From: Prevotella multiformis DSM 16608
GTDB lineage: Bacteria > Bacteroidota > Bacteroidia > Bacteroidales > Bacteroidaceae
Length of the DNA stretch: 64,000 nt
Assembly (NCBI RefSeq): GCF_000191065.1
Contig: NZ_GL872283.1
Location: 124,001-188,000, forward strand
Direction of reading: 5' to 3'
Shown here: positions 1-64,000 of the stretch, piece by piece
Position numbering within the stretch: position 1 is the first letter of the stretch
Layout of the letters: each line of letters opens with the position of its first letter
Position numbers and translations under genes: made by a program
Notes under the pieces: generated by a model
What the model was told of the DNA's origin: nothing
What the model saw: the letters and a program-made list of their open reading frames with translations, nothing else
Databases searched by the model: none

Positions 1-717
1 TCTGCTTTTGCAGCTTACGTCGCCGGGCTGGTCATCTGCTCACAGGTGGAGAAGACGATGCTGCCGAACATGAGCAGCCAGTTCGAGGGGACATCGGCGC
101 CCATCAACCCCGACCTGCTCTATCAGGGATTTGTCGCCGCCCTGTCGAAAGACACGGTTCTCTTCGGACAGGAAGCTGCGGAAAAATTCTTTGAAAAGAA
201 ACAGGTGGAGCTGAAAGCACAGAAAGAAGCCGAGACCAAGGCGAAGAACGAGGCTTATCTGACGGAGAACGGAAAGAAAGAGGGTGTTGTCACGCTGCCC
301 GACGGTCTCCAGTACCGCATCATCAGGAAAGGCGACGGAGCCGTTCCGAAGGAAACGGACCGTGTACAGGTGGCCTACGAAGGAAAGACCATCGACGGAA
401 AAGTGTTCGATGCGACGGCCCGCCACGGAGTGGAGTCTGACACCTTCGCCGTCAACGGCCTCATCAAAGGCTGGACGGAAGCGCTGCAGATGATGCCTGT
501 CGGTTCCAAGTGGGAGATCGTCATCCCCCAGCAGCTGGCCTACGGGGCACGGGGAGCCGGGAAGGACATCGCTCCCTACTCGACGCTGATCTTCACACTT
601 GAACTGAAAGGCATCGAGCCGGCAGCAGACAAGGAGGTCAGGCAAGCAGAGCCTGCAAAGCCGGTTCCGGCGAAGAAACTCTCGGCAAAGACCGTCAGAA
701 AAAATGTGAAAAAGTAA
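1..717 (+). CDS. FKBP-type peptidyl-prolyl cis-trans isomerase, 5' truncated
   Basis: The reading frame is already open at base 1, so the true start and any signal peptide lie outside the window; 238 residues are visible. The first ~100 visible residues look like the helical dimerisation domain of Mip/FkpA-type FKBPs, including a charged helix rich in Glu and Lys. The catalytic FKBP domain follows ([23 protein letters not shown], then [16 protein letters not shown] at its end). A Lys/Pro/Ala-rich tail closes the protein. Members of this family speed up proline isomerisation in proteins folding in the periplasm or at the outer membrane. Location is inferred because the N-terminus is missing. 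A hairpin terminator follows the stop codon, so the gene ends its transcript. Confidence 0.9.
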
Positions 718-761
718 GACCGTGGACGGTGAGACACCCCGTCCGTCTTCCTATAGAAACG

Positions 762-787
762 AAATGCGCCCCTGCGGCGCATTTTTT
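762..787 (+). terminator. Rho-independent terminator after the FKBP gene
   Basis: AAATGCGCC and GGCGCATTT form a short GC-rich stem around a small loop, followed by a run of T. It separates the FKBP gene from the Lrp/AsnC promoter. Confidence 0.7.
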
Positions 788-798
788 ATGTCATTTTG

Positions 799-829
799 TT
801 GTCTGTTCCATATTTATTCCCTACTTTTG
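799..829 (+). promoter_or_regulatory. Promoter of the Lrp/AsnC regulator
   Basis: TTG at 799-801 and TACTTTTG at 822-829 with a 20-base spacer match the Bacteroidetes pattern (TTTG, 19-21 bases, TAnnTTTG). The start codon lies about 60 bases downstream. Confidence 0.6.
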
Positions 830-887
830 CTTGCACGCAAAACAAGCTTCGAACTACATCACAAATTAAATATTTCAACTTCAGAAT

Positions 888-1355
888 ATGGAAAAAGTCG
901 ATCGATTGGATAAGAAGATCCTGGGCATCCTCTCACAGAACGCCCGAATGCCTTTCAAGGATGTGGCTGCCCAGTGCGGCGTCTCGCGTGCAGCCATCCA
1001 CCAGCGGGTGCAGCACCTCATGGAGAACGGGGTCATTACCGGCAGCGGATTCGATGTCAACCCCAAGAGCCTGGGGTACACCACCTGCACGTATGTAGGC
1101 CTCAATCTGGAACGCGGCTCCATGTACAAAAAAGTGGTCGAACGCATCAGTGCCATCAGAGAGGTTGTTGAATGTCACTTCACGACCGGCCCTTACACCA
1201 TGCTCGTAAAGCTGTATGCCAAGGACAACGAACAGCTGATGGATCTGCTCAACAACCAGCTGCAAGGCATCTCGGGAGTCGTCTCGACCGAGACGCTCAT
1301 CTCGCTTGAGCAGAGCATCAAGCGTGAAGTACCTATCGACGAGGACCAGCTGTAA
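888..1355 (+). CDS. Lrp/AsnC family transcriptional regulator
   Basis: The 155-residue protein has the normal length and order of this family. An N-terminal winged helix-turn-helix (about residues 5-55, with LDKKILGILSQNARMPFKDVA and VSRAAIHQRVQHL) is followed by an alpha/beta RAM ligand-binding domain (about 70-145). Such proteins form octamers and control amino-acid metabolism in response to an amino-acid effector. The effector cannot be told from sequence. The ATG at 888 is the only start giving the standard MEKVDRLDKKIL beginning, and it sits at a suitable distance from the promoter. The next gene is 247 bases downstream on the same strand, so it may be separate. Confidence 0.92.
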   Translation: MEKVDRLDKKILGILSQNARMPFKDVAAQCGVSRAAIHQRVQHLMENGVITGSGFDVNPKSLGYTTCTYVGLNLERGSMYKKVVERISAIREVVECHFTTGPYTMLVKLYAKDNEQLMDLLNNQLQGISGVVSTETLISLEQSIKREVPIDEDQL

Positions 1356-1602
1356 CCCTCATCCGCCTCTCTTCTGGCAGATTCCAAGAAACACCTCTGA
1401 TGCGTCTTCGCCCTTTCAGCAGGCAGACGCAGCCTCCTTCCTGAAAGGACACAGCGGACCGTGCGGCTGAATGCGAAAGCGGAAGACACCGCATAAAGCA
1501 AAATGAAACAAAGAGTTGACAACACCCCTGCCGGCGACAGACCAACGTTGAATTTCAAGAACAGGCCTTCAATGACAGTGCGGCCTTTCAAAACCAACCA
1601 GC

Positions 1603-3465
1603 ATGAAATATGATCTCCAGTCGCATCTCGACAAGGTGTATGCGACATTCCCCGAAGCAAAACACCAGCCTGTAATCGGCATCACGACGAACTTCTCGGA
1701 CATCGACGCCACGCTGAGGGACGCCTACTACAAGCAAGTGGCGGCGGCGGGCGGAACGCCGGTCCTCATCCCGCCGGTAGCCGACAAGGATGTGCTCGTG
1801 AACACGCTGGCACATCTTGACGGTCTGCTCCTCACGGGCGGGGGAGACATCAATCCGCTCTGGGCAGGTGAGGAGCCGTCTACCCGACTGCACAACATCA
1901 ACGCCGAGCGCGACCTCCCCGAACTCATGCTGACCCGCCTGGCCTTCAACCGCCAGATACCTATCCTCGGCATCTGCCGGGGTATCCAGACCCTGGCGGT
2001 CGCCCTGGGAGGAACCGTGCAGCAGGATATTTACGAAGATTATATCCGCACGGACGAGACACCCGGAAAGAAACCGGCGAAGGACAGGACCGACACCACC
2101 TATCATGCGGCGACCCTGAAACATTCGCAGGATGCCGACCGGGGGGAGGCGACCCACAGCGTCGCCCTCAGGAAACCCTCCATGCTGTACGCCCTCTACA
2201 AGGAGGAACACATCATGGTCAACACCTTCCACCATCAGGCGGTGAAAGAGCCGGGAAAGCGGTTCCGCATCACGGCACTCTCGCCGGACGGTGTCGTGGA
2301 AGGCATCGAGAGCACGGAATTCAAACCGGTCATGGGCGTACAGTGGCATCCCGAATGGATGGGGGAAGAAGGAGGAAAACTCTTCCACTGGCTGGTCACA
2401 CAGGCCGCCAACTTCTACCTTGCCAAACAGCTTCACCGACGTGTACTCACGCTTGACACACACTGCGACACACCGATGTTTTTCCCGCAGGGCGTCCGGT
2501 TCGACCAGCGTGACCCACGCATTCTCTACGACCTCCACAAGATGACTGAGGGACGGCAGGATGCGGTGACCATGGCGGCCTATCTTCCCCAACCGAAGAT
2601 CGGCGAGACCTTCTCCTCGAAGATCGACGTGGAGGGACTGAAACATTACAACCCGAATCTCATCGACACGCTCGACCATCTGTCACCGGCGGTCTATGCC
2701 GACCTCATCTTCGACAAAATAGAGGAAATCGTCAAGCAGAACCAGCGTTACATCAGCATCGCACGGACACCGTCCGACCTTTACGAAGACAAGCGAAAAG
2801 GGCGCAAGAGCATCATGTTCGCCATCGAGAACGGCCTCGCCCTGGAGCACAGGGTCGAGAACGTGAAACACTTTGCCCAGCGGGGGGTGGTGTATATCAC
2901 CCTGTGCCACAACGGCGACAACGACATCTGCGATTCCGCACGGGGATGCAACACCCATGGCGGCGTGAGCAAATTCGGCGAGGAGGTCATCCGGGAAATG
3001 AACCGGAACGGCATCATGGTGGACCTGAGCCACGGCGGCGAAAAGAGCTTTTACGATGCGCTCGACATCAGTTCGATGCCGATCGTATGCAGCCACTCCA
3101 ACAGCAAGGTGCTCTGCGACGTGCCCCGTAACCTGACGGACGAGCAGATGCGCGCACTGGCGAAGAAAGGCGGTGTAGCCCACATAACGCTGTACAAGGG
3201 CTTCCTGAAGAAAGACGGGGAAGCCACGGTCATGGATGCGATCGCCCATCTGGAACACGCCATCAGCATAATGGGAATCGATCATGTGGGCGTAGGCACC
3301 GACTTCGACGGCGACGGTACCGTGCGCGGAATGGCCGATGCCAGCGAGATGATCAACTTCACTCTCCACCTTCTCCGCCGCAAATACAGCGAGCGTGACA
3401 TCGAAAAGATATGGGGCGGCAACTGGCTGCGCGTCATGGCAAAGGTGCAGAGCGTGAGGAAGTGA
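1603..3465 (+). CDS. Fused class I glutamine amidotransferase-like (C26) peptidase and M19 dipeptidase
   Basis: One 620-residue frame holds two complete enzymes. Residues ~20-275 are a PuuD-like gamma-glutamyl hydrolase (peptidase C26), with nucleophile Cys125 in GICRGIQ and the His249/Glu251 pair in QWHPE. Residues ~280-620 are a membrane-dipeptidase-type M19 metallopeptidase: DTHCD (about 285-289) and the later CSHSNS and GVGTDFDGDG segments match the metal-binding core. Known members split gamma-glutamyl amides and dipeptides respectively, so a joint role in breaking down gamma-glutamyl peptides is plausible but inferred. No signal peptide is obvious, which suggests a cytoplasmic protein. 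The frame shows no stop or shift between the two parts. Confidence 0.88.
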   Translation: MKYDLQSHLDKVYATFPEAKHQPVIGITTNFSDIDATLRDAYYKQVAAAGGTPVLIPPVADKDVLVNTLAHLDGLLLTGGGDINPLWAGEEPSTRLHNINAERDLPELMLTRLAFNRQIPILGICRGIQTLAVALGGTVQQDIYEDYIRTDETPGKKPAKDRTDTTYHAATLKHSQDADRGEATHSVALRKPSMLYALYKEEHIMVNTFHHQAVKEPGKRFRITALSPDGVVEGIESTEFKPVMGVQWHPEWMGEEGGKLFHWLVTQAANFYLAKQLHRRVLTLDTHCDTPMFFPQGVRFDQRDPRILYDLHKMTEGRQDAVTMAAYLPQPKIGETFSSKIDVEGLKHYNPNLIDTLDHLSPAVYADLIFDKIEEIVKQNQRYISIARTPSDLYEDKRKGRKSIMFAIENGLALEHRVENVKHFAQRGVVYITLCHNGDNDICDSARGCNTHGGVSKFGEEVIREMNRNGIMVDLSHGGEKSFYDALDISSMPIVCSHSNSKVLCDVPRNLTDEQMRALAKKGGVAHITLYKGFLKKDGEATVMDAIAHLEHAISIMGIDHVGVGTDFDGDGTVRGMADASEMINFTLHLLRRKYSERDIEKIWGGNWLRVMAKVQSVRK

Positions 3466-3569
3466 CGCTGCCGCTCCGCCATCGACGCTCTCCCGGCAGG
3501 CGTCCGGACCGTCTCTCCTTGCAGACAGGGGCCGGCAAGGGCTTCCGTCATCACTTATTTCAGAAAACA

Positions 3570-4586
3570 ATGAAAGCAAAAATGAAACTCCTTATCAGCT
3601 GTCTGCTGGCAGCCTCCCTGACAACTGCGGCCTACAGCTGCAAGGGGAAAACAAACAACAACAGCAATACAACCGACACCGCCGCCACCGCGAAACCTGC
3701 CGGTCCCAGATTTGATGCCGATTCGGCCTACTCCTACACGGCGGCGCAATGCCAGTTCGGTCCCCGCACGATGAACTCCGCCGCACACGAAGCCTGCCGG
3801 AAATGGATCGTCGGCAAGTTCAAGCAATTCGGCTGTGAGGTGCAGGAGCAGAACGCCGATCTGAAAGGCTACGACGGTACCGTGCTGAAGTCGACGAACA
3901 TCATCGCACGCTTCAATCCGAAAGAAAAGAAACGCATCCTCCTCTGCGCACACTGGGACAGCCGCCCATGGGCCGACAACGACCCGGACTCCACCAACCA
4001 CAGGAAACCGGTCATGGCAGCCAACGACGGTGCCAGCGGCGTGGCCGTCATGCTCGAGATAGCCCGCCTGCTGCAGGCCGACAAGAAGTTTGCCATGGGC
4101 GTGGACTTCGTCTGCTTCGATGCAGAAGACTGGGGCGTGCCACAGTGGGAGACAGACTACCAGGACACGGGCGACTCGTGGGCGTTGGGCGCACAATACT
4201 TCTCGAAGAACCTTCCCGCCGGCCCCAAGCCGGAGTTCGGCATCCTGCTGGATATGGTAGGAGGCGAAGGCGCACAGTTCTACCGGGAGGGCATGTCGAT
4301 GCAGTTCGCACCGGACATCGTCAGCCGCGTGTGGGAAGCGGCCAGGTCCGCCGGATGCGGTTCGTACTTCCCCGATGCCGTGGGAGGAATGGTCACCGAC
4401 GATCATGTCCCCGTAAACCAGAACAGCGGCATCCCCACCATAGACATTATTCCTTATTATCCTGACTGCCAGCAGAGCTCTTTCGGGCCGACATGGCATA
4501 CCGTCAACGACACGATGGAGCACATCGATAAAAACACGTTGCAGGCGGTCGGGCAGACTGTGATACAGGTGCTGTACACGAAATAA
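3570..4586 (+). CDS. Glutaminyl-peptide cyclotransferase, M28 family
   Basis: Counting from the ATG at 3570, 338 residues with a hydrophobic signal segment ending near Cys24 (LTTAAYSC), so probably a lipoprotein or exported protein; the lipobox is not perfect. The M28-type fold shows CAHWDSRPWADNDPD, the single-zinc ligands Asp153 (ANDGASG), Glu186 (FDAEDWG) and His310 (TWHTVNDT), and an adjacent Asp187. This one-metal pattern is that of glutaminyl cyclases, not of two-zinc aminopeptidases. The enzyme turns N-terminal Gln into pyroglutamate. In Bacteroidetes this is common on exported proteins after signal peptide cleavage, which fits the periplasm. A second in-frame ATG at 3582 is an equally possible start. 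Confidence 0.85.
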   Translation: MKAKMKLLISCLLAASLTTAAYSCKGKTNNNSNTTDTAATAKPAGPRFDADSAYSYTAAQCQFGPRTMNSAAHEACRKWIVGKFKQFGCEVQEQNADLKGYDGTVLKSTNIIARFNPKEKKRILLCAHWDSRPWADNDPDSTNHRKPVMAANDGASGVAVMLEIARLLQADKKFAMGVDFVCFDAEDWGVPQWETDYQDTGDSWALGAQYFSKNLPAGPKPEFGILLDMVGGEGAQFYREGMSMQFAPDIVSRVWEAARSAGCGSYFPDAVGGMVTDDHVPVNQNSGIPTIDIIPYYPDCQQSSFGPTWHTVNDTMEHIDKNTLQAVGQTVIQVLYTK

Positions 4587-4620
4587 CACCCGCCTATTCC
4601 CTACCTCCCGGCGTGCTCCC

Positions 4621-4775
4621 GGCATGCTGATACCGTCACCGATCGTGTCGATGGTGAACACCATGCGTGCCGGGTGTCCGCACGCTTACTGCCGACCGGA
4701 CGGTGGGCGGGATGGGGTCAGCCTGCAGCGTGAAAGAGCCGTACCGCCAAAGACCGATGCGATCTGCCGGATGAA
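4621..4775. repeat. GC-rich intergenic repeat, type 2, copy 1
   Basis: This stretch matches 38120-38265 closely enough to be related: both contain TGGTGAACACCA or AGGTGAACACCA, then GTGCCGGG or GTGTCGGG, then CGCACGC, and later CGTGAAAGA and CCAAAG. It lies between the glutaminyl cyclase and S41 genes. No credible reading frame is shared by the copies. Confidence 0.55.
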
Positions 4776-4834
4776 CGGGAGGCTTTTCCTCAAGGACAAT
4801 GAGCATGATCTGACGACACAAAAAGATTCCCTTT

Positions 4835-5914
4835 ATGAACTTAAAACTGTCCTTTGCCTGCTTGGCCTTATCCTGGACACTGACGGCATCCGCAGTGCGA
4901 CCTGACAGCATAAGCAGTCATCTGCAGGACTATCAATACCTCACACGGTTCACAGAAACCAGCCTTGCCACTTTCCCATACATCAACGAAATGTACGGCA
5001 AGGAATATAGAAAACATAAAAAGGCCGTCAGAAAGAACCTGCTGAGAGGACAGGACATAGAGACCGCAACCTGTGATTATGTGTTCTGGTTCTTTTCTCA
5101 ATTCGACACGCATTTTATCGTTGACCGGCATAGATTCTGGCAGGAATACGACCGGAAAGTGCATACCCAATACAAAGAGGAAATGGAATATGATCCACAG
5201 CCGCTTGCCTGTAGGGTTGATTCGGATACGTATCTGGTAAGAATACCCTCCTGTGCCGGGCAGAATCCCACCTTCGCATGGGTGGACAGTGTGGCGCAGG
5301 CATTTAAAAAGATAAACTGTCCCTACCTGATCCTGGACATCCGAGGCAATACAGGCGGGAATGATGCCATCTGGGAACCTTTCTTTGAAATACTTGCAGA
5401 TCATAAACCTACCAAGAGTTGGAAAGTATTATTCAGATGCAGTCCTGCGAACATAGGTGTACTGATGAAACAAGGAGCCATAACCCTCGCTGAAAAAGCG
5501 AAGATATCAAAGTCACAGTTTATACCCTTAAACGAAGAAGAAAACGATGAGGAGATGACCTTCTTGCCAAGCAAGTTAATCAAAGTTGCAATCCTTGTCG
5601 ATAATAGAACAGCAAGTTCCGGAGAAACATTAGTCCGTTTTACCAAAGATTACTGCAACCGTGGGAAAATATATGGGCAGGACAACACCAGCGGAGCCAA
5701 CCTGTCGGGTAATGTAACCCCTTTCCGACTCCCACACAGCGGGATTACCTGCTATTACCCCACCTGTGTCGATGAGGACTTCGCCCTGCAGATAAAAAAC
5801 AGAAAACCTGGCATCCGACCGGATGTAAAGATACCTATTCCACTTCCCGACACACTCAAAGACAATGTTGACACATGGGTGGTATGGGTTGCACGGCATT
5901 TGAAGACGGACTGA
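4835..5914 (+). CDS. S41 family peptidase, exported
   Basis: The 359-residue protein begins with a signal peptide (hydrophobic stretch about 5-20, cut near Ala-Val). The C-terminal half is a tail-specific (S41) protease core: LILDIRGNTGGND at about 165-177 and NRTASSGE with the likely nucleophile Ser261 or Ser262. The N-terminal part is a helical region of the kind seen in Bacteroidetes S41 proteins, and no PDZ domain is evident. It probably cuts unfolded or C-terminal peptide substrates in the periplasm or at the cell surface; the substrate is unknown. Codon use here looks more AT-rich than in the preceding genes. No partner gene is coupled to it. Confidence 0.82.
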   Translation: MNLKLSFACLALSWTLTASAVRPDSISSHLQDYQYLTRFTETSLATFPYINEMYGKEYRKHKKAVRKNLLRGQDIETATCDYVFWFFSQFDTHFIVDRHRFWQEYDRKVHTQYKEEMEYDPQPLACRVDSDTYLVRIPSCAGQNPTFAWVDSVAQAFKKINCPYLILDIRGNTGGNDAIWEPFFEILADHKPTKSWKVLFRCSPANIGVLMKQGAITLAEKAKISKSQFIPLNEEENDEEMTFLPSKLIKVAILVDNRTASSGETLVRFTKDYCNRGKIYGQDNTSGANLSGNVTPFRLPHSGITCYYPTCVDEDFALQIKNRKPGIRPDVKIPIPLPDTLKDNVDTWVVWVARHLKTD

Positions 5915-6126
5915 AAAAAGCAAGTTCTTTTTCATGACCTGACAAAAGACAGCGTACCAAAGGAACAGACCCCTGCTGTTCACTTTGCTACGCTGTCTTC
6001 AAACTTTTATCCTGTCCCAGAATACATAAATCCCACTTTAAAGACAATTTACGACATCAAGGGGTTGGGGAAATCCATCTTCATTCGTTATAAGAGTAAG
6101 AACAGAAAAAAAACGAATAGATATCT

Positions 6127-6624
6127 ATGTCGAAAGAAGAAACCATTGAACACCTGTTCCGAATGCACTACGGTGCAATGTTCAGGCTGGCGGTGGCAAT
6201 GCTGCATGATGCTGATGAGGCAAAAGATGCCGTGAGCGAAGTGTTTGCACGGCTGTTCTGCGGCAATGCCCACCTGCCAGAGAAAGGAACAGACAGCTAT
6301 CTGCTTGCAAGCGTGCGCAACCAGTGCCTGGACATCATCCGACAGAAACAGATGAGGGAGCGTGTCAATAAGCTGCTGACAACAGAAATCGAGCCTGACT
6401 TATCGCTCATACAGCACCGGACGGATCGCTACATGGCATTATTGGCCTTTGCAGACAGCAGGCTGACATCACAGACCCGCACAGTCTTCCGCCTGCGCTT
6501 TGACAAGCGACTGTCCTATAAAGCCATTGCAGAACAGACCGGCATCAGTGAAGCCGCCGTCTACAAGCACTTGGCAAAGGCGATCAGGAAAATGAAAGAA
6601 CAATTTAACCCCAACCAGAAATGA
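6127..6624 (+). CDS. ECF-type RNA polymerase sigma factor
   Basis: 165 residues, usual for an extracytoplasmic-function sigma factor. Region 2 spans about residues 8-75 (MLHDADEAKDAVSEVFARLF is typical). Region 4 spans about 100-160, with the helix-turn-helix LSYKAIAEQTGISEAAVYKHLAKAI. Its stop codon overlaps the ATG of the next gene (ATGA), so translation is coupled to the anti-sigma factor. In Bacteroidetes such sigma factors are released by an outer-membrane receptor signal and drive the receptor operon; the downstream receptor fits that layout. Confidence 0.93.
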   Translation: MSKEETIEHLFRMHYGAMFRLAVAMLHDADEAKDAVSEVFARLFCGNAHLPEKGTDSYLLASVRNQCLDIIRQKQMRERVNKLLTTEIEPDLSLIQHRTDRYMALLAFADSRLTSQTRTVFRLRFDKRLSYKAIAEQTGISEAAVYKHLAKAIRKMKEQFNPNQK

Positions 6625-7319
6625 AGAAAGATAGTTACGGACGGATGGAAAGGCTGCTTGACATGACAGGGCATCCTGACCGATATACTGACGAACAGCT
6701 GAACGAACTGTTGCGTGATGACGAGTTGCGGCAGACCTATCAGCTCCTGTCAGACGCTGCCAGTGCATACGAGTACGGACGTACTTCCGATAAACTGACA
6801 GATGAGGTCATAGAAGAGGAATGGCACAAGCTGATGGAAAAGAAGTCTACTTCCAGACCTGTACACCATTATAACAGACAGATTGCAGCAGCAGTCATCG
6901 GTGTTCTCACTGTATCGGGAATTGCCTTGGCTGCGGTCAGCATTGTCAAAGGTGGCAGAAAACAGTTGGCAACGGATGCAGATGTTGCGGTCACAGACAA
7001 AATGACCCATACTGAAACATTACGGGGAAAAGACTCAATACGCACAGCTTCCACATACAACAGGCGGCAAGAAACGGAAAAGGAGGCAGGGGAGACGGTT
7101 CCTTCCAGGCAGTTTGATAATGTCATGTTGCAGGACATTGTCCGGGAGATAGCCGGTTATTATGGGATAAGAACAGTCTGTCGTAACCCCGAAGCGGGAC
7201 GGCTGCGCCTGCGCTTTCTTTGGAACAGAGACCAGAGCGTAGAACGTGCAGTAGAGACACTGAACAGCTTTGAAAAAGTACAGCTGACTTTGGCTGACAG
7301 TACAATCACCATAGAGTAA
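6621..7319 (+). CDS. FecR-like anti-sigma factor with DUF4974 domain
   Basis: A 232-residue protein with a cytoplasmic N-terminal part (about 1-85), one membrane-spanning segment (about 88-110, IAAAVIGVLTVSGIALAAV) and a periplasmic part. The C-terminal ~70 residues (starting FDNVMLQDIVREIAGYYG) match the DUF4974 domain at the end of Bacteroidetes FecR-type anti-sigma factors. The FecR middle domain is short or missing. It overlaps the sigma gene by four bases and sits six bases before the receptor gene. The expected job is to hold the sigma factor at the membrane and release it when the receptor is occupied. Confidence 0.85.
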   Translation: MKKDSYGRMERLLDMTGHPDRYTDEQLNELLRDDELRQTYQLLSDAASAYEYGRTSDKLTDEVIEEEWHKLMEKKSTSRPVHHYNRQIAAAVIGVLTVSGIALAAVSIVKGGRKQLATDADVAVTDKMTHTETLRGKDSIRTASTYNRRQETEKEAGETVPSRQFDNVMLQDIVREIAGYYGIRTVCRNPEAGRLRLRFLWNRDQSVERAVETLNSFEKVQLTLADSTITIE

Positions 7320-7325
7320 AGCACT

Positions 7326-9902
7326 ATGAGAAAGCATCTCTTTCTTGGCATACTGCTGCTGATTGCCTGTAGCGTGCAGGCACAGCACATCACCCGGAAC
7401 TACAATAAGACTCCTCTGCCGTATGTGCTGACCGACATTGACAATGCCAGCCAGCGGTACACAATCAACTTCATCTATAACGAATTAGAGGACTTTACAG
7501 TCACAGCGAACCTACGTAACCGTACCGTTCCCGAAGCGGTACGGGAGGTATTGGGCTTCTATCCCATGCGCATGACCGTCAGTGACAGTATTATCTTCGT
7601 AGAGTGTACGCAGAAATCACCAGCAAAGGTCATCGGACACGTTGTTGATCAGCACAGCCAGCCTGTACCGTTTGCCAATGTAGCTTTGTTGAATCCATCG
7701 GATTCCGGCTTCATCAATGGCGGAGTGACCAATAACGGAGGCGATTTTGTCATCCCCTGCAGTCAGCGGAAGGTCTTGCTGCGGATTTCTTTCGTTGGAT
7801 TCGCTACTTACAGTAAGCTGGTCAATGCCGGCAATATCGGTACTGTCCGTATGAAGCCAGATGCATACAGGCTGAAGGCTGTGACAGTAAAAGGGATGCG
7901 TCGGGTTATCAAAAATGATGTTGACCGGCTGCAATATCTTGTCGGCAATGACCCTTTCTCCAAGGGGATGAACGGTATAGAAGTGATGGGACGTGTACCG
8001 ATGCTGACTGTCAGCGACGAGATCGTCAGCATCGTAGGCAAAGGCAGTACCCACATCATGCTTGACGGGCATATCCTTGAAATGACGGCCGATGCTGTCA
8101 AGGCAAAGCTCCGCAGCCTGAAGGCGGAAGATATTGAGCGTATAGAGGTAATAACCATTCCACCGGCAAAGTATAAGGCAGAAGCCAATGCGGGATACAT
8201 CAACATCGTCATGAGGCGTGACCAGTCGAAAGGGTGGAGTGGAAGTATCAGCGAGGAGGTGCAGCGGCAGTACCGTGGGCGGTATTTCCAGGATATAAAC
8301 CTCAACTATGCCGGCAGGAAATTTGAGCTGTCCACAGGTCTGGGAATGTCTTTGGATAAAGTAATCAACGAGTCTTACTGTGTCTATGACTTCAAAGACG
8401 GTCATCAGCGCAGTACAAGAAAGCGGACCATAGCCCCCTGGCCGTCGTATAATGCAGATGCCATCGTGAAATATCATGCCACCCGGCGGTTGGAACTGGG
8501 TGTTATGGCATCAGTCTATGCCGACCACACCTCTCCCCGGCACACGTTTGTTTCAATCAACAAGGACACGACATTTACGACGGCTCATGCCCCGGCTGTC
8601 TGGAACGACAACGTAAGTACGACACTGTATGCAGAATACAGGCTCGATTCATTAGAGAAGACTGTCAGCCTGAACTATAACATCTTCAACAGCAATGCCC
8701 CCACGCAAAGCGAGAACGTGTCGGTAACAAACGGGATGACCGAATCGCTGCGCAATGAAAGCAAGGCAAAATACCAGATAAACGCATTGAAACTTGATTT
8801 TTCCCTGCCTTTCAAGCATCTCTATATGGAGACAGGGGCATCTTTCTCTGCCATCCGCAACAAGACAAGTCTGATGTTGGAGAACTTTGCCAACGGACAG
8901 TGGAAGTACAATGCGGCCGAAAGCAATGAATTCCTGTACAAAGAGCGAACCCTTGCAGCCTATCTATCGGCAAAGAAACAGCTCACGGAAAAGCTTCAGG
9001 TGCAGGCCGGATTACGCTACGAACATACATGGACGGAAAGCAACCAGCTCACACAGGGACAGATCAGCCGCAGTCATTACGGACGCTTCTATCCCACGCT
9101 GCACCTGAACTGGCAATTGAAAGGGAATCAGAATCTGGCATTTGCTGCCAACTGGGGGATAGAACGACCCGATTTCAACGATCTCAATCCTTTCCGTATC
9201 TATACATCCACCACTGATTACATGACAGGAAACCCTTATCTCGCAGCTGCCTATACCCGCAACATGGAGATAAACTATAGCAATGGGAAAGGACTTTATG
9301 CCGTCCTCTACAGCAGTCATGGAAAAGGGGAGACAGGCTGGAGAACCACATTCCTCGCAAACGGAAGTCAGGTAACCGGTCCCTATGACGGCCTGCGCCA
9401 TGAAAAGACCGGTGTCTATGCCAATTATAACCGCAATGTGCTGGCATGGCTGAACCTTAACATAGGAGGAGAAGTGTATTACTACGATTCCCATTCCGAT
9501 TATCAGACAGACGTACTACAGATAAACGGATGGGGCAGGCGGGCTGAAGGTTCGCTCTCGTTCCTGCTCAACCGGCAGAAGACGCTCATTGCCGAGATCA
9601 ACTATCGGCACTGGTTCCGGGAATATTTTGCACAGACTCAAAGTGATCCTCATGCTTACCTGCGGATGAGCCTTAAATACAGCTGTCTGGACGACCGCTT
9701 GAAAATGAGTCTTACCATTGGCGATCCCTTTCATCAGAATATCAACCGGAACACCATATTCTACCAGGAGTACACCAACACGAACCGATTTGACAATCAT
9801 TCCCGGTATATCGGATTCCGTGCTGCATGGTCATTCGGCGGCAGGCAGGTTCACCGCACCTACCATGACAACCGTGATACGGAATCTCAGCGCGCAAAGT
9901 AG
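7326..9902 (+). CDS. TonB-dependent outer-membrane transducer with STN domain
   Basis: 858 residues starting with a signal peptide ending near VQAQ. Residues ~22-78 are an STN (secretin/TonB short N-terminal) domain, used to contact an anti-sigma factor. A carboxypeptidase-regulatory-like beta domain follows (about 85-165), then a plug-like segment and a long outer-membrane barrel of the OMP_b-brl type. The order sigma - anti-sigma - transducer implies signalling by ligand binding at the surface. No SusD-like gene follows, so it is not a complete polysaccharide-utilisation locus. The ligand is unknown. Stop at 9902 is followed by ~250 bases with nothing recognisable before the hairpin at 10161. 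Confidence 0.87.
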   Translation: MRKHLFLGILLLIACSVQAQHITRNYNKTPLPYVLTDIDNASQRYTINFIYNELEDFTVTANLRNRTVPEAVREVLGFYPMRMTVSDSIIFVECTQKSPAKVIGHVVDQHSQPVPFANVALLNPSDSGFINGGVTNNGGDFVIPCSQRKVLLRISFVGFATYSKLVNAGNIGTVRMKPDAYRLKAVTVKGMRRVIKNDVDRLQYLVGNDPFSKGMNGIEVMGRVPMLTVSDEIVSIVGKGSTHIMLDGHILEMTADAVKAKLRSLKAEDIERIEVITIPPAKYKAEANAGYINIVMRRDQSKGWSGSISEEVQRQYRGRYFQDINLNYAGRKFELSTGLGMSLDKVINESYCVYDFKDGHQRSTRKRTIAPWPSYNADAIVKYHATRRLELGVMASVYADHTSPRHTFVSINKDTTFTTAHAPAVWNDNVSTTLYAEYRLDSLEKTVSLNYNIFNSNAPTQSENVSVTNGMTESLRNESKAKYQINALKLDFSLPFKHLYMETGASFSAIRNKTSLMLENFANGQWKYNAAESNEFLYKERTLAAYLSAKKQLTEKLQVQAGLRYEHTWTESNQLTQGQISRSHYGRFYPTLHLNWQLKGNQNLAFAANWGIERPDFNDLNPFRIYTSTTDYMTGNPYLAAAYTRNMEINYSNGKGLYAVLYSSHGKGETGWRTTFLANGSQVTGPYDGLRHEKTGVYANYNRNVLAWLNLNIGGEVYYYDSHSDYQTDVLQINGWGRRAEGSLSFLLNRQKTLIAEINYRHWFREYFAQTQSDPHAYLRMSLKYSCLDDRLKMSLTIGDPFHQNINRNTIFYQEYTNTNRFDNHSRYIGFRAAWSFGGRQVHRTYHDNRDTESQRAK

Positions 9903-10160
9903 AGAAGAGAGCATAAATGACAGGAGTTATAATGCTCTTTATAATTTAGTCGTTATCATGATGTAAGTATCAAGAATGCTTGCTGTCATTTTAACATTCC
10001 CAACCAACTGGCAGTATACTAAATATTTATAAGCCTATGCCGGATGACAGGAATGACAGTAATTTTGTTTTCCGGGAAATTATTCATTCAGAGAACCGGT
10101 AATATGTGGCTGTGAAAATATTGATGGGATAAGACTTAATCAACTTTTCATATACCTGCC

Positions 10161-10195
10161 AATTCTTGCAAGTTCTTCAAAAACTTGCAAGAATT
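10161..10195. terminator. Perfect 14-bp hairpin between convergent genes
   Basis: AATTCTTGCAAGTT and AACTTGCAAGAATT are exact complements around a 7-base loop. It lies just past the mutS stop codon and downstream of the receptor gene. A long T run is missing on both sides, so termination is likely but not certain. Confidence 0.5.
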
Positions 10196-10208
10196 AGCAG
10201 ATATTCAG

Positions 10209-12872
10209 TTACTGGCCTTTCAGTATTTTCTTAATGTCATTCAGCTTGTTGAGGGCTTCAACAGGCGTAAGGTTGTTGACATCCAGACCGAGAATCTCGT
10301 CACGGATCTGCGTGAGGACAGGATCGTCGAGCTGGAAGAAGGAGAGCTGCACGCCTTCCCTGCTCTGGTCAAGCCGCTCAACGGCAGCCTTGCCGACACC
10401 CCCCACCTGCGCATTATCCGTTTCAAGCTCCTTGAGAATGACATTTGCACGCTTTACAATAGAACGGGGCATGCCCGCTATCTCGGCGACATGAATACCG
10501 AAGGAATGCTCGCTGCCGCCCGGTTCCAGCTTGCGGAGGAAGATGATCTTGCCGTCGACTTCCTTTACAGAGACGTTGAAGTTCCTGATGCGTGGGAAGC
10601 TCTTCTCCATCTCGTTCAGTTCATGGTAGTGCGTGGCGAAGAGGGTACGTGCCTGTGCACGTGGATGTTCGTGCAGATACTCCACGATGGCCCATGCAAT
10701 GCTGATGCCGTCGTAGGTACTTGTGCCGCGTCCCAGTTCGTCGAAGAGGACCAGCGAGCGTGGAGTGACGTTGTTAAGGATGTTCGAGGCCTCTGTCATC
10801 TCCACCATGAAGGTCGACTCCCCCAGCGAGATGTTGTCCGAAGCCCCCACACGTGTGAAGATTTTGTCCACCATCCCGATACGTGCCCGTTCGGCCGGGA
10901 CGAAGCAGCCTATCTGCGCCAGGAGCACGATGAGTGCCGTCTGCCGCAGCAGTGCCGACTTGCCCGCCATGTTCGGGCCCGTTATCATCATGATCTGCTG
11001 GTGTTCCGTATCAAGCAGCACATCGTTAGGCACGTACTGCTCGCCTATCGGAAGCTGTGTCTCAATCACCGGGTGGCGACCCTGCTTGATGTCCAATACC
11101 TCCGAACCGTCTACCACCGGGCGTACATACCGCTGCTGCTGCGACACCTTCATGAACGAAAGCAGACAGTCGAGATGGGCAATGAGGTTGGCATTGATCT
11201 GTATCTGCGGAATGAACTCCTGCATATCCTGTATCAGTTCCATGAAAAGCTGCCCCTCCATCGCCAGTATCTTCTCGTCAGCACCCAGTATCTTCTCCTC
11301 GTACTCCTTGAGTTCGGGTGTGATGTAACGCTCTGCCTGCGCCAGTGTCTGTTTGCGGATCCAATTCTCCGGCACCTTGTCCTTGAACGTATTGCGTACC
11401 TCCAAATAATAGCCGAAAACGTTGTTGAATCCTATCTTCAGCGAGGTGATACCCGTCTGTTCTGCCTCTTTCTCCTGTATCTCCAGCAGATACTGTTTGC
11501 CGTTGTCACGGATAGAGCGCAGCTCGTCGAGCTGCCGGTCATACCCCGGTGCTATCACGTTGCCTTTCGCCGCCAGCTGCGGCGGGTCGGGCTGTATCTC
11601 CTTTTCTATTCTGTCACGCAGGGACTCGCAGAGATTCAGCTGTTCGCCGATCCTTTTCAGCGTCTCGCTCTTTGCATAAAGACAGGCTGTCTTCACTGGC
11701 TGGATGGCCATGAGGGCGTTCTTCAGCTGCACTACCTCACGGGGTGACACCCGGCCGACAGCTACCTTTGAGATGATACGCTCCAGGTCGCCGATGCGGT
11801 GGAACTGCTCATCGATGCATTCGCGGAAATCCGGCTCACGGAAAAGATAGTCCACTACGTCCAGCCGCTCATTGATGGGTTTTGCATCCTTCAGCGGAAA
11901 GACCATCCAGCGGCGCAGCATACGTCCGCCCATCGGCGTGACGGTATTGTCGATGACATCCAGAAGTGATGCCCCGTCTTCGTTCATCGGTGCAATCAGT
12001 TCCAGGGAGCGGATGGTAAAGCGGTCCATCCGCACGTACTTGTCTTCTTCAATACGTGCCAGCGAAGTGATGTGGTTGATGTGGGTATGCTGTGTTATCT
12101 CCAGATACTGCAGGATGGCGCCTGCTGCAACAACGCCGTTATGCAGGTGGTCGACGCCGAATCCCTTGAGGTTCTTCGTGCCGAAATGCTTCAGGAGCTT
12201 CTGGCGAGCTGTCTGGTCGGTAAACACCCAGTCGTCCATTTCGAACGTGCAGAGCCGTGTGCCGAAGTAGCGTTCAAAGTCCTGTTTCTTCGCACGGTCG
12301 AAGAGTACTTCCTTGGGTTGGAAGTTGCCCAGCAGCTTCTCGACGTAATCAAAGGTGCCTTCGCCCGTCAGGAACTCACCGGTAGATATATCCAAGAAAC
12401 TCACCCCACAAGACCCTTTGCCGAAATGCACCGCAGCAAGAAAGTTGTTCTCCTTGTAATTCAGCACATTATCACTCATGGCAACGCCGGGCGTGACAAG
12501 TTCGGTGATGCCGCGCTTCACCATCTTGTCCATTGCCGAAAGTCCTTTTTTCCCTTTGATGGCCTCGCGTTTCTTCTTCGGATCTTCCAGCTGGTCGCAG
12601 ATGGCCACTCGCTTTCCGGCACGGATGAGTTTTGGCAGATAAGTATCGAGGGCATGATGCGGGAACCCGGCCATCTCTATCGAATCGCAGTTTCCTCCGT
12701 TGTTACGGCGTGTAAGGGTGATACCGAGTATCTTTGCCGATTCCACGGCATCCTCACCATACGTCTCGTAGAAGTCGCCGCAGCGGAAAAGCATCAGGGC
12801 ACCCGGGTGCTGTGCCTTCATCGAGAAGAACTGCTTCATCATCGGGGTCAGTCCCTTGTCGTCCTTTGCCAT
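10209..12872 (-). CDS. mutS: DNA mismatch repair protein MutS
   Basis: 887 residues, normal for MutS. The N-terminal mismatch-binding motif is present in [18 protein letters not shown] (the Phe-x-Glu wedge reads FYE). Connector, lever and clamp domains follow. The ATPase domain near the C-terminus has the Walker A motif TGPNMAGKS around residue 628, then the ABC signature region [14 protein letters not shown] and [13 protein letters not shown]. It recognises mispaired bases and starts repair with MutL. No mutL lies in the window. The start at 12872 gives the usual [16 protein letters not shown] and is preceded by a good promoter. Confidence 0.98.
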
Positions 12873-12921
12873 ATCTTTTACTTCCTTATTAAGTCTGTTT
12901 CCTATTTTATCCTTAGACTTA

Positions 12922-12953
12922 CAAAATTACAAAAATAAGGAAGAAAGCCCAAA
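12922..12953 (-). promoter_or_regulatory. mutS promoter
   Basis: On the minus strand TTTG and TAATTTTG are separated by 20 bases, an exact Bacteroidetes spacing. The -7 box is about 50 bases before the mutS ATG. Confidence 0.7.
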
Positions 12954-12987
12954 TAATTAATTACCTTTGTCAAAAATAAACACAAAC

Positions 12988-13092
12988 ATGGATATATTGA
13001 TCATAGGATTAGGAGTGATCAGAACAACTTATGGTTCTGTGTTCAAAGAGGGCCGGTCACAACGTCGCACATTACATTCGGGAAGGAAGTAA
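12988..13092 (+). CDS. Possible 34-residue small protein, unrecognised
   Basis: A short frame begins MDILIIGLGVIRTTYG and ends in a basic tail (GRSQRRTLHSGRK). A TACCTTTG box at 12962-12969 lies about 18 bases before the ATG, which would give a very short leader. No clear ribosome-binding site or known family is visible. It could equally be a chance frame in a spacer between mutS and the lipoprotein gene. Confidence 0.25.
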   Translation: MDILIIGLGVIRTTYGSVFKEGRSQRRTLHSGRK

Positions 13093-13172
13093 TAAAAAAC
13101 AGTTGTCTCTTCCGGTGTTTACAGCCACCGTGCCTGTATCATAAAATCGCCTTATCCTACCGCTTGATAAAG

Positions 13173-13793
13173 TCATTCGTTTCCTAATCCCTCATCGGCA
13201 ACCTTTGGAGCCATGAATTTGACGACTTCCCTAAAAGCACTGATAGGACAGATCTTTCGCTTTCTTATTTCATCACCTGACAGCAAAACAGCCTTGTTTC
13301 CTTTATGTTCAACAAGGATAAAGGCCAAGTCATCATAGCGCACACGCAGGCTGTCGGGCACTATCTGATGATAGGCTTTCCTGCATTTCTCCTGTTTTGT
13401 AAAGGAATCTGCACGTGAGCAGAGAAAGACGATGCGGTCGTCAATTCTGAAATAGTGCGAAGGATACATATCGTCAACAGACCATTCTCCACCCATAAAC
13501 GCATCATGATAAGCCGGGTGGATTATAAAGATGTCATTGTTGATATAGACACCATTTGTTATAACACCATGGTCTTCGTATCCGTATCCAGATTCAAGAA
13601 TGAACGCATTGTCCCTTGGATGTTGCTTGATAAAACGATGGATACAGCCCAGAAAGGCCGACTTCATCTGTGTGGTATCAACGAGAACCAAGCCGTCTAA
13701 TGGATTACTGTCTGCTGGCTTTTGACAAGTCTTGTTACAGCAGGAGGACAGGAGGGTAAGGAAAAAGACGAAAAGGAGTGCCGTTTGTTTCAT
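13173..13793 (-). CDS. Putative lipoprotein of unknown function
   Basis: 206 residues. A hydrophobic signal sequence ends at a lipobox-like LLSSC (Cys18), with a second Cys next to it. The mature part is mixed alpha/beta with no motif I can assign; it contains several Tyr/His/Asp-rich stretches (ESGYGYEDHG, HPAYHDAF). The gene starts 47 bases past the GT9 stop on the same strand, so it may be the last gene of the DUF4254 - GT9 operon. A role at the outer or inner membrane is inferred only from the lipobox. Confidence 0.75.
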   Translation of the reverse strand: MKQTALLFVFFLTLLSSCCNKTCQKPADSNPLDGLVLVDTTQMKSAFLGCIHRFIKQHPRDNAFILESGYGYEDHGVITNGVYINNDIFIIHPAYHDAFMGGEWSVDDMYPSHYFRIDDRIVFLCSRADSFTKQEKCRKAYHQIVPDSLRVRYDDLAFILVEHKGNKAVLLSGDEIRKRKICPISAFREVVKFMAPKVADEGLGNE

Positions 13794-13840
13794 ATTTTCG
13801 GTGTCACTTGTTTAAGTTCTCTGTAACTCTTTGTGATTTA

Positions 13841-14911
13841 TCATCTTCTGGTCTTCTGTCCCGACAGTAATCCTGCTTCGATGCGTTGTACGATTTCTTC
13901 AGGCAGGATATTGTTCATACAGGCGAAGTCGCCACGATGGCAGGGTCTGTTGCCGAAGACGGAACAGGGACGGCAGGGCAGGGTGGTAATCTGCACGGCA
14001 TCCTCCGCCTTCTGGTTCCATCCCATGAATCCGCAGTAAGGGTGTGTTGCCCCCCATACGCTTACGACCCTCGTACCGGTGAGGGAGGCCAGATGCATGT
14101 TGGCACTGTCCATGGAGAGCATGGTGTCGAGGTGGCTCATGAGGATGAGTTCTTTGTCAAGCCCTTTCAAGACACTGGCGACACAGAGGCACTGTGGATA
14201 TTGCGCTGCCCAGCCGTTCAGCACTTCAATTTCCTGTCTGCCACCGCCGAAGAGGAAGATGCGCCAGGAAGGATGCTGTTTTGTGAGCAGAGAGATGGCC
14301 TTTCCCATCTTCTCCTGCGGATACATCTTGCCGGCATGGGCAGCGAAGGGTGCGATGCCGATCCAGCATTCATCAGGCCGTTTTACACCTATTATATTAG
14401 GGAGATTCCGGAGGTCGCCGCCTTCCTGCGGGAAGATGCTCTTGAAATCGGGTTTGACAGGATAGCCCAGCTGTCCGAGCACATCCGCATAGTTGCGGAA
14501 GGAGGTGGGCTGCTGGGCGAACACCTTGTTCTCTTTCCGGCACAGCAGCCTTTTCCCTTTCTTGTGCTTGTTGATATGTGCCACAGGGTAGCCGCCCAGA
14601 AGGAAGCGCAGGCGCAGGTAACGTGTGCGCAGAACATTATGGAAATCGGCCACCGCAGTAGGCTGTTTGGCCACCAGACGGCGGTAAAGTCTGTTGAGCC
14701 CCATGAGTCCTTTGTACTCTCCTTTCAGGTCAGCCGCCATGAAGCATACGTTCGGTGCAAGGTCCTGGAAGAAAGGCTGTGCGAAAGGACGGGAGAGCAC
14801 GCTGATCCTCACATTGGGATACTGTCTCGCAAGCGAGTAGACGATGGGAACTGTCATGGCGACATCGCCCATGGCCGAGAAACGGATGATAAGGAGGTGC
14901 GGGGTCTTCAT
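13841..14911 (-). CDS. Glycosyltransferase family 9 (heptosyltransferase-like)
   Basis: 356 residues from the ATG at 14911, giving the family start MKTPHLLIIRFSAMGDVAMTVP; the open frame runs further upstream but there it only translates a DNA repeat. Two Rossmann-like halves are seen: GIAPFAAHAGKMYPQEKMGK in the second half and MSMDSANMHLASLTGTRVVSVWGATHP near the C-terminus match ADP-heptose:LPS heptosyltransferases. The acceptor is likely the lipopolysaccharide core or another surface glycan. DUF4254 lies just upstream, a common pairing in Bacteroidetes. Sugar and linkage cannot be told from sequence. Confidence 0.88.
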   Translation of the reverse strand: MKTPHLLIIRFSAMGDVAMTVPIVYSLARQYPNVRISVLSRPFAQPFFQDLAPNVCFMAADLKGEYKGLMGLNRLYRRLVAKQPTAVADFHNVLRTRYLRLRFLLGGYPVAHINKHKKGKRLLCRKENKVFAQQPTSFRNYADVLGQLGYPVKPDFKSIFPQEGGDLRNLPNIIGVKRPDECWIGIAPFAAHAGKMYPQEKMGKAISLLTKQHPSWRIFLFGGGRQEIEVLNGWAAQYPQCLCVASVLKGLDKELILMSHLDTMLSMDSANMHLASLTGTRVVSVWGATHPYCGFMGWNQKAEDAVQITTLPCRPCSVFGNRPCHRGDFACMNNILPEEIVQRIEAGLLSGQKTRR

Positions 14912-15002
14912 AGGATGATAGGCGGTGACAAGAGGCTGTAGGCGATGATGGGCGGTGATAAGCGGTAATGGGCGATGACAAGCGGTGATAAAGCGGTGAT
15001 GA
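14912..15002. repeat. Degenerate 10-bp repeat array, copy 1
   Basis: Between DUF4254 and GT9 the plus strand repeats GGCGGTGATAAGC and GGCGATGAT with slight changes about eight times. Read on the other strand this is the TATCACCGCC / TATCATCGCC pattern also found at 31380-31486 and 52357-52530. Confidence 0.75.
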
Positions 15003-15089
15003 TTTTGCCCGACTTGTCCCCTGACAACACCCCTCATCGGTGATTACTCCCCTCTCCATTCGGAGAGGGGTTGGGGGTGAGGCTTGGGC

Positions 15090-15701
15090 TTACTTCTTCT
15101 TGTTATTATAAAGTATCGGATTTGTCGCAGGATCGTTGTACATCTTCATCTGCCGGTACACTTTCATGTACTTCCGTCCGTGCTGGATGTCATCAAGCAG
15201 CTGATCGATGGCGAGGCCGAGGTCCTTCTGCTGTTCGAGGAGGATGTTCAGTTTCGACCTGCATTTCTCGATGTGCTCGGCCGGCGCATCCGTACGTTCG
15301 GTCTGCTCCTTCATGTGGTAGATTTTCAGTGCGAGGATTGACAGCCGGTCAACTGCCCATGCCGGACTTTCCGTGTTGATGGTGGCTTCAGGCAGCGGTG
15401 TCACATCAGAATAAAGCTGGCGGAAGTAGGAATCAATCTGCTCGACAAGATCCGTCCTGTCCTGGTTGGACCGGTCGATGCGGTGTTTCAGGCTCATTCC
15501 GTTCTCAGGGTCGATGTGCGGGTCGCGGATGAGGTCCTCGAAATGCCACTGGACAGTATCAATCCAGCACTTCAGGTAGAGCCGGTTCTCAATGGAATCT
15601 CTGTCATAAGGATTACTGATAGGTGTATCTACATTGTCCGTGACATGGTAATCACGGATTGCCTGATTGAAAATCTCGTTACAATGTTCTGTAAATGACA
15701 T
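15090..15701 (-). CDS. DUF4254 domain protein
   Basis: 203 residues, almost all helical, matching DUF4254 over its full length (RLYLKCWIDTVQWHFEDLIRDP; IDRSNQDRTDLVEQID; LSILALKIYHM). Its function is not established. It is regularly placed next to GT9-type glycosyltransferases in Bacteroidetes, as here, which points to surface-glycan or LPS assembly. No signal peptide or membrane segment is visible, so it should be cytoplasmic. It is the first gene of a probable minus-strand operon with GT9 and the lipoprotein. Confidence 0.85.
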   Translation of the reverse strand: MSFTEHCNEIFNQAIRDYHVTDNVDTPISNPYDRDSIENRLYLKCWIDTVQWHFEDLIRDPHIDPENGMSLKHRIDRSNQDRTDLVEQIDSYFRQLYSDVTPLPEATINTESPAWAVDRLSILALKIYHMKEQTERTDAPAEHIEKCRSKLNILLEQQKDLGLAIDQLLDDIQHGRKYMKVYRQMKMYNDPATNPILYNNKKK

Positions 15702-15726
15702 TCGGTTTTTGTTTTTTGTTTATTTT

Positions 15727-15735
15727 GCAAATATA
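15727..15735 (-). promoter_or_regulatory. Promoter -7 box of the DUF4254 operon
   Basis: TATATTTGC on the minus strand, about 25 bases before the DUF4254 ATG, with TTTG-rich sequence roughly 20 bases further upstream. Confidence 0.55.
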
Positions 15736-15877
15736 TAGTAAAATCCTCAAAACGCAAAATAAAAACTGTTGTTTTTCATTGAGCACCACCAAAAGACCAT
15801 CAGTCAGAAAAGCGGCTGCATCCAGCTGCCACGCAAGGACACTCGGTGCAGAGACACATCAGGATTACTTACGTTTT

Positions 15878-16482
15878 GGTTCTTCCGTTAAATGGATAGA
15901 TGGGAATAGAATAAAGGGCTTGTGTACTTGCATAGTATGACTTTCCCAAAACGGATGGTTTTACAAAAGAGGGTAAACTACAGGATAAAAGGCAGAAAAG
16001 ACAAATTGATACGATGCCTGTCCGTCAGCCTGTCTTTCCGTCATCTACAAACAACTTATTCTCAGATCATCAGTGTTTGTAAATATTTTTGTGCAGTTCA
16101 AAGCTGACACATGCTCTTCTGGCTTCTAAAAGATGCCTGATTGATCTGCAGCAGGTGCTCCTTTAGCGTGTTACCAACGCCCTTTTGAAGTCCAATCAGG
16201 CACCTTTTACAAACGACTTGACAACCGATTGATTGACTGCTGGTTACAAACTCCCTTTTTGCACGTGTTCTTTACATTTACAGATGATTTGTTTGAAATC
16301 ATGTAATGGTTTTTCAAAATCTTATCTGTCTTTTCAACGTATTAAAATGAAAAGGTCTTTGACTCGGAGGCTGATGACAGGATAGACAGTTGACGGTCTT
16401 GGCCATGTTTTTGTTTCATCAATCACTTCGGTTCTTCCGTTAAAGCCATATGAAAAGCATCTACGCATTTAACGGAAGAACC
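15878..16482 (+). mobile_element. MITE-like element, copy A, with 8-bp target duplication
   Basis: 605 bp with GGTTCTTCCGTTAAATG at the left end and its complement CATTTAACGGAAGAACC at the right end. The direct repeat TACGTTTT lies immediately outside both ends (15870-15877 and 16483-16490), the mark of insertion. A core hairpin at 16128-16208 pairs AAAAGATGCCTGATTG with CAATCAGGCACCTTTT. A 53-nt hairpin (16430-16482) forms the right end. A promoter-like TACATTTAC lies at 16273-16281. There is no transposase gene. Three other copies lie in the window. The 8-bp duplication and GGnTCTTCCG ends recall the ISL3 family, which is inference. Confidence 0.88.
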
Positions 16483-16981
16483 TACGTTTTCCGCATGACC
16501 CAAGCTTCGGATTTATCCTAAGCAGTCGTTTTTCCGACCATATCATCCATGTTTCACTTGTCACCATACGCTACAACCAGCTTACATCAGTCAATAAGAC
16601 GCATGGCCATGACAACATCGTCGGAATCTTCGAGGACATATATACGGAGATACACGAGTTGACCATGGTCGAAAATACGGGCCGTCATAACAGAAGCCGT
16701 AACTGAAATAACCGGTGCAGAATCAGGCAATCTGATGATACAGAGTATTGAGAACAACAAAAGACCGGAGACGCTTAGAGCAAACGCACAGACTCACTAA
16801 ATCCGAAACTTGAGTAAAGACCACCAAACGGTCATCCGCCACCACCCGCCCTTTCCCGGAAACAGGCGACACATAAAACGAGCAACAGGAACCGGCACCA
16901 AGCCTCTGTCCCCATTGCTCGTTTTGTCGTTTTCTCCAAAAGCGAAGCCTGCCTGCCGGTCTTTCCGACCGGCACAGCCGC
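16483..16981. other. Spacer without recognisable gene
   Basis: Between element A and the GH84 stop codon no frame of note is visible. It holds AAAACGAGCAA (16875-16885) paired with TTGCTCGTTTT (16915-16925) around a 29-base loop, plus the terminator below. Parts of the 16550-16700 stretch read as short protein-like runs broken by stops, which could be an old gene remnant. Confidence 0.5.
16954..16974 (-). terminator. Hairpin after the GH84 gene
   Basis: TGCCGGTC and GACCGGCA pair exactly around a 5-base loop, a few bases past the GH84 stop. The following minus-strand sequence is only moderately T-rich. Confidence 0.55.
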
Positions 16982-19573
16982 TTACTTTCTCTTTGGAATG
17001 ATCTCGTACACCTCAGACTTCCCGACCAGCTCGATACGGGCCGCACCCTTTGCGACGGCTGCCGCAAAGAACGGCTCACTGTAACTTGTCTCCGCCTTCA
17101 GGCGGTTGCGTCTGTCGTACTGACGCAGGCTGACGCTTCCTCCTTCGGGCAATGAAAGGAGGAAAGTGTACGAGGTCGTACCGTGCGGCACCTCGAACGA
17201 GACAGCACCCGTGTTCTTGAAGGCCGTACAGGGCCGATGGTCGAAGGCCAGAAGAACACCGTCTGATGCAGCGGCATCCCCGCCGAAAGCAAGGGAAGCC
17301 CCGGCCGCAGGAGTCACCACGAACGAACGTATGGAAGCCCAGTTGGTACGTTCGGAATCGAGCCTGCGGAGACGGATATAGCGCATCTCTACCGGTTCGA
17401 CGGCCTTCCACAGAACATCATACCGGCTACGCATATCTGAAAGAAGCGGCTGCCATGTCTTTCCGTCAACGGAACACTCCAGCGCAGCATGGTCGTAGAA
17501 GTCGCAGTCGTCCTTGGAATTCCTGCCCTGCAGGATGTGTACCTCGCGCACCGCCATTGCCTCGGGAAGGGCGACACCCATCCAGTCACCCGCCTTCTGG
17601 CTCTCTCCGGAGGTATAGAACGTAGTGCTGTCGCCGTCAAGCATCAGACGGCTCTGTGTCGTCGCAAGACTCCTGTAAGTTCCGATTCCGTGCAGCGTAA
17701 AGGCCTTTTCGCCCGACTGCTGCTCGTAGAACGCATCGGCGAGGTCGGCCATGGCACACGCATAGAACGGCTGCAGCTTCATGGTTCCCGACTTGTGTGT
17801 CTCGTACGCTTTTTCCTCGGCGGGCGTCATGCGGTTCTGCACATACGCCTTCCAGAAGGCGGCAGCGTCTCCCGAGCGGTAGAGATCCATCAGTTCGATG
17901 GCCTTCCTGCCACGCTCGCCGAGCTTGCCGAACTCCGTCAGCCACGGACGAAGCTCCTTGATAAGCAATGTATCGGTGCAGCCTGCCTCGATTTCGGCAG
18001 GGGCCTTTGCGACACGTTCGAACTCTTCATAAAGCCGGTCACGCTTCTCCTTTGTGTAATCAGCGAGCCGGAAGGTCTCGGTCTCCCATGACTCGTCGCG
18101 GCGGTAGCCTGTCTCCGTATCGGCCGAATGGATGGCGAACGTGCGGTAAGCCTCCTTTGCACGGGGCATCATCACCTCCAGGCCACGTTCCCAGCTGTCA
18201 ATCGGGTTGTAGTCCTTCGGATTCCACGTGTAATCGGCCACACTGTAAAGCGAGAGTTTCGAGGCCTCTCCGTGTTCCATCGGGTTGCTGACAAGTCCGC
18301 ACATATCCCTGTCTGTGAGCGAGGTGTCCAGTCCGTAGACCGGCCCCTGCAGGATAAGATTGCGCACATAGTCGGTAACGGCGTAGTTCCACCAGAAGAG
18401 AGCAGGCCGCTTGATGCGGCTGTCCACCCAGTCGAGCGTGCTCTTCGTCACGTCACTGCACACGACATCACCCGTCCAGAACACCCGGACAGAGGGGTCG
18501 AGCGTCCTTCCATAGATGCTCAACGGTCCGTCTTCACCCGGTTTCGCCCACAGTCTGGAATAATCGGTAGGGCAGATAATCAGCGGAGAAACGTCGCCCT
18601 TCGCCTTTACAAACTCCTTGGTCAATCGGTTCAACAGCTCGACTTGCCTGTCAGGATTGGTTCCTTCTCCCTCAATGTCATCGAAGAAGATGGCGAACGA
18701 ACGCACACCGTCAGCATACATGAGGTCGAACTTACGGACAAGGTTCTGATAGTCTTCCTCGTTCCACTTGATATCCTTGCCCGGATGGATGGCCCAAACG
18801 AAATCTACACGATTCCGTTTACAAGCGTCAACAAGTTCTTTGATGTTCTTTTGTTCACGTTCGGGATAAGGCAGACGCCAGTTGGGCGAACTGTGATAAG
18901 GGTCGTCCTTCGGGCCGTAGATATAGGTGTTGAGCTTGTACCTGCCGTAGAAGTCGATCAATGACAGGCGTACGGCGTGCGACCAGGGCGTACCGTAAAA
19001 GCCCTCGACCACGCCGCGGTAAGGGAAGACCGGTGCGTCCATTATCTTTATACAGGGAAGTTTCTTTCCACCTTCCACCGACGGGTTCTCCATGATCTGG
19101 CGCAAGGTCTGTATGGCATAGAAGACACCTGTATCGTCAAAGCCGCTGATATCGATTCCACTCGGAGTTATCTGCAGTATATAGGCACCTGGAACATTCT
19201 CCACACCATTGACCGACGGCATCTTGCCATAGGCCGCCCGCAAAGGAAAGCCTTGCTTGTAGTGCGGAGAGCGGACGTTCAGAAGAGGCAGGAAGTCAAG
19301 ATCGTCGTCGTAAGGCCTTTCACTGTCATGCTTCGGGACGACAGTCCGGATGCCGCCGCTGATGTCCACCGTCTTCTCTCCCGCCAGCTTCATGTAACGT
19401 GGAGTAGGATTGATGACAAGTCCGTGATGGTCCATCTTCTTGCCGGGAACAGGATTTACCAGCTGTACTTCCGAACGCTGGCTGCCTAAGTCGAATTCGT
19501 TGTCCTGCGCCTGGGCTGCCGTAAGTGTACACAAGCCCACGGCGAAAGTAACGAAAAGTCTCTTTTGTTTCAT
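16982..19573 (-). CDS. GH84 beta-N-acetylglucosaminidase (O-GlcNAcase-like)
   Basis: 863 residues from the ATG at 19573, which gives a clean signal peptide (MKQKRLFVTFAVGLCTLTAAQAQ); an in-frame ATG 45 bases upstream would put extra residues before it. An N-terminal alpha/beta domain of hexosaminidase type precedes the catalytic barrel (about 180-480). The GH84 catalytic Asp298-Asp299 pair lies in IFFDDIEGEG, and RGVVEGFYGTPW is the usual barrel start. A helical part and C-terminal beta-sandwich (carbohydrate-binding-like) follow. The enzyme should remove GlcNAc from host or cell-wall glycans in the periplasm or on the surface. It stands alone, with no linked transport genes. Confidence 0.93.
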   Translation of the reverse strand: MKQKRLFVTFAVGLCTLTAAQAQDNEFDLGSQRSEVQLVNPVPGKKMDHHGLVINPTPRYMKLAGEKTVDISGGIRTVVPKHDSERPYDDDLDFLPLLNVRSPHYKQGFPLRAAYGKMPSVNGVENVPGAYILQITPSGIDISGFDDTGVFYAIQTLRQIMENPSVEGGKKLPCIKIMDAPVFPYRGVVEGFYGTPWSHAVRLSLIDFYGRYKLNTYIYGPKDDPYHSSPNWRLPYPEREQKNIKELVDACKRNRVDFVWAIHPGKDIKWNEEDYQNLVRKFDLMYADGVRSFAIFFDDIEGEGTNPDRQVELLNRLTKEFVKAKGDVSPLIICPTDYSRLWAKPGEDGPLSIYGRTLDPSVRVFWTGDVVCSDVTKSTLDWVDSRIKRPALFWWNYAVTDYVRNLILQGPVYGLDTSLTDRDMCGLVSNPMEHGEASKLSLYSVADYTWNPKDYNPIDSWERGLEVMMPRAKEAYRTFAIHSADTETGYRRDESWETETFRLADYTKEKRDRLYEEFERVAKAPAEIEAGCTDTLLIKELRPWLTEFGKLGERGRKAIELMDLYRSGDAAAFWKAYVQNRMTPAEEKAYETHKSGTMKLQPFYACAMADLADAFYEQQSGEKAFTLHGIGTYRSLATTQSRLMLDGDSTTFYTSGESQKAGDWMGVALPEAMAVREVHILQGRNSKDDCDFYDHAALECSVDGKTWQPLLSDMRSRYDVLWKAVEPVEMRYIRLRRLDSERTNWASIRSFVVTPAAGASLAFGGDAAASDGVLLAFDHRPCTAFKNTGAVSFEVPHGTTSYTFLLSLPEGGSVSLRQYDRRNRLKAETSYSEPFFAAAVAKGAARIELVGKSEVYEIIPKRK

Positions 19574-19683
19574 GTAGGTTCTTAATATTTTGCTTCCGAC
19601 TGCCACATACTTCCGCATAGGGTCAAGTCGATAAAAATGGTAACACGATTGCTTCCCTTTCTGTAAACAAGGGATTCTACCTG

Positions 19684-19691
19684 CAAAGATA
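19684..19691 (-). promoter_or_regulatory. GH84 promoter -7 box
   Basis: TATCTTTG on the minus strand about 110 bases before the ATG. No convincing -33 box was found. Confidence 0.45.
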
Positions 19692-20491
19692 AGGAATTAA
19701 AATGGATTTCGCCCATCATCAGTCTCCCAAAAACAATAAGGAAAGAATTATTTTCCGTGAAAAGAAACAGTTTCTTTCATGAAAATGGCTTTGTAATCAA
19801 CAGTATTCCGTTCAGGAAAGCAGCTGATGAAAAGAAACCGACAGCGGCCTTTACGAGCTGGAAAAGATGGATTTACAAACACAGAAGGCGTAGGATAAAG
19901 ATTCATAGAGACTTTGTCAATACGTAACTATTCAGCTGTATGTAGTATTGAACATCTGCGACAATGACTTGTCGGATGGTTGTATTCCGACTGCACGCTG
20001 CGCAGTGTATTGCATAAATGATGCCCTGATGTAGCCAGAGGGGTTCAAATAAACTGCAGTCGTTCAGGATTTTTTGGATCCCAATCCCCCCCATGACCGG
20101 GGAGAAGAAATGCCCTCCGGAATCAAACATACCTCCATCAGATTATCAGCAGATTAAAGGACAATGCGAAAATCGGTGCTTAATTGCGTTTCAAGTAAGC
20201 CTTAGTTGCGAGTGAAGTAAGGCTTGCTTTCAATGCAACCGGACACCATGTTATTTTCCAAGTACGATTTCATTGATCTGAAACCGGGCGTTTCTTCTGT
20301 TCTGTTCATTGGATTTATCGGTATTCGGAGCCGTAGGATTTTACAATGAACGGTTTGGGATGAAACGGCCTTTCGGGTGTTTCGCTGCTGCTGGGAAAAT
20401 CAGTATTGATAGCGAAGAATTACGATTACGACTGTGAAATCACTAAAAAAGGTAAATAAAAATAGCTCGTAAAAATCATATAATTTAAGTA
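19692..20491. other. Spacer between divergent GH84 and TonB receptor genes
   Basis: About 800 bases with no supported gene. The only structure I can support is the repeat hairpin at 20174-20247; otherwise nothing is recognised. Confidence 0.5.
20174..20247. repeat. Solo core-like hairpin 1
   Basis: CGGTGCTTAATTG opens and CAACCGGACACC closes a ~74-nt unit, with AAGCCTTA (20197-20204) paired to TAAGGCTT (20218-20225) inside. It shares GGTGCTTA and the AAGCCTTA/AAGGCTT pair with 33427-33523. Confidence 0.5.
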
Positions 20492-20522
20492 TTGTGAATA
20501 ACATGCAGGATTCATACCTTTG
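20492..20522 (+). promoter_or_regulatory. Promoter of the TonB receptor gene
   Basis: TTG at 20492-20494 and TACCTTTG at 20515-20522 are 20 bases apart. The resulting leader is about 180 nt long and contains GTTCTC...GAGAAC near 20575, room for post-transcriptional control, but no known riboswitch could be recognised. Confidence 0.7.
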
Positions 20523-20706
20523 CAATGGAAATTACATAAAGGGAGAAAAAGCCGGTTATGCCGTTAAAAACAGTGTTCTCAACCTGATTTTCCATCGAGA
20601 ACCGACAAGTCCGTTTCAGGATGCAAAGCCCCTATAAACCAACACTATTCATTGTAGTGACTAAATATATGTCTTCAAACAAAACATTCACAATCAAAAA
20701 GCAAAT

Positions 20707-23280
20707 ATGGATAAATTATTAAAACTGTTGTTATTGTCAACTTTAGCACTTCCGGGAAGTGCCACGGGCAAGCCTGCTTCGAGCACAAGCACCGTGAACA
20801 AACGTCCGGTCCAGATTCTGGCGGCAACGAAAAACATGATTACAGATGACGACAAGGACAAGCCTGCACATATCGTAGGACACGTGCGTGACGCTTCGAC
20901 GATGAAGTTCCTGCCGCATATCCTGGTGAAGGTAAAGGGCACACATATTACAGCCATGACAGATGTCACCGGCCATTACATGCTCAAGAACCTGCCTGTC
21001 GGCGACCTGGAGATTGAGGTTTCCATCATGGGGTATGAAACGCAGGTGCATAAAATCACCACAACGCCGGACGGGACTTTCCCAAGCGACTTTGAGATGG
21101 AGCCTGCCGTAATCAACCTGAATGATGTTGTCGTCTCCGCTACCCGCAATGTAACGAAACGAAGGTTGGCACCAACCTTGGTGAATGTGCTCGATGAAAA
21201 GATTTTCAACCGTACACAGAGTTCGTTCCTCTCGCAGGCTTTGAAGTTCCAACCGGGGCTGCGTGTAGAAGACAACTGTCAGAACTGTGGTTTTTCACAA
21301 GTCAGAATCAACGGTCTGGACGGTCCTTACTCGCAGATATTGGTGGACTCCCGTCCCGTGTTCAGTGCCCTTGCGGGTGTATATGGATTGGAGCAAATAC
21401 CCACGAACATGATAGAACGTATAGAAATTATGCGCGGCGGAGGAAGTGCCCTGTTCGGGTCTTCGGCAATCGCAGGTGTGATAAACATCATCACCAAAGA
21501 GCCTGCATCACCCTCGGCAAGCCTGTCGCATGAGATCAGGGGTATCGGCGGATTAAGTACTTTTGAGAACACATCCAACATCAATGCCACGTATGTAACG
21601 GACAACAACAGAATGGGCTTCTCCATATTCGGCCAGATTCATCACCGTTCGCCCTATGATTACGACAAGGACGGGTATTCTGAAATGCCTAAACTGCACG
21701 GAAACAATGTGGGATTGCGCACATTCTTCCACCTGTCTGACTGTTCCAAGCTGACAGCAGAACTGCATAACACACGTGAGTTCAGACGTGGCGGCGACCG
21801 TTTCGACTATGAGCCGCACGATGCACATGTGGCTGAACAACTGCGGCATAACAACCTGACAGGAAGCATCAACTACACTTTCTTCTCCAAGGATGAGCAC
21901 CACAGGCTGAATGCCTTTGCATCATTCATGAAGGTAAAGCGGGAGAGTTACTACGGAGGAGGGGCGAAAACGGTTGAACAACTGCTGGAGAAAGCAGGCG
22001 ATGCCACAACCCCTTTCACGCCGGATGATGCCCTTGAACTGAAGAAAAGGATGGCAAGCTATGGCCGTACAAACGGGTCAACCAACGTTTTCGGTCTGCA
22101 ATATTCATGCAATATAGACAAGTTGCTTTTCATGCCTTCAGAACTGACATTGGGATTGGAGTACAACGGTGACAGATTGAAAGACAAAAGCGGATTCAGG
22201 TCAGAAGCCATAGACCAGAACGCACACACGACCTCGGGATACATTCAGAACGAATGGAAAACGGAACGTTGGAGTTTCCTTGTCGGAGGACGACTGGACA
22301 AGCACTCACTGGTGCGGCACGTGATTGTCTCTCCTCGTGCAAATGTACGGTTCAACCCTACCAAGGACATTGTTCTTCGGGCTAACTACAGCTCCGGTTT
22401 CAGGGCACCGCAGATCTTTGATGAAGATCTGCATGTGGACAATGCCGGCGGTGATCTCATCATCATCCAGAATGCTTCCAATCTGCATGAGGAGCGTTCA
22501 AACAGTTTCAGCCTGTCGGCAGACTGGTACAAACAGCTCGGACAATGGCAGTTGAACCTTACGGGAGAGACTTTCTATACCCAATTACGGGATGCTTTCA
22601 CGCTGACACAGTCGAGAATAACAGATAAATCGGGCAAGGAACAAATCCTGAAAACACGCAGCAATTCCGATGGCGCAAAGGTGATCGGAGCAAGTATCGA
22701 AGGGCGGTTGGCATACCCGCAGCTGCTGTCTATACAGCTGGGACTGACCTGTCATCAAAGCCGGTGGGACAAAGCACAGCAATGGAACGAAAATGATGCC
22801 TACACAACACGACGCATGTATCGCAGCCCGGACGTCTATGGATATTTCGTTTCAACCTGGAATGTTACGAAAAACCTTGACCTGACCCTTACCGGGAACT
22901 TCACCGGCAGCATGCTCGCAGGGCATGAGATACCAACGGAAGAGGACGGAAAGACATTGGCTATGGATGAGTATTTAGGAGTCATCTCTGCCAATATAGC
23001 TTACGACAGGGTAATGTCAGGAGAAGGACAGACGGACAAGGTGGGAGAGGTGTACGGACCGCGAACTTTCAAGACACCTACATTCATGGAGCTGGGCTTG
23101 AAAGCAGAATACTCCTTCCCGATATACACCTACTATCAGGCAAAAGTTTTTGCAGGCATACAAAACATTTTCAATGCCTACCAGAAAGACTTTGACAAAG
23201 GCTACAACCGGGATTCGGCATACATCTATGGCCCCATGTCGCCGAGAAGTTTCTATGCCGGTTTCCGGCTGACCTTCTGA
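20707..23280 (+). CDS. TonB-dependent outer-membrane receptor, probable metal/haem/cobalamin type
   Basis: 857 residues. Signal peptide (~1-22), carboxypeptidase-regulatory-like domain (~55-130), plug (~140-265, with VRINGLDGPYSQILVDSRPV and ERIEIMRGGGSALFGSSAIAGVINIIT), then a 22-strand-type barrel ending in an aromatic residue (FRLTF). It lacks an STN domain and has no SusD, sigma or ABC genes beside it. The CxxC in the plug (CQNCGF) is frequent in Bacteroidetes receptors for iron compounds, haem or corrinoids, so a small metal-bearing ligand is the best guess. A terminator follows. Confidence 0.88.
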   Translation: MDKLLKLLLLSTLALPGSATGKPASSTSTVNKRPVQILAATKNMITDDDKDKPAHIVGHVRDASTMKFLPHILVKVKGTHITAMTDVTGHYMLKNLPVGDLEIEVSIMGYETQVHKITTTPDGTFPSDFEMEPAVINLNDVVVSATRNVTKRRLAPTLVNVLDEKIFNRTQSSFLSQALKFQPGLRVEDNCQNCGFSQVRINGLDGPYSQILVDSRPVFSALAGVYGLEQIPTNMIERIEIMRGGGSALFGSSAIAGVINIITKEPASPSASLSHEIRGIGGLSTFENTSNINATYVTDNNRMGFSIFGQIHHRSPYDYDKDGYSEMPKLHGNNVGLRTFFHLSDCSKLTAELHNTREFRRGGDRFDYEPHDAHVAEQLRHNNLTGSINYTFFSKDEHHRLNAFASFMKVKRESYYGGGAKTVEQLLEKAGDATTPFTPDDALELKKRMASYGRTNGSTNVFGLQYSCNIDKLLFMPSELTLGLEYNGDRLKDKSGFRSEAIDQNAHTTSGYIQNEWKTERWSFLVGGRLDKHSLVRHVIVSPRANVRFNPTKDIVLRANYSSGFRAPQIFDEDLHVDNAGGDLIIIQNASNLHEERSNSFSLSADWYKQLGQWQLNLTGETFYTQLRDAFTLTQSRITDKSGKEQILKTRSNSDGAKVIGASIEGRLAYPQLLSIQLGLTCHQSRWDKAQQWNENDAYTTRRMYRSPDVYGYFVSTWNVTKNLDLTLTGNFTGSMLAGHEIPTEEDGKTLAMDEYLGVISANIAYDRVMSGEGQTDKVGEVYGPRTFKTPTFMELGLKAEYSFPIYTYYQAKVFAGIQNIFNAYQKDFDKGYNRDSAYIYGPMSPRSFYAGFRLTF

Positions 23281-23352
23281 AAGCTGATGAGTGCGGCGGA
23301 AGAATGAAAATCAAGAACTTTTATTCTGTAAGCTGAGTTCTCCCAGGAACGA

Positions 23353-23399
23353 AAAAAGCCCGTTATATCACTCGGAGACGAGTTTATAATGGGCTTTTC
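23353..23399 (+). terminator. Terminator after the TonB receptor
   Basis: AAAAAAGCCCGTTATA pairs with TTATAATGGGCTTTT around a ~15-base loop, followed by T-rich sequence. Confidence 0.7.
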
Positions 23400-23514
23400 A
23401 GGTTCTTGCGCTATGGATATTCGCAAACGAGTGCCGACATTTCCATGCAAGCCACTCCACTTTTCAGAAGCTCCGTCTTTCCATAACGGAGGAAGAAAGG
23501 AACACGGAGAAATC

Positions 23515-24115
23515 GGTTCTTCCGTCAAATGCGTGGATGCTTTTCACATAGCTTTCACGGAAGAACCGAAGTGATTCAATAAACAGAAACATAGCCAGGA
23601 CTGTCAACCGGCTATTCTATCACCATCCTCCGATACAAAGCCCTTTTCATTTTAATTGGAAATGCAGCTAAGATTCTGAAAAACCATTACATAATTTCAA
23701 ACAAATCATCTGCAAATATGCAAAACCCGTGTCAAAATCAGGTTTGTAACCAGCAGTCAATCAATTGGTTGTCAAGCCGTCCAAAACAGGTGCTTGATTG
23801 GACTCCAAAAGGGCGTTGGTAACACGCTGAAAGGGCACCTGTTGCAAGTCAATCAGGCACCTTTTAGAAGCCAGAAGAGCATGTGTCAGCTTTGGTTGCA
23901 TGAAAACTGTTTACAAACACCGATGATATGGGAATAAGTTGTCTGTAGAAGACGGAAAGGCAGGCCGATGGACAGGCCATCGTATCAATTTGTCTTCCTG
24001 CATTTTATCCTGTAGTTTATCCTCTCTTGTAAGACCGCCTGATTCAGGACAGTCATACCATGCAAGTGCATAAGCCTTTATTCTATCTCCAATCTATACA
24101 TTTAACGGAAGACCC
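23515..24115 (-). mobile_element. MITE-like element, copy B
   Basis: 601 bp, inverted relative to copy A. GGTTCTTCCGTCAAATG begins it on the plus strand, and the far end reads TTTAACGGAAGACCC, one base off the expected terminus. The 53-nt end hairpin is 23515-23567. The core hairpin is 23783-23865. The promoter-like box on the minus strand lies at 23712-23720 (CATATTTGC). Flanking octamers do not match, so any target duplication has decayed. Confidence 0.85.
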
Positions 24116-24666
24116 CAGATCTATTCTCTTTAGGCGACACACTGGCGAAGGCTGGAAAGCTGTCAAATTATTAGGGGCCGACAAAAGATTAAATGTCATG
24201 GAATGCTATGCGTGGCTTCCTCTCAACCGGCAATCCCGCTTCGCCTTTGGGAAAGCCCCTACCCTATCAGATAAAGTACGTCGGTCTTTGCCTTCTCCTG
24301 CGGGTCGTTTCCATCCGGAGAGCGACAGACGGAAGGCGCACAAGCCGTCAGCACGACTGGTTGTCAGCCGTCAGCACACAGGCAGGGAGACAAGGTTCGA
24401 TTCCCGTCACGTCCATGCGTACAGCAGAAAGGAAGGACCGACTTATACGGAAAGGATTTACCAGACAGCAATATAATGCGATTGAAAAACAACACTTCTC
24501 TACAATCGATTCCGACACCTATGTGCTAATGGAAGAAGGACGGGTCAGGGTCACAAGGCAGGTTCTGTAAAACTACCTTTGACGGCGGTCGATACACCTT
24601 ATCGGCGGTCGGCCGGTGCAGCATATCCCGGACATGCCCTCCATCAACATACAGATAAACGCCGGC
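24116..24666. other. Spacer with a doubtful frame
   Basis: A plus-strand frame at 24193-24570 could encode 125 residues. Only its last ~40 (TRQQYNAIEKQHFSTIDSDT onward) look protein-like, and there is no promoter or start context. It may be a gene remnant. Nothing else is recognised before the MFS stop codon. Confidence 0.3.
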
Positions 24667-25872
24667 TCATACACGCTTCATCTTTGGCAGGCAGATGGCC
24701 ATAATGCCTAATAACGGGAGCAATGTGCTGACTTTGAAGACAAAAAGAATACTTGTCTGGTCGGCCAGCCAACCGAAGAACGAACTGCCCAGCCCACCAA
24801 GACCAAACGACAGCCCATAGAAGATACCGGCTATCGTCCCGATATGATTGGGCATGAGGTCGGTGGCATAGACCAATATGGCGGAAAAGGCCGAGGCTAT
24901 GATGAGACCGATAACGGCTGACAGAACAACCGTACCGGCAAGGCTTCCCACATAAGGGAGCAGGATTGTGAAAGGGGCCGCACCGAAGATAGAGAACCAT
25001 ATTACGTATTTCCGCCCATAACGGTCGCCTATCCACCCTCCGAGAAGTGTCCCGACGACCTCTGCTGCCAAGAAGACAAACAGACAGAGTTGGGAATATT
25101 GGATAGAGACGCCGAACTTCTCGATCAAGAAGAACGTGAAATAGCTGGTCATGCTCTCCGTATAGAAATTCTTGGAGAACATCAACACGAACAGGATAAA
25201 CACAAAACCGTAAATCTGCCGGCGGGTGTAGCTCTTTGCCGTGGTCCATTGCGGCCGTCTCCGCCTACGGACCTGCTTTAATTGCCTTACGTGCCATTTC
25301 CCAATATAAACCAGAATAAAGGCCAGGAGAAGGGCTATGAACGCAAACCAACGCACACCGCTCAGGCCGACCGGTATCACGATGAGTGCCGCAAAGAGAG
25401 GGCCTATTGCAAAACCGCCATTGCCGCCTACCTGGAAAATGCTCTGCGCCAACCCGTTTCTGCCACCGGAAGCTTGCTGCGCCACCTGCGAACCTTGCGG
25501 ATGGAAAATAGAAGAGCCTAATCCGAACAACGACACCGACAACAATATGACGAGGAAACTATCGGCATACGACAGCATGAAAATACCGATGAGCGTAAAA
25601 ACCATGCTCACGGGCAATTGCCACCAGCCATGATGCCTGTCGGCATATAGCCCGACAAACGGCTGTATGATGGAAGAGGTCAACTGCAGGACAAGCGTAA
25701 TGATGCCTATCTGGAAGAAGGATAAGCCGAACTCTTCTTTCAACATCGGATAGATTGCGGGAAGCATCGAATGCATCGTGTCGTCTAAAAGATGACAGAA
25801 GCTTACCGTGAGGAGAATACCGAAAACGGTGCGTTCTTCGTTCCCTTTCCCTATTTTGCCGTTTATCCCCAT
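24667..25872 (-). CDS. MFS exporter, fosmidomycin-resistance (Fsr) type
   Basis: 401 residues from the ATG at 25872; an upstream in-frame ATG at 25926 lies before the -7 box and so cannot be the start. About twelve membrane-spanning helices are visible, with the cytoplasmic loop after helix 2 reading GLYADRHHG and GWIGDRYGRK in the second half. The opening FCHLLDDTMHSMLPAIYPMLKEEFGLSF is typical of the Fsr-like group. Family members export drugs or other small molecules by proton antiport; the natural substrate is unknown. It stands alone, divergent from mnmG. Confidence 0.87.
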   Translation of the reverse strand: MGINGKIGKGNEERTVFGILLTVSFCHLLDDTMHSMLPAIYPMLKEEFGLSFFQIGIITLVLQLTSSIIQPFVGLYADRHHGWWQLPVSMVFTLIGIFMLSYADSFLVILLSVSLFGLGSSIFHPQGSQVAQQASGGRNGLAQSIFQVGGNGGFAIGPLFAALIVIPVGLSGVRWFAFIALLLAFILVYIGKWHVRQLKQVRRRRRPQWTTAKSYTRRQIYGFVFILFVLMFSKNFYTESMTSYFTFFLIEKFGVSIQYSQLCLFVFLAAEVVGTLLGGWIGDRYGRKYVIWFSIFGAAPFTILLPYVGSLAGTVVLSAVIGLIIASAFSAILVYATDLMPNHIGTIAGIFYGLSFGLGGLGSSFFGWLADQTSILFVFKVSTLLPLLGIMAICLPKMKRV

Positions 25873-25898
25873 TTTCTTCGTTTTTACAGTTAAGCATG

Positions 25899-25906
25899 CA
25901 AAGGTA
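25899..25906 (-). promoter_or_regulatory. MFS gene promoter -7 box
   Basis: TACCTTTG on the minus strand, 26 bases before the chosen ATG; TTTG lies 17 bases further upstream. This decides the start codon of the MFS gene. The rest of the 332-base gap to mnmG holds no gene. Confidence 0.6.
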
Positions 25907-26186
25907 CATCTTTTTTGAATAGACAAAGAATGCTTGACAGAATAACTGCATCCCCCCGCAGTTTACATGTTCCTTTGTTTCCCATGTTTCTCTTGTTCCC
26001 TCACAGGACAATGAGTTCTCTCGATACGAGATCGTACCGGCCTCGGAGCTGCATGGATGCAGAATGAACTGAAGAGAGGCATTTCCCAAGGAACTATACA
26101 AGGAACTTTTCCTCCCATAATCTGTTTGTAATTCGATTTTATTTCTTAATTTTGTGACGTTTTAAATTAGGGGTGTTGTGCCCCTA

Positions 26187-26194
26187 TACTTTTG
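26187..26194 (+). promoter_or_regulatory. mnmG promoter -7 box
   Basis: TACTTTTG ends 10 bases before the ATG at 26205. Transcription would begin almost at the start codon, and the in-frame ATG at 26178 would be excluded. Confidence 0.6.
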
Positions 26195-26204
26195 TAAGAA
26201 GACG

Positions 26205-28076
26205 ATGAAATTCAAGTATGATGTACTTGTTATCGGCGGTGGACACGCAGGTTGTGAGGCTGCTACGGCAGCCGCCAACATGGGCGCAGACACTTGTCTG
26301 GTGACAATGGACATGAATAAAATCGGGCAGATGAGCTGTAACCCGGCCGTAGGAGGAATTGCCAAAGGACAGATAGTCAGGGAGATAGATGCTCTTGGAG
26401 GCTATATGGGACTGGTAACCGATGCCACGGCGATACAGTTCCGTATGCTGAACCGGTCCAAAGGCCCTGCCGTATGGAGTCCGCGCGCACAGTGCGACCG
26501 TGGCAAATTCATCTGGGAATGGCGGAAAAGACTTGACCATACGGACCATCTTGACATCTTTCAGGACCAGGCTGACGAACTGTTGACAGAGAACGGCAAG
26601 GTATTGGGTATCAGGACAATATGGGGTATCTGCCTGTATGCACAGACGGTAATCGTCACCGCCGGCACCTTCCTCAACGGACTGATGCACATCGGCAGAC
26701 GGAAAGTGGAAGGCGGACGATGCGCCGAGCCGGCTGTCCATCACTTTACGGAAAGCATCACGCGCCACGGAATCCGCTCCGAACGCATGAAGACAGGCAC
26801 TCCTGTGCGCATAGACCGCCGGTCGGTCCACTTTGACGAGATGGAATCACAGCCGGGAGAGACAGACTACCATCAGTTCTCTTTCTTCGGCCCGCACCGG
26901 CAGCTTCCGCAGCTTCCCTGCTGGACCTGCAACACAAACGAGCAGGTACACGAGGTGCTGCGTAGCGGACTGGCAGACTCTCCCCTCTTCAACGGACAGA
27001 TTCAGAGTACAGGGCCACGCTACTGCCCTTCCATAGAGACGAAACTCGTTACCTTCCCTGACAAGCATTCGCATCCGCTCTTCCTCGAACCGGAGGGTAC
27101 GGACACGAATGAAATGTATCTCAACGGCTTCTCTTCGAGCATGCCATGGGAGATCCAGCTGGAGGCCATACACAGGATTCCGGCTCTGCGCAATGCTAAG
27201 ATCTACCGGCCGGGGTATGCCATCGAATACGACTATTTCGATCCTACGCAGCTGAAACACTCACTGGAATCGAAAATCATAGACGGACTGTTCTTTGCCG
27301 GACAGGTAAACGGTACGACAGGATACGAAGAGGCTGGCGGACAAGGTACGGTTGCAGGGATCAATGCAGCCCTGCTTTGTGCCGGCAAAGCACCTTTCGT
27401 AATGAACAGGGACGAAAGCTATATCGGCGTGCTGATTGACGACCTCACGACAAAGGGGGTCGACGAACCTTACCGTATGTTCACCTCGCGTGCGGAATAC
27501 CGTATTCTCCTGCGCCAGGATGATGCCGATGCCCGCCTGACAGAACAGGCCTACCGCCTCGGCATCGCCAGACGCGACCGATACGAATGGTGGCTGCAGA
27601 AGAAAGAACACATCAGCCGCATCACCGACTTCTGCAACAACACCTCGGTAAAGCCGGATGTTGTTAACGGCCTTTTGGAACAGCTGGGGACTTCTCCGAT
27701 AAAAGGTGCGGCCAGGATTACCGACCTCGTAGCCCGCCCGCAGGTGAACTTCGAGAATCTATCAGCTGTTGTTCCAGCTCTGAAAGAAGCCATCGAAGCA
27801 TCCCCCAACCGTCAGGAAGAGATTGCGGAAGCTGCAGAAATAAAGCTGAAGTATAAGGGGTACATCGACCGTGAGCGTGTGTTCGCCGAAAAGATGCACC
27901 GACTTGAGGACATAAAAATAAAAGGATATTTCGATTACGGCAGACTTCACGACCTCTCGACAGAGTGCCGGCAGAAGTTAGAACGAATACAACCGGAAAC
28001 ACTCGCACAGGCAAGCCGCATCCCGGGAGTAAGCCCAAGTGACATCAATGTGCTGCTCGTCCTCATGGGAAGATAG
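26205..28076 (+). CDS. mnmG: tRNA uridine-5-carboxymethylaminomethyl modification enzyme MnmG (GidA)
   Basis: 623 residues. The FAD-binding Rossmann motif is at the N-terminus (VLVIGGGHAGCEAATAAANMG). GidA signatures follow (GPRYCPSIETK, FAGQVNGTTGYEEAGGQG), and the C-terminal helical domain for MnmE and tRNA binding ends near SPSDINVLLVLMGR. With MnmE it adds the carboxymethylaminomethyl group to U34 of certain tRNAs in the cytoplasm. mnmE is not in the window. In many bacteria this gene lies near the replication origin, in agreement with the parS sites just downstream. Confidence 0.98.
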   Translation: MKFKYDVLVIGGGHAGCEAATAAANMGADTCLVTMDMNKIGQMSCNPAVGGIAKGQIVREIDALGGYMGLVTDATAIQFRMLNRSKGPAVWSPRAQCDRGKFIWEWRKRLDHTDHLDIFQDQADELLTENGKVLGIRTIWGICLYAQTVIVTAGTFLNGLMHIGRRKVEGGRCAEPAVHHFTESITRHGIRSERMKTGTPVRIDRRSVHFDEMESQPGETDYHQFSFFGPHRQLPQLPCWTCNTNEQVHEVLRSGLADSPLFNGQIQSTGPRYCPSIETKLVTFPDKHSHPLFLEPEGTDTNEMYLNGFSSSMPWEIQLEAIHRIPALRNAKIYRPGYAIEYDYFDPTQLKHSLESKIIDGLFFAGQVNGTTGYEEAGGQGTVAGINAALLCAGKAPFVMNRDESYIGVLIDDLTTKGVDEPYRMFTSRAEYRILLRQDDADARLTEQAYRLGIARRDRYEWWLQKKEHISRITDFCNNTSVKPDVVNGLLEQLGTSPIKGAARITDLVARPQVNFENLSAVVPALKEAIEASPNRQEEIAEAAEIKLKYKGYIDRERVFAEKMHRLEDIKIKGYFDYGRLHDLSTECRQKLERIQPETLAQASRIPGVSPSDINVLLVLMGR

Positions 28077-28167
28077 AACGCATAGAGACGGAAACACGCA
28101 TACAGAGACGGGAAGACTCCATTGCCAAAGAGCGGATACATGCCCCTATGACAACAAGCATGCACGT

Positions 28168-28183
28168 GGTTCCACGTGAAACA
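28168..28183. promoter_or_regulatory. parS site 1 (ParB/Spo0J binding)
   Basis: GGTTCCACGTGAAACA differs at one base of 16 from the B. subtilis parS sequence TGTTCCACGTGAAACA. It lies in the spacer between mnmG and apt. Confidence 0.85.
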
Positions 28184-28217
28184 AACGCATAAAACAAAAC
28201 AATATAACAAATTGGAA

Positions 28218-28748
28218 ATGAACAAGAAACTATTATTGGACAACCTGAGATGTATTCCGGACTGGCCAGTCAAGGGAGTCAACTTCCGAGACGTAACCAC
28301 CCTGTTCAAGTCACCAGAAGCTCTTCAGGAAATTACAGATGAGATGGTCGACCTCTACAAGGGGAAAGGCGTGACAAAGATTGTGGGCATTGAGAGCCGG
28401 GGCTTCGTCATGTCGTCAGCCGTTGCCACACGCCTCGGTGCCGGCATCGTGCTCTGCCGCAAGCCGGGGAAGCTCCCCTGCGAAACCGTACAGGAAAGCT
28501 ATGCCAAGGAATACGGCGTAGACACCATCGAGATTCACAAGGATGCAATCAATGAAAACGATATTGTCCTGCTGCACGACGACCTGCTGGCAACAGGTGG
28601 AACAATGAAGGCTGCCTGCGACCTTGTCAAGAAGTTCCACCCGAAGAAAGTATATTGCAACTTCATCATCGAACTTCACACGGAGTTTCCGCACAGCCGC
28701 GAACAGTTCGACAAGGATGTCGAAATAAGCTCGCTGCTCCGATTCTAA
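28218..28748 (+). CDS. apt: Adenine phosphoribosyltransferase
   Basis: 176 residues from the ATG at 28218, giving MNKKLLLDNLRCIPDWPVKGVNFRDVTTL, the usual APRT beginning. An upstream in-frame ATG at 28176 would start inside parS. The PRPP-binding motif is VLLHDDLLATGGT and the substrate region is GIESRGFVMSS. The enzyme joins adenine to PRPP to make AMP (purine salvage) in the cytoplasm. A hairpin terminator follows about 80 bases after the stop. Confidence 0.96.
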   Translation: MNKKLLLDNLRCIPDWPVKGVNFRDVTTLFKSPEALQEITDEMVDLYKGKGVTKIVGIESRGFVMSSAVATRLGAGIVLCRKPGKLPCETVQESYAKEYGVDTIEIHKDAINENDIVLLHDDLLATGGTMKAACDLVKKFHPKKVYCNFIIELHTEFPHSREQFDKDVEISSLLRF

Positions 28749-28826
28749 GCGGTGACGGAACTGTAAGGAAGACAAATCCCAGCCTTCTTTGGACAAGGAA
28801 GGGAATAAGAAGAAAAACAAAAGAAT

Positions 28827-28857
28827 GAGGAGCTGCCAACAAAAGGGGCTGCTCCTC
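28827..28857 (+). terminator. Terminator after apt
   Basis: GAGGAGC and GCTCCTC pair, extended by GCC/GGC inside with one mismatch, and T-rich sequence follows. Confidence 0.6.
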
Positions 28858-28996
28858 CTTGCTTTAAGACAATGCTCTCGCTCCCAGCCTACCGATGCCC
28901 AATTTTAATCGGCCATACCCGCTATTGATACTCCACGGCCTATCAATGCCCATAAATGATTATCCCTTTCCGCCAGCTCATAGCTTTTCGAGTTCG

Positions 28997-29012
28997 CGTT
29001 CCACGTGAAACA
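28997..29012. promoter_or_regulatory. parS site 2 (ParB/Spo0J binding)
   Basis: CGTTCCACGTGAAACA, again 15 of 16 bases of the B. subtilis parS, in the same orientation as site 1, between apt and uvrC. Confidence 0.85.
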
Positions 29013-29052
29013 AAATTGCGTAGAAGCCCTTTATACAAAGGAGTTACACAAA

Positions 29053-30882
29053 ATGAATAAAGAAGATAACTTGAAGCGATTGGCTTATCTGAGGAACATT
29101 GTACTCAATATGCCTGAGAAGCCAGGCACCTACCAGTTCTATGACGTAGAGCATACTATCATCTATGTCGGTAAAGCAAAAAACCTGAAGCGTCGTGTGT
29201 CATCCTACTTTCACAAAGAGGTAGACCGTTTCAAGACAAAAGTACTGGTTTCAAAGATCCATGACATATCCTATTCTGTCGTCAATACAGAGGAAGATGC
29301 ACTGCTGATAGAGAATCAGCTGATCAAACAGTACAAGCCGAAATACAACGTACTGCTCAAAGACGGGAAGACTTATCCCAGTATCTGTGTAACGAACGAA
29401 TACTTTCCCCGTATCTTCAAGACACGAAACATCAACAAGCGTTACGGCACTTTCTACGGCCCTTACAGCCATATCAGCAGTATGTACGCCATTCTTGACA
29501 TAATAAAAAAGGTGTATAAACCAAGAACCTGCCGTTTCCCCATCACGAAAGAAGGCATAGAACAGGGAAAATACAAGCCCTGCCTGGAATACCATCTGCA
29601 TAACTGCGGAGCGCCTTGCATCGACAAACAAAGTTATGAAGACTATCAGGAAGCGATACGACAGGCCCGGGAAATACTGAAAGGAAACACGCGCGAGGTA
29701 CAGAACATGCTCAAACAGCAGATGGAGAAATATGCTGAAGAACTGCGATTCGAGGAAGCAGAACTGTGCAAACAGCGTTACATGGCTCTCGATAATTTCG
29801 CAGCAAAAAGTGAAATCGTAAGCCATACGATTACAGATGTCGATGTATTCACGATTATAGATGATGACACAAGGAAGAATGCCTTCATCAATTATATTCA
29901 TGTAAAGAACGGTGCAATCAACCAGAGCTTCACGTACGAATACAAGCGGAAACTCGATGAAACCGATGAAGAACTCTTGAATGAAGCCATTCCGGAGATC
30001 CGTGAACGCTTCAACAGCACGGCCAAAGAAATCATTGTCCCCTTTGCGCTTGACTTCAAGGTGAAGGATGCCGAGTTCTTCATTCCTCAACGCGGCGACA
30101 AACATCATCTTTTAGAACTTTCAGAGATGAATGCAAAGCAGTACAAGTTCGACCGGCTGAAACAGGCGGAGAAGCGGAATCCGGAGCAGAAGCAGACCCG
30201 ACTGATGCGGGAACTGCAGGAAAAGCTGAAATTACCGAAGCTGCCTTACCAGATAGAATGCTTCGATAACTCCAACATTTCAGGAACGGATGCAGTCGCA
30301 GGGTGCATCGTCTACAAGGGCATGAAACCCTCCAGGAAAGACTACCGCAAGTACAACATCAAGACCGTAACCGGTCCTGATGACTATGCCTCCATGCAGG
30401 AAGTCGTAAGACGACGCTACAGCCGGATGCAGGAAGAGGGCACTCCCCTCCCCGACCTCATCATCACCGACGGCGGAAAAGGGCAGATGGAGGTCGTAAG
30501 AGCGGTCATCGAGGACGAGCTCCACCTGCACGTCCCCATCGCCGGCCTTGCCAAAGACGACCGCCACCGTACCAACGAACTCCTCTACGGGTTTCCCCCG
30601 CAGACCATCGGCTTGGACATCAAAGGCGAACTGTTCAAGGTCCTGACGCAGATACAGGATGAAGTACATCGTTTCGCCATCTCCTTCCATCGAGACAAAC
30701 GCTCCAAGAGCCAGCTGCACAGCGAGTTGGACAATATAAAGGGAATCGGACCGAAGACAAAGAATCTGCTACTCAAGAAGATGAAAAGTGTCAAGAGAAT
30801 CAAAGATGCTGATAGTCAGGAGCTAATAGACATTGTCGGTACAAGCAAGGGCAACATCGTTTACAATTATTTTCACAACTGA
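29053..30882 (+). CDS. uvrC: Excinuclease ABC subunit C
   Basis: 609 residues from the ATG at 29053 (MNKEDNLKRLAYLRN); an upstream in-frame ATG at 29005 overlaps parS and is less likely. The GIY-YIG nuclease domain spans ~20-100 (KPGTYQFYD, IIYVGKAKNLKRRVSSYF). A UVR domain follows near 200-240, then the RNase H-like nuclease half (LPYQIECFDNSNISGTDAVA; DLIITDGGKGQ), and C-terminal helix-hairpin-helix motifs (IKGIGPKTKNLLL). With UvrA and UvrB it cuts on both sides of bulky DNA damage. dtd follows 37 bases later. Confidence 0.98.
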   Translation: MNKEDNLKRLAYLRNIVLNMPEKPGTYQFYDVEHTIIYVGKAKNLKRRVSSYFHKEVDRFKTKVLVSKIHDISYSVVNTEEDALLIENQLIKQYKPKYNVLLKDGKTYPSICVTNEYFPRIFKTRNINKRYGTFYGPYSHISSMYAILDIIKKVYKPRTCRFPITKEGIEQGKYKPCLEYHLHNCGAPCIDKQSYEDYQEAIRQAREILKGNTREVQNMLKQQMEKYAEELRFEEAELCKQRYMALDNFAAKSEIVSHTITDVDVFTIIDDDTRKNAFINYIHVKNGAINQSFTYEYKRKLDETDEELLNEAIPEIRERFNSTAKEIIVPFALDFKVKDAEFFIPQRGDKHHLLELSEMNAKQYKFDRLKQAEKRNPEQKQTRLMRELQEKLKLPKLPYQIECFDNSNISGTDAVAGCIVYKGMKPSRKDYRKYNIKTVTGPDDYASMQEVVRRRYSRMQEEGTPLPDLIITDGGKGQMEVVRAVIEDELHLHVPIAGLAKDDRHRTNELLYGFPPQTIGLDIKGELFKVLTQIQDEVHRFAISFHRDKRSKSQLHSELDNIKGIGPKTKNLLLKKMKSVKRIKDADSQELIDIVGTSKGNIVYNYFHN

Positions 30883-30907
30883 TAACCGAGAAGTCAAATA
30901 AAAATCG

Positions 30908-30915
30908 TATATTTG
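30908..30915 (+). promoter_or_regulatory. Promoter -7 box of dtd, next to the start codon
   Basis: TATATTTG ends only four bases before the dtd ATG. If used, it would give a leaderless or nearly leaderless mRNA. Confidence 0.5.
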
Positions 30916-30919
30916 CCGT

Positions 30920-31372
30920 ATGAGAATCGTGATACAACGCGTGGGCCATGCCTCCGTCACCATTGAAGGACAGGTGAGGTCGGCTATTGACAAAGGATAC
31001 CTCATCCTTCTCGGAATAGCCGAAGAGGACACCGAAGACGACATCAGATGGCTTGTCAACAAGATTACAGGACTGCGTATCTTCGATGACGAGGAGGGTA
31101 TGATGAACAGAAGCATCATGGATGTAGGCGGCGAAATACTTGTCGTCTCTCAGTTTACGCTCATGGCGAGTTACAAGAAAGGCAACCGTCCAAGCTGGAT
31201 CCATGCGGCCCGTCACGAGCTATCCATCCCCCTCTACCACGGCTTCTGCGACGCTCTGAGCGAGGCCTTGGGCAAACCCGTCAGCACAGGAGAGTTCGGT
31301 GCAGACATGCAGGTAGAACTGCTGAATGACGGTCCCGTCACCCTCTGCATAGACACAAAGAACAAGGAGTAA
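30920..31372 (+). CDS. dtd: D-aminoacyl-tRNA deacylase
   Basis: 150 residues covering the whole family. The start MRIVIQRVGHASVTIEG is standard. The two active-site motifs are intact: SQFTL (in LVVSQFTLMAS) and GPVT (in NDGPVTLCI). It removes D-amino acids, and glycine, wrongly attached to tRNA in the cytoplasm. It follows uvrC by 37 bases on the same strand, so read-through is likely in addition to the close promoter-like box. Confidence 0.96.
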   Translation: MRIVIQRVGHASVTIEGQVRSAIDKGYLILLGIAEEDTEDDIRWLVNKITGLRIFDDEEGMMNRSIMDVGGEILVVSQFTLMASYKKGNRPSWIHAARHELSIPLYHGFCDALSEALGKPVSTGEFGADMQVELLNDGPVTLCIDTKNKE

Positions 31373-31379
31373 AGGCTCT

Positions 31380-31486
31380 TCATCATCCAGTATCACCGCC
31401 CATCATCCACCGATCATCGCCTATCACCGCCCACCAGCACCTACCAGTGCCCATGCCCCCTATCACCGCCTATCACCGCCTAAAAA
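31380..31486. repeat. Degenerate 10-bp repeat array, copy 2
   Basis: Plus strand: repeated TATCACCGCC, CATCATCC, GATCATCGCC and CCACCAGCACC units fill the gap between dtd and the MazG-like gene. It is the same pattern as 14912-15002 and 52357-52530. Confidence 0.75.
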
Positions 31487-31498
31487 GAAAAGAGAACT

Positions 31499-31822
31499 AT
31501 GACTATCAAAGATGCCCAGCAAGCCGTAGACAAATGGATCAAAGACTACGGCGTGCGTTATTTCAGCGAGCTGACCAACATGGCCTGCCTCACCGAGGAA
31601 GTGGGCGAACTGGCACGTGTCATCGCCCGCACCTACGGCGAACAGAGCTTCAAAACCGGTGAAAACGCCGATTTAGGAGAAGAGATGGCAGATGTCTTAT
31701 GGGTGCTGCTCTGTCTTGCCAACCAGACAGGCATCGACCTGACAGAAGAGCTAAAGAAGAGTTTTGACAAGAAGACGAGACGGGACAAGAACAGACACAA
31801 AGACAATCCGAAATTAAAATAA
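31499..31822 (+). CDS. MazG-like nucleotide pyrophosphohydrolase
   Basis: 107 residues forming a single all-alpha MazG-type unit. The metal-binding motif is EEVGELARV (about 36-44) and the second pair of acidic residues is EEMADVLWVL (about 61-70). Small enzymes of this kind split nucleoside triphosphates into monophosphate and pyrophosphate and clear faulty nucleotides; the true substrate is not known here. The C-terminus is strongly basic (DKKTRRDKNRHKDN). It is separated from dtd by a repeat array and from deoC by ~195 bases containing an AT-rich motif. Confidence 0.88.
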   Translation: MTIKDAQQAVDKWIKDYGVRYFSELTNMACLTEEVGELARVIARTYGEQSFKTGENADLGEEMADVLWVLLCLANQTGIDLTEELKKSFDKKTRRDKNRHKDNPKLK

Positions 31823-31828
31823 AGACTA

Positions 31829-31860
31829 TTTAGATCTACAAAATAGACTATAATATAATT
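31829..31860. repeat. AT-rich ATAGACTATA motif, copy 1
   Basis: TTTAGATCTACAAAATAGACTATAATATAATT in two parts: an ATCTACAA half and the inverted repeat TAGACTATA. Related copies lie at 33147 and 37781. Confidence 0.45.
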
Positions 31861-32017
31861 TTCTCGTCGTAAAAAGGAGGAAAAGAGACCAACAGGGAAG
31901 CACGGGAGAACAGCCGGTAAACGGCTACAAACACTGAGGAACCATGAAGCAGCTGAACTTCATCCCTCACCTTTCACACAGAAAATGATACAACTAAATT
32001 TATAATTAAAACCAGAC

Positions 32018-32965
32018 ATGGGAAAGATTAAAGACACAGTAACAAAAGACATCCAGGCACAAAAAGCCGATGGAATCGTAGAAAAAAGCCAGTATGACCA
32101 GGCCTTGGCGCAGTACGACCTCAACATCACCGATGAGGAAGTAAAGGCTGCCGTGACCAGAATCATCACAGAAAAAGTTGCCGAGAACGATAATCTCGAC
32201 GTAAAGAAATTCCTCTTGGGCAGCGTCGAACTGACGACCCTCAGCACGACAGACACCGAAGAGAAAGTACTCGCAATGATCGAGAAGGTAAACAGATTCG
32301 ACAGCGAATACCCCGACCTCCCGCACGTTGCAGCCGTCTGTGCCTACCCCTGCTTCACCAAGCTGATGGCCGACAGCCTCGAGGTCGACGGTGTCGAAAT
32401 CACCAACGTAACCGGCAACTTCCCCTCTTCGCAGACCTTCTTGGAGGTAAAGACCATCGAGACGGCACTGGCCATCAAGGACGGAGCGACCAACATCGAC
32501 ATCGTCATGCCTGTCGGCAAATTCCTGTCAGGCGACTATGAAGGTGTCTGCGATACCATCAGCGAGATCAAACAGACCTGCGGCGACGTGCCCATGAAGG
32601 TGATCCTCGAGACAGGCGACCTCCGTAATGCCCGTGACATCAAGACCGCTTCCCTTCTCGCCATGTACGCCGGCGCCGACTATCTGAAGACAAGTACGGG
32701 AAAAGAGAAGGTCAGTGCGACCCCCGAGTCTGTCTACATTCTCTGCCAGGCCATCAAGGAATACTACGACAAGACAGGCATTCAGATCGGTCTGAAACCA
32801 GCCGGCGGAATCAATACCGTGATGGATGCCGTCATCTACTACACCATCGTCAAAGAGGTGCTCGGCGAAAAATGGCTCACCAACTACTGGTTCCGGATGG
32901 GCACCAGCCGTCTTACAAACCTCCTGCTGAGCGAGATTACAGGCACTGAGACCAAGTTCTTCTAA
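32018..32965 (+). CDS. deoC: Deoxyribose-phosphate aldolase
   Basis: 315 residues: a full TIM-barrel aldolase with an extended N-terminus (~60 extra residues) as in Bacteroidetes DeoC. The Schiff-base lysine lies in LKTSTGKEK and the second conserved lysine in GLKPAGGI. It reversibly splits 2-deoxyribose-5-phosphate to glyceraldehyde-3-phosphate and acetaldehyde during deoxynucleoside breakdown. A strong GC hairpin follows at 33038. No other deo gene is nearby. Confidence 0.95.
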   Translation: MGKIKDTVTKDIQAQKADGIVEKSQYDQALAQYDLNITDEEVKAAVTRIITEKVAENDNLDVKKFLLGSVELTTLSTTDTEEKVLAMIEKVNRFDSEYPDLPHVAAVCAYPCFTKLMADSLEVDGVEITNVTGNFPSSQTFLEVKTIETALAIKDGATNIDIVMPVGKFLSGDYEGVCDTISEIKQTCGDVPMKVILETGDLRNARDIKTASLLAMYAGADYLKTSTGKEKVSATPESVYILCQAIKEYYDKTGIQIGLKPAGGINTVMDAVIYYTIVKEVLGEKWLTNYWFRMGTSRLTNLLLSEITGTETKFF

Positions 32966-33037
32966 ACCTCATTATCCTCAAACACAGCATTCCGTTCAAC
33001 AGCCAGCACATATTGTGCAGGGCAAGATCAACCCGAC

Positions 33038-33063
33038 AGGGGCACACGGCTTCGTGTGCCCCT
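33038..33063 (+). terminator. Hairpin after deoC
   Basis: AGGGGCACACG and CGTGTGCCCCT pair perfectly around a 4-base loop. The T run after it is weak. Confidence 0.65.
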
Positions 33064-33146
33064 GAATTATATCTGCCAATAGAAATAAAATGAATACGTA
33101 CTTGAAGGGAAATCAAACTACGTAATTAAAGAACAAATAAAATAAT

Positions 33147-33182
33147 CTATAATTACTATATATATAGACTATACAATAAATT
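33147..33182. repeat. AT-rich ATAGACTATA motif, copy 2
   Basis: ATCTATAATTACT, then TATATAGACTATACAATAA. It ends next to a TTTGC, so it may overlap a promoter. Confidence 0.45.
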
Positions 33183-33426
33183 TGCAGCTTACACAACTGA
33201 TCGGACATCCCTCTCCAAAGTACGTCCCAACACCTATAAGACATAGTCCAAAACACACTTCCCGCTGCGGACCACCTATTATCGACCTATCCACTTCCGA
33301 TACTTACGATTCCGAAAAATCCTTACACAAAGTATCGTCAGAATCCCCTGGAAACAAGATAAAGCCCCCCCAAAACATCATGATCAACAAACTACGAATC
33401 AACAAGTTACGATATACGATAACAAG

Positions 33427-33523
33427 AGGTGCTTAGTCAGACCTCAATTAAGCCTTACTTAGCCATCAACAAAGCACCTATTGAGAGGCAATTAAGGCTT
33501 GAATGAACAGCAATCAGGCACCG
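33427..33523. repeat. Solo core-like hairpin 2
   Basis: AGGTGCTT (33427-33434) pairs with AAGCACCT (33472-33479), and the unit ends with CAATCAGGCACC, identical to the right arm of the MITE core hairpin. Inside, AAGCCTT and AAGGCTT can pair. It is a diverged, stand-alone version of the core. Confidence 0.6.
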
Positions 33524-33838
33524 GCAGGACTTGGAAGATAAAATATTACGACAAAACAAACCGCTTATGCACGTCTATTCCACTCCTTTGAAAGAAGACA
33601 ATAAGTTATAAGAGAACAGGCTTCCAAGTTTCGTAAACAGGATTGCACTGTATCCTGCCGCTCCAGAATACTGCCCGGAACGGGAAGAATCAGGAAACAC
33701 ACAACCGCCTGAAAAAATAAAAAAAACTTCATGGCAAGGGAAAATCACCATGAAGATAGCCCGACCCTACCGTTACAGATACCGACAGGAAAACCGGAAA
33801 AATAGAAAAAAGACTTCAATCAGCACACCGGCCAACAG

Positions 33839-34819
33839 TCATTTCTCCCTCTTAATTACATAATCAAGATAAGACCGGAGCGAAGTACGGATGCTTTCAT
33901 CCTTCACGTATCTGTCAAGGAAAGTCTGTGCTTCAGCATGGAAATCCCACATACGGCGTTCTGCGTATTCTATTCCACCACTCTTCTTGGCAAAAGCAAC
34001 CAGCCTGCCGATTTCCTCACGTGTCACATCGTGCGCCTTTACCTTATTCGCCAAAGCGAGCATCTCATCATTTTTTGCCGAATTCAACGCATAAATAACA
34101 GGAAGCGTGAGCTTTCCCTCTGCCAGGTCATTCCCTGTAGGCTTGCCGATATTCGTTTCAGAGTCATAATAGTCGAAGATGTCATCGCGGATCTGGAACA
34201 CAATTCCGAGATTCTTTCCGAAACATCTTGCCGCATCGACTTCCTCTTCAGAGGCACCGGCAGACACTGCCCCGATTGCAGCACACGCTTCAAAAAGTGC
34301 GGCGGTCTTGCGTTCGATTATCCTGTAATAAGCTTCTTCCGTGATATCCTTACGCTGGATATTCGACAGTTGCAGAATCTCCCCATCACTCAATGTCTGC
34401 CCCAGCCCCGCCAATCTGCGGACAATAGCCTCAGAATGTGTGTGACTAACATACAGCAAGGCCGTAGAGAGCACGTAATCACCCACCAGAACGGCAACCT
34501 TGTTGTCGTAGTCGGCATTGACACTCGCCTGCCCTCTCCGCTCAGCAGACTCATCAACGACATCATCGTGAACAAGTGAAGCCGTATGCAAAAGCTCCAG
34601 TCCCACAGCAGCGTGCAGTGTTGCTTCAGAAACCTTACCAAAGTTCTTTGCTATCAGGAGGATAAGGATGGGGCGCATCCGTTTGCCGGCTCGCTGGCGG
34701 ATATGGTTCAAAACCGTCTGCAACAAACCGTCTTCGTGGTCGAGAGCATGATTAAAAAGGTCGATGAAATCGCCCAGTTCTGCCTCTATAGGCCGTTTTA
34801 TTAGAGAAAGGGTATCCAT
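33839..34819 (-). CDS. Polyprenyl diphosphate synthase (IspB-like)
   Basis: 326 residues from the ATG at 34819; an upstream ATG at 34852 lies before the promoter box and is excluded. Both aspartate-rich motifs are present: LVHDDVVDES (first DDxxD) and QIRDDIFDYYD (second). GKRMRPIL and the KTAALFEA segment also match. The enzyme adds isopentenyl units in trans to make the long prenyl chain of menaquinone. Chain length cannot be predicted with certainty. It is divergent from polA. Confidence 0.92.
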   Translation of the reverse strand: MDTLSLIKRPIEAELGDFIDLFNHALDHEDGLLQTVLNHIRQRAGKRMRPILILLIAKNFGKVSEATLHAAVGLELLHTASLVHDDVVDESAERRGQASVNADYDNKVAVLVGDYVLSTALLYVSHTHSEAIVRRLAGLGQTLSDGEILQLSNIQRKDITEEAYYRIIERKTAALFEACAAIGAVSAGASEEEVDAARCFGKNLGIVFQIRDDIFDYYDSETNIGKPTGNDLAEGKLTLPVIYALNSAKNDEMLALANKVKAHDVTREEIGRLVAFAKKSGGIEYAERRMWDFHAEAQTFLDRYVKDESIRTSLRSYLDYVIKREK

Positions 34820-34839
34820 TATAGACTTGAAATTTGATA

Positions 34840-34847
34840 CAAAATTA
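34840..34847 (-). promoter_or_regulatory. Promoter -7 box of the polyprenyl synthase
   Basis: TAATTTTG on the minus strand, about 20 bases before the ATG at 34819. It decides the start codon. Confidence 0.55.
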
Positions 34848-34912
34848 CGCATTTTGTCGGAGATTATGGAAGAAAATTAGTAATTTTACAGCTAAAATAA
34901 GCAGAATCCATT

Positions 34913-37675
34913 ATGGCAAAACTCTTCCTTCTCGATGCATATGCGCTCATCTACCGTTCGTACTATGCATTCCTCAAAAGCCCCCGCATCAATTCCAAAG
35001 GACTGAACACATCAGCCGTCATGGGCTTTTGCAACACATTGAACGAAGTGCTGACCAAAGAGAAACCTACCCACATCGGCGTAGCTTTCGACCATGGAAA
35101 GACCTTCCGCCACGAAGCGTTCCCGGACTACAAAGCACAACGCGAGGAGACGCCGGAAGACATCAGACAGTCAGTTCCCATCATCAAGCAGATTCTCGAA
35201 GCCATGCACATCCCTATCCTGCAGGCAGACGGTTTCGAGGCAGACGATGTCATCGGCACGGTAGCCACCCGGTTCGGTGCCGATGGAATCGATACTTTTA
35301 TGCTCACCCCCGACAAAGACTACGGCCAGCTGATCAGGCCGAATGTCCATATGTACCGCCCCCGGCATGGCGGCGGCTACGAGACGCTCGGTGAAAAGGA
35401 GGTGGAAGCGAAATACGGCATATCCACTCCCGCTCAGGTAATCGACCTCCTCGCACTGATGGGCGACTCGGCAGACAATTTCCCGGGCTGTCCCGGTGTC
35501 GGAGAGAAAACAGCTGCTAAACTGATCAATCAGTTCGGTTCCATCGACAATATGCTCCAACATACGGATGAGATCAAAGGGAAACTGAGAGAGAAAGTAG
35601 AACATGCCAAGGACGACATCAGAATGTCGAAATACCTCGCTACGATCCGCACGGATGTCCCGATAAAAATTGAACTGGAGGAACTCAAAGTCGAGAAGGC
35701 AGACGAGAACAGATTGCGGGAACTGTTTGAGGAATTAGAATTCAAGACGCTCATCAACAAGTTTCTTAACAAAAGTGAAGCAAAGCAAAAAAACACAGAA
35801 AAACAGTTGGATCTCTTTGCGGAAAATACGTCCGGCAGGGCAGAAACACCGGAAAAAGCGAATTACAAGACACTTAAAACGACACCGCACGAATACAAAC
35901 TCATTGGTAATGAGGATGAAATGCAACGGATATGTGACTTTTTCATGACAAAAGGTTTTGTCAGTTTAGACACAGAGACCACTTCTACAGATGCGATCAG
36001 CGCAGAACTGGTGGGTCTGAGCTTCTCCGTAGAAGAGAACAGGGCATTTTACGTCGCCATCCCCGCCGACCGTCAGGAAGCCACAAGAATCGTCGGAATC
36101 TTCAAACCGCTATATGAGAACGAACAGATATTGAAGATCGGACAGAATATCAAATACGACTACGAAGTACTGAGCCACTATGGCGTAACCTTACAGGGAA
36201 AGATGTTCGACACGATGATCGCCCACTACCTCATCCAGCCGGAACTCCATCACAACATGGATTATATGGCAGAAACGCTGCTCGGCTACCGAACCATCCA
36301 CATCGAGGAACTTCTCGGTCCTAAAGGGAAGAAACAGAGGAATATGCGCGACCTCTCCCCTACCGACATATATGAATATGCAGCAGAGGATGCCGACATC
36401 ACCCTGCGCCTGAAGCACGTACTGGAACCGCATCTGAAAGAACTGGGCTTGGAAGAACTCTTCTGGAACATCGAGATGCCACTCGTCCGGGTACTTGCCG
36501 ACATGGAACTGAACGGTGTCTGCCTGGATACAGAAGCCCTGCAGGAAACGTCAAGAATATTCACCGACCGCATGAAGCAGTATGAACAGGAAATATACAA
36601 GGAAGCCGGTGAGACATTCAACATCGGAAGTCCGAAACAAGTAGGCGACATCCTCTTCGGCAAGCTGCAGATCATGGACAAACCCAAGAAGACCAAGACC
36701 GGCCAATACGTCACGAGTGAAGAAGTCCTGCAAAGCCTTGAAGCCAAGCATCCTGTCGTACGTAACATCCTCAATTACAGAGGGATGAAAAAGCTGCTCA
36801 GCACCTATATCGATGCACTCCCGAAGCTGATCAACCCACGCACAGGGCATATTCACACATCGTTCAATCAGGCGCAGACTTCAACCGGCCGTCTCTCCTC
36901 AAGCGACCCTAACCTGCAGAACATCCCTGTGCGCACCGATGACGGCAAGGAGATACGCAAGTGCTTCATACCGGAAGACGGCTGTCTGTTCTTTTCAGCA
37001 GACTACAGTCAGATAGAGCTGCGCATCATGGCACATCTGTCAGGCGACGAGAACATGATGGAAGCATTCCGCGAAGGACACGACATCCACCGTGCAACAG
37101 CGGCGAAGATATGGCACGAAGACATCGAAAAGGTGACGGATGCCCAGCGGAAAAAGGCCAAACAGGCCAATTTCGGCATCATATACGGCATTACGACCTA
37201 TGGTCTTGCACAGCGCATGGGCATCCCGAACAGCGAGGCGAGAGAGCTGATACAGGACTATTTCCACACTTTCCCGAAGGTGAAAGCCTACATGGAACAG
37301 GCGAAAGAGACGGCAAGAGCCAAAGGATATGCCGAGACCCTCTTCCATCGCCGGCGTTACCTGCCCGATATCAACAGCCGCAACGCCACCGTACGCGGCT
37401 TCGCAGAGCGCAATGCCATCAATGCGCCGATACAGGGGACAGAGGCCGACATCATCAAAGTGGCGATGGTTCGTATCTGGAAACGGTTCAAGGAGGAAGG
37501 CATCCGCTCGAAAATGATTCTGCAGGTACACGACGAGCTTAACTTCTCGGTCTACCCGGAAGAGCGGGAACAGGTGGAACGGATTGTCATCGAGGAAATG
37601 CAGCACGCCTGCCAACTGAACGTTCCGCTGACAGCCGATGCCGGATGGGGCAGCAATTGGCTGGAGGCACATTAA
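34913..37675 (+). CDS. polA: DNA polymerase I
   Basis: 920 residues, all three domains present. The 5'-3' exonuclease is ~1-290 (FEADDVIGT, GDSADNFPGCPGVGEKTA). The 3'-5' proofreading domain keeps its acidic residues (LDTETTSTD, NIKYDYEVL, AAEDADITL), so proofreading is probably active. The polymerase domain has FSADYSQIELRIMAHLSGD (motif A), KQANFGIIYGITTYGLAQ (motif B) and LQVHDELNFS (motif C). It fills repair gaps and removes RNA primers. Confidence 0.98.
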   Translation: MAKLFLLDAYALIYRSYYAFLKSPRINSKGLNTSAVMGFCNTLNEVLTKEKPTHIGVAFDHGKTFRHEAFPDYKAQREETPEDIRQSVPIIKQILEAMHIPILQADGFEADDVIGTVATRFGADGIDTFMLTPDKDYGQLIRPNVHMYRPRHGGGYETLGEKEVEAKYGISTPAQVIDLLALMGDSADNFPGCPGVGEKTAAKLINQFGSIDNMLQHTDEIKGKLREKVEHAKDDIRMSKYLATIRTDVPIKIELEELKVEKADENRLRELFEELEFKTLINKFLNKSEAKQKNTEKQLDLFAENTSGRAETPEKANYKTLKTTPHEYKLIGNEDEMQRICDFFMTKGFVSLDTETTSTDAISAELVGLSFSVEENRAFYVAIPADRQEATRIVGIFKPLYENEQILKIGQNIKYDYEVLSHYGVTLQGKMFDTMIAHYLIQPELHHNMDYMAETLLGYRTIHIEELLGPKGKKQRNMRDLSPTDIYEYAAEDADITLRLKHVLEPHLKELGLEELFWNIEMPLVRVLADMELNGVCLDTEALQETSRIFTDRMKQYEQEIYKEAGETFNIGSPKQVGDILFGKLQIMDKPKKTKTGQYVTSEEVLQSLEAKHPVVRNILNYRGMKKLLSTYIDALPKLINPRTGHIHTSFNQAQTSTGRLSSSDPNLQNIPVRTDDGKEIRKCFIPEDGCLFFSADYSQIELRIMAHLSGDENMMEAFREGHDIHRATAAKIWHEDIEKVTDAQRKKAKQANFGIIYGITTYGLAQRMGIPNSEARELIQDYFHTFPKVKAYMEQAKETARAKGYAETLFHRRRYLPDINSRNATVRGFAERNAINAPIQGTEADIIKVAMVRIWKRFKEEGIRSKMILQVHDELNFSVYPEEREQVERIVIEEMQHACQLNVPLTADAGWGSNWLEAH

Positions 37676-37780
37676 ACTGCTTACAGCATCGGAAAAGCCT
37701 CCATCAAAACTTCGGAAAAGACCGGACCGACGAAGCCCGGAGGCCTTTGCAAGGAACATGAAAAGAATTGGAGGTATCTC

Positions 37781-37825
37781 ATTTATAATCTACAATAAAA
37801 CTATTTATAGACTATAAATAGAAAA
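37781..37825. repeat. AT-rich ATAGACTATA motif, copy 3
   Basis: ATAATCTACAATAAAA is followed by CTATTTATAGACTATAAATAG, an almost perfect palindrome centred on the GAC. Confidence 0.5.
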
Positions 37826-38119
37826 CAAATATCAGAAATCCGGCTGCCTCATCGCAAAAGAAAGGGCAGAATCCTGTAACGGAAACAGGTTGTTATTTTC
37901 AAAGACACCGGCTCTTTCAAGCCCTCGAATCCCTTCGCCTGCCGACAAGACCTCCGCTATTCGGACAGACGAAGGGAGTATCTTTCCAACCTTAATTCCG
38001 CCAACAAAGACAGCGACAAGAATTGCTGTCCGGTAAACATTTACTGTACAGATCTGACACCCGCCTCCTGCTTGTATGTATCATGTTGACAAGAACGGAC
38101 CGGGCCACCGTCTCCCGCC

Positions 38120-38265
38120 GGCGTGCCGATGCCCGTCACCAATGGTGCCAGAGGTGAACACCAACCGTGTCGGGCGTTCGCACGCATACAATATGCCGTC
38201 GGAATGAGAGCGACCTGTCGTGAAAGAAGCGTTTTTCTACCAAAGGCCAGCCTAAGCCGGCAGAC
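38120..38265. repeat. GC-rich intergenic repeat, type 2, copy 2
   Basis: Related to 4621-4775 (GGCGTGCCGATGCCCGTCACC, AGGTGAACACCA, GTCGGGCGTTCGCACGC) and, more weakly, to 57640-57735. No conserved frame. Confidence 0.55.
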
Positions 38266-38650
38266 GAAATAAGAGACTGCCATTCCCCAAAACAATGACG
38301 AATGGCCTGTTAATTGGAATTTACGCATGGAGAGCAATGACGGCGAAGGTTTACCGGACAGCAGTCATAGAAACATATCTCGTACCATGACTATCCGCTG
38401 TCCCCCACTACGCAAACAACAGGAACGCATCCAGTAAAGGGATGGTACGAAGTCTGCGACAGGCGATAAAACAAACTAACAAATATATTAAAATAATCTA
38501 TTTTACAAAGCACCCTCTGTTGTTCCTATATCATTCCCATGAATGATCAGGCAGACTTCATCTCGGAAAGCCACCAGCAAGATCCCGCTTTCTGCCTTGT
38601 TTCCAGTTTATAAATCCAACAGAAACGAAGCGGTTTACGGAAACTTTTTG

Positions 38651-38658
38651 TAAATTTG
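38651..38658 (+). promoter_or_regulatory. leuS promoter -7 box
   Basis: TAAATTTG followed by C, 26 bases before the leuS ATG. The -33 box is poor. Confidence 0.55.
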
Positions 38659-38684
38659 CACATCAGTTATAATAAGAAACGAGA

Positions 38685-41606
38685 ATGGAATACAACTTCA
38701 GAGACATCGAGAAGAAATGGCAGCGGAAGTGGGTTGAGGACAAGACCTACAGAGTTGTTGAAGACGAGAACAAGCAGAAGTTCTACGTGCTCAACATGTT
38801 CCCCTACCCTTCGGGAGCAGGGCTGCACGTCGGACACCCGCTGGGATATATTGCAAGCGACATCTATGCCCGCTACAAGCGGCTCAAAGGCTTCAACGTC
38901 CTGAACCCTATGGGGTATGATGCCTATGGACTCCCGGCCGAGCAGTATGCCATCCAGACGGGACAGCACCCTGAAGTTACCACCCAGAAAAACATCGCCC
39001 GATACCGGGAGCAGCTGGACAAGATCGGCTTCTCGTTCGACTGGGACCGAGAGGTACGGACGTGCGACCCGCATTATTACCACTGGACGCAGTGGGCTTT
39101 CGAGCGGATGTTCAATTCCTATTATGACTACACACGGCAGAAAGCGCTGCCCATCACAGAACTGATCCGCCACTTCGAGGAAGAAGGGACACTCGAACTC
39201 CATGCAGCACAGAGCGAAGAGCTGATGTTCTCGGCCAACGACTGGAAGAGCATGGACGAGCAGGAGCAGCAGAAGACGCTGATGAACTACCGCATCGCCT
39301 ATCTGGGCGAGACGATGGTGAACTGGTGTCCGGGGCTCGGCACGGTGCTGGCCAACGACGAGGTGGTCAATGGTGTGAGCGAGCGCGGGGGCTACCCTGT
39401 CGTACAGAAGCTGATGAAGCAGTGGTGTCTCCGTGTATCGGCCTATGCGCAGCGACTGCTGGACGGACTGGAAAAGATCGACTGGTCCGACTCCATCAAG
39501 GAGACACAGAAGAACTGGATAGGACGCTCTGAAGGAACGGAAGTGGAGTTCAAGAGCCTCACCCCCAGGCACGCCTCTCAAGGCAATGGAGACGATATGC
39601 AGGAAGGACATTTCACCATCTTCACAACCCGCGCAGACACCATGTTCGGCGTTTCCTTCATGGTGCTTGCACCGGAATCGGAGCTTGTCAGCGAACTGAC
39701 ATCAGACGAGCAGAAAGCCGAAGTGGAACAGTATCTGGCCTATGTGAAGAAGCGCACGGAGCTGGAACGTATGTCCGACCGCAAGGTGACAGGCGTCTTC
39801 TCGGGTTCTTACGCCATCAACCCGTTCACTGGCGAGCAGATTCCCATCTGGATTTCAGAGTATGTCCTGGCGGGCTACGGCACAGGAGCCATCATGGCCG
39901 TACCGGCCCACGACAGCCGCGACTATGCCTTTGCCAAGCACTTCGACCTGCCGATCATCCCGCTGATCGAGGGTGCTGATGTATCGGAGGAGAGTTTCGA
40001 TGCAAAGGAAGGCATCGTGACCAACTCCCCTGCCCCGGGCAAGGAGAGTCTGGACGGCTTCTCGCTGAACGGACTGACCGTCAAGGAGGCGATAGCCCGT
40101 ACGAAGCAGTTTGTCACCGAGAAAGGCATCGGCCGTGTGAAGATTAACTACCGGCTGCGCGATGCCATCTTCTCCCGCCAGCGTTACTGGGGCGAACCGT
40201 TCCCCGTCTACTACAAGCAGGGAATGCCCTACATGGTGCCCGAGGAGTGCCTGCCGCTGGAGCTGCCGGAGATTGACAAGTACGAGCCTACGGAGACCGG
40301 CGAGCCGCCATTGGGCCGCGCGAAGGTGTGGGCATGGGACGAAGCAGAGCGCAAGGTCGTCGACAAGTCACTGGTTGACGGCAGCACGGTCTTCCCCCTG
40401 GAGCTGAACACGATGCCGGGCTTTGCAGGCAGTTCGGCCTATTATCTCCGTTACATGGATCCGCACAATGACGAGGCACTCGTGGGCGGGAAAGCCGATG
40501 AATACTGGCAGAATGTCGACCTCTATGTCGGCGGTACGGAGCATGCGACCGGTCACCTGATTTACAGCCGGTTCTGGAACAAGTTCCTCTACGACCTCGG
40601 TTGCAGCTGCAAGGAAGAACCCTACGAGAAGCTGGTCAACCAGGGAATGATTCAGGGACGCTCCAACTTCGTCTACCGTGTCAATTCCGACGACCATTCC
40701 AAGGCTCCGGTCTTCGTCAGCCTGGGACAGAAAGACAAGTATGATACCACCCCCATCCACGTCGATGTGAACATCGTCCATGCCGACGTACTGGATATTG
40801 CAGCTTTCAAGGCATGGCGTCCGGAGTACCACAACGCCGAATTCATCTTCGAGGACGGCACCCGTTCAGCAGAATCCACCGCCGACCGCCCCACTCCAGC
40901 TGCCGTCTACAAATGCGGATGGGCTATCGAGAAGATGTCAAAGTCCATGTTCAACGTCGTCAATCCGGACGACATCGTCGAGCAGTACGGTGCCGACACG
41001 CTGCGTCTGTACGAGATGTTCCTCGGTCCTGTAGAGGCAAGCAAGCCCTGGGACACGAACGGCATCGACGGCTGTTTCCGCTTCCTCAAGAAGTTCTGGA
41101 AGCTCTACCAACAGGAACTCGACGGCGGAAAGCCGTCAAAGGAGTCGCTCAAGAGCGTCCACAGGCTCATCAAGAAAGTGACCGGCGACATCGAACAGTT
41201 CTCTTACAACACGGCCATCTCGGCTTTCATGATCTGCGTGAACGAACTCGGACAGCAGAAGTGCGCCAGCCGTGAACTGCTGAAGAAGATGATCGTCCTC
41301 ATCGCACCGTTCGCACCCCACATGGCCGAAGAGCTGTGGGAGCAGCTGGGCGGCGAGACGAAGAGTGTCTGCGATGCCGCATGGCCGGCGTGGGACGAGA
41401 CTTACCTCGTGGAGAACGAGGTGCAGCTTACCGTCTCCTTCAACGGCAAGGCACGCTTCCAGATGACCTTCCCGGCTGATGCCGCACGGGAAGACATCGA
41501 GAAGACGGCTCTGGCCGACGAGCGGAGCCGCCACTACATCGACGGCAAGACCATCGTGAAAGTCATCGTCGTGCCGAAGAAGATCGTCAACATCGTCTGC
41601 AAATAA
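38685..41606 (+). CDS. leuS: Leucyl-tRNA synthetase
   Basis: 973 residues. The HIGH motif reads HVGH in [16 protein letters not shown] (about 44-60) and KMSKS is at 750-754. The editing domain is ~250-430 ([18 protein letters not shown]). It is longer than the ~860-residue E. coli enzyme because of an insertion before KMSKS (from [15 protein letters not shown] to CGWAIE), a Bacteroidetes feature. It attaches leucine to tRNA-Leu in the cytoplasm. The yitT-like gene follows 95 bases later. Confidence 0.98.
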
Positions 41607-41701
41607 GTATTCCCGAGAAACAACGGGCGGGCGTATCAAGGTGACAGGAGACAGACCTGCGCTCCCTCTGATACGCCTCCCATTCCCACAAATGAAGACC
41701 T

Positions 41702-42688
41702 ATGACTATTAATCAACAACTCATCCGCTCTGAAGCCAGAGATTATTTCTTTCTGACAATAGGCCTGCTTCTCTATGCAGCAGCCTTCACCGTCTTTCTT
41801 ATGCCTTACGAAATCGTGACCGGCGGAGTGACGGGTATGTCTGCTGTGATCTACTATGCGACAGGCTTCAAGATCCAGAACACCTATATCATCATCAACG
41901 TATCGTTGCTGATCGTCGCTCTGAAGATCCTGGGATTCAAGTTCCTGATGAAGACCATCTATGCCATCTTCGCCCTTTATTTCATGCTGATTTTCGCACA
42001 GGACCTGATGCCCAGGGATGCAAACGGGGACTTTGTGAAGATGCTCGGCGAGGGACAGGACTTCATGTCGCTGATCATCGGCTGCAGCCTTACCGGTACC
42101 GGACTGGCCATCGTCTTCCTCAACAACGGCAGCACGGGCGGTACGGACATCATTGCAGCCTGCGTCAACAAGTACCGGGACATCTCCCTCGGACAGGTTC
42201 TGATGGGAGTCGATGTCCTCATCGTCGGCAGCTGTCTGTTCTTCCCCCAGTTCGGTGACATCATGGAACGGCTGCACAAGATGGTTTTCGGCTACTGTAC
42301 GATGTTCATCGAGTGCTTCATGCTGGACCACGTGATGAATATGCGGCGGGAGTCGGTACAGTTCATGATCTTCTCCTGGAAACACGAGGAGATTGCCAAG
42401 GCCATTGTCGACGAGACGGAACACGCCCTGACCATCCTCGACGGTCACGGCTGGTACACAGGCAATGACATGAAGGTCATCTGCCTGCTGGCAAAACGCA
42501 ACGAGAGCAAGACCATCTTCCGTATCATCAAGATGGTCGACCCGACGGCCTTCGTCAGCCAGAGTTCGGTCATCGGCGTCTATGGCGAGGGCTTCGACCA
42601 GATAAAAATCAAGGCGAAGAAGGAGAAGAGAAAGCAGGAAAAGAAAATGGGCCAGGCCAGGGAAACCGCTGCCGATGAAAAGAAATAG
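41702..42688 (+). CDS. YitT family membrane protein (DUF161/DUF2179)
   Basis: 328 residues. About five to six hydrophobic helices occupy residues 15-215 (LLLYAAAFTVFLMPYEIVTGGVTGMSAVIYY is typical), with FLNNGSTGGTDIIA in the middle. A soluble DUF2179-type domain (~220-300) follows, then a highly charged Lys-rich tail. The function of this family is not established; transport has been suggested. It is codirectional with leuS and 164 bases before rdgB. Confidence 0.85.
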   Translation: MTINQQLIRSEARDYFFLTIGLLLYAAAFTVFLMPYEIVTGGVTGMSAVIYYATGFKIQNTYIIINVSLLIVALKILGFKFLMKTIYAIFALYFMLIFAQDLMPRDANGDFVKMLGEGQDFMSLIIGCSLTGTGLAIVFLNNGSTGGTDIIAACVNKYRDISLGQVLMGVDVLIVGSCLFFPQFGDIMERLHKMVFGYCTMFIECFMLDHVMNMRRESVQFMIFSWKHEEIAKAIVDETEHALTILDGHGWYTGNDMKVICLLAKRNESKTIFRIIKMVDPTAFVSQSSVIGVYGEGFDQIKIKAKKEKRKQEKKMGQARETAADEKK

Positions 42689-42852
42689 AAACGCTGGAGA
42701 AGCCGTGTCCCAAACAGCGTAGCTACAGGGACATAGGATCCGTGTAACCGCCGGCGGCAAGCCTTTGCGGAAACATGGGTTGTGTGTCTCTGTTGTATAG
42801 AACAGGCTCTGTGATGCTCAGGCATGGATTTTTCAGGGCTTAAAAATGCTTC

Positions 42853-43443
42853 ATGAACATGAAAATAGTATTTGCAACAAACAACAGGCACAAACTGGAA
42901 GAGATCAAGGAGATTCTTGGAAAAGACTTCGAGATTGTCTCCCTGGCCGAGATCGGCTGTCATGAGGATATTCCCGAGACAGGACTGACACTGCAGGAGA
43001 ACGCCCGCCAGAAGTCAACCTATGTCGTCGAGCATTACCGGCAGAACTGTTTTGCCGACGACACAGGGCTCGAAGTGGATGCGCTCGGCGGCGAACCCGG
43101 TGTCCGTTCGGCACGCTATGCCGAAGGAACCGACCACGACAGCGAGGCGAATATGCGCAAGCTGCTGTCGAAGATGGCAGGTGTGGAGAACCGGACGGCA
43201 CGTTTCCGCACGGTCATCTCACTGATAATCGACGGAGTGGAACATCAATTCGAAGGGCGTGTTGACGGACGTATTGCAACCGAGAAACACGGCTCGGAAG
43301 GATTCGGGTACGACCCGATCTTCATTCCCGAGGGCTATGACAAGAGTTTTGCCGAGCTTGGAGAAGAGGTGAAGAACAAGATTTCCCACCGGGCAAGAGC
43401 CGTGAAGAAGCTGGCAGAACACCTGAGAAAGATAAAAGGGTAA
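42853..43443 (+). CDS. rdgB: XTP/dITP diphosphatase (RdgB/HAM1)
   Basis: 196 residues. The start [18 protein letters not shown] has the substrate-binding TNN motif; a second ATG at 42859 is also possible. [24 protein letters not shown] carries the catalytic Asp, GFGYDPIF and [10 protein letters not shown] complete the active site. The enzyme hydrolyses inosine and xanthosine triphosphates and so keeps them out of DNA. A purine-rich direct repeat begins at its stop codon. Confidence 0.96.
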
Positions 43444-43501
43444 AAAAGTAAAAAGGGAAAACAGGCCCTTTGAAAAGGAAAAGGGTAAAAAAGTAAAAAG
43501 G
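43434..43501. repeat. Purine-rich 23-bp direct repeat
   Basis: AAAAGGGTAAAAAAGTAAA plus AAGG occurs at 43434-43456 and again, identical, at 43479-43501. The first copy overlaps the rdgB stop codon. CCCTTT between them could pair with either AAAGGG. Confidence 0.6.
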
Positions 43502-43539
43502 TAAAAACGCTTCCTTGGAGAAGTGACATAGTAGCTGAT

Positions 43540-44427
43540 ATGTTGTCAATTCTTCTTCCTGTTTACAACTGCAACTGTGCAGCTCTGGTCACAGAGCTGC
43601 AGCGGCAGTGCGTGGAAAGCAGTACCGACTTTGAAATCATCGTGGCTGACGACGGTTCTTCCATTGCAAGCTATATAGAGCACAACCTGCGCATTGAAAG
43701 GCTGGAAGGGGTACGTTACATCACAAGACGGCAGAACGTCGGGCGTTCAGCGATACGCAATTTCCTCGTTTCCCAGGCCCAAGGAGAGTGGCTGCTCTTC
43801 ATTGACGGCGATTTGACATTGGACAATCCACACTTTATCCGACGTTATCTACAGGCAAGAAACAATGATGTTGTTGTAGGCGGAATAAGGATTGGCGGCG
43901 ATCCGGATGTATGGAGAAACAACCTCAGATACCGTTATGAGAAGGCGTATGAACAGAAGAATACGGTGAAGAACAGACAGCAATATGCCACGAAACACTT
44001 CAGTACGGCCAATTTCTTAGCACATAAAAGTGTTATGAGGAACCGCTCTTTTGACGAACGTTTCACCCGATACGGCTATGAAGACGTGCTCTTCGGCAAG
44101 TCACTTGCCGAAGCTCACATCCCCATCACACATATTGACAATCCCATAACATTTGATTTCTTCGATTCAAACAGTACGTTTCTGGAGAAGACAGAGGAGT
44201 CTCTCCGCACACTGTATAACTTCCGCGACCAGCTGAAAGACTATTCCCGACTGCTTGATACGGCCGGCCGCCTTAGGGCATTACACCTGCAAGGCGTGCT
44301 TTCCATGGTTTATTCTCTTGCCGGACAGCCCATAAAGAAGCATCTGCAAGGCAATAATCCGAGCGTTTTCTGGTTTAATGTATATAAACTCCTGTATTAT
44401 TTACATTACGCAAAGAACACGATATGA
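43540..44427 (+). CDS. Glycosyltransferase family 2
   Basis: 295 residues with a GT-A fold: ILLPVYNCN at the start, VADDGSS (nucleotide-binding Asp) near 40, and the DxD-like IDGDLTLDN near 90. The C-terminal part is specific to this subgroup (RYGYEDVLFGKSL holds the probable catalytic acid). It transfers a sugar from a nucleotide donor to an unknown acceptor, probably a surface glycan. Its stop overlaps the porZ start by four bases (ATGA), so the two are translated together. Confidence 0.88.
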   Translation: MLSILLPVYNCNCAALVTELQRQCVESSTDFEIIVADDGSSIASYIEHNLRIERLEGVRYITRRQNVGRSAIRNFLVSQAQGEWLLFIDGDLTLDNPHFIRRYLQARNNDVVVGGIRIGGDPDVWRNNLRYRYEKAYEQKNTVKNRQQYATKHFSTANFLAHKSVMRNRSFDERFTRYGYEDVLFGKSLAEAHIPITHIDNPITFDFFDSNSTFLEKTEESLRTLYNFRDQLKDYSRLLDTAGRLRALHLQGVLSMVYSLAGQPIKKHLQGNNPSVFWFNVYKLLYYLHYAKNTI

Positions 44428-46448
44428 CCATAAAAAGATATTTCCTATCGCTTATTCTCCTGCTGACAGTTGCCGTATCTGCCGCCGGCAAAGGCATGGG
44501 AACGTGGAAGAGCTACCTTTCCTACAGCAACATACAATGGGTAGAACAGGGAGGAAACAAGCTGTATGTGCTTGCTTCCAGCAGCCTTTACTCCTATAAC
44601 AAAAACGACAAGAGCATCCAGACCTACGACAAGACCAGCGGACTGAGTGATATGGACATCCGTTTCATCGGATGGAACAGGCCGGCACGCCGCCTGGTGA
44701 TTGTCTATTCCGACTATAACATCGACCTGCTGGACGACAAGGGCAATGTGACGAACGTCCCCGACTACTACCTGAAGATGCTGACGGTAGACAAGACCGT
44801 CAACGGCATTGATATGTCAGGTACAGACTGTTACCTGTCCACCGGCTTCGGACTCGTCAGACTGAATGTCGCCAAGGCAGAGGTCACCGACAGCTACAAC
44901 CTCTCCTTCCCTGTCAATTACAGCTATATTGAAGGCAATTATATCTATGCTGCCAGCCAGAGCAACGGCCTTTACCGCGCCCTGCTGACCGCCAACCTCC
45001 TCGACAGGAACAACTGGGTACATACAGGCAGCTATACGGCACGTCCCCATACCATGGATGCCGACCTGCTGGCGCAGGCCAAGACACTGAACCCCGGCGG
45101 GCCGAAACGCAACACCTTTATATGGACTGCCTTCCATAACAACCGGCTTTACACGACAGGCGGATACTTCGACCCGATTGCCGACAACTGGGAGAACCCG
45201 GGCATCGTGCAGGTACTGCACGGTGATGAGTGGGAAATCTACGAGGACGACTTCCCGAGCCGTACAGGCTATCTCTACCGAGGAACAAAGGCGGTAGCCG
45301 TCGACCCGAAGAACAGCGGGCACGTGTATGTAGGGGCGAGAACAGGGCTCTACGAGTTTCAGTCCGGCAGGATGGTCTCCTTCTACAACAGGGACAACAG
45401 CATCCTGCAGGCCGCTATGGACAGGGGGAAAGAACTGGACAACAACTATGTTCTGGTCAACGGACTGGCCTATGACAGGGACGGAAACCTGTGGGTACTC
45501 AACAGCCAGACGAAGAAAGAAAACCTCATCCGGCTGTCCAGAGACGGGCAGATGACCTCCTTCGGCAAGCCCGAACTGATGAAAGACGGCGTGGGCCTTT
45601 CCGGCCTTTCACAGATGCGACTGGACAGCCGGGGGCTGCTGTGGTTCTGCAATGACGACTGGCGCAAGCCGGGACTGTTCTCCTATGATCCGAAGAACGA
45701 CAGACTCAACGCCTACACCCGCTTCGTCAATGACGACGGAAACAATATAGAACTGACCGCCGTACACTGCTGGGCAGAGGACATGGAAGGGGACATCTGG
45801 ACCGGGACGACAGCCGGCCCGCTGGTGCTCCGACGCTCGCAGATGAACGACAAGGACGGCTACCGCTTCGTACAGGTCAAGGTGCCGCGCAACGACGGCA
45901 GCAATCTTGCCGACTATCTGCTCGCCGGTCTCGACATCACGGCCATGGCCATAGACGGCGGCGGACGCAAGTGGTTCGGCACGAAAGGCAACGGTGCCTA
46001 CCTCATCAGTGCCGACAACATGACGCAGGTACAGCATTTCCTCACATCAAACAGCAATCTCCTGTCCAACAACGTGCAGTCCATCTCCATCAACGATGCT
46101 ACAGGAGAGGTGTTCTTCGCCACAGACAAAGGGCTCTGCTCCTACATGGGCGATGCCACGAAGGCAGCCGATTCGCCCGATGACGACAAGGTGTACGCCT
46201 ACCCCAACCCGGTGAAACCCGGTTATACCGGGCCGATAACCATTGTCGGGCTTACCCTGAATGCAGATGTGAAGATTGTCACTACCAACGGTGTTCTGGT
46301 CGCCGAAGGCACGAGCAACGGCGGCACTTTCGTCTGGAACGGCAAAGACAAGAACGGCAAACGGGTTGCATCGGGCATCTATATGGTGCTGTCTGCCGAC
46401 GAAAACGGCGACAACGGCACTGTCTGCAAGGTTGCTGTCGTGAATTGA
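44424..46448 (+). CDS. porZ: Type IX secretion protein PorZ
   Basis: 674 residues: signal peptide, then two beta-propellers. The first begins TWKSYLSYSNIQWVEQGGNK and includes SLYSYNKND, as in PorZ; the second has two-component-regulator-propeller repeats. A C-terminal beta domain starts YAYPNPVKPGYTGPITI and ends GIYMVLSADENG, like a type IX sorting domain. In P. gingivalis PorZ sits on the cell surface in the PorU-PorV-PorQ-PorZ attachment complex and supplies anionic LPS for anchoring cargo. Being between glycan genes supports that role. porU, porV and porQ are not in the window. Confidence 0.87.
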   Translation: MTIKRYFLSLILLLTVAVSAAGKGMGTWKSYLSYSNIQWVEQGGNKLYVLASSSLYSYNKNDKSIQTYDKTSGLSDMDIRFIGWNRPARRLVIVYSDYNIDLLDDKGNVTNVPDYYLKMLTVDKTVNGIDMSGTDCYLSTGFGLVRLNVAKAEVTDSYNLSFPVNYSYIEGNYIYAASQSNGLYRALLTANLLDRNNWVHTGSYTARPHTMDADLLAQAKTLNPGGPKRNTFIWTAFHNNRLYTTGGYFDPIADNWENPGIVQVLHGDEWEIYEDDFPSRTGYLYRGTKAVAVDPKNSGHVYVGARTGLYEFQSGRMVSFYNRDNSILQAAMDRGKELDNNYVLVNGLAYDRDGNLWVLNSQTKKENLIRLSRDGQMTSFGKPELMKDGVGLSGLSQMRLDSRGLLWFCNDDWRKPGLFSYDPKNDRLNAYTRFVNDDGNNIELTAVHCWAEDMEGDIWTGTTAGPLVLRRSQMNDKDGYRFVQVKVPRNDGSNLADYLLAGLDITAMAIDGGGRKWFGTKGNGAYLISADNMTQVQHFLTSNSNLLSNNVQSISINDATGEVFFATDKGLCSYMGDATKAADSPDDDKVYAYPNPVKPGYTGPITIVGLTLNADVKIVTTNGVLVAEGTSNGGTFVWNGKDKNGKRVASGIYMVLSADENGDNGTVCKVAVVN

Positions 46449-47851
46449 TGAAAGATATGAAGGCACGGATAAGGCGCAATCCGATTTTCTGGATACTGCT
46501 GACGGCTCCGCTGGCATTGCTGCTGCTGTGCCAGCTCCAGCCCACCTTCGACGACTGGACGTATTACACCATACCGCAGACAACGCCCCTGACGATTCGG
46601 AGTCTGCTGCCCGACGGCAACTACTGGCGGCCTTTCGACGTGCTATTCGGGCATCTGCTCGGGCTTGATTACCGGCTTTTCCCACTCTTGAACCACCTTT
46701 TCATCCTGCTGGGACACATCCTCAACACGTTGCTTATCTGCCGGATTCTGCAATGGTTCCAGGTCGGCAGGCTGTCCCGCAACCTGTCTGTCATTTTCTT
46801 TTATCTGTCGTCAGGCACGCTGGGAACCGTCCTGGACATCGATTCACTGAACCAGGTCTATTCGCTTCTATGGGGACTTCTTGCCTTATACAGCTACATC
46901 AGCCTGTCAGGATGCCGGAGACTTATACTGTGGCTGCTGTGTGCGCTGCTTTCAGTCTTTGCCAAAGAGTCTGGTTACATCTGGTTTGTCTGCCCGCCGT
47001 TCCTTGTGTGGAGCGTCGGAAAAGCCAGTTTCAGACACGCAATGAGGCAGGCTGCCTGCGGCTGCCTGCCGTTTGTTCTCTATCTTGTCTGCCGTTTCCT
47101 GCTGACCGACAGTTTCCATCTTGAGAACAATGTCTATATGGAGTTCACTGTGCAACGGCTGCTGCGCAACATCAGCCTGCTGTTGGGAATGACCCTCTAC
47201 CCCGTCGATTACGCCAGCCTCATCCACCCCCAGCACCGCCATCTTGCCGTGGTCGTGGTCACAGGACTGCTCCCCTTGCCTTTCCTATGGCTTCTGCTGC
47301 GTTCCTACAGGTGGCGGAAACCGCTCACAGTACTGCTTTTATCCTTCTTTGCCGGGGCTTTCGTCAATCTGATGACCGTATTCACATTGATGCACTGCTA
47401 TGCTGTGCTGCCCTTTGCAGCGATGATGACTGCCCTGCTTTGCGAACAGATCAAGAACAAGCGGGTACTGATCGTCTCGGCATCGCTCTACCTGCTGACC
47501 GCAGCCTTTACCCTGTTCCATCACGGCTATGCCGCCTGGCTGTCGGGAAAGACGGGCGAACGGATGGCGAGGAGCTTTGTCAGTCAGTGCAGCCGGCCGG
47601 TAAACAAGGTGATGCTGATACATTTAGAGAAAGGCGAAACAAAGTATTCCTCTTTCTGGGTCATTCCTTACGAGGCCTTCGGGTGGGGTTATTCCGTGAG
47701 GCAGCAGACAGGTTACCAATGGCCAAAGACCATTCTCAACGAGGAAATAACAGATAAAAAGCAGCTGGAGTCCTTACTTCCAAAGGCAGAGAAAGCCGGC
47801 TGTGACGGCGTGTGGTACGCAGAAGACGACACCGTAAAACGCATCAGATGA
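46448..47851 (+). CDS. Polytopic membrane protein, GT-C-like
   Basis: 467 residues from the ATG at 46448, which overlaps the porZ stop by one base. About ten to eleven membrane segments are visible. The first outside loop has TFDDWTYY, whose acidic pair resembles the catalytic site of GT-C glycosyltransferases using lipid-linked sugars. A soluble C-terminal part of ~80 residues follows. The family could not be named with certainty; an O-antigen polymerase or ligase is another possibility. It overlaps the acyltransferase start by four bases. Confidence 0.75.
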   Translation: MKDMKARIRRNPIFWILLTAPLALLLLCQLQPTFDDWTYYTIPQTTPLTIRSLLPDGNYWRPFDVLFGHLLGLDYRLFPLLNHLFILLGHILNTLLICRILQWFQVGRLSRNLSVIFFYLSSGTLGTVLDIDSLNQVYSLLWGLLALYSYISLSGCRRLILWLLCALLSVFAKESGYIWFVCPPFLVWSVGKASFRHAMRQAACGCLPFVLYLVCRFLLTDSFHLENNVYMEFTVQRLLRNISLLLGMTLYPVDYASLIHPQHRHLAVVVVTGLLPLPFLWLLLRSYRWRKPLTVLLLSFFAGAFVNLMTVFTLMHCYAVLPFAAMMTALLCEQIKNKRVLIVSASLYLLTAAFTLFHHGYAAWLSGKTGERMARSFVSQCSRPVNKVMLIHLEKGETKYSSFWVIPYEAFGWGYSVRQQTGYQWPKTILNEEITDKKQLESLLPKAEKAGCDGVWYAEDDTVKRIR

Positions 47852-48915
47852 GACAGAAGATTACCGAAATATCCTTCCTCCATGTGTTTGCCATCCTCCT
47901 GGTAGTCATCGGACACTCTTTCTTCCGGACAGAAAGCCGTGTCGTCGACTGGATCTACCAGTTCCACATACCGCTTTTCTTTTTCATATCGGGCTATCTG
48001 CTCCACGTCTCCATGCAGGGAAAGACCATCAGCCTCTGCCCCTTCCTCCTGCGGAAGGCACGCCGCCTGCTGCTCCCCTACTTTGCATTGAGCACGCTGC
48101 TGTTCATTCCGAAAGTTCTTCTTTCCCGGCTCATGGTACGCCCGATACATGCCGGATGGGGCGAATATGCGGCCATGCTCATCTATCCTTACCGCAATGT
48201 CAACGGCTCCTATTGGTTCCTGCCTACCCTGTTTCTGCTCTTTGTCTTTGCAGCAGTGCTACTTTCTCTGTCGCAGCGGCTGAAGCCCAGGTCGCCCCGT
48301 ATTTCCCCCTGTATTCTGCTCTTCCTGCTTGCACTGGCAAATACCATCCTTCCTTTCTCTCAGGACACACTTTTCAATGCTGCCGGAACACTCCATTATG
48401 CCTTCTATTTCGCCTTGGGCTACTTTGTCTCAGACTTTCTCCTGATACGCTTTCTCGACAAAGAGAGAACGGCTCTTCTGCTTTTTCTGCTCACCCTGGC
48501 CGCCTCGTTCATCAGTTCAAACACAAGAACAGCTCCCCTGGCAGGCTTATTGTCTGCTTTGAACGGTATTCTCATGTCGGTCTGCCTGGCACGCTTATAC
48601 ACCATACATGGACTTCGTTTTCTCGGTCATCTCTCTCCCGCATCCTATACCATCTATCTCTATCACGGCATCTTCCAGGCCCTGAGCCTTCAGATCCTGA
48701 CACACCTCTCCCATCTTGAAGCCGCCTGCTACCAGTCGCTCGCCATCCTGACGGGCGTCTACGGTCCTTTGATTGTTTACAAAATGCTCTACAAGTTCCG
48801 TAACAGCCTGACAGGAAGAATTCTTGCAATCATTTCCGGCATTCACCTCCCTTGGCAGAAGCCGGAGCCTGCCGGCAGGAAAGCAAAGAAGAAAGGAGCA
48901 GCCGCCTCTTTCTGA
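47848..48915 (+). CDS. Acyltransferase family 3 membrane protein
   Basis: 355 residues from the ATG at 47848 (ATGA overlap with the gene before). Ten or so membrane segments, with the family signature around HVFAILLVVIGHSFF (conserved His) and YQFHIPLFFFISGYLL in the N-terminal third. Such proteins O-acylate (often O-acetylate) polysaccharides or lipids at the inner membrane. The C-terminus is basic (RKAKKKGA). It closes the GT2 - porZ - GT-C - acyltransferase set, and element C begins 31 bases after its stop. Confidence 0.87.
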   Translation: MRQKITEISFLHVFAILLVVIGHSFFRTESRVVDWIYQFHIPLFFFISGYLLHVSMQGKTISLCPFLLRKARRLLLPYFALSTLLFIPKVLLSRLMVRPIHAGWGEYAAMLIYPYRNVNGSYWFLPTLFLLFVFAAVLLSLSQRLKPRSPRISPCILLFLLALANTILPFSQDTLFNAAGTLHYAFYFALGYFVSDFLLIRFLDKERTALLLFLLTLAASFISSNTRTAPLAGLLSALNGILMSVCLARLYTIHGLRFLGHLSPASYTIYLYHGIFQALSLQILTHLSHLEAACYQSLAILTGVYGPLIVYKMLYKFRNSLTGRILAIISGIHLPWQKPEPAGRKAKKKGAAASF

Positions 48916-48945
48916 ACTGGCGGCCCCGAGAAACGCCGGATGTCC

Positions 48946-49449
48946 GGTTGTTCCGTTAAATGCGCCGATTGAAAATAAAGGCTTCTGCACTGACGTGTCT
49001 TTTCCGTCTTCTACAAACAACTTATTCCCCTATCATCGGTATTTGTAAACTGTTTTCATGCAATACAAAGCAATACATGCCCTTTTAGCTTCTAAAAGAG
49101 GCCTGATTGGCTTGCAGCAGGTGCCCTTTTAGAGCCTTACCAACGCCCTTTTGGAGTCCAATCAGGCACCTTTTTGAAACGGCTTGACAACCTGTTGATT
49201 TACTGCCGGTTGCAAACTCGCTTTTTTCGCACGTATTTGTATATTTGCAGCTGATTTGTTTGAAACAATGTAAAGACTTTTCAGATCCTTGTCTGTATTT
49301 CCAACGTATCAAAATGAAAAGGGCTTTGTATCGGAGGATAATAATAGGATGGACAGCTGACGTTTTTGCCCATGTCTCTGTTGAATGAATCACTTCGGTT
49401 CTACCGTCAAAGCTATACGAAAAGCATCCACGCATGGAACGGAAGAACC
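48946..49449 (+). mobile_element. MITE-like element, copy C, internally shortened
   Basis: 504 bp, same orientation as copy A. GGTTGTTCCGTTAAATG begins it and GGAACGGAAGAACC ends it. About 100 bp are missing from the left part compared with A, B and D. The core hairpin is 49094-49174, the promoter-like TATATTTGC is at 49240-49248, and the end hairpin is 49397-49449. It lies ~260 bases upstream of acpP and points toward it. No target duplication is seen. Confidence 0.85.
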
Positions 49450-49558
49450 GCTTTTCACCTCCCTGCACTCCCTTACGGACAGGTGTGCAGAATTATAATT
49501 ATGGTTTAAACAAGGCGATATAAACATTTGATTTATCGTTAGATAAAGTTACAAAAGG

Positions 49559-49631
49559 GCAAAAAACCTGCACACATATATACAGTTTGTGCAGTGCCAA
49601 GTGCTTTTTTAAGCAAAAAACTTGCACACAT
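49559..49631. repeat. 19-bp direct repeat upstream of acpP
   Basis: GCAAAAAACCTGCACACAT (49559-49577) and GCAAAAAACTTGCACACAT (49613-49631) differ at one base and start 54 bases apart. The second includes the -33 box. The first is also half of CTGCACA...TGTGCAG (49568-49594). Confidence 0.7.
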
Positions 49632-49652
49632 CGAAAAAAAACAGTTCCTTTG
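49622..49652 (+). promoter_or_regulatory. acpP promoter
   Basis: TTG at 49622-49624 and TTCCTTTG at 49645-49652, 20 bases apart; the leader is about 50 bases. Confidence 0.65.
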
Positions 49653-49706
49653 CAAGCGCATTTTAGAATTTGGAAATCAATATTAAACAAATTAAAACTT
49701 ACAATT

Positions 49707-49943
49707 ATGTCAGAAATTGAATCAAAGGTAAAGGCTATTATCGTAGACAAACTGGGTGTTGACGAGGCAGAGGTAAAGCCGGAAGCAAGCTTCACAAACG
49801 ACCTCGGTGCTGACTCTTTGGACACAGTAGAGCTCATCATGGAGTTCGAGAAGGAATTCGGCATCTCCATTCCAGACGACAAGGCAGAGAAGATCTCTAC
49901 GGTAGGCGACGCTATCTCTTATATTGAGGAGAACGCTAAGTAA
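49707..49943 (+). CDS. acpP: Acyl carrier protein
   Basis: 78 residues, acidic, four-helix ACP. Ser37 in [10 protein letters not shown] carries the phosphopantetheine arm. The start at 49707 gives the normal [18 protein letters not shown]; the frame extends further upstream but without protein character. ACP carries growing fatty-acid chains in the cytoplasm. It is followed by a strong terminator and then fabF, a common pair, so fabF may be made partly by read-through. Confidence 0.97.
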
Positions 49944-49965
49944 GCATCTGCTCAACATAAAAGCA

Positions 49966-50001
49966 CCAAGCAAAGCCAATCCCTTTGCTTGGCTTTTTTT
50001 T
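49966..50001 (+). terminator. Terminator between acpP and fabF
   Basis: CCAAGCAAAG and CTTTGCTTGG pair exactly around a 7-base loop, followed by a run of nine T. It probably lowers fabF expression relative to acpP. Confidence 0.85.
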
Positions 50002-50032
50002 AGCTTTACTTTTTTAATTTATATTTCAACGC

Positions 50033-51295
50033 ATGGAATTAAAAAGAGTAGTTGTAACAGGTCTGGGTGCCGTTACTCCGTTGGGTAACACTCCCGAGGA
50101 GACCTGGCAGAACATGCTGGCAGGCAAGAGCGGTGCAGCTCCTATTAAAAGTTTCGATACGTCCCTGTTCAAGACACAGTTCGCCTGCGAGGTGAAAGAC
50201 CTGAACATCAATGACTACATTGACCGCAAGGAGGCCCGCAAGCTCGACCGCTATACGCAGCTGGCAATGATCAGCGCCATGCAAGGCGTAAAGGACGCGG
50301 GAATCGACCTGGAGACGGCCGACAAGAACCGCATCGGCGTCATCTACGGTGTGGGCATCGGCGGTATCAAGACCTTCGAGGACGAGGTGAGCTACTATGC
50401 GACCCATCCGGAGAACGGCCCGAAGTTCAACCCCTTCTTCATCCCGAAGATGATTGCGGACATCGCAGCCGGACAGATCAGCATCCATTTCGGATTCCAC
50501 GGTCCCAACTATACGACGACATCGGCCTGCGCCTCTTCGAGCAACGCACTGGCAGCGGCATTCAACCAGATCCGTCTCGGCAAGGCCGACATCATCGTCA
50601 GCGGTGGTGCTGAGGCTGCCATCTGCGCCTGCGGCGTAGGGGGCTTCAACGCCATGCACGCCCTGTCCACACGCAACGACGATCCGGAACACGCTTCCCG
50701 CCCGTTCTCTGCAAGCCGCGACGGCTTCGTGATGGGCGAGGGTGCAGGATGCCTGGTCCTCGAGGAGCTGGAGCATGCGAAAGCCCGCGGTGCCCGGATC
50801 TATGCCGAGATGATCGGTGAAGGCGAGTCGGCTGATGCCTATCACATCACGGCTTCCCACCCGGACGGACTCGGTGCCAAGCTCGTCATGAAGGCGGCGC
50901 TCGAGGATGCCGGTCTGAAGCCGGAGGACATCGACTACATCAACGTCCACGGCACGTCCACCCACGTCGGCGACATCTCCGAGGCGAAAGCCATCAAGGA
51001 GCTGTTCGGCGAGGCAGCCTACAAGCTGAACATCTCGTCTACCAAGAGCATGACCGGCCACCTTCTCGGTGCAGCAGGTGCCGTAGAGGCCATGGCGTGC
51101 GTCCTTTCCGTGAAGAACGACATCGTTCCTCCTACCATCAACCACGAGGAAGATGACAAGGATCCGGAACTGGACTATCAGATGAACTTCACGTTCAACA
51201 AGGCCCAGAAGCGCGAGGTACGTGCTGCGCTCAGCAACACCTTCGGTTTCGGCGGCCACAATGCTTGTGTTGTATTCAAGAAGTATGCTGAATAA
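50033..51295 (+). CDS. fabF: 3-oxoacyl-[ACP] synthase II
   Basis: 420 residues, a complete thiolase-fold condensing enzyme. The nucleophile Cys166 lies in TTSACASSSNA, the two His are in NVHGTSTHVGD and KSMTGHLLGAAG, and NTFGFGGHNA closes the active site. It lengthens acyl-ACP by two carbons with malonyl-ACP. Its 3' end overlaps the rnc start by 11 bases. Confidence 0.97.
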   Translation: MELKRVVVTGLGAVTPLGNTPEETWQNMLAGKSGAAPIKSFDTSLFKTQFACEVKDLNINDYIDRKEARKLDRYTQLAMISAMQGVKDAGIDLETADKNRIGVIYGVGIGGIKTFEDEVSYYATHPENGPKFNPFFIPKMIADIAAGQISIHFGFHGPNYTTTSACASSSNALAAAFNQIRLGKADIIVSGGAEAAICACGVGGFNAMHALSTRNDDPEHASRPFSASRDGFVMGEGAGCLVLEELEHAKARGARIYAEMIGEGESADAYHITASHPDGLGAKLVMKAALEDAGLKPEDIDYINVHGTSTHVGDISEAKAIKELFGEAAYKLNISSTKSMTGHLLGAAGAVEAMACVLSVKNDIVPPTINHEEDDKDPELDYQMNFTFNKAQKREVRAALSNTFGFGGHNACVVFKKYAE

Positions 51296-52355
51296 TATTA
51301 TCGACAGAATAAGGCTCCCTTTCCGCAAGGAAAAGGAGCTTTATCTGTCCTTGTACCAGATTATCGGCATTATCCCACACGATATCACTTATTACAAGAC
51401 TGCACTCCTGCACAAGAGCGTAGCGCGTCGTAATGCAAAGGGAAAGCCCGTAAACAACGAACGACTTGAATTTCTGGGCGATGCCATCCTCGATGCCATC
51501 GTCGGCGACATTGTCTACGAACATTTCCCGGGGAAACGCGAAGGTTTCCTCACCAATACACGGTCGAAGATCGTACAGCGCGATACGCTCAACCGGCTGG
51601 CCAAGGAGATGGGGATCAACCAGTTGATTCTCTCCAACGGCCATTCGTCGTCGCATAACAGTTATCTGGGGGGTAATGCCTTTGAGGCGCTGGTCGGCGC
51701 ACTCTATCTCGACCATGGCTACAATGCCTGCATGCAGTTCATGAAGACCCGGATTCTCGGCGAACTCATCAACATTGACAAGGTGGCTTACAAGGAGGTG
51801 AACTTCAAGTCGAAGCTCATCGAATGGAGCCAGAAGAACAAGGTGAAGATGGAATTCAAGCTGATTGAGAACCAGAAGGACAAGCAGGGTAGTCCTACCT
51901 TCTACTTTCAGGTGCTCATGGAGGGACTGCCATGTGGCGAGGGGCGCGGCTATTCGAAGAAGGAAAGCCAGCAGGAGGCTTCCAAACTGACACTCCAGCG
52001 GCTGCGCCGTGAGCCGCAGTTCATCGACGAGGTGTTCTCGGCCAAGGCCAACCGCACGAAGATGGAGGAAGAACCCGTGCTGAATGTGCCGGAAACGACA
52101 CAGGACATGAATTTCATCGTAGGGTCTGAGATCGAGGTCGAGAAGCATGAGAATCCCTTCCAGGAAGAAGTGTTCGACGAGAAGTCATCGGCCGCCGATG
52201 AAGTGAAGACAGACCATCCGGCTGACTCCCGGAGGTCAGAGACAGGAAAGAACTCCGGAGATCACACCTCCCCTGATACTTCTTCTTCAAAGGAGAAAGA
52301 CCGGGAGGCCATCATTGCGGCTGCCGAGGCGGAAGCCTTTGAGGCAGAAGCGTAG
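51285..52355 (+). CDS. rnc: Ribonuclease III with acidic C-terminal extension
   Basis: 356 residues from the ATG at 51285, which lies inside the end of fabF. The catalytic domain has NERLEFLGDAILD (signature) and GNAFEALVGALYLD. The dsRNA-binding domain is ~170-245 (GYSKKESQQEASKLTLQRL). The last ~110 residues form an acidic, Ser/Glu/Asp-rich, low-complexity tail absent from the ~226-residue E. coli enzyme. RNase III cuts double-stranded RNA, such as rRNA precursors. Confidence 0.95.
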   Translation: MLNNIIDRIRLPFRKEKELYLSLYQIIGIIPHDITYYKTALLHKSVARRNAKGKPVNNERLEFLGDAILDAIVGDIVYEHFPGKREGFLTNTRSKIVQRDTLNRLAKEMGINQLILSNGHSSSHNSYLGGNAFEALVGALYLDHGYNACMQFMKTRILGELINIDKVAYKEVNFKSKLIEWSQKNKVKMEFKLIENQKDKQGSPTFYFQVLMEGLPCGEGRGYSKKESQQEASKLTLQRLRREPQFIDEVFSAKANRTKMEEEPVLNVPETTQDMNFIVGSEIEVEKHENPFQEEVFDEKSSAADEVKTDHPADSRRSETGKNSGDHTSPDTSSSKEKDREAIIAAAEAEAFEAEA

Positions 52356-52356
52356 G

Positions 52357-52530
52357 GGATGATGGGCGGTGATAAGCGATGATAGGGTAGGGAAGACCCG
52401 TCACCGCTTATCATCGCTCATTCCCCTATCATCGCTTATCACCGCCTACTCCTCACAGCTCATCACCGCCTACAATCGCCTATCCTTCAAAGGTCACCAC
52501 CGCTTATCCCCGCCTATCATCGCTTATCTC
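52357..52530. repeat. Degenerate 10-bp repeat array, copy 3, with long inverted repeat
   Basis: TATCATCGCT and TATCACCGCC units repeat about a dozen times from the rnc stop almost to the ychF promoter. The first part is inverted, so 52365-52387 and 52424-52446 are a perfect 23-bp inverted repeat (GGCGGTGATAAGC... against ...GCTTATCACCGCC). Confidence 0.8.
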
Positions 52531-52542
52531 AAATAAATTGTG

Positions 52543-52550
52543 TACTTTTG
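52543..52550 (+). promoter_or_regulatory. ychF promoter -7 box
   Basis: TACTTTTG, 28 bases before the ATG at 52579; the upstream in-frame start at 52540 would precede the transcript. Confidence 0.55.
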
Positions 52551-52578
52551 CACCAGAGATATAAACGTTTATTTAAGC

Positions 52579-53682
52579 ATGGCATTAAAATGTGGTATAG
52601 TAGGACTGCCGAATGTCGGCAAGTCCACGCTTTTCAACTGTCTGAGCAGTGCCAAGGCACAGGCAGCCAACTTCCCTTTCTGTACGATTGAGCCGAACCT
52701 CGGTGTCATCACTGTTCCTGACGAGCGGCTGAACAAGCTGGCGGAGATTGTCCATCCGGGACGCATCGTTCCTGCTACCTGTGAGATTGTCGACATAGCA
52801 GGACTCGTAAAGGGTGCTTCAAAGGGCGAAGGACTGGGAAACAAGTTCCTTGGCAACATCCGTGAGTGCGATGCCATCATCCATGTCGTCCGCTGCTTCG
52901 AGGATGACAATGTGGTACGAGAGGGCGGCATGGCCGTCAATCCGGTTGAGGATAAGGAAATCATAGACACCGAACTGCAGCTCAAGGACCTCGAAACCAT
53001 CGAGTCGCAGCTCTCGAAACAGCAGAAGGTAGCCGCAGCAGGCAACAAGGAAGCCAAGCTGATGGTGTCTGTCCTGGAGGCTTATAAGGAAGTACTGGAG
53101 CAGGGGAAAAACGCCCGCAGCGTGGAGTTTGACAGCAAGGAGGAACAGCAGGCCGCCCACGACCTCTTCCTCCTGACGACAAAGCCGGTGCTTTATGTCT
53201 GCAACGTTGATGAGGACAGTGCCAAGACCGGCAACGAATACAGCCGGCAGATTGAGCAGATTGCCGCCGAGGAGGGAGCGGAGGCCATGGTCATCGCTGC
53301 CAAGACCGAGGAGGACATTGCGTCTCTCGACAGCTACGAGGACAAGAAGATGTTTCTGGAAGAGCTGGGACTGGAGGAGAGCGGCGTGAGCCGGCTCATC
53401 AAGAAGGCCTACCACCTGCTGAACCTCCAGACCTTCATCACCGCCGGAGAGATGGAGGTAAAGGCCTGGACCTTCCACAAAGGCTGGAAAGCTCCGCAGT
53501 GTGCCGGCGTCATCCACACCGACTTCGAGAAAGGTTTCATCCGTGCAGAGGTCATCAAGTACGACGACTACCTCAGGTATGGCTCAGAGGCTGCCATTCG
53601 CGAAGCCGGCAAACTCGGTATTGAAGGCAAGGATTACGTGGTGCAGGACGGCGACATCATGCACTTCAGGTTCAACGTATAG
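52579..53682 (+). CDS. ychF: Redox/ribosome-associated ATPase YchF
   Basis: 367 residues. The P-loop is GLPNVGKST at the N-terminus, with DIAGLVKGASKGEGLGNKFL as the G3/switch region and a C-terminal TGS domain (~280-367, TFITAGEMEVKAWTFHKG). YchF/OLA1 proteins prefer ATP over GTP and bind ribosomes, with a role in stress responses. The start at 52579 gives MALKCGIVGLPNVG. Confidence 0.96.
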   Translation: MALKCGIVGLPNVGKSTLFNCLSSAKAQAANFPFCTIEPNLGVITVPDERLNKLAEIVHPGRIVPATCEIVDIAGLVKGASKGEGLGNKFLGNIRECDAIIHVVRCFEDDNVVREGGMAVNPVEDKEIIDTELQLKDLETIESQLSKQQKVAAAGNKEAKLMVSVLEAYKEVLEQGKNARSVEFDSKEEQQAAHDLFLLTTKPVLYVCNVDEDSAKTGNEYSRQIEQIAAEEGAEAMVIAAKTEEDIASLDSYEDKKMFLEELGLEESGVSRLIKKAYHLLNLQTFITAGEMEVKAWTFHKGWKAPQCAGVIHTDFEKGFIRAEVIKYDDYLRYGSEAAIREAGKLGIEGKDYVVQDGDIMHFRFNV

Positions 53683-53778
53683 CGTCTTCCCCTCCATTCC
53701 TTCTCCAGACCGACGGTCACCGGCCGAATGCACCGGAGAGGGATTCGAGGATGAGGCTGTTCTGATTTCTTTTATCTT

Positions 53779-54621
53779 ATGAACAATCTACTTTACATCG
53801 CCTGGCAGCCCGAAGAGGTGATCTTCCGCATCGGCTCGGTTCCTGTCCGCTGGTACGGAATGTGCTGGCTCGTGGGACTTGTCCTGGGTTATTTTCTGAT
53901 GCAGTGGCTCTACAGGCGGCACAAATTCCCTGACGAGAAGTTCGACCCGCTTTTCCTCTATGTCTTCTTCGGCGTACTGGCAGGTGCCCGGTTGGGTCAC
54001 TGTCTCTTCTATGAGCCGCAGGACTTCCTCACTTCATGGGACGGATTCCTCTCCATCTTCATTCCTTTCCACCACCTTGCCGACGGATCGTGGAAATACG
54101 TGGGCTATCAGGGGCTGGCATCCCACGGCGGAGTGGCCGGACTGCTCATCGCACTCTACCTCTACATCCGCCGGTCGGGGATGAACACCTGGGTGGTGCT
54201 CGATTTCTTCGGCATCTGCTCGGGCATCACGGCCTGTTTTATCCGGCTTGGAAACCTGATGAATTCGGAAATCATCGGCAAGGTGACGGACGTGCCGTGG
54301 GCGTTCATCTTCTACAATGTCGACACCCACCCGCGCCATCCCGGGCAGCTCTATGAAGCCATTGCTTACCTCGTATTCTTCGTTGTCATCTTCCTGATTT
54401 ACCGGAAACATCCGGAGAAGGTCGGGACAGGGCTCTACTTCGGTCTCTGCCTCACGCTTATTTTCACTTTCCGTTTCGTCATCGAATACACCAAGGAAGT
54501 ACAGGAAGCCTTCGAGGCAGGCTTGCCCATCGACATGGGGCAGATTCTCAGCCTTCCGCTCATCGCCCTCGGTGTGTGGGCCATCCTGCGGTCGAGAGGA
54601 AGGCAGTACAGTCAGCCGTAA
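53779..54621 (+). CDS. lgt: Prolipoprotein diacylglyceryl transferase
   Basis: 280 residues with about seven membrane segments. The Lgt signature is present: GYQGLASHGGVAGLL, then RLGNLMNSEIIG and HPRHPGQLYEA. It moves diacylglycerol from phospholipid to the lipobox Cys of prolipoproteins in the inner membrane, the first step for the lipoproteins predicted in this window. A strong palindrome follows. Confidence 0.96.
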   Translation: MNNLLYIAWQPEEVIFRIGSVPVRWYGMCWLVGLVLGYFLMQWLYRRHKFPDEKFDPLFLYVFFGVLAGARLGHCLFYEPQDFLTSWDGFLSIFIPFHHLADGSWKYVGYQGLASHGGVAGLLIALYLYIRRSGMNTWVVLDFFGICSGITACFIRLGNLMNSEIIGKVTDVPWAFIFYNVDTHPRHPGQLYEAIAYLVFFVVIFLIYRKHPEKVGTGLYFGLCLTLIFTFRFVIEYTKEVQEAFEAGLPIDMGQILSLPLIALGVWAILRSRGRQYSQP

Positions 54622-54731
54622 CAGGCCGTCAGACCGCCACTGCCCCGCATTTTGTGCCCATCCGGGGCGGAGCAGGCAGTACGGAAGCCCCATTCCTATG
54701 GCTGTCAGCAGCCGGCCAGGATAGACAAAGG

Positions 54732-54777
54732 AACCGGAAAAGGTGTGCTGGAATATTCCGGCACACCTTTTCCGGTT
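54732..54777. terminator. Bidirectional terminator between lgt and the YbjQ-like gene
   Basis: AACCGGAAAAGGTGTGC pairs fully with GCACACCTTTTCCGGTT, and the centre (TGGAATATTCCG) also pairs with one G-T. It serves two convergent genes. Confidence 0.75.
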
Positions 54778-54791
54778 TCTCCCGTACAGGC

Positions 54792-55112
54792 CTATACGAT
54801 ACTCACCGCCGTACCGGAACACGTCACCATGAGCATCGAACCGCCCTGTCCGACGGTCTCGTAATCGAGGTCGATGCCGACAATGGCGTTGGCTCCCAGC
54901 TCTTCCGCCCGCTGCATCATCTCCTGAAGTGACGTGTCCTTGGCTTCACGGAGCACTTTCTCGTAGGCACCGCTGCGCCCGCCGATGAAGTCGCGGATGC
55001 CGGCAAGGAAGTCCTTGAAAACGTTTGCACCGATGATGGTCTCGCCTGTTACCAGTCCTTTGTACGCTTGGATGGGATGACCTTCAATGGTCGGAGTTGT
55101 CGTGATAATCAT
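54792..55112 (-). CDS. YbjQ/UPF0145 family protein
   Basis: 106 residues (start [20 protein letters not shown]), covering the whole family: GEAIIGA-like [19 protein letters not shown] and [20 protein letters not shown]. These small proteins form pentamers; a heavy-metal-binding role was once suggested but the function is unknown. The gene is on its own, convergent with lgt and divergent from cysS. Confidence 0.9.
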
Positions 55113-55232
55113 AAGATTTTGTTTTTGATTGTTTCTGAAAACGAACGGCAGCTTCCCTGCACGGGCAGGACCGCCGTGCGGCAAAGGTAGCAAAAAGACC
55201 GCACAATTGTATGAAGGCTGATAATAATTTTG

Positions 55233-55240
55233 TAATTTTG
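55233..55240 (+). promoter_or_regulatory. cysS promoter -7 box
   Basis: TAATTTTG, 28 bases before the cysS ATG. Confidence 0.55.
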
Positions 55241-55268
55241 CAACATAAAGATTATAAACAGCTCTCTT

Positions 55269-56756
55269 ATGCAAGACTTGGTTATTTACAATACGCTGCA
55301 CCGGAAGAAGGAACTCTTCCAACCGACAGCAGCTCCCCACGTGGGCATGTATGTCTGCGGACCTACCGTTTACGGCGATCCGCACCTCGGGCATGCCCGC
55401 CCTGCCATCACCTTCGACATTCTCTTCCGCTATCTGAGGCACATCGGGTACAAGGTGCGCTACGTGCGCAACATCACTGATGTGGGACATCTGGAACATG
55501 ATGCGGACGAAGGCGACGACAAAATAGAGAAGAAGGCACGCCTCGAACAGCTGGAACCGATGGAAATCGCGCAGCATTACACCAACCGTTACCACGATGC
55601 GATGCGTGCGCTGAACGTCCTTCCGCCGAGCATCGAGCCGCACGCAACAGGCCACATCATCGAGCAGGAAGAGCTTGTAAAGCAGATTCTTGCCAACGGA
55701 TATGCCTATGAAAGCAACGGCAGTATTTACTTCGATGTGGAGAAATACGACAAGGACCACCACTACGGCATCCTCTCCGGGCGCAACCTCACCGACATGA
55801 TCAACAACTCGCGCGAGCTGGCGGGAGTAGGTGAGAAGCACAACCAGGCCGACTTCGCCCTCTGGAAGCGTGCCATGCCGGAACACATCATGCGCTGGCC
55901 CTCGCCGTGGAGCGACGGATTCCCCGGCTGGCACTGCGAGTGTACGGCGATGGGACGGAAGTATCTGGGCGAACACTTCGACATCCACGGCGGGGGAATG
56001 GACCTCATCTTCCCGCACCATGAGTGCGAGATCGCACAGGCCGTGGCCTCCCAGGGCGACCAGATGGTGAAGTACTGGATGCACAACAACATGATCACCA
56101 TCAACGGACAGAAGATGGGCAAGTCGCTCGGCAACTTCATCACGCTCGAACAGTTCTTCACCGGCAGGCACGAGACGCTCACGCAGCCCTATTCGCCCAT
56201 GACCATCCGCTTCTTCATCCTCTCGGCGCATTACCGCGGGACGGTCGACTTCTCCAACGAAGCGCTGCAGGCTGCCGAGAAGGGCTATGAACGGCTGATG
56301 AACGGCATTGAAGACCTGGCCCGCATCCAGGCCTCCGCAGCCTCCGACGGAAATACCGGCAAGTTCGTATCGGCCTTCCGGAAGAAGTGCTACGAGGCGA
56401 TGAACGACGACCTGATGACACCTGCCGTCATCTCGGAACTCTTCGAGGCCTGCCATCTTGTGAACATCCTCATCGACCACAAAGCGCAGATTTCTGCCGG
56501 TGACCTCAAGGAACTCACGGAGGCGATGCACCTCTTCGCCTTCGACATCCTCGGTCTGAAGAACGAGCGCAGTGCCGACAATGATGCCCGTGAGGAGGCT
56601 TATGGAAAGGTTGTCGATATGGTGCTCGACCTCCGTGCCAAGGCGAAGGCCGAGAAGAACTGGGCTGTCAGCGACCAGATCCGCGACGCCCTCTCCGCTG
56701 CCGGCTTCCAGGTGAAGGACACCAAGGACGGTGTCACGTGGAAGCTCGACCGCTGA
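55269..56756 (+). CDS. cysS: Cysteinyl-tRNA synthetase
   Basis: 495 residues. The HIGH motif is in [16 protein letters not shown] and the KMSKS motif reads KMGKS ([11 protein letters not shown]). Zinc ligands are seen in [15 protein letters not shown] and HHECEIAQ. A helical anticodon-binding part follows. It attaches cysteine to tRNA-Cys. A long imperfect hairpin follows the stop. Confidence 0.97.
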
Positions 56757-56780
56757 ACAGGTCCGTCCTGTACACACAGA

Positions 56781-56855
56781 AACGCAGGGACGCACGGTCC
56801 TTTGTCCGCCGGAAAGGCTGCTTATGGACAAATCCATCCGTGTCGTCCCTGCGTT
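56781..56855 (+). terminator. Long hairpin after cysS
   Basis: AACGCAGGGACG (56781-56792) pairs with CGTCCCTGCGTT (56844-56855), with TTTGTCC and GGACAAA pairing inside. No clear T run follows. Confidence 0.5.
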
Positions 56856-56920
56856 CCTGCGTTTCTGACCGAACCATTATGCAGGCATCCCCCTATTGGG
56901 GGATAAACCTTATTTATATG

Positions 56921-57512
56921 GGTTCTTCCGTTAAATGCGCGGATGCTCTTCGTATAGCTTTAGCGGAAAAACCAGAGTGATTCATTCAACAAAAACATGG
57001 TCAGGACCGTCAACTGGCTATCATCATCCTCCGATGCAAAAGGCTTTTCATTTTAATACATTGAAAATACAGACAAGGTCTTGAAAAACCATTACATAAT
57101 TTCAGACGGATCATCTGCAAATATAAAAAAAACGTACAAAAAGCAAGTTTCTAACCAGCAGTAAATCAATTGGTTGCCAAGCCGTTTTAAAAAGGTGCCT
57201 GATTGGGCTTCAAAAGGGCGTTAGTAACACGCTAAAAGGGCATCTGTTGCAGGCCAATCAGGCATCTTTTAGAGGCTAAAAGGGCATGTGTTGCTTTGCG
57301 TTGCATGAAAACAGTTTACAAATACCGATGATAGGGGAATAAGCTGTCTGTAGAAGACGGGCTGATGGACAGGCATCGTATCTATCTGTCTTTCCTGCAT
57401 TTTATCCCGTAGTTTATCCTCCTTTGCAAGGCCATCCGATTTTGGACAGTCATGCCATGCAAGTGCATAAGCCTTTCATCAGTTTCCAATCTACGCATTT
57501 AGCGGAAGAACC
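56921..57512 (-). mobile_element. MITE-like element, copy D
   Basis: 592 bp, inverted relative to copy A. GGTTCTTCCGTTAAATG begins it and GCATTTAGCGGAAGAACC ends it. The flanks TTTATATG and CTTATATA agree at six of eight positions, consistent with an aged target duplication. End hairpin 56921-56973, core hairpin 57189-57270 and, on the minus strand, TATATTTGC at 57117-57125. Confidence 0.87.
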
Positions 57513-57639
57513 CTTATATAGCCTATCGGGGGGCTGCCCGGCTATTCCGGCCCATAGAAGCCGACCGCCGGCATCCTGCCATATAGCGACAGGACGGAAG
57601 CTGCCTTCCCCCTCTTGCCGAAGCACTGGTGGACGTCAC

Positions 57640-57735
57640 GTGCCAGACCGCCGGAAGACACCGGCCGTGCTGATGCCCGTCATGGGGAACCGGCGGCAGA
57701 CACCGTTCATGTTGACGACCCCCCTGCGACCGTAA
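57640..57735. repeat. GC-rich intergenic repeat, type 2, partial copy 3
   Basis: CCGGCCGTGCTGATGCCCGTCA followed by CAGACACCG resembles the first half of 38120-38265. The similarity is partial. The rest of 57513-57770 holds nothing recognisable. Confidence 0.3.
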
Positions 57736-57770
57736 CCTCACCTAAACCGGCTTCATGACGGTACGGCGCA

Positions 57771-60050
57771 TTACCTCCTGCGCCTTTTCTTTCCCTTTTT
57801 CCTTCCATATCCGGCCGCATCGGCTGCTGCTGCCTGCCTGACCTTCGGCGGACGGCCGTCGTCGAGCGTGAAGTCGAGCTGGCGACGTTCCAGGTCAGCT
57901 TTCGCCACCTGGATGCGGACGGGATCGCCGAACCGGTAGACGTGGTGATGCCGTCGGCCGACAAGGCAGTAGTTTTTCTCGTCGAACTCATAATAGTCAT
58001 CATCGAGGTCGCGCATCGGTATCATGCCCTCGCAGTGGTTCTCATCGATCTCCGCATAGATGCCGAAGCTCTGGATGCCGGAGATGTGTGCATCGTAGCA
58101 TTCACCGATGCGGTCGCCCATGAACTCCACCATCTTGTACTTGATGGAATCGCGTTCCGCATTCTGGGCAACGAGCTCCATGTCCGAACAATGCTCGCAC
58201 AGATCCTCGTAATGCTCCTTGTTGGCAGACCGCCCGCCCTGCTGGTAGCGCGTGATCAGGCGGTGGACCATCGTATCCGGGTAACGCCGGATCGGCGAGG
58301 TGAAGTGGGTGTAATAGTCAAAGGCCAGTCCGAAGTGTCCGATGTTGTGTGTGGTGTACTTCGCCTTCATCATCGAACGGAGCGCGATCATCTGTATCAC
58401 TTTCGCCTCCCGCTTGCCCTGCACCTCGTCCATCAGCTTGTTCAGCGCACGGGCAGTAGCCCCCTTGGTGCTGGACGACTTGAGCTTGTAGCCGAATTTG
58501 GCGGTAAATTCACGCAGGTTCTCGAACTTCTGCGGGTCGGGATTGTCATGGACACGGTAAGGAAGGGTCTTCGCTTTCTTCCCTTTCTCCGTTATTCCGA
58601 TGCTTTCGGCCACAGTCTTGTTGGCCAGGAGCATGAATTCCTCGATGAGCTTGTTTGCATCCTTCGACCGCTTGAAGTAACAGCGGATGGGCTTCCCTTT
58701 CTCATCCACGTCGAAGTGGAGCTCTTCCGAGTCGAACTTGACGCTCCCCTTCTTGAAGCGGCGGGCACGGAGAAGTTTCGCAAGGCGGTCGAGCGTAATC
58801 ACCTCTTCGGCATATTCGCCCTTGTAACCGGCTTTCCCGGGCTTCGGGGCAGGCTCGCCCGTACCGTCCACCACCCCATTGTCCTCCAGCAGCTGCTGTG
58901 CCTCTTCGTAGGCATAACGGCGGTTCGACTTGATGACAGTATGCACGATGCGGTAAGCCTTCACGTTGGCCTCCTCATCCAGGTTGAAGATGCAGCTGAA
59001 AGCGAGCTTTTCCTCGTCCGGGCGGAGCGAACAGATGAAGTTGCACAGCCGCTCGGGAAGCATCGGGATGGTGCGGTCGACGAGATAGACCGATGTCGCC
59101 CTCTGCTGCGCCTCACGGTCGATGATATCTCCTTCCTTCACATAATGCGACACGTCGGCGATGTGTACGCCCACTTCCCACAGTCCGTTCTTCAGCTTCC
59201 GGACAGAGAGCGCATCGTCGAAGTCCTTTGCATCCTTCGGGTCTATCGTGCAGGTCCACACGTCCCGGAAGTCCTCCCGTTCCTTGAAGTCCTGCTCCGT
59301 AATCTCGGCACTGATCTTCTCGGCAGCCTGTTCGACACGTTTCGGATACTTGTAAGGCAGACCGTACTGGGCGAGGATGGTGTTCATCTCCACGTCGTTG
59401 TCGCCGGCCTTGCCCAGCACATCCACCACCTCGCCCACGAGGTTCTTGTGGTCGGCATCCGGCCACCTGGTAATCTTCACCAGCGCACGGTCGTCCGTCT
59501 TCCCGCCTTTCAGCTTCTTCTTCGGAATCAGGATGTCATGGATGAAGAGGTTCTCCTGTGTTACGAGGAAGGCAATGTCCTTCTCGACCCGCAACCTTCC
59601 TACGAAGGTGTCTTTCTTCCGTTGCAGTATCTCGATGACCATTGCCTCCTTTATGTGGTTCTGACGGCGGGCCATGAACTGTACCCGCACATGGTCGCCG
59701 TTCAGGGCAGCCATGGAGTTGCGTTCGGAGACGAAGACCGGTGTTCCGCCGTCATCGGGCAGGAACGTATTCTTGCCGTTCGCCTTCCGGATGAACGTAC
59801 CTTCCTGCACCTGTCCCTTGGTGTTGAGCGTATAAGCGCCGTCGCCCACCTTCGACAGGAAGTCGTCCCAGGCCATCTCCTCCATCACGTCTATTGCCAG
59901 CATCTTGGCCGGATGCGTCTTCAGTTTCAGTGCATGGAATATCTGTTTGAAGCTGAATGTCTCGTCGGGTTGCGACTGGAAGAGAGCGGTCAGCTTCTCC
60001 GAAAGCTGCTTCTTGGTCAGTCGCCTGCTGTCTTTCTTTTCTTTCCTCAT
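57771..60050 (-). CDS. rnr: Ribonuclease R
   Basis: 759 residues from the ATG at 60050, which gives the normal MRKEKKDSRRLTKKQLSEKL; the open frame goes on upstream but does not resemble RNase R. Order: helix-turn-helix-like N-terminus, cold-shock domains, RNB nuclease (TIDPKDAKDFDDALSV with four Asp; then LPYRVHDNPDPQKFENL), S1 domain and a very basic tail (GRKKGKKRRRR). It degrades structured RNA from the 3' end. Confidence 0.96.
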   Translation of the reverse strand: MRKEKKDSRRLTKKQLSEKLTALFQSQPDETFSFKQIFHALKLKTHPAKMLAIDVMEEMAWDDFLSKVGDGAYTLNTKGQVQEGTFIRKANGKNTFLPDDGGTPVFVSERNSMAALNGDHVRVQFMARRQNHIKEAMVIEILQRKKDTFVGRLRVEKDIAFLVTQENLFIHDILIPKKKLKGGKTDDRALVKITRWPDADHKNLVGEVVDVLGKAGDNDVEMNTILAQYGLPYKYPKRVEQAAEKISAEITEQDFKEREDFRDVWTCTIDPKDAKDFDDALSVRKLKNGLWEVGVHIADVSHYVKEGDIIDREAQQRATSVYLVDRTIPMLPERLCNFICSLRPDEEKLAFSCIFNLDEEANVKAYRIVHTVIKSNRRYAYEEAQQLLEDNGVVDGTGEPAPKPGKAGYKGEYAEEVITLDRLAKLLRARRFKKGSVKFDSEELHFDVDEKGKPIRCYFKRSKDANKLIEEFMLLANKTVAESIGITEKGKKAKTLPYRVHDNPDPQKFENLREFTAKFGYKLKSSSTKGATARALNKLMDEVQGKREAKVIQMIALRSMMKAKYTTHNIGHFGLAFDYYTHFTSPIRRYPDTMVHRLITRYQQGGRSANKEHYEDLCEHCSDMELVAQNAERDSIKYKMVEFMGDRIGECYDAHISGIQSFGIYAEIDENHCEGMIPMRDLDDDYYEFDEKNYCLVGRRHHHVYRFGDPVRIQVAKADLERRQLDFTLDDGRPPKVRQAAAADAAGYGRKKGKKRRRR

Positions 60051-60240
60051 AGTGGAATCAATCGTTTGGCCCCAAGTCACAGGTCTCTCCGGAGACATCT
60101 GCAGCAGCCATGGATAATGATGTACGAAGCCTCGGAAGAGACGGCCGGCAGAACGGCTGCAACCTGTCGCTATACGTACAAAACACATGAAGGGGGTGAC
60201 TTGAGTTTTGTTATTTTCCACAAAGTAACGAAAAAGTTTG

Positions 60241-60260
60241 TATCTTTGCAAACGTTTGCA
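60241..60260 (+). promoter_or_regulatory. Epimerase promoter with overlapping LacI-type palindrome
   Basis: TATCTTTG (-7 box, 60241-60248) is directly followed by the perfect 14-bp palindrome TGCAAACGTTTGCA (60247-60260), a LacI/GalR-like operator form lying over the transcription start. The ATG is 11 bases further on. Confidence 0.5.
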
Positions 60261-60271
60261 ACAAATTTTTA

Positions 60272-61261
60272 ATGAAAAAGATACTCATAACAGGTGCGTC
60301 AGGCTTCATCGGCTCCTTCATCGTGGAAGAAGCGCTGCTGAAAGGCATGGAAACCTGGGCTGCCGTACGCCCTTCCTCCTCACGGGAATACCTGCGGGAT
60401 GAGCGTATTCATTTCATAGAATTAGACTTCTCATCCGTCGACAGACTGAAGGAACAGCTCTCGGGACATGCGTTTGACTATGTAGTCCACGCCGCGGGCG
60501 TGACGAAATGTCTGGACAAAGAAGACTTCTTCCGTGTCAACCGTGACGGAACCCGCAAGCTCGTGCAGGCGCTCCAGGAGCTCGGACAGCCTCTGGAACG
60601 CTTTGTCTTCCTGTCAAGTCTCAGCATCTTCGGCGCTATCAGGGAACAGCAGCCTTACGGGGAGATTGAACCTACGGACACGCCGCGGCCCAACACGGCG
60701 TACGGAAAGAGCAAGCTGGAGGCGGAGGCTTCGATTCCCTCCTCCTTCCCTTGCGTCATCCTGCGACCCACCGGCGTGTACGGGCCTCGCGAAAAGGACT
60801 ACTTCCTGATGGCGAAGAGCATCCAGGGACACACCGACTTCGCCGCAGGCTACCGCCGGCAGGACATCACCTTCGTCTATGTAAAGGATGTCGTGCAGGC
60901 CGTTTTCCTCGCCCTCGACCACGGGAAGACAGGCAGCGCCTACTTCCTGAGCGACGGCAACGTCTACCGGAGCACCGACTTCAGCGACCTCATCCATGAG
61001 GAACTGGGCCGTCCGTGGCGGATCCGCATCACCGCCCCCCTCTGGCTACTGCGCATCGTGACGTTCTTCGGCGACCTTGCCGGACACCTCACAGGCAGGA
61101 TCTCGGCCTTGAACAACGACAAGTACCAGATACTCCGACAACGCAACTGGCGCTGCAACATCCGTCCCGCAATTGAGGAACTGGGCTACCGCCCGCAGTA
61201 CGACCTCAGGCGGGGAGTGAAGGAGACCATAGCCTGGTACAAGAAGGCCGGCTGGCTGTAA
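60272..61261 (+). CDS. NAD-dependent epimerase/dehydratase family protein
   Basis: 329 residues of an extended short-chain dehydrogenase. The NAD(P)-binding GASGFIG is at residues 7-13, the catalytic Tyr-Lys in AYGKSKLEAE (about 150), and RPTGVYGPR follows. Members act on nucleotide sugars or on lipid/sterol-like substrates; the substrate is not predictable. Residues 250-290 carry a hydrophobic stretch (APLWLLRIVTFFGDLAGHL), which suggests membrane contact. The PAP2 gene starts 26 bases downstream, so both are likely one operon. Confidence 0.87.
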   Translation: MKKILITGASGFIGSFIVEEALLKGMETWAAVRPSSSREYLRDERIHFIELDFSSVDRLKEQLSGHAFDYVVHAAGVTKCLDKEDFFRVNRDGTRKLVQALQELGQPLERFVFLSSLSIFGAIREQQPYGEIEPTDTPRPNTAYGKSKLEAEASIPSSFPCVILRPTGVYGPREKDYFLMAKSIQGHTDFAAGYRRQDITFVYVKDVVQAVFLALDHGKTGSAYFLSDGNVYRSTDFSDLIHEELGRPWRIRITAPLWLLRIVTFFGDLAGHLTGRISALNNDKYQILRQRNWRCNIRPAIEELGYRPQYDLRRGVKETIAWYKKAGWL

Positions 61262-61286
61262 GCGGCCTGCCGTACCTGCCAGTCCA

Positions 61287-62261
61287 ATGACAACAGAAAC
61301 AATGAAACAACTATTCAGATTAGAAAAGCATCCCGTAAAGGGACTCATGGCTTTTGAATGGGTGGCAATGGGCTACCTGCTGCTGACGCTTTTCCTCATA
61401 CTCTTCATGTACACCAGCATGAAGAATCCGCAGGCAATGCTCCTCGGAAGACTCCGTATCATCGCCCTGACCGCCGCCATGTGGATCGTCTACCGCATGG
61501 CACCCTGCCGGCTGACCCGCTTCGCACGTGTCGCCGTGCAGATGGCACTGCTCGCCTGGTGGTATCCGGACACTTACGAGATCAACCGTCACCTGCCCAA
61601 CCTCGACCATGTCTTTGCCGCCTGGGAACAGTCGCTCTTCGGCTGCCAGCCCGCCTTGCTCTTTTCAAAGGTTCTCCCCGGTCATGTCTTCAGCGAGCTG
61701 TTCGACATGGGGTATGCCGCCTATTACCCGATGATCGCCGCGACAGCCGTCTATTACTTCGGATGGAAATACCGGGAGTTCAACCGGGCGGCCTTCATCA
61801 TCCTGGCTTCCTTCTTTATCTATTACGTTGTCTTCATCTTCGTGCCTGTCGCCGGACCTACCTTCTATTACAAGGCGGTAGGATTGCAGAACATCACGGC
61901 GGGTGTCTTCCCCAGTCTGCACGGTTACTTCAACCACCACCAGGCGTGCCTGCCCAGTCCGGGATTCACCGACGGCATATTCTATCATCTCGTCGAAGAT
62001 GCCAAGGCCGCCGGCGAACGCCCGACGGCCGCCTTCCCGAGTTCGCACGTGGGCGTCAGCACCATCTGCATGCTGCTCCTCTGGCACGACCGCAACTACC
62101 GGCTGCTTGCCGTCCTCGCACCTTTCTATCTCCTGCTGTGCTGTGCCACCGTCTATATCCAGGCACATTACCTCGTTGATGCCATCGCCGGCTTCCTCAC
62201 GGCCTGCATCCTCTTTGCCATCCTCCTGCGGGTATCGCGTCCGATGATGAACAAGGAGTGA
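61287..62261 (+). CDS. PAP2 superfamily membrane protein, AUR1/IPC-synthase-like
   Basis: 324 residues (an alternative ATG is at 61302). Six or seven membrane segments. The PAP2 motifs are ERPTAAFPSSHVG (motif 2, around residue 240) and YIQAHYLVDAIAG (motif 3); the first motif is not clear. The long N-terminal half and the GYAAYYPM segment recall the AUR1-type PAP2_3 group, which moves phospho-inositol or similar head groups onto lipids. It might therefore serve sphingolipid or other lipid head-group exchange, or be a plain phosphatase. It follows the epimerase by 26 bases. Confidence 0.82.
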   Translation: MTTETMKQLFRLEKHPVKGLMAFEWVAMGYLLLTLFLILFMYTSMKNPQAMLLGRLRIIALTAAMWIVYRMAPCRLTRFARVAVQMALLAWWYPDTYEINRHLPNLDHVFAAWEQSLFGCQPALLFSKVLPGHVFSELFDMGYAAYYPMIAATAVYYFGWKYREFNRAAFIILASFFIYYVVFIFVPVAGPTFYYKAVGLQNITAGVFPSLHGYFNHHQACLPSPGFTDGIFYHLVEDAKAAGERPTAAFPSSHVGVSTICMLLLWHDRNYRLLAVLAPFYLLLCCATVYIQAHYLVDAIAGFLTACILFAILLRVSRPMMNKE

Positions 62262-62483
62262 ACCGGGCAGACCGGGCGGGGAAGCGGTGGGCTTAAGGCA
62301 TGTTCTTAGAACCTGCCTCAAAGGGAAGCGGCCTGCTTTATCCGGCCGGTGTATCACCGGGCAGCGCAACTCAGACTACAGAGAAGTTGATGCGTCCAAA
62401 GTCGGGATTCAAATTGCAGACGATGACCGACTGGAAAAACTGTCATCCTGCGGCTGCGAATCATGACGGGAAAAGCCCCGGTG

Positions 62484-63089
62484 TCAGACTTCCAACGGCT
62501 CGATCCTGCTGACCGGCAGCACGACTTCCCCCAGCGGAATCATAGCATTGATGAGACTTATCTGCTGATAGTGGGTGAGGTCGGCGACATTGATTTCACG
62601 TTCCCGGATCCGTCCGCTGTCGAGCAGACTCTGCCGCATGGTCCCGCAAAGGAGTGGGGTAGAGGGCGTAAACCATTGCCGGCCGTCGTAGAGTACGATG
62701 TTGGAATAGGAGGTATCGGTAAGGTGACCGTTGCGGACGATGAGGATTTCGTCGCAGTCACCTTGCCGTTTTTTCAGCCTGTCGAGTACGGAGCGGTCTT
62801 CAGCCTTGTAAGGATAGCTGATGCCGTTGTCGCAGACAAGGCGCAGGGAGTTGATTTGCCGGGGTGCATAAGGCGTACAGGTAAGGTCGTGGATGCCCTC
62901 CCTGTCATAGACGAAACGCAGCTTCGAGCAGCCCATGGGCAGGCTTACAGACTCCAGCAGGTCAGCAATCCGCAGCCGGTCCATCATCCCCAGCACCTCT
63001 CTGCGTGTGCGGTTCATCCGCTGCTCGTGGTAGGCGAGGTTGCAGACGTGTCCGTCTACGACCCTTATCGTCTCAATATATCGGCACAT
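62484..63089 (-). CDS. Aminotransferase class IV, probable aminodeoxychorismate lyase
   Basis: 201 residues of a class IV PLP fold, rather short for the family. YIETIRVVDGHVCNLAYHEQRMNRT is the usual beginning, and VRNGHLTDTSYSNIVL and TPLLCGTMRQSLLD match the central and C-terminal signatures. Its first bases overlap the end of pabB by 17 bases, so it should make 4-aminobenzoate and pyruvate from aminodeoxychorismate for folate (PabC role). Confidence 0.85.
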   Translation of the reverse strand: MCRYIETIRVVDGHVCNLAYHEQRMNRTRREVLGMMDRLRIADLLESVSLPMGCSKLRFVYDREGIHDLTCTPYAPRQINSLRLVCDNGISYPYKAEDRSVLDRLKKRQGDCDEILIVRNGHLTDTSYSNIVLYDGRQWFTPSTPLLCGTMRQSLLDSGRIREREINVADLTHYQQISLINAMIPLGEVVLPVSRIEPLEV

Positions 63090-64000
63090 AAACTTTCTCT
63101 ATCACCTCCTTGTATTCGTCATCATTATTGCTCTGCGCCGTAATGCCGCCCCCTGCCTTGTAGTGGAGCTGTCCGTCCCTGTCCTGGTCGATGAAGCGGA
63201 TCATCACCGCACTGTCCAGCGTCCCTTTGCTGTAACACCCCATCACACCCGTATAAAATTCCCTGTCATAGCCCTCGGCTTCATGGATGATCTCCATGGT
63301 ACGCTGTTTAGGGGCACCCGTGATGGAACCGGCCGGGAGCAGGCGGAAGAGCAGGGAGCCGATGTGCTCGCGGTAGCCGGCAGGAAGCTGCCCTGTAATC
63401 TCCGAACTCGTCTGGAGGATTTCACCCTTGTTCGTCATCACGTGGTCGACATACCGGTAGCGTTTCACCTGCACTTTCTCTGCTATCATGCTCAAGTCAT
63501 TGCGGATAAGGTCGACGATGGTAGCGTGCTCGGCAGCTTCTTTTTTGTTTTCCATCAGTTCCTTCTCCGCTTCGGGGCGTGTGGCATCAATCGTCCCCTT
63601 CATCGGAAAGGAACTGACAACGCCTTCTCCGTTGATACGGACGAATATCTCGGGAGAGAAGCAGACGAAGCGGTCCTTCAGCCAACAGCGGTACAACGCC
63701 TTGGAACGCATGAAGATGTCGTGCAGCGAGAGGTTGGTACGGACAGGAATCCTGCACGTCAGGTTGGCCAGATAGCTGTCTCCCTCCCGCTCCCGTTGCT
63801 TCACAAGGCTGATGCGCCGTTCGTAGTCCCCCCTTGAGGGCGGCTCGGCGCGCCACTCTACCGGCCCGACTGTGCCGGTCTCGTCCTCGGGTATGTTGCC
63901 AAGCGAAGGAAAGGAGAAAAGCAGTTCGGAAGGGTCGACCGCCGCCGTCTCTTCCACATAGGCACAGTCGGCCTTGTAGTTGATGATGAAGACAAAGTCT
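63073..64000 (-). CDS. pabB: Aminodeoxychorismate synthase component I, 5' truncated
   Basis: The frame stays open to the window edge (about 309 residues seen), so the start lies outside; the GTG at 63957 is internal. Chorismate-binding motifs are intact: SFPMKGTIDA (Lys of the PIKGT motif, which marks PabB rather than anthranilate synthase), LIRNDLSMIA, GSITGAPK and KAGGGIT. It aminates chorismate with ammonia from a PabA partner, which is not in the window. It is overlapped by pabC. Confidence 0.9.
   Translation of the reverse strand, partial: DFVFIINYKADCAYVEETAAVDPSELLFSFPSLGNIPEDETGTVGPVEWRAEPPSRGDYERRISLVKQREREGDSYLANLTCRIPVRTNLSLHDIFMRSKALYRCWLKDRFVCFSPEIFVRINGEGVVSSFPMKGTIDATRPEAEKELMENKKEAAEHATIVDLIRNDLSMIAEKVQVKRYRYVDHVMTNKGEILQTSSEITGQLPAGYREHIGSLLFRLLPAGSITGAPKQRTMEIIHEAEGYDREFYTGVMGCYSKGTLDSAVMIRFIDQDRDGQLHYKAGGGITAQSNNDDEYKEVIEKVYVPIY

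Follow-up and report, generated by a model that had tools for sequence, protein, structure and literature searches.

The window analysed here (the whole stretch of 64,000 nucleotides from Prevotella multiformis DSM 16608) carries four copies of a non-coding repeat that, in our firm judgment, belong to one MITE family moved by an ISL3-family transposase supplied in trans, with a transposase of the type found in a related genome (G363) as the candidate. The family is rich in copies, which share inverted ends and 8-bp target duplications; empty sites exist, and the relative carries an ISL3 element with ends of the same type. An earlier note, made from the letters of the window, had described a MITE-like family and suggested, by inference, a link to ISL3. 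Both proposals were borne out, the former by short, non-coding, multicopy elements with inverted repeats, duplications and empty sites, the latter by the G363 element with the same ends, an ISL3 transposase and 8-bp duplications.

The four copies of the window

All four copies lie where the earlier note had placed them (Table 1) and, at 504-605 bp, have the small size, the multiple occurrence and the non-coding character of a MITE; copy A fully contains no ORF of at least 80 aa. Copies A and C point one way and copies B and D the opposite way, and the short length of C is due to an internal deletion close to its left end. Each of the four copies has a single occurrence of a core 21-mer (at most 2 mismatches), which none of 100 shuffles contains.

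Table 1. Positions in the window of the MITE copies and of the features at the ends of copy A
Feature	Position	Strand	Length	Remarks
MITE copy A	15878..16482	+	605 bp	
Target duplication of A, left	15870..15877	.	8 bp	TACGTTTT
Target duplication of A, right	16483..16490	.	8 bp	TACGTTTT
Palindromic right end of A	16430..16482	+		second inverted copy of the terminus
MITE copy B	23515..24115	-	601 bp	84% identity to A; flanking octamers 4/8
MITE copy C	48946..49449	+	504 bp	flanking octamers 4/8
MITE copy D	56921..57512	-	592 bp	flanking octamers 6/8

The claim that the copies share their ends stands for near-matching inverted ends and fails for exact ones. In the window, the exact 17-mer GGTTCTTCCGTTAAATG is found at the left ends of A and D only and its exact complement at the right end of A only, the remaining copy ends deviating from it by 1-3 bases. 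Copy A has the terminal inverted repeats of a MITE, with arms of 25 nt that are 92% complementary. The inverted termini had been recognized correctly in the earlier note, but a palindrome at the right end of A (16430-16444 versus 16468-16482, 15/15) had been overlooked; this second inverted copy of the terminus is also present in the consensus of the copies from genome G325. The octamers on the two sides of A are identical, as claimed, and A is alone in this within the window; the count given earlier for D was the same on re-reading.

The location of the copies in spacers is corroborated by the neighbouring genes that Pfam recognises: A has a DUF4254 gene on one side and one of GH84 type on the other, B sits after a TonB-dependent receptor gene, C immediately follows an acyltransferase gene and D lies immediately upstream of a gene with a YbjQ domain at its end. 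Another spacer of the window (15032-15085) holds the hairpin-like sequence CCCCTCTCCATTCGGAGAGGGG, which has 17 listed matches in P. denticola (86-98%, query 4033-4100) plus two longer ones; it is a REP-like repeat separate from the MITE.

Family size, target duplications and empty sites

The earlier note had made its reading depend on the existence of further copies, and these are plentiful both in the window's genome (G000; 3.06 Mb in 25 contigs, 98% complete) and in several other Prevotella genomes. The search of G000 with A scored the best 40 of 117 candidates; of the 70 loci that were read, 67 have an alignment with A that exceeds 350 bp, which at ~600 bp each amounts to ~1.3% of the genome, and 52 copies have two ends 560-680 bp apart. 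An estimate of ~75 copies, based on 164 matches to the end motif with at most 2 mismatches, was abandoned, as this tolerance can also admit the internal copy of the end. Ten further genomes, picked for their end motifs, were searched with A, and eight of them gave matches, part of which are short: at least 53 in G363, 50 in G325, 52 in G147 and 47 in G161 (40 candidates scored per genome), 33 in G394, 6 in G399, 2 in G344 and 1 in G315, with none in G323 and G384. The end motif (at most 1 mismatch) is present in 19 of 398 same-genus genomes. An exact scan for the core 21-mer in 84,980 species genomes, a collection that may omit the window's own species, matched 25 stretches, of which 18 are in Prevotella (P. 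jejuni 12, P. veroralis 2, P. histicola 2, P. denticola 1, P. vespertina 1) and one is in Hoylesella shahii; the other six, in other taxa, are taken for chance matches. Neither plasmids nor phages gave a match to A, and the core 21-mer was not matched exactly in viral contigs.

The flanking octamers, with an A+T content of 82%, agree at 7-8 of 8 positions in 17 of the 52 two-ended copies of G000, as compared to a mean of 0.88 and a maximum of 5 in 2000 shuffles. The corresponding values are 9/23 in G325 (shuffled mean 1.05, maximum 6), 7/9 in G147 (1.1, maximum 5), 5/8 in G363 (0.75, maximum 5) and 2/7 in G161 (0.27, maximum 2), the last two equalling and not exceeding the shuffled maximum. 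Looking for empty sites, as the earlier note had suggested, was successful at the family level: two of the seven MITE copies tried have a clean one, and one of these is in the window's genome, but none is clean for A. The copy at locus L101 of G363 has its empty site in both G147 (103/112) and G161 (107/112), and that at C2:216171-216770 of G000 has one in P. denticola, where the flank matches overlap by exactly 8 bp. Comparison with P. denticola yielded no clean junction at C2:412363 or C2:19299. Nor could a clean empty site be read for A, C or D, all of which lie where the gene order is broken relative to P. denticola, and B lies within a 6.5-kb stretch lacking any P. denticola match.

The insertions avoid ORFs, as an ORF of at least 120 aa crosses the insertion junction in 7 of 49 cases versus 35 of 49 when the point considered is shifted by 350 bp, and show no evident orientation preference. 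Three MITE copies (L103, L114 and L115) in the genomes G161, G363 and G147 have nearly the same flank on one side; to judge by these flanks, some insertions appear to predate the divergence of the three genomes, unlike the one at L101.

A candidate ISL3 partner and the alternatives

The candidate partner in G363 is an IS of 1306 bp with ends GGTTCTTCCGTTAAATG and GGCTCTTCCGTTAAATG, which match the MITE end at 17/17 positions on one side and 16/17 on the other. Its 406-aa transposase has the ISL3 transposase domain (PF01610, 3e-71; NF033550, 4.7e-93), with a match to Zn_ribbon_ISL3 above the cut-off (5.5e-6) and one to HTH_Tnp_ISL3 under it (20 bits, cut-off 27.4). Four identical intact copies are present in G363, further copies being damaged. 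The 8-bp target duplication of ISL3 elements is seen in two of the three copies with flanks read (AAATAATA; TAAAAACT), the third agreeing at 4/8, and both duplicated sites are empty in G161 (112/112 and 105/112). A full ISL3-family IS with matching ends, as the earlier note had envisaged, and also with 8-bp duplications, is found in a relative and not, in intact form, in the window's genome. Close relatives of the transposase occur in pieces in P. histicola (90-92%), G399 (85-95%) and P. jejuni (94-95%, part of them at contig starts). At E ≤1e-60, 24 of 398 same-genus genomes have a relative, with 41-63% identity beyond G363, G394 and G399. No close relative was found in P. denticola or in G000 (best 28% identity), and as the search of the window's genome turned up no intact cognate IS, the present mobility of the MITE there is unproven.

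The ends of the MITE and those of the IS agree on average at ~20-21 of 24 positions. Copy A matches the IS at 24/24 positions at one end and at 85% over 33 nt at the other; beyond the ends there are ~100 nt at 62% and shorter matches, all weak (E 0.006 or worse). The similarity is essentially confined to the ends, the core having no convincing homology to the IS. A separate pairing of the two MITE ends with the two IS ends, as A has it, was dropped because over 97 copies either MITE end matches both IS ends about equally. A 638-bp element of P. histicola with these ends retains part of the transposase gene and is an internally deleted form of such an IS; the MITE core would not clearly have arisen in this way.

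In the mechanism that we propose, the MITE, having no coding content, would move at the DNA level: GGTTCTTCCGTTAAATG-type ends would be recognised by an ISL3-family transposase acting in trans, and the element would be inserted into A+T-rich spacer DNA with duplication of 8 bp. The copies of G000 may have been moved by a G363-type transposase or by a close relative of it that has been lost or is absent from the assembly.

The absence of the G363-type IS from the window's genome would fit with a different transposase that recognises similar ends, and other Prevotella ISL3 elements do share with the MITE a GGTTC start and 8-bp duplications; the ISL3 of G147 has ends GGTTCTTCCGGAATTTGG and GGTTCATCCGACATTTC. 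We consider this unlikely, given a comparison of 17 other ISL3 loci (relatives at E ≤1e-60): about 11-12 gave an end pair, one of them spurious by length, and six had identical octamers, but the 17-bp MITE end was found at none of those with an end pair, although L256 has a subterminal AAATGCGTAG in common with the MITE-type end. The window genome's own ISL3-type element (L041 915-2354, C2) was rejected as the partner, as its ends, GGGTCAGTCCTAAAA, are quite different. At another locus of this genome (L133 755-2435, C1) a MITE copy is split by a different insertion with ends GAGGGTGTGTCAAAATGCAAAT, whose interior includes a segment with GGTTCTTCCGTTTTTCGGGTTGATAAG-type ends on its two sides, close to a weak ISL3 match.

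It is very improbable that the element is now immobile and kept by the host as a structured RNA, a terminator or a regulatory spacer element. The 605-nt fold of A is indeed more stable than that of 20 shuffles (z -5.5), but inverted ends by themselves raise fold stability; some segments of the core are less divergent than its remainder (0.04 per site across 30 columns in one case), but an RNAalifold analysis of 46 sequences of the core yielded -1.07 kcal/mol without a single compensatory pair. With no Rfam match in the window at the gathering threshold and no terminator-like site around A, a function at the RNA level was rejected, and the perfect duplications and empty sites show movement. Least credible of all is identity with PINSR of Prevotella intermedia and P. 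nigrescens, a dispersed intergenic repeat of a Prevotella sublineage and in this respect alike. PINSR is described by its authors as 188 bp long and without terminal inverted repeats, and their PCR panel is reported to have given no P. denticola signal (PMC4755523), whereas the present element is ~600 bp long with inverted ends. No P. intermedia or P. nigrescens title is among the 25 stretches with the core 21-mer, from a collection that may lack both species. Overall, movement by an ISL3-family transposase of the G363 type remains our preferred explanation.

Copy history, gene order and known relatives

The copies of G000 have a mean pairwise identity of 0.81 and a median nearest-neighbour identity of 0.87, and in a tree of 97 copies one clade holds 47 of the 50 from this genome, with L140, L155 and L156 outside. 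L156 (713-1300, C1), where the duplication is perfect (CAAATTTT), shares 92.9% identity with a G147 copy versus 83.9% with the closest sampled copy of its own genome; the copy sets of G000 and G147 have a mean identity of 73%. It is likely, from these identities, that L156 is a recent arrival from another species. In P. denticola, a close relative of the window's genome (84-98% identity over aligned blocks), the matches found comprise one full copy and one short fragment, of which the former shares 90.7% identity with a G325 copy and no more than 75.6% with copies of G000. Horizontal transfer is the simplest reading of these relationships and is likely; the family would have entered new species and then multiplied in each; an old polymorphism with loss could have produced them instead. 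The four-fold divergence from P. denticola is 0.115, from which no date was drawn because the ORF set contained spurious antisense frames.

The three gene-order breaks of the window relative to P. denticola contain A, C and D. The comparison, which covered ~0.92 of the 1.95 Mb of the P. denticola contig, also revealed strong scrambling of C2:4001-438881 of G000 (40 collinear blocks in ~435 kb). In this region, 6 of 10 MITE loci are at block boundaries, versus 32 of 128 spacers of at least 150 bp (P 0.02) and 20 of 64 spacers of at least 400 bp (P 0.057), the spacers being crude and ORF-based; the association of the MITE with boundaries on C2 is weak. Copy A and the copy at C2:283155 are at boundaries with their duplications intact, which is evidence against recombination through these two copies. 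We would suggest only tentatively that the MITE travels among oral Prevotella, radiates in each species by means of a borrowed and then lost ISL3 transposase, and helps to scramble gene order.

A MITE, its candidate driver and empty sites for both are thus available in common human oral bacteria, and the 67 loci of the window's genome versus one full copy and a fragment in P. denticola make the timing and cause of a MITE burst testable. The copies are also repeats able to confuse assembly and the annotation of spacers. Our search of the literature on Prevotella with MITEs, and on ISL3 with MITEs, found no such Prevotella element. An ISL3-linked MITE has already been published for Microcystis; the large multi-species family in Prevotella, itself well supported, is a new addition to this known kind.

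Among described elements, BrickBuilt and other MITEs of Porphyromonas gingivalis are alike in being intergenic MITE-like repeats of an oral member of Bacteroidota; unlike the present family, they are described as having different ends (for instance AAGACCTTTGCA / CCGAAAGGTCTC), tandem repeats of 23 nt in their interior and a duplication of varying length (PMC4596501). ISL3-family IS share GGxTCTTC-type ends and 8-bp duplications with the Prevotella MITE, as exemplified by the reported GGGTCTTCGGA ends and 8-bp duplication of Tn7546 (PMC9782665), but the MITE has no transposase. The ISL3-linked MITE of Microcystis aeruginosa, compared here by its description, differs in its size (187 nt versus ~600), its 9-nt conserved ends and its cyanobacterial host; it is likewise non-coding, with 8-nt duplications, and its inverted ends match the termini of an ISL3 element (GGCTCTTCG; PMC11448079).
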